NCBI GenBank assembly: GCA_902803685.1
Contig: CADCQR010000025.1
Span: forward strand, 1-19,101
Source of the DNA: an uncultured Erysipelotrichaceae bacterium
GTDB lineage: Bacteria; Bacillota_I; Bacilli_A; RF39; UBA660
Reading direction: 5' to 3'
Length of the DNA stretch: 19,101 bases
In this document: piece after piece, positions 1 through 19,101 of the stretch
Position numbering within the stretch: position 1 is the stretch's first letter
How the letters are laid out: each line of letters begins with the position of its first letter
Notes under the pieces: model-generated
The model's database searches: none
Seen by the model: only the letters and a program-made list of their open reading frames with translations
What the model was told of the DNA's origin: nothing
Program-made: the position numbers and the translations under genes

Positions 1-1
1 C

Positions 2-154
2 CTACGTAGTAATGATATAAATACACTTAGAGATTTATTATTTAAGTCAAAGAAACGATTAATGGTTGTCAGAAATATAGGAGAAAAGGGCATGAATAGT
101 ATCAGTTTGGTTCTAAATACGTTAATTCCGGAGCTTTATCCCCTTTGTTGTTAG
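2..154 (+). CDS. RNA polymerase alpha-CTD-like protein, C-terminal part (5' partial)
   Basis: This frame is open from the left edge to a TAG at 152-154. Its roughly 50 residues look like the helix-hairpin-helix core of an RNA polymerase alpha C-terminal domain: INTLRDLL, a spacer, then VRNIGEKGMNSI, which matches the family pattern I-TL-DLL...L--(I/V)RN-G-KS--EI. That domain binds DNA minor groove and activators. The protein is unlikely to be RpoA itself, because the reading continues into a coiled-coil segment and the next genes are unrelated to the ribosomal-protein operon. The frame ends in a short non-family tail (LYPLCC) just after a CCCC run at 140-143. The neighbouring frame carries on from there without a ribosome site, so this stop is probably the result of a frameshift. 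The domain call is by pattern only. Confidence 0.6.
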   Translation, partial: LRSNDINTLRDLLFKSKKRLMVVRNIGEKGMNSISLVLNTLIPELYPLCC

Positions 155-425
155 TGATACAGATGATTCTTCACACAATGCTCTTGCATTAAGTGAAAAT
201 CCTATGGATGATTTTTTGAGACATTCTGAAGAAAATGCCATTATACGTCAGTCTATTTTACGGAAACTCGATTTAGCAAGTCAGTTAGCTGCTGCTATGA
301 CAAGAAAAGAGCAACTATTAAAAGAAGAAGCTGAATGTGACAATGAAATCGAAAGATTGGTGGAACGTTTAAGTAATATGTATCCAGGAGTTGTATATGT
401 TAATAAAGGACAGAAAAGAAATTAA
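126..425 (+). CDS. Coiled-coil continuation of the alpha-CTD-like protein, out of frame (possible frameshift)
   Basis: This frame is open from just after a stop at 123-125 to the TAA at 423-425. The first ATG is at 204 (73 residues from there), but it has no Shine-Dalgarno sequence. Reading from the CCCC run at 140-143 joins the upstream protein smoothly: ...LIPELYP then FVVSDTDDSS. The downstream part is charged and helical, with heptad-like stretches around SQLAAAMTRKEQLLKEEA and NEIERLVERL, suggesting a coiled coil. I read it as the C-terminal half of the gene at 2-154, separated by one surplus base. The alternative is an independent, poorly translated ORF from ATG 204. No enzymatic motif is visible. 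Confidence 0.5.
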   Translation, partial: FRSFIPFVVSDTDDSSHNALALSENPMDDFLRHSEENAIIRQSILRKLDLASQLAAAMTRKEQLLKEEAECDNEIERLVERLSNMYPGVVYVNKGQKRN

Positions 426-576
426 AAAAAGTAGTGGAATAAATATAAGTGAAAAAGAACTACTGGAAGAAACGGCTAAAGTATTGAACGACATCGAATT
501 GATAAAAAAAAGAATAGCAATAAAAAAAGCTTATATAAAAGAAATTTATGAGAAATATTATGATATTAAATTGTAG
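397..576 (+). CDS. Small lysine-rich coiled-coil protein, unknown function
   Basis: This 59-residue ORF overlaps the end of the preceding frame by 29 bases. The ATG at 397 is chosen because AGGAG at 386-390 lies 6 bases upstream; the TTG at 391 would be too close to that site. The product is almost entirely helical and highly charged (runs such as EKELLEETAKVL and KKRIAIKKAYIKEIYEK), as expected of a coiled coil. It has no cysteine, no membrane segment and no recognised domain. The sigma4/alpha-CTD hybrid gene starts 14 bases after its stop, so the two are probably co-transcribed and may act together. I do not recognise the family. Confidence 0.6.
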   Translation: MLIKDRKEIKKSSGINISEKELLEETAKVLNDIELIKKRIAIKKAYIKEIYEKYYDIKL

Positions 577-590
577 ATGGAGTGATAAAA

Positions 591-1490
591 ATGTTTGATA
601 TTTATTTTGCAATAGATTATTTAAGACAATATAATAAGAGAAGAACTAATTCTGATGAGTATTACGAAGATGAAGCAATGATTGCGGTAGAATCTATAAT
701 AAATCAACCAACTTCTAAGTTCTCTGGCTTTTTAGATGAAAATGAGGTAGCAGTTTTAAGAGAACGCTTTGGATTTAACGATTTAAAAAGACCTATGACA
801 CTTGAAGAGATAGAAAAATTGCATAATTTGAGCGCAGGTGATGGTGCTAAGATAGAGGCTGCGGCATTAGAAAAAGTCAATAATAGGATTAAGCAATGTC
901 ATGATAGTTTAAAATTAGGTTATTTTGATATGTCTAATGAAGCAAAATATCTTGTTTTTACTGATGCAAAATTTAAGATGTTTGCCAGTTATTTTGATAT
1001 ACCCGAGGATACCGATAATAGATTGTTGGCAGAGATTAAGTCTGCTTCTAATACCTATTTAAGTCGTCATGTTACACCATATTTGGATTTAAATAGTTCT
1101 GTAGTAAATTTAGGACTAGGAGACCAATATCTTGAATCTTTAAGTAAGTGCTGCGTATATACTATAGGCGATATTGCATATAAGCCAGAATCTCAATTGC
1201 CTAGATGTTTTGGTTATGGTTGGTGGGATAAAGAGGTTTTTAAGCATGTTGATTCCCTTATCTATTCTCCAAAAGGTGACTATATGAAAAAAAGAAATCA
1301 GCTAGAAGATGATTACATTTCGCAGAATATAGCGAGATATAAAGAAGCATTACAAAAACAAATAAGTCTTTCTGCTATTGAATCACAGTTAACTGATGAG
1401 TTAAATACAATAGCGGAATCACTAAGAACTAGTCATAGAGGAAGAAAAGTACGTGCATTGTATGCGACAACACCAAAAAATGATGATTAA
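591..1490 (+). CDS. Sigma-region-4-like and alpha-CTD-like hybrid protein
   Basis: The 299-residue product starts at ATG 591, with GGAG at 579-582 eight bases upstream. An in-frame GTG at 582 has no ribosome site. Residues about 51-101 (AVLRERFGF, then MTLEEIEKL, then KIEAAALEKV) follow the sigma-70 region 4 pattern LR-RFGL-D---TLEEIG...RI--IE-KAL-KL, which is the helix-turn-helix that reads the -35 element. Residues about 170-223 (VVNLGLGDQYLESLSKCCVYTIGDI..., then a hydrophobic helix) resemble an RNA polymerase alpha C-terminal domain. Residues 236-282 look like a coiled coil. Sigma regions 2 and 3 are absent, so it cannot be a full sigma factor. It is more likely a DNA-binding accessory factor touching polymerase or promoters; that role is inference. 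It sits downstream of another alpha-CTD-like gene. Confidence 0.6.
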   Translation: MFDIYFAIDYLRQYNKRRTNSDEYYEDEAMIAVESIINQPTSKFSGFLDENEVAVLRERFGFNDLKRPMTLEEIEKLHNLSAGDGAKIEAAALEKVNNRIKQCHDSLKLGYFDMSNEAKYLVFTDAKFKMFASYFDIPEDTDNRLLAEIKSASNTYLSRHVTPYLDLNSSVVNLGLGDQYLESLSKCCVYTIGDIAYKPESQLPRCFGYGWWDKEVFKHVDSLIYSPKGDYMKKRNQLEDDYISQNIARYKEALQKQISLSAIESQLTDELNTIAESLRTSHRGRKVRALYATTPKNDD

Positions 1491-1528
1491 AATACCGCTT
1501 TTTTAAGTATTCTTTGGGGGTGAGTTAT

Positions 1529-2152
1529 GTGAACTATAATTTAAAAATGGAAGAGATGATTGAAAATATTCCCGCTGGGACTTCACTATTGTTACACGCT
1601 TGTTGTGCACCATGTTCATCTGCGTGTTTAGAACGATTAGCGAATCATTTTAAAGTTACAATCTATTTTTATAATCCTAATATTACAGAAGAAACTGAAT
1701 ATAATAAGCGTATTAATGAAGTAAAAAGATTCGTTAAAGAATTTAATACTACATATAGTATTGATGTAATTGATGGAAAATTTAATCCAGATAAGTTTTT
1801 TGCAATGAGTAAGGGGCTGGAAAATGAACCAGAACGTGGGATTAGATGCTATAAATGTTATAAGTTAAGGCTTGAAGGGACTGCTATATTGGCAAGTAAG
1901 CTGGATTTTGACTATTTTACAACTACTTTATCTTTATCACCATATAAGAATTCTGAATGGATAAATGAAATTGGTAGTGAATTAGACAACAAATATGAGT
2001 CGACATTTTTGTATTCTGACTTTAAGAAGAAAAATGGATATAAGCGGAGTATAGAGCTTTCTAAAGAGTATAATCTATATAGACAAGATTATTGCGGTTG
2101 TATATATTCAAAAAGAGATAGATTAAAATGTAAAATCAATAAAAAAAGCTAA
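1529..2152 (+). CDS. queH: Epoxyqueuosine reductase QueH
   Basis: QueH (formerly DUF208) reduces epoxyqueuosine to queuosine in tRNA, the last step of queuosine synthesis, and replaces the cobalamin-dependent QueG. The 207-residue product has the family N-terminus LLLHACCAPCSSACLERL (Cys25, Cys26), an RCYKCYKLRLE block (Cys107, Cys110) and the C-terminal DYCGC pair (Cys189, Cys191). These cysteines carry the iron-sulfur and catalytic metal sites. The GTG at 1529 is chosen because GGGGGTGA at 1516-1523 matches the Shine-Dalgarno consensus at good spacing; the upstream TTG (1514) and GTG (1520) overlap that site. It follows the sigma4/alpha-CTD gene by 38 bases. No other queuosine gene lies in the window, so the precursor is made elsewhere or salvaged. 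Confidence 0.9.
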   Translation: MNYNLKMEEMIENIPAGTSLLLHACCAPCSSACLERLANHFKVTIYFYNPNITEETEYNKRINEVKRFVKEFNTTYSIDVIDGKFNPDKFFAMSKGLENEPERGIRCYKCYKLRLEGTAILASKLDFDYFTTTLSLSPYKNSEWINEIGSELDNKYESTFLYSDFKKKNGYKRSIELSKEYNLYRQDYCGCIYSKRDRLKCKINKKS

Positions 2153-2293
2153 CTAAATATTTACTAATAAAGGTAATTTGTGTTATTATTATTTTTGTAA
2201 AGGGTACTTTACTGGATTTTTATGACTATATTTCCTCTTTATTTATTGGAATTATATTACTCACTAAGAGTCCAATTCTATAAGGAGGTAAAC

Positions 2294-2470
2294 ATGGAAT
2301 TTCAAGATAAGACACTTACTTGCAAAGATTGTGGTAACGAATTTGTATTTACTGCTGGTGAACAAGCATTCTTTAAAGAAAAAGGTTTAGATAATGAGCC
2401 AAAGAGATGTAAAGAGTGTAGAGATAAAAGAAAAGCAGAAAAAGCAGAACATTCAAATGAAAATAAGTAG
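2294..2470 (+). CDS. Small zinc-ribbon protein
   Basis: The 58-residue product starts at ATG 2294 behind an excellent AAGGAGGT (2282-2289). An in-frame ATG at 2222 has no ribosome site and would add an unrelated hydrophobic stretch, so it is rejected. The sequence LTCKDCGNEFVFTAGEQAFF...PKRCKECR has two CxxC pairs (Cys10/13 and Cys39/42) about 25 residues apart. This matches the widespread 'probable zinc-ribbon domain' proteins of Firmicutes (the PF13451-type family), whose function is not established. The tail is very charged (RKAEKAEH). It stands alone with a long 5' region and ends directly in a bidirectional terminator. Confidence 0.85.
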   Translation: MEFQDKTLTCKDCGNEFVFTAGEQAFFKEKGLDNEPKRCKECRDKRKAEKAEHSNENK

Positions 2471-2509
2471 AAAATAAAAGATACATCATTTAATTGTATC
2501 TTTTATTTT
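2471..2509. terminator. Bidirectional terminator between the zinc-ribbon and LOG-family genes
   Basis: The arms AAAATAAAAGATACA (2471-2485) and TGTATCTTTTATTTT (2495-2509) form a perfect 15-bp stem with a 9-base loop. A-rich and T-rich flanks let it work in both directions. The right arm lies inside the last codons of the minus-strand LOG-family gene, which ends at 2486. Confidence 0.85.
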
Positions 2510-3019
2510 TTGCATTACTATGTCTAAATCATCTGATATATAAAAGTAATCAGTAATACTATTTGAATTAAATTTGTTAGTAATGCAATCATTTATTATT
2601 TCAATAACTTTGTCATAATAGTGATTGTAATTATATATAATCATTGGTTTGGGATTATCTATACTTCTGTTTTCTTCTATTATTCCAAATATTTCTGCTA
2701 AAGAGCCAGTACCTCCTGGGAGTACTAGGATAACATCTGATTCTTTATACATTTCTTTTGTTCTATCAAATGATGTTTCTAAAATATATTCCTTGGTACT
2801 ATTTATATCTTTTAGCATTGAGACATATTTTTCTACTGTGTACGAATAAACTTTATCGAAATACCTTGTACATCTACCCATCATACCAGTATTTGCAGCT
2901 CCAAATACTAACTCTATATCTTTTTTTAATTCTATTATTCGTTCACATACAGTATCAGACAATTTTAGGTATTCCTCAGCTATTTCATCTCTAGAAGATG
3001 ACGTTATTAATATTTTCAT
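2486..3019 (-). CDS. LOG-family (SLOG/TIGR00730-like) protein
   Basis: The 177-residue product has a Rossmann-like N-terminus (MKILITSSS), an FGAANTGMMG nucleotide-binding loop near residue 40, and the LOG signature PGGTGSLAE at 101-109 (family PGGxGTxxE). Relatives hydrolyse nucleoside 5'-monophosphates, as in the cytokinin-activating LOG enzymes, and bacterial members act as purine-nucleotide ribohydrolases or nucleotide-binding proteins. The substrate cannot be told from sequence. The ATG at 3019 is preceded by GGGTGAT; an ATG 18 bases further upstream would place that site inside the gene. It is divergent from murC and convergent with the zinc-ribbon gene. The stop codon is TGA. A TATAAT lies about 20 bases upstream on this strand. 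Confidence 0.8.
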   Translation of the reverse strand: MKILITSSSRDEIAEEYLKLSDTVCERIIELKKDIELVFGAANTGMMGRCTRYFDKVYSYTVEKYVSMLKDINSTKEYILETSFDRTKEMYKESDVILVLPGGTGSLAEIFGIIEENRSIDNPKPMIIYNYNHYYDKVIEIINDCITNKFNSNSITDYFYISDDLDIVMQKIKDTIK

Positions 3020-3086
3020 AATTATCACCCAATACAATTATAACATTTATTTCATGTAAATAGATGTAAAATGAATATTTTTAAAC

Positions 3087-3115
3087 TTTACTGGATATAA
3101 CGCATAATTTATAAT
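3087..3115 (+). promoter_or_regulatory. Promoter of murC
   Basis: A -35 box TTTACT (3087-3092) and a perfect TATAAT (3110-3115) are separated by exactly 17 bases, 22 bases upstream of the murC start codon. The -35 region shares the 12-mer ACTTTACTGGAT (3085-3096) with 2206-2217 upstream of the zinc-ribbon gene. Confidence 0.75.
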
Positions 3116-3137
3116 ATGCATAGGAAGGTGTGTTAGA

Positions 3138-4445
3138 ATGAAGTATTATTGTATTGGAATAAAAGGTGCAGGGATGTCTACGCTTGCTCAAATATTATAT
3201 GACCTTGGTAATACTGTGGTTGGGTACGACGATGCCAAAGGGCACAAATTTACCCAAGAAGGTTTAGAGCAAAGAAATATCCCTATCTATTATGATCAAT
3301 CATATAACTTTGATAAAGATACTATCGCTACTTATAGTGTAGCATTTTCTCAAGACCATCCAGAGATTAAAAGAGTCAAAGAAGCTGGAATTACCATAAA
3401 AAAGTATAATGAAATTATTGGTGATATAATCGATAGATTTAAGAGCATTGGTGTAGCTGGAGCACATGGAAAAACATCAACATCTGCAATGATTAAACAT
3501 ATTCTAGAAAAGACAGTGGGTTGTAATTATTTTATTGGTGCTGGTGATGGCAATGTTTCGAACGATAGTGATTATTTTGTAGTAGAATCTGACGAGTTCA
3601 ACAGGCATTTTACAGCTTATCATCCTAAATATTCTATAATTACTAATATTGAAGAAGAACACATGGAAATATATAAAGATATTAATGATATTATTAATAC
3701 TTTTGAAATTTTTGCTAATCAAACAGAAGAATTGATTATTGCTAATGGAGACAATGAAAATATAAGAAAGATTAATTTCAAAACTCCAGTTTACTTCTTT
3801 GGGTTTAACGATAATAATGACATAGTAATTAAAAATGTTACATTATTAGAGACGGGTTCAAAGTTTGATTTATATTTTAAAGGAGATTTGGTCGATAGTT
3901 TTGAAATACCTTTATTTGGTCAGCATATGGTTATGAATGCAGCTGCTGCTATTATGATGTGTAAATATATAGGTATTAGCGTTTCAGATATAAAAGATGC
4001 TATGCAGACGTTTCAAAATGCAAAAAGAAGATTTGCTATTAGTATAGTAAATAATAGTATTATTGTGGATGACTATGCCCATCATCCTACAGAAATAAAA
4101 GTCACTTTGCTTGGAGTAAAACAGAAGTATCCTAATAAAAGATTAGTAGTAGTTTTTGTTCCAAACACTTATTCTAGAACCAAAGACTTTACGGATGAAT
4201 TTGTCGATGCCTTAAGCATTGCTGATAAGACATATTTAACGGAAATAGATTGTAATAGGGAAGATCCAAGAGATTATCCTGGAATTACTTCTAGGACTAT
4301 AACCGATAGAATTCCTGGTGCTGAGATTATATCTATTCCAACTATTGATATGTTAAAAGACGAAAAAGATTCGGTAGTTTGTTTCATGGGATGTGCCTAT
4401 GTTGATGGTATTTTAAATGCATATAAGGATTTTTTAAAAAAATAG
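3138..4445 (+). CDS. murC: UDP-N-acetylmuramate--L-alanine ligase MurC
   Basis: MurC adds L-alanine to UDP-N-acetylmuramic acid using ATP in the cytoplasm, the first peptide step of peptidoglycan precursor synthesis. The 435-residue product is of normal length for the family. It has the N-terminal UDP-binding loop GIKGAGMSTLA (residues 7-17), the Mur-ligase ATP loop GVAGAHGKTST (105-115), NIEEEHME in the central domain, and a C-terminal domain with the DDYAHHPTEI motif typical of MurC. The ribosome site AGGAAGGTG precedes the ATG. The gene is monocistronic, with its own promoter (3087-3115) and terminator (4436-4467), and lies apart from other mur genes. Its presence shows a walled cell and argues against a Mollicute. 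Confidence 0.95.
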   Translation: MKYYCIGIKGAGMSTLAQILYDLGNTVVGYDDAKGHKFTQEGLEQRNIPIYYDQSYNFDKDTIATYSVAFSQDHPEIKRVKEAGITIKKYNEIIGDIIDRFKSIGVAGAHGKTSTSAMIKHILEKTVGCNYFIGAGDGNVSNDSDYFVVESDEFNRHFTAYHPKYSIITNIEEEHMEIYKDINDIINTFEIFANQTEELIIANGDNENIRKINFKTPVYFFGFNDNNDIVIKNVTLLETGSKFDLYFKGDLVDSFEIPLFGQHMVMNAAAAIMMCKYIGISVSDIKDAMQTFQNAKRRFAISIVNNSIIVDDYAHHPTEIKVTLLGVKQKYPNKRLVVVFVPNTYSRTKDFTDEFVDALSIADKTYLTEIDCNREDPRDYPGITSRTITDRIPGAEIISIPTIDMLKDEKDSVVCFMGCAYVDGILNAYKDFLKK

Positions 4446-4467
4446 TTGCAAAAAAACTATTTTTTTT
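4436..4467 (+). terminator. Terminator after murC
   Basis: The arms AAAAAAATAGTT (4436-4447) and AACTATTTTTTT (4455-4466) pair around a 7-base loop and run into a T tract. The left arm begins inside the last murC codons. Confidence 0.8.
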
Positions 4468-4486
4468 GTACAATTATGATGTATAT

Positions 4487-4563
4487 GGCCTGTTGGTGAA
4501 GAGGCTTAACACATTACCCTCTCAAGGTAACATTCACGGATTCGAATTCCGTACAGGCTACCA
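4487..4563 (+). tRNA. tRNA-Glu (anticodon CUC)
   Basis: A complete cloverleaf can be drawn. The acceptor arms GGCCTGT and ACAGGCT pair, with G-U at the first position. The anticodon stem TTACC/GGTAA (4514-4518 and 4526-4530) holds the 7-base loop CTCTCAA. The T arm is ACGGA-TTCGAAT-TCCGT, and CCA is encoded at 4561-4563. The anticodon at 4521-4523 is CTC, which reads GAG glutamate codons. The 5' half resembles bacterial tRNA-Glu genes. It stands alone between the murC terminator and its own terminator, with a -10-like TATGAT at 4475-4480. Confidence 0.93.
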
Positions 4564-4574
4564 TAATGTTAATT

Positions 4575-4598
4575 ACCCTTACTTAAGGGTTTTCTTTT
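4575..4598 (+). terminator. Terminator after tRNA-Glu
   Basis: ACCCTT (4575-4580) pairs with AAGGGT (4585-4590) around a 4-base loop, followed by TTTCTTTT. Confidence 0.75.
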
Positions 4599-4607
4599 GC
4601 TTAAATT

Positions 4608-4637
4608 TTGATATATATTTAATATCTATCATATAAT
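4608..4637 (+). promoter_or_regulatory. Promoter of the small three-TM protein gene
   Basis: TTGATA (4608-4613) and TATAAT (4632-4637) are separated by 18 bases, just downstream of the tRNA terminator and 45 bases before the chosen start codon. Confidence 0.6.
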
Positions 4638-4682
4638 CTATTAGGACTAAATCATATATGTACTATGATTTACAGGGATGAT

Positions 4683-5048
4683 ATGACAGGAAATTTAAAT
4701 AAAGATATTGAACAGTTAAATTTTGAAGATTTTCTATTTTTAGTCTTTGCTTTTGTATCATTTATGAATATTAGTGGTAATTCTTTGATTAAAGAATATA
4801 TTAATAAGAAAGATAATTACTATATGGATTCTGCTAATAAAATATTTGAATTTACTTTAAATGTGACTCTTATTATATATATTTATTTTTTAATAAGAAA
4901 TTATAACTCTTATGTTAGTGTTAGTGAAGAAAAAAGAACTTTGTATTTGACAAAACTATTAGGAAGCTGTTTCTTAATAACAGGTGTTCTATTATTATTG
5001 TATTTTCAAACAAATCAAAAAAGTTTTGTTGGTTCACCGGCAGTTTAG
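4683..5048 (+). CDS. Small three-transmembrane protein, unknown function
   Basis: The 121-residue product from ATG 4683 is preceded by AGGGATGAT. An in-frame ATG at 4665 would add six residues but has no ribosome site. Three hydrophobic segments stand out: about residues 15-33 (FLFLVFAFVSFMNI), 54-72 (LNVTLIIYIYFLI) and 91-109 (LLGSCFLITGVLLLLYF). Short polar loops separate them, and the N-terminus MTGNLNKDIEQ is polar. I recognise no catalytic motif or named family. The gene has its own promoter at 4608-4637. It ends 76 bases before thymidine kinase, with only a weak hairpin between them, so read-through is possible. Confidence 0.7.
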   Translation: MTGNLNKDIEQLNFEDFLFLVFAFVSFMNISGNSLIKEYINKKDNYYMDSANKIFEFTLNVTLIIYIYFLIRNYNSYVSVSEEKRTLYLTKLLGSCFLITGVLLLLYFQTNQKSFVGSPAV

Positions 5049-5052
5049 GTTT

Positions 5053-5071
5053 ACATTGATTAATGTTTTTT
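5053..5071 (+). terminator. Weak possible terminator before thymidine kinase
   Basis: ACATT (5053-5057) pairs with AATGT (5062-5066) around a 4-base loop, followed by a short T run. The five A/T-rich pairs make this weak, so partial read-through into the kinase gene is likely. Confidence 0.35.
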
Positions 5072-5124
5072 ATTGCCTTTTTAATATTTGTTTGCTAGTC
5101 TTTAATATGAGGTAGGAGGTAATT

Positions 5125-5730
5125 ATGGGAAGTTTAAAGTTTGTTTATGGAGCAATGGGATGTGGTAAGAGCATTGATTTGCTTATGAGTGTATTTAAAA
5201 AAGAGGATAAAGGGAAAAAAGTTATTGTTACTAAGCCGAGTACAGATACAAAGGCTGGTAATAAAATACAATCTCGTCTGGGAAATTTAGAAAGAACTGT
5301 CGATTTACTGATCACCCCTGATGGCTCTTATAAAGATCACTGGCGCGAATGGATTGAAGACGGTGTTGAATATATTTTTGTTGATGAGTCACAGTTGCTT
5401 ACTGCAGAACAAGTACAAGAATTGCGCGATACCGCTAATTTCATGGATGTTGATGTTATCTGTTACGGATTAAAGACCAACTTTCGTGGAGAACTTTTTG
5501 AAGCTAGTAAAAAATTAGTTGAGGTTTCTGATTGCATGGAGGAACTATCATCAGTGTTATGTGAATGTGGGGATAATAAAGCTATATTTAATGCCAGATT
5601 TGTTAATGGAATATTTGCAACAGTTGGAGATGATATATTTATTGATGGCAGTGACGCTTCTGTTGAATATAGAGCTTTATGCCCAAAGTGTTTTAGCTTA
5701 TATCTAAAAGGTAAAAAAAATCGTGGGTAA
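5125..5730 (+). CDS. tdk: Thymidine kinase
   Basis: Type II thymidine kinase phosphorylates thymidine to dTMP with ATP, in nucleotide salvage. The 201-residue product has the P-loop GAMGCGKS (residues 9-16), the metal-binding FVDESQLL (85-92), YGLKTNFRGELFE (114-126) and a zinc site made of Cys146-x-Cys148 and CPKC (Cys186, Cys189). The length is normal. The P-loop differs from the commoner GPMFSGKS or GAMNSGKT forms but keeps the essential GKS. The start follows TAGGAGGT. The small acetyltransferase gene overlaps its end by 8 bases, so the two are translationally linked. With DeoB at the right end of the window, it fits active deoxynucleoside salvage. Confidence 0.93.
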   Translation: MGSLKFVYGAMGCGKSIDLLMSVFKKEDKGKKVIVTKPSTDTKAGNKIQSRLGNLERTVDLLITPDGSYKDHWREWIEDGVEYIFVDESQLLTAEQVQELRDTANFMDVDVICYGLKTNFRGELFEASKKLVEVSDCMEELSSVLCECGDNKAIFNARFVNGIFATVGDDIFIDGSDASVEYRALCPKCFSLYLKGKKNRG

Positions 5731-5980
5731 TGAGTTAAAGATTGCTGACAATATGATATATATAGAAGAGGGTTCTAATATTTTAGCAATGGTTGAATTT
5801 AAAAAAATCAGCCCAACTGAATATGATATATATCACACTTTTGTTGATGAAAAATTAAGAGGGCAGGGTATTGCTTCAACATTAGTCGGTAAAGCTGTAA
5901 AAGAAATAAGTTCTCGAGGATATAAAGTCCAAGCTTCATGTTCATATGCAAATGCTTGGTTAAAGAAAAGAAATATTTAG
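5723..5980 (+). CDS. Small GNAT-type N-acetyltransferase
   Basis: The 85-residue product resembles the short YjdJ-like GNAT proteins (PF14542-type). It has a beta strand region EYDIYHTFVDEKLRGQGIASTLV, in which RGQGIA is the acetyl-CoA pyrophosphate-binding loop (family RGxGIA), then KAVKEISSRGYKVQASCSYANAWL, ending in the family's typical short C-terminus. The substrate is unknown for most members. The GTG at 5723 overlaps the end of the thymidine kinase gene by 8 bases and has AAAGGT about 10 bases upstream; the ATG at 5753 lacks any site. It is probably expressed from the kinase transcript. Confidence 0.8.
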   Translation: MGNELKIADNMIYIEEGSNILAMVEFKKISPTEYDIYHTFVDEKLRGQGIASTLVGKAVKEISSRGYKVQASCSYANAWLKKRNI

Positions 5981-5992
5981 TGTCATATTAAT

Positions 5993-6022
5993 TTGACAAT
6001 TTTTAAATTTTAATGTTATTAT
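5993..6022 (+). promoter_or_regulatory. Promoter of the leu leader and leuA
   Basis: A perfect -35 TTGACA (5993-5998) and TATTAT (6017-6022) are separated by 18 bases, so transcription should start near 6029. A short inverted repeat TGTCA (5981-5985) and TGACA (5994-5998) overlaps the -35 box and might be an operator. Confidence 0.7.
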
Positions 6023-6047
6023 TTTATTAACTTAAGAGGAGGCTAAT

Positions 6048-6110
6048 ATGTTTAATCTTTGTATAAACAATTTATTTTTAGCTATGTTACTCTTATCTCT
6101 ATTATTATAA
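6048..6110 (+). CDS. leuL: Leucine-rich leader peptide of leuA
   Basis: This 20-residue ORF starts at ATG 6048 with AGGAGG at 6037-6042, five bases upstream. Nine of its 20 residues are leucine, concentrated at the end: LLLSLLL just before the TAA at 6108-6110. Leucine is encoded mainly by TTA, with CTC, CTA and CTT also used. It lies between a strong promoter and alternative hairpins ahead of the 2-isopropylmalate synthase gene, the first enzyme of leucine synthesis. This matches leader peptides of ribosome-mediated attenuators. When charged tRNA-Leu is scarce the ribosome should pause in the leucine run; otherwise it reaches the stop and covers the next RNA segment. The peptide itself probably has no other role. 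Confidence 0.85.
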   Translation: MFNLCINNLFLAMLLLSLLL

Positions 6111-6112
6111 TT

Positions 6113-6206
6113 TAATATAGAGATTTTATTGTTGCATTAAACTTTTAAGTGGAATAGAAGAATATAAGAATCTCTATATTATGTAGGTTCTCTTATATTC
6201 TTTTTT
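6113..6206 (+). promoter_or_regulatory. Leucine attenuator: antiterminator and terminator hairpins
   Basis: Two competing pairings can be drawn. TAATATAGAGATT (6113-6125) pairs perfectly over 13 bp with AATCTCTATATTA (6169-6181). AAGAATATAAGA (6158-6169) pairs over 12 bp with TCTTATATTCTT (6191-6202), followed by T's to 6206, which makes an intrinsic terminator. The two helices interleave and share base 6169, so they should exclude each other. A ribosome at the leader stop (6108-6110) would cover most of 6113-6125 and favour the terminator. A ribosome stalled earlier would leave that segment free for the antiterminator. The attenuated RNA would be about 180 bases long. Confidence 0.8.
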
Positions 6207-6222
6207 ATATATTGGAGGAAAT

Positions 6223-7863
6223 ATGAAAAATTATAATAAGTACAAAAAACTTTATGATTGGAAAAAGCCCAAAAATAGGTCTTGGGTTGATAATGAAATT
6301 GTTGAGGCACCAATCTGGTGTAGTGTTGATTTAAGAGATGGTAATCAGGCTTTGCCAGATCCCATGACATTAGAAGAAAAAGTGGAATTTTTTGATTATT
6401 TAATTAAGCTTGGATTTAAGGAAATAGAAATTGGCTTTCCAGCAGCTAGTGATACTGAATTTAAATTTACTCGATATTTAATAGAAAATAATAAGATTCC
6501 TGATGATGTCACAATTCAAGTATTAACACAAGCTCGCGACGAAATAATTGATAAAACATTTGAGTCGCTAATAGGGGTTAAGAATGCTATCGTACATTTA
6601 TATAATTCTACATCAAAAATACAAAGAGATATTGTGTTTGCTAAAAACAAAAGTGAAGTGGAAAATATTGCTGTTTATGGTGCCAAATTGATGTCTGAGT
6701 ATGTAAAAAAATATCCTAATACTAATTGGCGTTTTGAGTATTCCCCTGAATCGTTTAGTACTACAGAAGTTGATTATGCTGTAAAAGTTATAAATAGTGT
6801 TTTAAAAGTATGGCATGGAAAGACAAAGTCAAAACCAATAATTAACTTACCAGCAACAATTGAATGTGCTATGCCTAATGTATTTGCTGATCAAGTAGAA
6901 TATGTGTGTGAGCATATTTATGACCGTCAAAATGTCATTGTTAGTGTACACGCTCATAATGATAGAGGAACTGGTGTAGCAACTAGTGAGATGAGCCTTT
7001 TAGCTGGCGCTGATAGAATAGAGGGGGCATTATTTGGAAACGGCGAGAGAACTGGTAATGCTGATATAATGAACATTGCAATGAATATGTATGTATTAGG
7101 TGTTGATCCAAAATTAGATTTTAGTAACATTGTTCAAACAAAAAATGTATATGAAAAATGTACAAAGATGAAAGTAGGACCACGTCATCCTTATGCAGGA
7201 GAACTTGTATTTACAGCTTTTTCGGGTTCACATCAAGATGCCATATCTAAAGGGTTAAAGCATATTTCTACTAATAAAAAAAGATATTGGGAAGTACCAT
7301 ATCTTCCTATTAATCCCGCTGATGTTAATAGACAATATGAACCTATTATAAGAATTAATAGTCAGTCCGGTAAGGGTGGTGTTGCATATATATTAAGGGA
7401 AAAATTCGGATATGATATTCCTAAAATAATGCAAAAAGATGTAGGCAAATTTATCAAAGTTGTGTCTGATGAGGTTAAGAAAGAATTAAATAATGATGAC
7501 TTATTTACAGAATTCATTAAAAATTATGAAAATAGGTCTGATACATTAGAATTAATAGATTGTTCTTTTGAGACAAGCAAACATGATATGACATTGAAAA
7601 TAAAAATAAATGATACTAATGGTATCAAAGAAATTAGTAAGAATGGTACTCAAATAACTGATATTATATTAAGCAGTTTAAATGAGCTTGGTTACTCTAT
7701 AGAGCTAGAAAATTACAGTGAGCAAATTGGCAATCAATATACAATTACATATGTAAATATTAGTTATGAAAAAAAGAGTATTTGGGCTATAGGAAAGGGT
7801 AAGACTTCAGAAAAATCACTATTATTAGCGGTTATTAGTGCTATAAACAAAGCAATTAATTAG
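6223..7863 (+). CDS. leuA: 2-Isopropylmalate synthase, type II (LeuA)
   Basis: LeuA condenses acetyl-CoA with 2-oxoisovalerate, the committed step of leucine synthesis. The 546-residue product belongs to the longer LeuA2 type known from Actinobacteria and yeast. It starts with a KKP...W--NEI block, then APIWCSVDLRDGNQAL (metal ligand Asp39), IEIGFPAAS, the metal-binding VHAHND (His243, His245), and GNGERTGNADI. The C-terminal part from about residue 440 is the regulatory domain that usually binds leucine for feedback inhibition. The catalytic residues seen are intact. GGAGG lies just before the ATG. No leuB, leuC or leuD lies in the window, so this is an isolated pathway gene with its own attenuator (6048-6206). 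Confidence 0.93.
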   Translation: MKNYNKYKKLYDWKKPKNRSWVDNEIVEAPIWCSVDLRDGNQALPDPMTLEEKVEFFDYLIKLGFKEIEIGFPAASDTEFKFTRYLIENNKIPDDVTIQVLTQARDEIIDKTFESLIGVKNAIVHLYNSTSKIQRDIVFAKNKSEVENIAVYGAKLMSEYVKKYPNTNWRFEYSPESFSTTEVDYAVKVINSVLKVWHGKTKSKPIINLPATIECAMPNVFADQVEYVCEHIYDRQNVIVSVHAHNDRGTGVATSEMSLLAGADRIEGALFGNGERTGNADIMNIAMNMYVLGVDPKLDFSNIVQTKNVYEKCTKMKVGPRHPYAGELVFTAFSGSHQDAISKGLKHISTNKKRYWEVPYLPINPADVNRQYEPIIRINSQSGKGGVAYILREKFGYDIPKIMQKDVGKFIKVVSDEVKKELNNDDLFTEFIKNYENRSDTLELIDCSFETSKHDMTLKIKINDTNGIKEISKNGTQITDIILSSLNELGYSIELENYSEQIGNQYTITYVNISYEKKSIWAIGKGKTSEKSLLLAVISAINKAIN

Positions 7864-7910
7864 AGTCGCATCATATTATTCTCATAAATGATTATTAATG
7901 TAATTATTTG

Positions 7911-7919
7911 TGATATAAT
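7911..7919 (+). promoter_or_regulatory. Extended -10 promoter of the Na/Pi cotransporter operon
   Basis: TGATATAAT is an extended -10 (TGnTATAAT) 22 bases before the start at 7942. No clear -35 hexamer is seen at the right distance, which extended -10 promoters tolerate. No terminator is visible between leuA and this gene. Confidence 0.5.
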
Positions 7920-7941
7920 AATTGTGTTAATGAGGTGTTTT

Positions 7942-9741
7942 ATGGGACTGGTAATATCTATACTTAAGCTATTGGGAGGCCTGGTTTTACTAATTTATGG
8001 TATGACAATATTAAGTGATAATTTAAAAAAACTTTCTGGTGGCAAATTAGAGAAGGTTTTGATGAATGTTACTAATAATGTATTTAAAGGATTAGTTGTT
8101 GGATTTTTGTTGACTGTTGTAACACACAGTTCAGCAGCTACTACTGTTATAGTGGTTGGGCTTGTTGGTTCGGATATTTTGAAATTAAAAAACGCAATAC
8201 CTATTATTATGGGTGCAAACATTGGTACTACTATGAATTCACAGATTTTGCGATTAGCTGGTATAAGTGGAGACAGTTGGGTTAGTCTTTTTACTCCAGA
8301 ATGTTTTGCTCCCATTTTATTGGTAGTGGGCTTGATTATTATGAATAATGCTAAAAAGCAAAAAATAAAAGACATAGGCAGTCTTTTTATGGGGTTAGGA
8401 TTATTATTCACTGGTATGATGTTAATGATGAATGTTGCATCTTCATTCAGCAACTTACCTATTTTAGCCACTATTTTGAAAAAACTATCTAATCCCATAT
8501 TAGGCGTATTAGCAGGAGCTATTGTAACAGCTATAGTGCAGAGTTCTTCAGCAACGATAGGTATCCTTCAAGCTTTATCTACAACTGGCAAAATAACGTA
8601 TGCAACTACAATTCCTGTTATATTAGGGCAAAATATAGGTACTTGTGTTACTTCCATTTTAGCATCTATTGGTAGTAATACTAATTCTAAAAGAGTAGCA
8701 GCTGTACATTTATACTTTAATTTAATTGGTACTATTATTTTTTTAATGGCAATTTATTCATATCAATATTTTGTGGGCTTTGCCTTTTGGAATAGTACTG
8801 TTGACATGGGAAGAATAGCAGATTTCCATACCATTTTTAATGTTTGCTCTACAATTATTTTGTTACCGTTTTTAAATCAACTGGAAAAGTTAACTATTAT
8901 TACAGTAAAAGAATCCAAAGATACAGATGATGATTCTGATGCTGAACATTTAATTATTTTGAATAAATTAGATAAAAGATTTATAAATATGCCTAGTATT
9001 GCTATATCAAATAGTGTTGATGTTATATCAAGAATGCTGGGAATTGCTAATAAAAATTTCATTAGAAGTATAGAATTAATAAAGAAGTTTAATTTGAAAA
9101 AATTACAAAAAGTTGAATCCCGAGAGAACAACATAGATGAGATTGAAAAAAATATAGCAAGATATTTGGCTAGCTTAAAAAGTATAGCATTAACTAAAAA
9201 TGATAATAAAAAAGTAACCGCTCTCTTTAGTATTGAATCTGAATTTGAAAAGATTGGAGATTATGCTTATAGGTTAGGAAAGACAGCAGAGAGAATTAAT
9301 GAAAACGATATAAAGTTTTCTTCTTCAGCCCAAGAAGAAATGAATGTCATGTTTGGTATAACAGAGGAGGGAATAAACACGTGTATGAATTTATTTACTT
9401 CTCTAGATTTAAGTTTGATTATAGAAATTGAAGCAATTAGAGAATTTATAGATTGTAAAAATGAGGAGTTTAAGGAAATACATATCCAAAGATTAAAAAA
9501 TGGTAAATGTAATGTTGAAAGCGGTATTACTTTTTTAGAAATTTTGAATATTTGTGTTAGTATTTTAAATCATTGTTTCAATGCTGCTATTGGGATATAT
9601 AATTATTCTTTCGAAGGAAAATTTGCTACTAAACATGATTATAGGCAAAAGATGTATAGTAAAAGTACTAAACAAATTAAGAATAAAATCAATGAGTTGG
9701 CCTCTAAATATAGTATCAATATCGAAGGCAAAGAAGAATAA
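7942..9741 (+). CDS. Na+/phosphate cotransporter (NptA/Na-Pi-II family) with PhoU-like tail
   Basis: The 599-residue membrane protein has the two inverted Na/Pi-cotransporter repeats. The first carries THSSAATTVIVVGLV (61-75) and GANIGTT (91-97), and the second carries QSSSATIGIL (200-209) and GQNIGT (229-234). These serine-rich motifs form the ion and phosphate path. The membrane part ends near residue 330. The rest (about 365-599) is cytoplasmic and helical, with the PhoU-like ESEFEKIGDYAYRLGKTAE motif, as in many bacterial relatives. It should take up or balance phosphate with sodium. The ATG at 7942 follows GAGGTG; earlier in-frame starts lack a site. Two unknown genes follow at 16 and 14 bases, so the three probably form one operon. 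Confidence 0.87.
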   Translation: MGLVISILKLLGGLVLLIYGMTILSDNLKKLSGGKLEKVLMNVTNNVFKGLVVGFLLTVVTHSSAATTVIVVGLVGSDILKLKNAIPIIMGANIGTTMNSQILRLAGISGDSWVSLFTPECFAPILLVVGLIIMNNAKKQKIKDIGSLFMGLGLLFTGMMLMMNVASSFSNLPILATILKKLSNPILGVLAGAIVTAIVQSSSATIGILQALSTTGKITYATTIPVILGQNIGTCVTSILASIGSNTNSKRVAAVHLYFNLIGTIIFLMAIYSYQYFVGFAFWNSTVDMGRIADFHTIFNVCSTIILLPFLNQLEKLTIITVKESKDTDDDSDAEHLIILNKLDKRFINMPSIAISNSVDVISRMLGIANKNFIRSIELIKKFNLKKLQKVESRENNIDEIEKNIARYLASLKSIALTKNDNKKVTALFSIESEFEKIGDYAYRLGKTAERINENDIKFSSSAQEEMNVMFGITEEGINTCMNLFTSLDLSLIIEIEAIREFIDCKNEEFKEIHIQRLKNGKCNVESGITFLEILNICVSILNHCFNAAIGIYNYSFEGKFATKHDYRQKMYSKSTKQIKNKINELASKYSINIEGKEE

Positions 9742-9757
9742 TTATTGGAGTGGTAAT

Positions 9758-10348
9758 TTGACGTCATTTATAAAAAAAATTAGTATTAATAGTGATAAAG
9801 ATTTGAAGAATTTTTATAATAAAGTATGGTTATACAAAAGTTTCCTTTTTGTCTTTACAAAATTCGAGTCAGATAATCCAGAAATAAAAAATATCATAGA
9901 GGCTTTAAATATTAAGAATCGTCGTAAGCGATTAACATATGTTTATGATGCAACTTGTTTACAAATTGATAATTATTGGAAAAATATAAATTTCTGTGGT
10001 TTTAAAAATAATAAGTGTTATGTCCAACGCTGTAATAAATCGCCTTATATTAATGGTTGTTGTAGATTGTGTCCACATCAATCTGAGAGTGGATGTACAA
10101 CGTCTAACTCTTCTTGTAAATTTTTTTACTGTTCACAGGTAAAAAAACGTCATAAAATTTTAGAATATTCTGATATCAAAATTTTAAAAGTACTATCAAT
10201 AAGATATAAGCCTATGCTAACACATAATTATTTTTCTACTAGGGAACAGATTTTGAGTGATTTATATTGTGGAAGTATTTTAATATTTTCACTTAGACTG
10301 ATTCTAAGGCATATCAAAAGAATATGTTATATAAATAAAAATAAGTAA
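9758..10348 (+). CDS. Cysteine-cluster protein, unknown function
   Basis: A 196-residue product is read from a TTG at 9758, which has GGAG at 9746-9749 eight bases upstream. An in-frame ATG inside the cotransporter gene (9581) would have no ribosome site and overlap by 160 bases. Ten cysteines fall between residues 67 and 125, including CYVQRCN, GCCRLCPHQ, GCTTSNSSC and FYC. This spacing suggests bound metal or an iron-sulfur cluster. A hydrophobic stretch, GSILIFSLRLIL, lies near the C-terminus. I have the impression of a family seen in gut Firmicutes with the same GCC-xC...GCTTSN...CK-FYC pattern, but I cannot name it. Its place between a phosphate transporter and a P-loop kinase-like gene suggests a shared transcript. 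Confidence 0.75.
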   Translation: MTSFIKKISINSDKDLKNFYNKVWLYKSFLFVFTKFESDNPEIKNIIEALNIKNRRKRLTYVYDATCLQIDNYWKNINFCGFKNNKCYVQRCNKSPYINGCCRLCPHQSESGCTTSNSSCKFFYCSQVKKRHKILEYSDIKILKVLSIRYKPMLTHNYFSTREQILSDLYCGSILIFSLRLILRHIKRICYINKNK

Positions 10349-10362
10349 TTGTTGGTGGTAAT

Positions 10363-11100
10363 ATGAATAAGCAAGCTAAGATTGTAGATTTAATATGCTC
10401 ACTGGCTTCAGGTTTTAATAATTTACCGAAAAAATATGTTAATGAGGCTATTAATACTTATATTAATGATAATAGGAAATACGAAGTAATCAAAAAGGAA
10501 ATTATGATGTATTATGAACAGTTAAAAAGATGGGATGATTTCTGTAGCAGTGATATAAGCCAAGATATTTTAGATAAATCAATTTTAATAATTGGACCAA
10601 TGTGTTGTGGCAAATCTGCAATATCAGATAGATTAGAAAAGATTACTTTGTTTCCGAAGATAGATCTTGATGATTGTATAAAATTAGCCTCGCTTTATGC
10701 TCAGCGTGGAAATTATAGTTATTTTAAAGATTTTGAGTTCTTTTTAACTACGAATGTATTAACCAATTTATCAGCACCTTCAATTGTTAGTTTTGGCGCC
10801 GGACATTCTATATATGATACAGTAATTGAGCGTTATTGTATTGAAAAATTATGTCATAGATTTAAGCATGTTATATTACTTCTTCCAAGTTATGATAATG
10901 AAGTGTCACTAAGAGTATTAGAAGAAAGGTTACTATTAAGAGAAGGCCACATCGATGATAAAATGCTACAAGAAAATACATACTTTATGAAGAACAATAC
11001 CAATAAGCTACTATGTACTAATGTAGTAACAACAGAGAATAAAAGTTTAGATGATATTGCCAATGAAATATTAGGAATAGTAAATAATACAACAATTTAA
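10363..11100 (+). CDS. P-loop kinase-like protein (shikimate-kinase-like fold)
   Basis: The 245-residue product has a helical N-terminal extension of about 70 residues, then a P-loop domain. ILIIGPMCCGKSAI holds Walker A at residues 78-85. KIDLDD (99-104) fits the acidic site of small-molecule kinases. SIVSFGAGHSIYD aligns with the Gly-rich substrate loop of shikimate kinases (GGG), and VILLLPSYDNEVSLRVLEERLLLREGH looks like the lid region. Substrate residues are not clear enough to call AroK, and the N-terminal extension is unlike it. A nucleotide-binding kinase of unknown substrate is the safest call. It begins 14 bases after the cysteine-cluster gene, with GGTGGT before the ATG, and is probably the last gene of the cotransporter operon. 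Confidence 0.7.
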   Translation: MNKQAKIVDLICSLASGFNNLPKKYVNEAINTYINDNRKYEVIKKEIMMYYEQLKRWDDFCSSDISQDILDKSILIIGPMCCGKSAISDRLEKITLFPKIDLDDCIKLASLYAQRGNYSYFKDFEFFLTTNVLTNLSAPSIVSFGAGHSIYDTVIERYCIEKLCHRFKHVILLLPSYDNEVSLRVLEERLLLREGHIDDKMLQENTYFMKNNTNKLLCTNVVTTENKSLDDIANEILGIVNNTTI

Positions 11101-11173
11101 AAAAGTTGATTATAACACAAAATATCTTAGCAATTTAGCATTTAATTTTGAAACGTTAAAATTTGTATTTTTT

Positions 11174-11195
11174 ACCTTTTAAAGGTGTTTTTTTT
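11174..11195 (+). terminator. Terminator after the cotransporter operon
   Basis: ACCTT (11174-11178) and AAGGT (11182-11186) form a short hairpin with a 3-base loop, followed after one G by eight T's. The stem is short but the T run is strong. Overlapping TATAAT copies at 11200-11210 just after it may be the -10 of the next gene. Confidence 0.6.
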
Positions 11196-11246
11196 GCGCT
11201 ATAATATAATTTGTAATGACGGGTATAATGGAGTAGTGGTGTCTAA

Positions 11247-12518
11247 ATGAAGAATTTTAAGAAGTACTTAAAAAAAGCTATGGAATTGATTAGTACAAAA
11301 CGATTTTATATCCTATTTTTTTGTTTACAATTTATTCTTTTAATATTGATGAAAAATACTCTTTTTGATTTATATTATACAGGACTCAAAAATAAAGGAT
11401 TTAATAATATATATATAAATGAGATATCAGTTGATACATATGGACAATACAAATTGCTAATGTCGAGAAGCAACTTCAACTATTTTAATGAATGCTATGA
11501 ATTGAATGAGAAGAAACAGGTTTATGAATTACAAGAATATGATGAAGTAGAGCTTGGAAAACTAATGAAAAGAGTATTACCATTCCATTATTTGCTTTAC
11601 AAAGAGGAACTAGCTAAGAACAATTTTAAGTCTGAAGCTATTTTAGGAATGCAGGACTATACTACAGTTTATAAAAAATTAGAATCATTAAGTGAAGATC
11701 AACGTACTTTCACTTTACTTCGTTCTAAGAAAGAATTAAAAAAGTATAATGATAAAGAACTAAATGAGCTAATATATAAAGAAATCCAATTAGAATATAA
11801 TAAAATTGGGCATAAAATTAATAATATTCAAATGAAATATATTAAACTAAATTTTGCCAAAATCACTATCTATGTTGCTTTATTCTTAATATTAGGATTA
11901 TTAATGAAAATAATTAGAAAAGGTAATTATGTGATTATTCAAAAATCTGATTATATAACAAATTGGACATTATTAATGATTAGTTTACTTCTTTTATATA
12001 CAATCTATAGCAAATATACTACGATTATATGTGGCATTTATTTGTTTGCTTTTTCCTTGATATCAATTTTGAAGATTATTAGAAAGAATAGTAAAACTAA
12101 CAATACTTTTCTAGAAAAAAAATTGAATTTCAAATTATTTTTGGAAAGGATTTATAATTTTAAAGCGTTTTATTTAATACTACTTTATTTCATTATCAAT
12201 ATAATTATTTATATTAGGTATAAAGGTAATTATATTTTTACTGAACTAACCGAAGAAACAGTGTATTCTAATATTATTTATTTCTCTACACTTATTTATA
12301 GTATTTTTTTAGTTCTTAGCATCATTATATTAGAAAATATTTACAAAAAAGAAATTGTTAATAATAATTTGCAAATTGATAATGAATTAATAACTGAAAA
12401 TAATGAAATTACAGAAAACGTTATGGGTTCTGTTGAAAAGAAAAAGAAGAAGAAGAAGAAAAAGAAAAATGTAGTTAGAAAGAAGAAATTAGTAAAAAAG
12501 AAAAAGAAAAAAAAGTAG
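11247..12518 (+). CDS. Polytopic membrane protein with polylysine C-terminal tail
   Basis: The 423-residue product has a basic N-terminus, a first transmembrane helix at about 21-38, and a large polar domain at 39-204. Five further hydrophobic helices follow at about 205-222, 239-254, 258-277, 306-323 and 343-362. By the positive-inside rule the polar domain is probably outside and the tail inside. The last 27 residues (397-423) contain 20 lysines, in blocks of 10, 3 and 7 separated by NVVR and LV. They are encoded by a mix of AAA and AAG codons. I recognise no family or catalytic motif. The ribosome site is weak (GGTG six bases before the ATG). An in-frame TAA directly precedes the ATG, which fixes the upstream limit. 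Confidence 0.8.
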   Translation: MKNFKKYLKKAMELISTKRFYILFFCLQFILLILMKNTLFDLYYTGLKNKGFNNIYINEISVDTYGQYKLLMSRSNFNYFNECYELNEKKQVYELQEYDEVELGKLMKRVLPFHYLLYKEELAKNNFKSEAILGMQDYTTVYKKLESLSEDQRTFTLLRSKKELKKYNDKELNELIYKEIQLEYNKIGHKINNIQMKYIKLNFAKITIYVALFLILGLLMKIIRKGNYVIIQKSDYITNWTLLMISLLLLYTIYSKYTTIICGIYLFAFSLISILKIIRKNSKTNNTFLEKKLNFKLFLERIYNFKAFYLILLYFIINIIIYIRYKGNYIFTELTEETVYSNIIYFSTLIYSIFLVLSIIILENIYKKEIVNNNLQIDNELITENNEITENVMGSVEKKKKKKKKKKNVVRKKKLVKKKKKKK

Positions 12519-12545
12519 AAGATACATATTTCATGTATCTTTTTT
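12519..12545 (+). terminator. Terminator after the polylysine-tailed gene
   Basis: AAGATACAT (12519-12527) pairs perfectly with ATGTATCTT (12533-12541) around ATTTC, followed by a T run. Confidence 0.85.
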
Positions 12546-12561
12546 AGTGATAAGTTTTGAC

Positions 12562-12590
12562 TTGTAAAATAGTAAAAATTTTACTATAAT
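12562..12590 (+). promoter_or_regulatory. Promoter of the bitopic membrane protein gene
   Basis: TTGTAA (12562-12567) and a perfect TATAAT (12585-12590) are separated by exactly 17 bases and lie 24 bases before the start codon. The spacer and -10 are covered by two overlapping perfect inverted repeats, listed separately. Confidence 0.7.
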
Positions 12591-12600
12591 TTTTATAGTA
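12569..12600. repeat. Two overlapping inverted repeats across the -10 region
   Basis: ATAGTAAAAATTTTACTAT (12569-12587) has perfect 9-bp arms around one base. TACTATAATTTTTATAGTA (12582-12600) has perfect 8-bp arms around three bases. They share TACTAT (12582-12587), so three TAGTA/TACTA half-sites alternate in direction over the promoter. This looks like an operator for a dimeric repressor, though the A/T-rich composition makes chance symmetry easier. Confidence 0.45.
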
Positions 12601-12614
12601 GGATAGGTGATAAA

Positions 12615-13628
12615 ATGAATAATAATGGGGTAGGAAATTCAAATATTGATAATAACGTTGATTTAGGAACCGTAGCAAGCGAAACTCCAGTTTTAACTAA
12701 CAATCAAGTGCCAACACCTGTAGTAGACGGCAATGAGACAATAGCAGCTGCTAAAGTTTATAAATTAACTCCAGAGAATGCACCTAAAGAAATACCTAAA
12801 ACAGAGATTCCAGCATGGAAAAAATCAAAAGAAGAACGCAAGCAAGTGGAGGAGACGCCAAGTCCACCAAAACAAGAGTATGTTATTAAAACAAAAAATT
12901 ATTTAGCAAGATTTTTCTTTTTAATAATTTTATGCATGACCGGCTATATAGCTTATAGCTACTATACAAATACACAAACAATAGAAAGATTAAATAACCT
13001 ATCTAGTCCTGTTAGTACCATGGGTGAAGAAAAAGAGTTAAAATTAGATTCTACTATTGTTCAAGATCTATATAGCAAAGTAAAAACTAATATCCGAGAA
13101 GATGTAGCCCAATTTGAATTAAATGACGAATTAAAGATGTATTTAGCTTATAGAGCAATTCCCATTGGAAATATTTATGAATCTAAATGCGATGGATTTG
13201 ATGATTCGGTACTAATACCGTTTACCTGTCCTATTAATGATTCTAAATATGTCCCAAATGCTTTTAAAAAGGAAACTATAGAAGTCGAATATAAGAAACT
13301 ATTTGGAGAGAATACTAATTTTGTGCCTAATAATGTTCAAATTGGAAAAAATTGCATTGTTGGATATCAGTATATAGAATCACGTGGAGAATATGTTCAA
13401 GGAAGATGTAATCAATATTTCACGACGACTTATAGTGTCACTAAAGAACTTACAAAAGCTATCAGCAAAGAATCAACAATTACGCTATATGAACAAGTAA
13501 AATATCTTGCTGGTGATGGACAAAGCTTACCTAGCTATTTAAGAAGTGGTGAATATGTTTATGTGTTTAAACTAGATAGTAATTACAATTATGTATATGT
13601 AACTAAATATTTAAATCAGGAGGATTAA
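12615..13628 (+). CDS. Bitopic membrane protein with extracellular domain, unknown function
   Basis: The 337-residue product begins with about 95 residues of polar, proline-, asparagine- and lysine-rich sequence that is probably disordered and cytoplasmic. One transmembrane helix at about 98-117 (ARFFFLIILCMTGYIAYSYY) follows, then a folded domain outside. That domain contains repeated aromatic stretches and four cysteines after the helix (SKCDGF, FTCPIN, GKNCIVG, GRCNQY), which could make two disulfides. The basic residues before the helix support the N-terminus-inside orientation. No catalytic motif is recognised. AGGTGAT precedes the ATG. The MBL hydrolase gene begins directly after its stop (ribosome site AGGAGG inside its last codons), so the two are co-translated. 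Confidence 0.75.
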   Translation: MNNNGVGNSNIDNNVDLGTVASETPVLTNNQVPTPVVDGNETIAAAKVYKLTPENAPKEIPKTEIPAWKKSKEERKQVEETPSPPKQEYVIKTKNYLARFFFLIILCMTGYIAYSYYTNTQTIERLNNLSSPVSTMGEEKELKLDSTIVQDLYSKVKTNIREDVAQFELNDELKMYLAYRAIPIGNIYESKCDGFDDSVLIPFTCPINDSKYVPNAFKKETIEVEYKKLFGENTNFVPNNVQIGKNCIVGYQYIESRGEYVQGRCNQYFTTTYSVTKELTKAISKESTITLYEQVKYLAGDGQSLPSYLRSGEYVYVFKLDSNYNYVYVTKYLNQED

Positions 13629-13629
13629 T

Positions 13630-14157
13630 ATGGAAATTAAAAAAATAGTTGTTGGGCCATTAGAAGCCAATTGTTATGCATTGATACAAAATGATGCGTG
13701 TTTAATCGTTGATCCTGGTGCTGATTTTGCTAAAATAAAAGAAGCAATTGGTGAATGTAAGGTACTTGGTGTATTGATAACGCATTCGCATTTTGATCAT
13801 ATCGGAGCTCTAAGAAACTTTTTAACAAAAAGAAGTATTAAGATATTTAAAAAATCGAATCTAGAAGAAAATATATGTTATTCTTTAGGTGGCTTTAAAT
13901 TTAAAGCCATTTACACTCCGGGACATTCTAAAGATTCTGTTACATTTTATTTTGAAGAGGAAAACTGCATGTTTATAGGTGATTTTATCTTTAATGGTTC
14001 TATAGGTCGTACTGATTTGCCAGGCGGAGATGCAACTGATATGAAGAATAGTATTGATAAAATTAAAAAATATGATGAAAATATAAAAATTTATCCAGGT
14101 CATGATATGGAGTCAACTTTAGGGCAGGAGTTTCTTAATAACCCTTTTTTAAAGTAA
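13630..14157 (+). CDS. MBL-fold metallohydrolase (glyoxalase II-like)
   Basis: The 175-residue product is a compact metallo-beta-lactamase-fold hydrolase of the YcbL/YqgX or glyoxalase II type. It has the THSHFDHIG motif (metal ligands His52, His54, Asp56, His57), YTPGHSKDS (His99), IGDFIF (Asp118) and YPGHDM (His158), so the two-metal site is complete. It is shorter than YqgX-type proteins (about 210 residues), mainly in the middle. The C-terminus ends NNPFLK, as in relatives (NP-). Likely substrates are thioesters such as S-lactoylglutathione-like or bacillithiol-type conjugates; the exact one is not determined. AGGAGG sits in the end of the upstream membrane protein gene, one base before this start. 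Confidence 0.87.
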   Translation: MEIKKIVVGPLEANCYALIQNDACLIVDPGADFAKIKEAIGECKVLGVLITHSHFDHIGALRNFLTKRSIKIFKKSNLEENICYSLGGFKFKAIYTPGHSKDSVTFYFEEENCMFIGDFIFNGSIGRTDLPGGDATDMKNSIDKIKKYDENIKIYPGHDMESTLGQEFLNNPFLK

Positions 14158-14214
14158 GACTTCCTTTTTTTTATTATGTATGATATTATATTGTGTCAAG
14201 AGAGGTTCGATTTT

Positions 14215-14517
14215 ATGAAAGTTTGGACTAAAGTACATATAAGAGATTTTAATAGACAAGTTACGTTAATAAGTTCTGCTTTGACTAGATACTTGTTTGA
14301 ACAAACATCTATTGATGAGTTGACAGAAAAGTATAATATATCAAGCATTGATAGAATAAGTTTAGAAAAAAAAATAGCAAATAGGGTAGCTGGTTTATTT
14401 ATGTTATATTTATCGCATGATACAAAGAGAATTAACGACATAGTAAATAAATATCATGTACCTGACAAAGTAATAGAGGATATTTTACCAGAAATTGAAG
14501 GATATATTGAAAAATAA
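14215..14517 (+). CDS. Small helical protein, unknown function
   Basis: The 100-residue product starts at ATG 14215, with AGAGG about nine bases upstream. An in-frame ATG at 14176 would add 13 residues but lacks a site. The protein is predicted to be mostly helical and contains no cysteine. It has one moderately hydrophobic stretch, NRVAGLFMLYLS, and pairs of short helices that could be a DNA-binding or protein-interaction fold (DELTEKYNISSIDRISLEKKI). No family is recognised. TATGATATTATAT around 14179-14191 may be its -10 region. It ends in a strong terminator shared with the convergent 31-residue gene. Confidence 0.65.
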   Translation: MKVWTKVHIRDFNRQVTLISSALTRYLFEQTSIDELTEKYNISSIDRISLEKKIANRVAGLFMLYLSHDTKRINDIVNKYHVPDKVIEDILPEIEGYIEK

Positions 14518-14545
14518 AAAGGTATTACTGATTAATACCTTTTTT
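14516..14545. terminator. Bidirectional terminator
   Basis: AAAAAGGTATTA (14516-14527) pairs perfectly with TAATACCTTTTT (14533-14544) around CTGAT, with a T run on the plus side and an A run that is a T run on the minus side. It serves the gene ending at 14517 and the minus-strand small ORF ending at 14544. Confidence 0.85.
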
Positions 14546-14639
14546 ACATTAAACTTAATACTAACGGTAGTACAAATGCTGCAATCATTATGATTACCAA
14601 AAATATTGACATTATTTTTATTGCTTTATTGCTCACCAT
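14544..14639 (-). CDS. 31-residue single-helix membrane protein
   Basis: A short minus-strand ORF reads MVSNKAIKIMSIFLVIIMI followed by AAFVLPLVLSLM and TAA. The basic N-terminus and one continuous hydrophobic helix from about residue 10 to the end make it a typical small membrane protein. A strong ribosome site AAGAGGTGAT (14650-14641) precedes the ATG, with a promoter upstream and a terminator after the stop, so expression is well supported. It resembles the very short DUF4044-type proteins of Firmicutes in size and pattern, but this match is not certain. It is divergent from the SpoIIM-like gene and convergent with the small helical gene. Confidence 0.7.
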   Translation of the reverse strand: MVSNKAIKIMSIFLVIIMIAAFVLPLVLSLM

Positions 14640-14654
14640 GATCACCTCTTACTA

Positions 14655-14683
14655 ATTATAATTTAAATTATAAAAAAAGTAAA
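14655..14683 (-). promoter_or_regulatory. Divergent promoter with 18-bp palindrome
   Basis: On the minus strand TTTACT (14683-14678) and TATAAT (14660-14655) are 17 bases apart and drive the 31-residue gene. The perfect palindrome TTATAATTTAAATTATAA (14656-14673) also gives plus-strand -10 candidates (14657-14662 and 14669-14674) for the SpoIIM-like gene. The two promoters therefore overlap. Confidence 0.5.
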
Positions 14684-14688
14684 ATAAT

Positions 14689-15288
14689 ATGAAGGCATTT
14701 AGAATATTATTTAGTATGAAACTAAGAAAGATTAAATTTAATAAAAGACTTATAATTATTTTACTTATTTTTGTTATTACATTTGTTTTAGGACTTTTAT
14801 ATCCAGCGCTTATTAATAAAGGGGATATTTCTCCTCAAGTAACAACTTATATTGATGGCTTACATAATAATAAGTATGTGCTTAGTCTATTAATAAGGAA
14901 TAACCTTATTAATAATATATTCTTATGTAGTTGCTTTTATATTTTTTCTATTTTTATTATAAGCTTTATTATAGTAATTATTTTATATTTAATTAAAATA
15001 TTTTCATTAGGTGTTTCTATATCTAGTTTAATTTATATTTATAAGTTTAAAGGTATTATATATAGTCTAATAATTGCTTTTCCTAACATTATAGAGCTAA
15101 TATTATTAACTATATTATTTTATTACTCATTAAGTTATGTAATTATTATATTAAAATATAAAAATAAGATATCACGTAAACGTTTAATGAAAAAATACTT
15201 TATTGTATTTTTAATTATCTTAATATTACAGGTAATCATATCTTTTGTTGAAGGGTATATTGACTTTTATTTTTTTAAATTTATATAA
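14689..15288 (+). CDS. SpoIIM-like (DUF95) integral membrane protein
   Basis: The 199-residue product has a basic N-terminus (MKLRKIKFNKR), a first helix ending FVLGLLYPAL, a polar loop, and four further hydrophobic helices. The arrangement (FVLGLLYPA; LLIRNNLINNIF; IKIFSLGVSISSLIYIYKFKG; SLIIAFPNIIELILLTIL) follows SpoIIM/DUF95 proteins, which act with SpoIID and SpoIIP in peptidoglycan degradation during engulfment in spore formers. Nearby xerD, deoB and NUDIX genes support this, because spoIIM lies with those genes in many Firmicutes. No other sporulation gene is visible here, so the cell need not sporulate. There is no Shine-Dalgarno sequence before ATG 14689, and the mRNA may be very short-leadered. 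Confidence 0.65.
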   Translation: MKAFRILFSMKLRKIKFNKRLIIILLIFVITFVLGLLYPALINKGDISPQVTTYIDGLHNNKYVLSLLIRNNLINNIFLCSCFYIFSIFIISFIIVIILYLIKIFSLGVSISSLIYIYKFKGIIYSLIIAFPNIIELILLTILFYYSLSYVIIILKYKNKISRKRLMKKYFIVFLIILILQVIISFVEGYIDFYFFKFI

Positions 15289-15291
15289 TGA

Positions 15292-15318
15292 TGTAAATTA
15301 AAAATGTGTCAATTTACA
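15292..15318. repeat. Inverted repeat upstream of the HTH gene promoter
   Basis: TGTAAATT (15292-15299) and AATTTACA (15311-15318) form a perfect 8-bp inverted repeat directly before the -35 box at 15320. It is a candidate operator, perhaps for autoregulation by the downstream HTH protein. Confidence 0.4.
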
Positions 15319-15319
15319 C

Positions 15320-15348
15320 TTGATTATTTATATATAAAAATCTATAAT
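15320..15348 (+). promoter_or_regulatory. Promoter of the HTH gene
   Basis: TTGATT (15320-15325) and a perfect TATAAT (15343-15348) are separated by 17 bases, 19 bases before the ATG at 15368. Confidence 0.75.
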
Positions 15349-15367
15349 TGTAGTAGGAGGTTATAAC

Positions 15368-16135
15368 ATGAAAGAATTGAACAATACTCTTACTCAATTG
15401 GGAATAAGTAAGGTTCGTTTAGCAAAGTATTTAGGGGTTTCTAGGCAAATGTTATACAACTATCTTGCTATTGATGATTTAAATAACTGGCCTACTGAAA
15501 AAGCAGCTAAAATATTAAGTTTATTGAATATCGAATCAGTAAATGATTTAGCTAATTTAAAGATAACAGGAGAGTATATCATCGAAGTAGAGGGTAGATT
15601 AAATGATGGTGTTAAAGATGCAGGGAGTAAAGAAGTTCTTACAGATTTAAAAGGTTTAAACAAAAAAGAGCAGGAATTACTGTCAGACATCATAAACTTA
15701 TTAAAAGAAAAATTAATTGCAGATAAAAACAGCAATACTTTTGATACATTAGTTTATTTATATCAATTTTTAAATAGTATGGATACTAATGAAGAGTTAA
15801 AATATATATTAGCGTACATGTCAAAATCACTAGGATATACAAATCCTCTAGATTTTGTATATAACAGGGATAAACAATTTATTTTTGAAAGTATTTTCTT
15901 CAGTGCATTTACCTTATATAATAATGGAGGCGCTTCTAGGTCTAGATTAACAGATTCTCATAAACGCTTTGAACAGGATATTGAGAAAAAAAATGAAGAA
16001 AAATTAAGTCGTACTCAAGAATTAAATACAGCTAAAGTTCAAGCTCTAAAAGAATTAGGATATACAGTAATAAATGAAGATAATGCTAAAGAAGTTCTTG
16101 ATAAAATAGCAGAAATTCAATCTAGGAAAGTATAG
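15368..16135 (+). CDS. Helix-turn-helix DNA-binding protein
   Basis: The 255-residue product has an N-terminal Cro/XRE-type helix-turn-helix at about residues 10-55 (GISKVRLAKYLGVSRQMLYNYL, with the recognition helix at VSRQMLYNYL). A longer, mostly helical region follows, with no recognised ligand-binding fold. The C-terminal third is charged and coiled-coil-like (KRFEQDIEKKNEEKLSRTQELNTAKVQAL). It is much longer than simple phage repressors, so a regulator with its own oligomerisation or partner domain is likely. TAGGAGGT gives a strong ribosome site. The gene is monocistronic. An 8-bp inverted repeat at 15292-15318 beside its promoter may be its own operator. The targets are unknown. Confidence 0.78.
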   Translation: MKELNNTLTQLGISKVRLAKYLGVSRQMLYNYLAIDDLNNWPTEKAAKILSLLNIESVNDLANLKITGEYIIEVEGRLNDGVKDAGSKEVLTDLKGLNKKEQELLSDIINLLKEKLIADKNSNTFDTLVYLYQFLNSMDTNEELKYILAYMSKSLGYTNPLDFVYNRDKQFIFESIFFSAFTLYNNGGASRSRLTDSHKRFEQDIEKKNEEKLSRTQELNTAKVQALKELGYTVINEDNAKEVLDKIAEIQSRKV

Positions 16136-16344
16136 TAATTATCCTTATATACTTCTTCTATGGCCATAGGAAATGACTTCCTATAATTGATATTATGTCA
16201 ACTTCTTCTTTGGAATAAATATTTATATACACTTTAACTAATTATTATATATAACTATTATCTATACACTATTTAAGTCTTTAATACATAAATTTATATA
16301 TATGTGTTCATACTATTAGTAAATATATATAAGGAGACATTTAT
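16136..16344. other. 209-base non-coding region with hairpins and a repeated 9-mer
   Basis: No gene is seen here. The palindrome CTATGGCCATAG (16158-16169) overlaps a hairpin ATAGGAA/TTCCTAT (16166-16172 and 16178-16184), so the two can form only alternately. ACTTCTTCT occurs at 16151-16159 and again at 16201-16209. Neither hairpin has a T run, so they are not convincing terminators. AT-rich -10-like sequences before 16345 could serve the DUF1540-like gene. Confidence 0.4.
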
Positions 16345-16590
16345 ATGAATGATTTAAAGAATGATATTACATCTGATATTGGAAACGTATGTATTAATTG
16401 TACTGTACGTGGATGCAGTTATAATAATGAGTTAGGTAATTGTACTCTACCTACTGTACAAATTGGTAAGAATAGTACTATAGGAGATAATGGTGATATT
16501 ACATCTAATACTATTTGTAATAGTTTCTGCCCTTCTATAAATTTTGATTATGAGATGGCAGAGGAGATATTAGATAATCTTAATGATTAA
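16345..16590 (+). CDS. DUF1540-like small cysteine-rich protein
   Basis: The 81-residue product has six cysteines (16, 19, 24, 33, 58, 62). The pattern VCINCTVRGCSYNNELGNCTL...VQIGKNS...NTICNSFCP matches DUF1540-type domains, in which C-V--C-YN----C-A--I-V....-C-SF is conserved. These small domains are common in Firmicutes and probably bind metal; their role is not established. The C-terminus is acidic (EMAEEILDNLND). AAGGAGA precedes the ATG. The gene stands alone after a long non-coding region and ends at a bidirectional terminator. Confidence 0.78.
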   Translation: MNDLKNDITSDIGNVCINCTVRGCSYNNELGNCTLPTVQIGKNSTIGDNGDITSNTICNSFCPSINFDYEMAEEILDNLND

Positions 16591-16600
16591 TTAGTATATG

Positions 16601-16627
16601 AAAACGTCTTAAAATATAAGACGTTTT
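16601..16627. terminator. Bidirectional terminator between convergent genes
   Basis: AAAACGTCTTA (16601-16611) pairs perfectly with TAAGACGTTTT (16617-16627) around AAATA, followed by TCTTTT. It ends both the DUF1540-like gene and the minus-strand xerD-deoB-NUDIX operon. Confidence 0.88.
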
Positions 16628-16634
16628 TCTTTTA

Positions 16635-17084
16635 CTATGCAAGTTGTATAATACTAATATCTTGTACTTTGTTATTTTTTACTGTTTCAATAGCATTAAT
16701 AATCCAATTGCTACCTCTTAATTTATCTTTCATATTTAATATTTCATCGTAAGTAAACCATTTTACAGCTAATAGCTCACTTGGATTATAGTTAATATCG
16801 CCTGAGAGAATTTTAGTAGAGAATATAATACTAATAAGACTATCTTTGACGTTTAAAGATTCAATTATTAATGTTTTATTACTTATTTGAACAATTCCTG
16901 TTAGTTCTACTTTATATCCGGTTTCTTCTTCTATTTCTCTTTTTGCCCCATCAAAAACGCTTTCATCAATCTCTAAGCGTCCTGCCGGTAAATTCCATTG
17001 CCCACTAAACGGCTTTTTTGCTTCTTGTACTAAAAGAAATTTGCCATCTTTTTCAATTACTCCACCTACAACAATTATACCCAT
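16635..17084 (-). CDS. NUDIX hydrolase
   Basis: The 149-residue product holds a complete Nudix box at about residues 35-57: GRLEIDES...AKREIEEETGY, with the Gly, Glu, REUxEExGU pattern intact. It is preceded by the typical VGGVIEKDGKFLLVQEAKKPFSGQWNLPAG strand-loop. Nudix enzymes hydrolyse nucleoside diphosphates linked to another group; the specificity here is not evident, and ADP-ribose, oxidised nucleotides or NADH are possible. It is the last gene of the minus-strand operon, 19 bases after deoB, with AAGGAAGGTG before the ATG. A Nudix gene beside xerD and deoB also occurs in Bacillus-type clusters, where it encodes ADP-ribose pyrophosphatase, but this protein is shorter than that enzyme. 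Confidence 0.88.
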   Translation of the reverse strand: MGIIVVGGVIEKDGKFLLVQEAKKPFSGQWNLPAGRLEIDESVFDGAKREIEEETGYKVELTGIVQISNKTLIIESLNVKDSLISIIFSTKILSGDINYNPSELLAVKWFTYDEILNMKDKLRGSNWIINAIETVKNNKVQDISIIQLA

Positions 17085-17103
17085 ATAAACACCTTCCTTA
17101 TTA

Positions 17104-18273
17104 TTATTTTAATTGTTCTAAAATACTAGTACCAATGCTTGGCTTTTCTATTTCAAAGTTTTCAGCAATTGTTGCTCCTATATTGGCAAATGTTTCAAAA
17201 GCTTCTAAACATTTTGGCTCTTTAAAACTTCTACTATATATAATTACAGGTACATTTTCTCTGGTATGATCTGTTCCAGCAAAAGTAGGATCGTTTCCAT
17301 GATCTGAAGTAATTATTAATAAGTCATCTAATTCTAGCTTATTTAGTATAATTGGAATTTCAACATCAAGTTCCTCTATTGCTTGACCATAGCCTTCGAC
17401 ATCTCTTGCATGACCATACATACTATCAAAGTCTGGCAAATTGGTAATACATAGACCCGTAAATTTTTTATCTACTATATCTGATAATTTATTTATTGCT
17501 TCCGCATTATTATTAGCTTTTATAATTTTATTAATACCTTTTTTATTAAGGATATCATTAATTTTGCCAATACCAATGACATTATAGCTATTTTCACTAA
17601 GACTGTCTAATATTGTTTTTTCTGGAGGATCCATAGCAAAGTCTACTCTACCACTATTAATTAATTTATATTTGCCCGATGTGCCACCAAAAGGTCTAGC
17701 AACTATTCTCCCTATTCTCCAGTTACTTTGTTTGGATATTTGACTTATTCGTTTACAATATTCATGTAAAGTAGCAATTGGTATACAGTCTTCATGTGCC
17801 GCTATTTGTAAATCGCTGTCTGCAGATGTGTAAACAATTAATGCACCATAGCTTATTTGTCTATCACCTAATTCATTTATAATGTCAGTATCTATGTGAG
17901 AGCATTTATTACCTAGTACTTTTCTTCCTGTTACCTGCTCTATTGTATTAATTATTTCGACCGGAAAACCTTGATTAAAGGTATTGAAAGGTATAGTGTT
18001 TTTTATACCTAAAATTTCATAATTTCCAGATTGACTATCTTTACCAGCAGTTGCTGGTTTAGCAATTGTATAATAAGCTTCTGTTTGCTTGTTATCAGAC
18101 ATGTTTATAGTATCTAAAAATCCTATTTTTTTTAAATTAGGTATAAATAAATCGCAATGTTCATTTATATGCCCTAAGGTATTTGCTCCATTATCTTTAT
18201 AATTGACTGCATCAAGAGCTTCACCTACTCCTAAGGAATCTAGTATAATCAAAAAAATTCTTTTGAATCTCAT
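17104..18273 (-). CDS. deoB: Phosphopentomutase DeoB
   Basis: DeoB interconverts (deoxy)ribose 1-phosphate and 5-phosphate, linking nucleoside breakdown to central metabolism in the cytoplasm. The 389-residue product is of normal length and belongs to the alkaline-phosphatase superfamily. It has the N-terminal metal motif IFLIILDSLGVGEALDA, NGANTLGHI, the cap region KDSQSGNYEILG, and the C-terminal LLIITSDHGNDPTFAGTDHTRE, which supplies the other manganese ligands. The ATG at 18273 follows GGAG, which lies in the last codons of xerD. xerD and deoB are 6 bases apart, so they are translationally coupled. With thymidine kinase elsewhere in the window, the cell probably salvages deoxynucleosides. 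No phosphorylase gene follows here. Confidence 0.95.
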   Translation of the reverse strand: MRFKRIFLIILDSLGVGEALDAVNYKDNGANTLGHINEHCDLFIPNLKKIGFLDTINMSDNKQTEAYYTIAKPATAGKDSQSGNYEILGIKNTIPFNTFNQGFPVEIINTIEQVTGRKVLGNKCSHIDTDIINELGDRQISYGALIVYTSADSDLQIAAHEDCIPIATLHEYCKRISQISKQSNWRIGRIVARPFGGTSGKYKLINSGRVDFAMDPPEKTILDSLSENSYNVIGIGKINDILNKKGINKIIKANNNAEAINKLSDIVDKKFTGLCITNLPDFDSMYGHARDVEGYGQAIEELDVEIPIILNKLELDDLLIITSDHGNDPTFAGTDHTRENVPVIIYSRSFKEPKCLEAFETFANIGATIAENFEIEKPSIGTSILEQLK

Positions 18274-18279
18274 TATTAA

Positions 18280-19101
18280 TCAATCTCCTTTATGGCTTCT
18301 AGGATGATATGTTTCATAATCATTATTTACTTGCTCGTCACTTATTTTTGTATATATTTTGGTAGTTGATATGTCAGAATGACCTAACATTTCTTGGATA
18401 CTCCTTAAATCAGCTCCGCAAGATAATAGATGGGTAGCAAAAGAGTGACGCAAAGTATGTGGTGAAACATCTGTATTTAGGTTTTTACTTTTTAAAATTT
18501 GTTTTAGTTTTTTAAAAAAGCCTTGCCTAGTCATACCTTTACCATGATTATTTAAGAATAATTTATCACATGTTTTATCATTCTTTAGTAGAGAATCCCT
18601 TACATTTAAATATTCATTTATGTAGTACATAGAATATTCACCTAGTGGTACTATTCTTTCTTTACTGCCCTTTCCCATTATTCTTATTATGCAATTATTA
18701 AAGTCCATATCATTTAATGTGATATTAACTAATTCACTTACCCTAATTCCAGTGCCATACAACAATTCTAGCATAGCTTTGTTACGATAGTCAAATGCGC
18801 TTTCTAGCTTAATATCTAATAGTTTTTCAACATCTGTAATACTTAATGCTTTAGGAAGGGCTTTTCTTAATTTTGGTCTTTCAATATATTCCGATACGTC
18901 TTTGTTAGCTATTTTTTGTCTTAAAAGGTATTTATGAAAATTTTTAATAACTGTTAAGTTATGAGCTATCGTTGTTATTTCATCGTCTTCGCTCCTTGAC
19001 TTTATAAAGTTCTCGATATCATCAGCGGCTATATCCTCTACCTTTGTTAATTTGTATTCTGCTAAAAATGTTGCATATACCTTTAAATCATTTTTATAGG
19101 A
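18280..19101 (-). CDS. xerD: Tyrosine recombinase XerD (N-terminus beyond window)
   Basis: XerD with XerC resolves chromosome dimers at dif by site-specific recombination. The frame runs open to the right edge of the window, giving 273 residues and lacking only about 20 N-terminal ones. An internal ATG at 18774 is not the start, because the upstream frame encodes the core-binding SAM-like domain (SYKNDLKVYATFLAEYKL... HNLTVIKNFHKYLL). All catalytic residues of the C-terminal domain are present: Arg in GTGIRVSEL, Lys in GKGSKERIVP, His and Arg in PHTLRHSFATHLL, His in LGHSDISTT, and Tyr in KIYTKI. The C-terminus HPR is typical of XerC/D. It is the first visible gene of the operon with deoB and NUDIX. 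XerC cannot be fully excluded, but the deoB linkage favours XerD. Confidence 0.9.
   Translation of the reverse strand, partial: SYKNDLKVYATFLAEYKLTKVEDIAADDIENFIKSRSEDDEITTIAHNLTVIKNFHKYLLRQKIANKDVSEYIERPKLRKALPKALSITDVEKLLDIKLESAFDYRNKAMLELLYGTGIRVSELVNITLNDMDFNNCIIRIMGKGSKERIVPLGEYSMYYINEYLNVRDSLLKNDKTCDKLFLNNHGKGMTRQGFFKKLKQILKSKNLNTDVSPHTLRHSFATHLLSCGADLRSIQEMLGHSDISTTKIYTKISDEQVNNDYETYHPRSHKGD

Follow-up and report, generated by a model that had tools for sequence, protein, structure and literature searches.

The leuA gene of an uncultured Erysipelotrichaceae bacterium is very probably controlled by a classical ribosome-mediated transcription attenuator that would respond to leucine. The gene lies in the window, the 19,101-nucleotide stretch of contig CADCQR010000025.1 that was analysed. 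Computation provides the attenuator components, shows that they occur in five loci and predicts a switch in pairing; from these results we infer the transcription start, the termination and the leucine response. The mechanism is a textbook one. The unexpected part is the target gene: in relatives of the window, the switch appears to control the first enzyme of leucine synthesis as an orphan.

Leader Region and Hairpins

The leader and the gene contain the following features.

5993-6022, + strand: promoter-like TTGACA-18-TATTAT (11/12 match; TG precedes the second hexamer)
6036-6042, + strand: leader Shine-Dalgarno sequence GAGGAGG, read from the sequence
6048-6110, + strand: leader peptide ORF, 20 aa with 9 Leu, stop TAA at 6108-6110; counterparts in L001, L002, L018 and L039
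6090-6092, + strand: CTC Leu codon 15, candidate main control codon; rarest Leu codon in the window ORFs
6096-6102, + strand: arm 1 (TCTCTAT), partner of the arm 2 bases 6117-6123 in RNA folding
6113-6125, + strand: arm 2, 5' strand of the antiterminator, from a mechanical arm search; counterparts in five leaders
6158-6169, + strand: terminator 5' arm, from the mechanical arm search
6169-6181, + strand: arm 3, 3' strand of the antiterminator and terminator apex, from the arm search and the pairing model
6191-6206, + strand: terminator 3' arm (6191-6202) and T-run (6201-6206), from the sequence and the arm search
6214-6218, + strand: leuA Shine-Dalgarno sequence, read from the sequence
6223-7863, + strand: leuA, 2-isopropylmalate synthase, 546 aa (PRK03739/NF002991 type, 738 bits)

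The original prediction, made from the window sequence, described a strong promoter. The close match to both hexamers stands, and TTGAC is without variation across four aligned leaders, but a scan of 4400-8000 returned 23 promoter-like sites against 23.4 expected from shuffles. Because shuffled sequence contains equally many such sites, the one at 5993-6022 is by itself no proof of a promoter. The leader ORF encodes MFNLCINNLFLAMLLLSLLL, with the 20 residues and nine leucines that had been predicted. Given a leucine background of 8.1% in nine window ORFs, the probability of at least nine in 20 is 1.1e-5, uncorrected for picking the leader ORF. A ribosome-binding site of its own and a cluster of cognate codons give this short ORF the character of an attenuator leader.

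The mechanical search also recovered the perfect 13-bp antiterminator (6113-6125/6169-6181; 13 nt, 100% paired) and the 12-bp terminator with a T-run (6158-6169/6191-6202; 12 nt, 100% paired) of the prediction. Arm 1 was missing from that description; it is present again in relatives, with an insertion in the L018 copy. When 5981-6222 was subjected to 2000 dinucleotide shuffles, a terminator-like hairpin arose in 119 and both hairpins together in one, and by the same criteria the antiterminator/terminator pair is the sole one on either strand of the window. Folding energy alone is modestly unusual (z-score -2.26; 6/200 shuffles fold equally well). The 12-nt terminator 5' arm has only 2 G/C in the window, and a consensus terminator scan missed this terminator.

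Between leader and gene, antiterminator and intrinsic terminator are mutually exclusive by computed pairing, as judged from nested folding, which cannot reveal a pseudoknot of both hairpins. In the window pairing model, the antiterminator and the long terminator arm have base 6169 alone in common. The antiterminator occupies the apical part of the terminator, not its long arm, and the terminator fold pairs 7 of the 13 arm 3 bases, mostly at the apex.

Known RNA families were also considered. The window has no Rfam family match at gathering score, and 5980-6240 has none to any family at E<=10, T-box (RF00230) and amino-acid leader families included. On these absent matches, a T-box, a riboswitch or another known RNA family was rejected.

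Predicted Switching

RNA polymerase would start a few bases past 6022, and a ribosome would translate the 20-codon leader. With ample leucyl-tRNA, the ribosome would get to the stop codon at 6108 and cover arm 2; arm 3 would then remain with the terminator, and transcription would stop at 6201-6206. When leucine is scarce, the ribosome would stall at Leu codons 14-18 and cover arm 1, freeing arm 2 to capture arm 3, and leuA would be transcribed.

Five transcripts were folded with the ribosome modelled as a mask of an assumed 14 nt from the A-site codon. At the time of arm 3 synthesis, with the A site on CTC, the mean probability of arm 2:arm 3 pairing is 0.98 in the window, 0.96 in L001, 0.97 in L002, 0.98 in L018 and 0.95 in L039; with the ribosome on the stop codon, the corresponding values are 0.08, 0, 0, 0.01 and 0. 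Under this assumed footprint, the ribosome masks arm 2 from the stop codon and arm 1 when stalled in all five loci. The predicted geometry, in which a ribosome at the stop codon would cover 6113-6125, agrees with the masking model. Without a ribosome and with arm 3 just made, the pairing probability is 0.00-0.02 in four loci and 0.95 in the window.

The finished leaders differ at equilibrium. The window holds the antiterminator (0.96-0.97 at codons 14-18), L039 reaches 0.84, L001 at most 0.48, and L002 never exceeds 0.12, with 0.0 for every stall from codon 10, while L018 forms none even with the ribosome stalled on its Leu codons. Because equilibrium disfavours the antiterminator in L001, L002 and L018, the switch there must be kinetic, a race between folding and the polymerase.

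We propose that CTC codon 15 is the most leucine-sensitive stall site. A single CTC is present in every one of the five leaders, 6-9 codons ahead of the stop. In neighbouring ORFs, CTC makes up 1/263 Leu codons in the window, 2/220 in L001, 2/270 in L002, 2/65 in L018 and 2/304 in L039; in every locus but L018, whose sample is too small to tell, it is the least used Leu codon. Its share is 138/16177 in ORFs of the first 60 stretches of genome G002 (1.04 Mb). The tRNA-Leu genes seen in G002 are CAA, TAA and TAG; the missing GAG is weak evidence because the 75 stretches together yielded just 24 tRNAs, with none for Ala, Ile, Lys, Phe or Ser. The five leader copies are related, and retention of CTC therefore does not represent five independent events.

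Recurrence in Relatives

A contig scan of genomes yielded seven leuA loci (L001-L007). The whole leader arrangement is found in L001 (71% LeuA identity) and L002 (62%) and is absent from L003-L007 (47-53%), where ~400 bases upstream of each leuA were read. Whole-genome searches added L017 (67%) and L018 (63%), L018 with the full arrangement; L017 has no leader within the 317 upstream bases present on its contig. Positions 1-300 of L017, upstream of the leuA-aminotransferase pair of genome G465, resemble by eye the end of a transposase-type gene. The prediction had made conservation of the leader and arms in close relatives its own test, and the layout precedes leuA in three of four genomes with LeuA above 60% identity (62-72%, two orders). 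This conservation supports a ribosome-mediated leucine attenuator.

The order promoter, leader, arm 1, stop, arm 2, arm 3, terminator is shared by L001, L002 and L018 before leuA and by L039, a fifth copy in genome G595 (L039 5779-6040; leader MSKATRKSNFILALLSLLLK). The L039 leader is not before leuA; it precedes two genes for which the only family match, to Pfam, is sub-threshold, and G595 has no LeuA at E<=1e-100, as searched among 287 genomes of G002's order. Separately, L039 carries a group II intron with a reverse transcriptase/maturase ORF at 88-1888.

The leader peptides of the relatives vary in sequence and remain rich in Leu or Leu/Ile, with five Ile and four Leu codons each in L002 and L018. 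Relative to the stop codon's end, arm 2 starts at -2 to +2 nt in 5/5 copies. Structures were compared on alignment A5, as arm 2 or arm 3 was wrongly placed in the MAFFT alignments A2, A3 (3' part) and A4. Five sequences being too few for formal covariation counting, pairing was judged by eye: terminator arms diverge in sequence between loci with their pairing preserved, and arm 2:arm 3 pairing is preserved in L002 through a double change and in L039 through a G-U pair.

A covariance model, R1, was trained on four sequences of the hairpin between arm 1 and arm 2 (32 positions). It matched 18/274 genomes of G002's order at E<=0.05, and all 18 were read; a leader and arm 3 are present in G002, a training sequence, and G595 alone. 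The other 16 matches have no leader plus arm 3 and were judged chance. Within G001's family, R1 picked out 2/243 genomes at E<=0.01: the training sequence G001, and G312, which was rejected after reading its sequence. The training sequence G667 is absent from the R1 matches, reflecting either limited sensitivity or that G667 was not drawn.

Close LeuA proteins were found in few genomes: 1/288 in the order of G001 (E<=1e-100); 2/243 in its family (E<=1e-30), one of them a 32% match; 3/287 in the order of G002 (E<=1e-100); 1/36 in the family of G465; and 1/391 in the class of G002 (E<=1e-190). The protein collection gave 7993 LeuA matches at E<=1e-100, and no relative was found in the viral collection. 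DeoB was used to place the window. Its DeoB shares 72% identity with the G001 protein, full-length DeoB at 49-70% occurs in 7/14 other tested genomes of G001's order, and the best among 17 tested genomes of G002's order reaches 47%. The window therefore groups with G001's order, and the attenuator is common to two orders.

The LeuA Enzyme

The LeuA catalytic core aligns with the M. tuberculosis 2-isopropylmalate synthase (1sr9; 486 bits), and DLRDGNQAL, HxHNDRG and NGERTGN are retained in 5/5 aligned copies. The C-terminal LeuA_dimer domain is less uniform, scoring 21.4 in the window, 18.7 in L001 and 67.7 in L002 (Pfam cut-off 24.9). A GxGPxDA loop, which we take to be part of the leucine-binding site, is found in L002 and L017 and as GxGAxDA in L018; it is lost in the window and L001. 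Divergence of this leucine-feedback domain in the window (6223-7863) and L001 (2172-3797) suggests that allosteric control may have been lost. Because dN/dS between the five copies is about 0.08-0.23, with dS near saturation, leuA looks retained by selection.

Missing Pathway and Gene Neighbourhood

Ten relatives' genomes were searched for the remaining pathway: G001, G002, G465 and G667, which have leuA, G595, which has the leader alone, and five order mates of G001. All are metagenome assemblies whose completeness is not given. The families of LeuC (aconitase, PF00330), IlvD (PF00920) and LeuB (isocitrate/isopropylmalate dehydrogenase, PF00180) were each detected in 0/10 (controls, 14/14 each), and all three are undetected in each of the four leuA-bearing genomes, which are AT-rich and ~1.0-1.6 Mb, belong to two orders and are known here only from metagenome assemblies. 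A regulator of the complete pathway would be expected to share its genome with LeuB, LeuC and IlvD; because these are undetectable, the switch seems not to control a complete leucine pathway in the relatives. This counts against the attenuator reading, as LeuA without LeuB, LeuC and IlvD makes the leucine-feedback logic odd. Further points against it are the arm 2:arm 3 pairing of the window transcript when ribosome-free, the equilibrium results for L001, L002 and L018, the leaderless L017, the G/C-poor window terminator and the larger number of Ile than Leu codons in the L002 and L018 leaders. PMC6784871 characterises RF39 as a reduced, auxotrophic lineage.

A complete leucine operon beside the window leuA was rejected; it is not in the gene list. 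A Na/Pi symporter gene comes after leuA in the window, and leuA stands alone in L002. The gene after leuA in L001 (3799-4869) and L017 (1987-3054) encodes a branched-chain aminotransferase, in both cases of the ilvE_II type, with 80% mutual identity. The aminotransferase after the L018 leuA (3-677, cut by the contig end) is of the ilvE_I/PRK08320 type and only 26-29% identical to those of L001 and L017. Occupation of the same place by two distant subfamilies suggests that LeuA and the aminotransferase work together. The three aminotransferases detect one another across subfamilies at about 1e-13, and G002 (26 contigs) has no match to the three in-frame queries at E<=1e-3.

The target matters in that leuA is seemingly kept by selection, with the attenuator in three of four cases, while LeuB, LeuC and IlvD are undetectable. 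The options are an unknown route using 2-isopropylmalate, a pathway divided between organisms, or a regulated gene that has outlived its pathway. The divided pathway can be put more specifically, although in this form it is quite improbable: the leucine-demand switch would drive an orphan LeuA in leucine auxotrophs, and 2-isopropylmalate made and released under leucine shortage could be turned into leucine by neighbours with LeuBCD. The LeuA substrates would then be acetyl-CoA and 2-ketoisovalerate, the latter made from valine via the neighbouring aminotransferase or scavenged. Attenuation would control a shared inter-species pathway, not the cell's own synthesis, and leader, leuA and aminotransferase would form a small module common to distant reduced-genome lineages.

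Comparison with Known Systems

Like the window element, the enterobacterial leu attenuator uses alternative 1:2, 2:3 and 3:4 hairpins. Where the enterobacterial leu leader has several CUA codons, the window leader has a single CTC, and it has no Rfam match at E<=10. In place of the enterobacterial leu operon, leuA is here alone or with an aminotransferase gene, and its LeuA is of the PRK03739 type. Leader peptides with rare Leu codons are common to both systems; the S. typhimurium leu leader has three rare CUA Leu codons, and rare Leu codons matter there (cited in PMC1183508).

Although the attenuator itself is supported by the relatives, the prediction went too far in calling leader-peptide control unusual in a Firmicute background on the grounds that Firmicutes use T-box and CodY control. 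According to PMC5794164, S. aureus ilvD has a leucine-responsive attenuator with a 26-aa leader peptide, Ile and Leu codons and a terminator; lux reporter data support the leucine response, and Lactococcus and Streptococcus attenuators are predicted. Compared by description, the S. aureus system resembles the window in combining a Firmicute leader peptide with a terminator. It differs in controlling a complete ilv-leu operon beside CodY and in a proposed antiterminator that takes the poly-U tail and leaves the terminator stem intact, whereas the window uses 2:3 pairing.

The actinobacterial LEU element also places a leader peptide with a Leu run ahead of leuA. Unlike the window, it has a pseudoknot and Leu codons pairing to the leuA Shine-Dalgarno sequence, and a terminator is not among the parts described in the leucine section of PMC1262725. 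T-box leaders (RF00230) likewise control amino-acid genes in Firmicutes but have no match in the window leader. The search that gave no T-box in the window does detect one upstream of one among the five ~50%-identical leuA genes (L006; 129 bits, ending ~300 bases before leuA), and L004 has a T-box-like stretch by eye, below the Rfam threshold. Among the titles listed in the literature search, there was nothing on attenuators or leuA leaders in these lineages or on orphan leuA.

Alternative Explanations

The hairpins might be nothing but an ordinary intrinsic terminator for transcription coming from upstream, with the leader ORF present by chance and no regulation. Such a reading accommodates the 119/2000 shuffles with a terminator alone, promoter-like sites as frequent as in shuffles and the commonness of Leu codons in AT-rich DNA, but it is extremely unlikely given that both hairpins arise in just 1/2000 shuffles and that five loci in two orders share the leader, the arms and the placing of the stop codon. 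A different proposal concerns the leader's codons: CU-rich Leu codons may pair with the leader's own Shine-Dalgarno sequence and limit re-initiation, CTC being kept for pairing and not for slowness. In ribosome-free transcripts, the probability that CTC pairs with the leader Shine-Dalgarno region is 0.99 in the window, 1.0 in L001 and 0.94 in L018, as this proposal would expect, but 0.00 in L002 and 0.01 in L039, both of which retain CTC. We consider it improbable, and it could in any case accompany attenuation.

The element and leuA might also be a relic, inherited or acquired as a unit, that no longer answers a need for leucine since the rest of the pathway is gone. Selection on LeuA speaks against this (dN/dS about 0.08-0.23, dS near saturation; catalytic motifs intact), as do the retention of arm and terminator pairing despite sequence divergence and the presence beside leuA of branched-chain aminotransferases from two subfamilies. 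The points in its favour are the detection of LeuC, LeuB and IlvD in 0/10 genomes, the rarity of close LeuA (1/288, 3/287 and 1/391 genomes drawn), the leaderless L017, the L039 leader with no adjoining leuA and the diverged feedback domain of the window and L001. On balance a relic is very unlikely, and a functioning attenuator remains the preferred reading.

Other Features of the Window

Two further features were seen in the window. An ORF at 11247-12518, in A-rich DNA, encodes a protein that ends in long lysine runs. Between convergent genes, hairpins with T-runs both ways at 16593-16631 (11 bp on the + strand, 15 bp on the - strand) are likely a two-way terminator.
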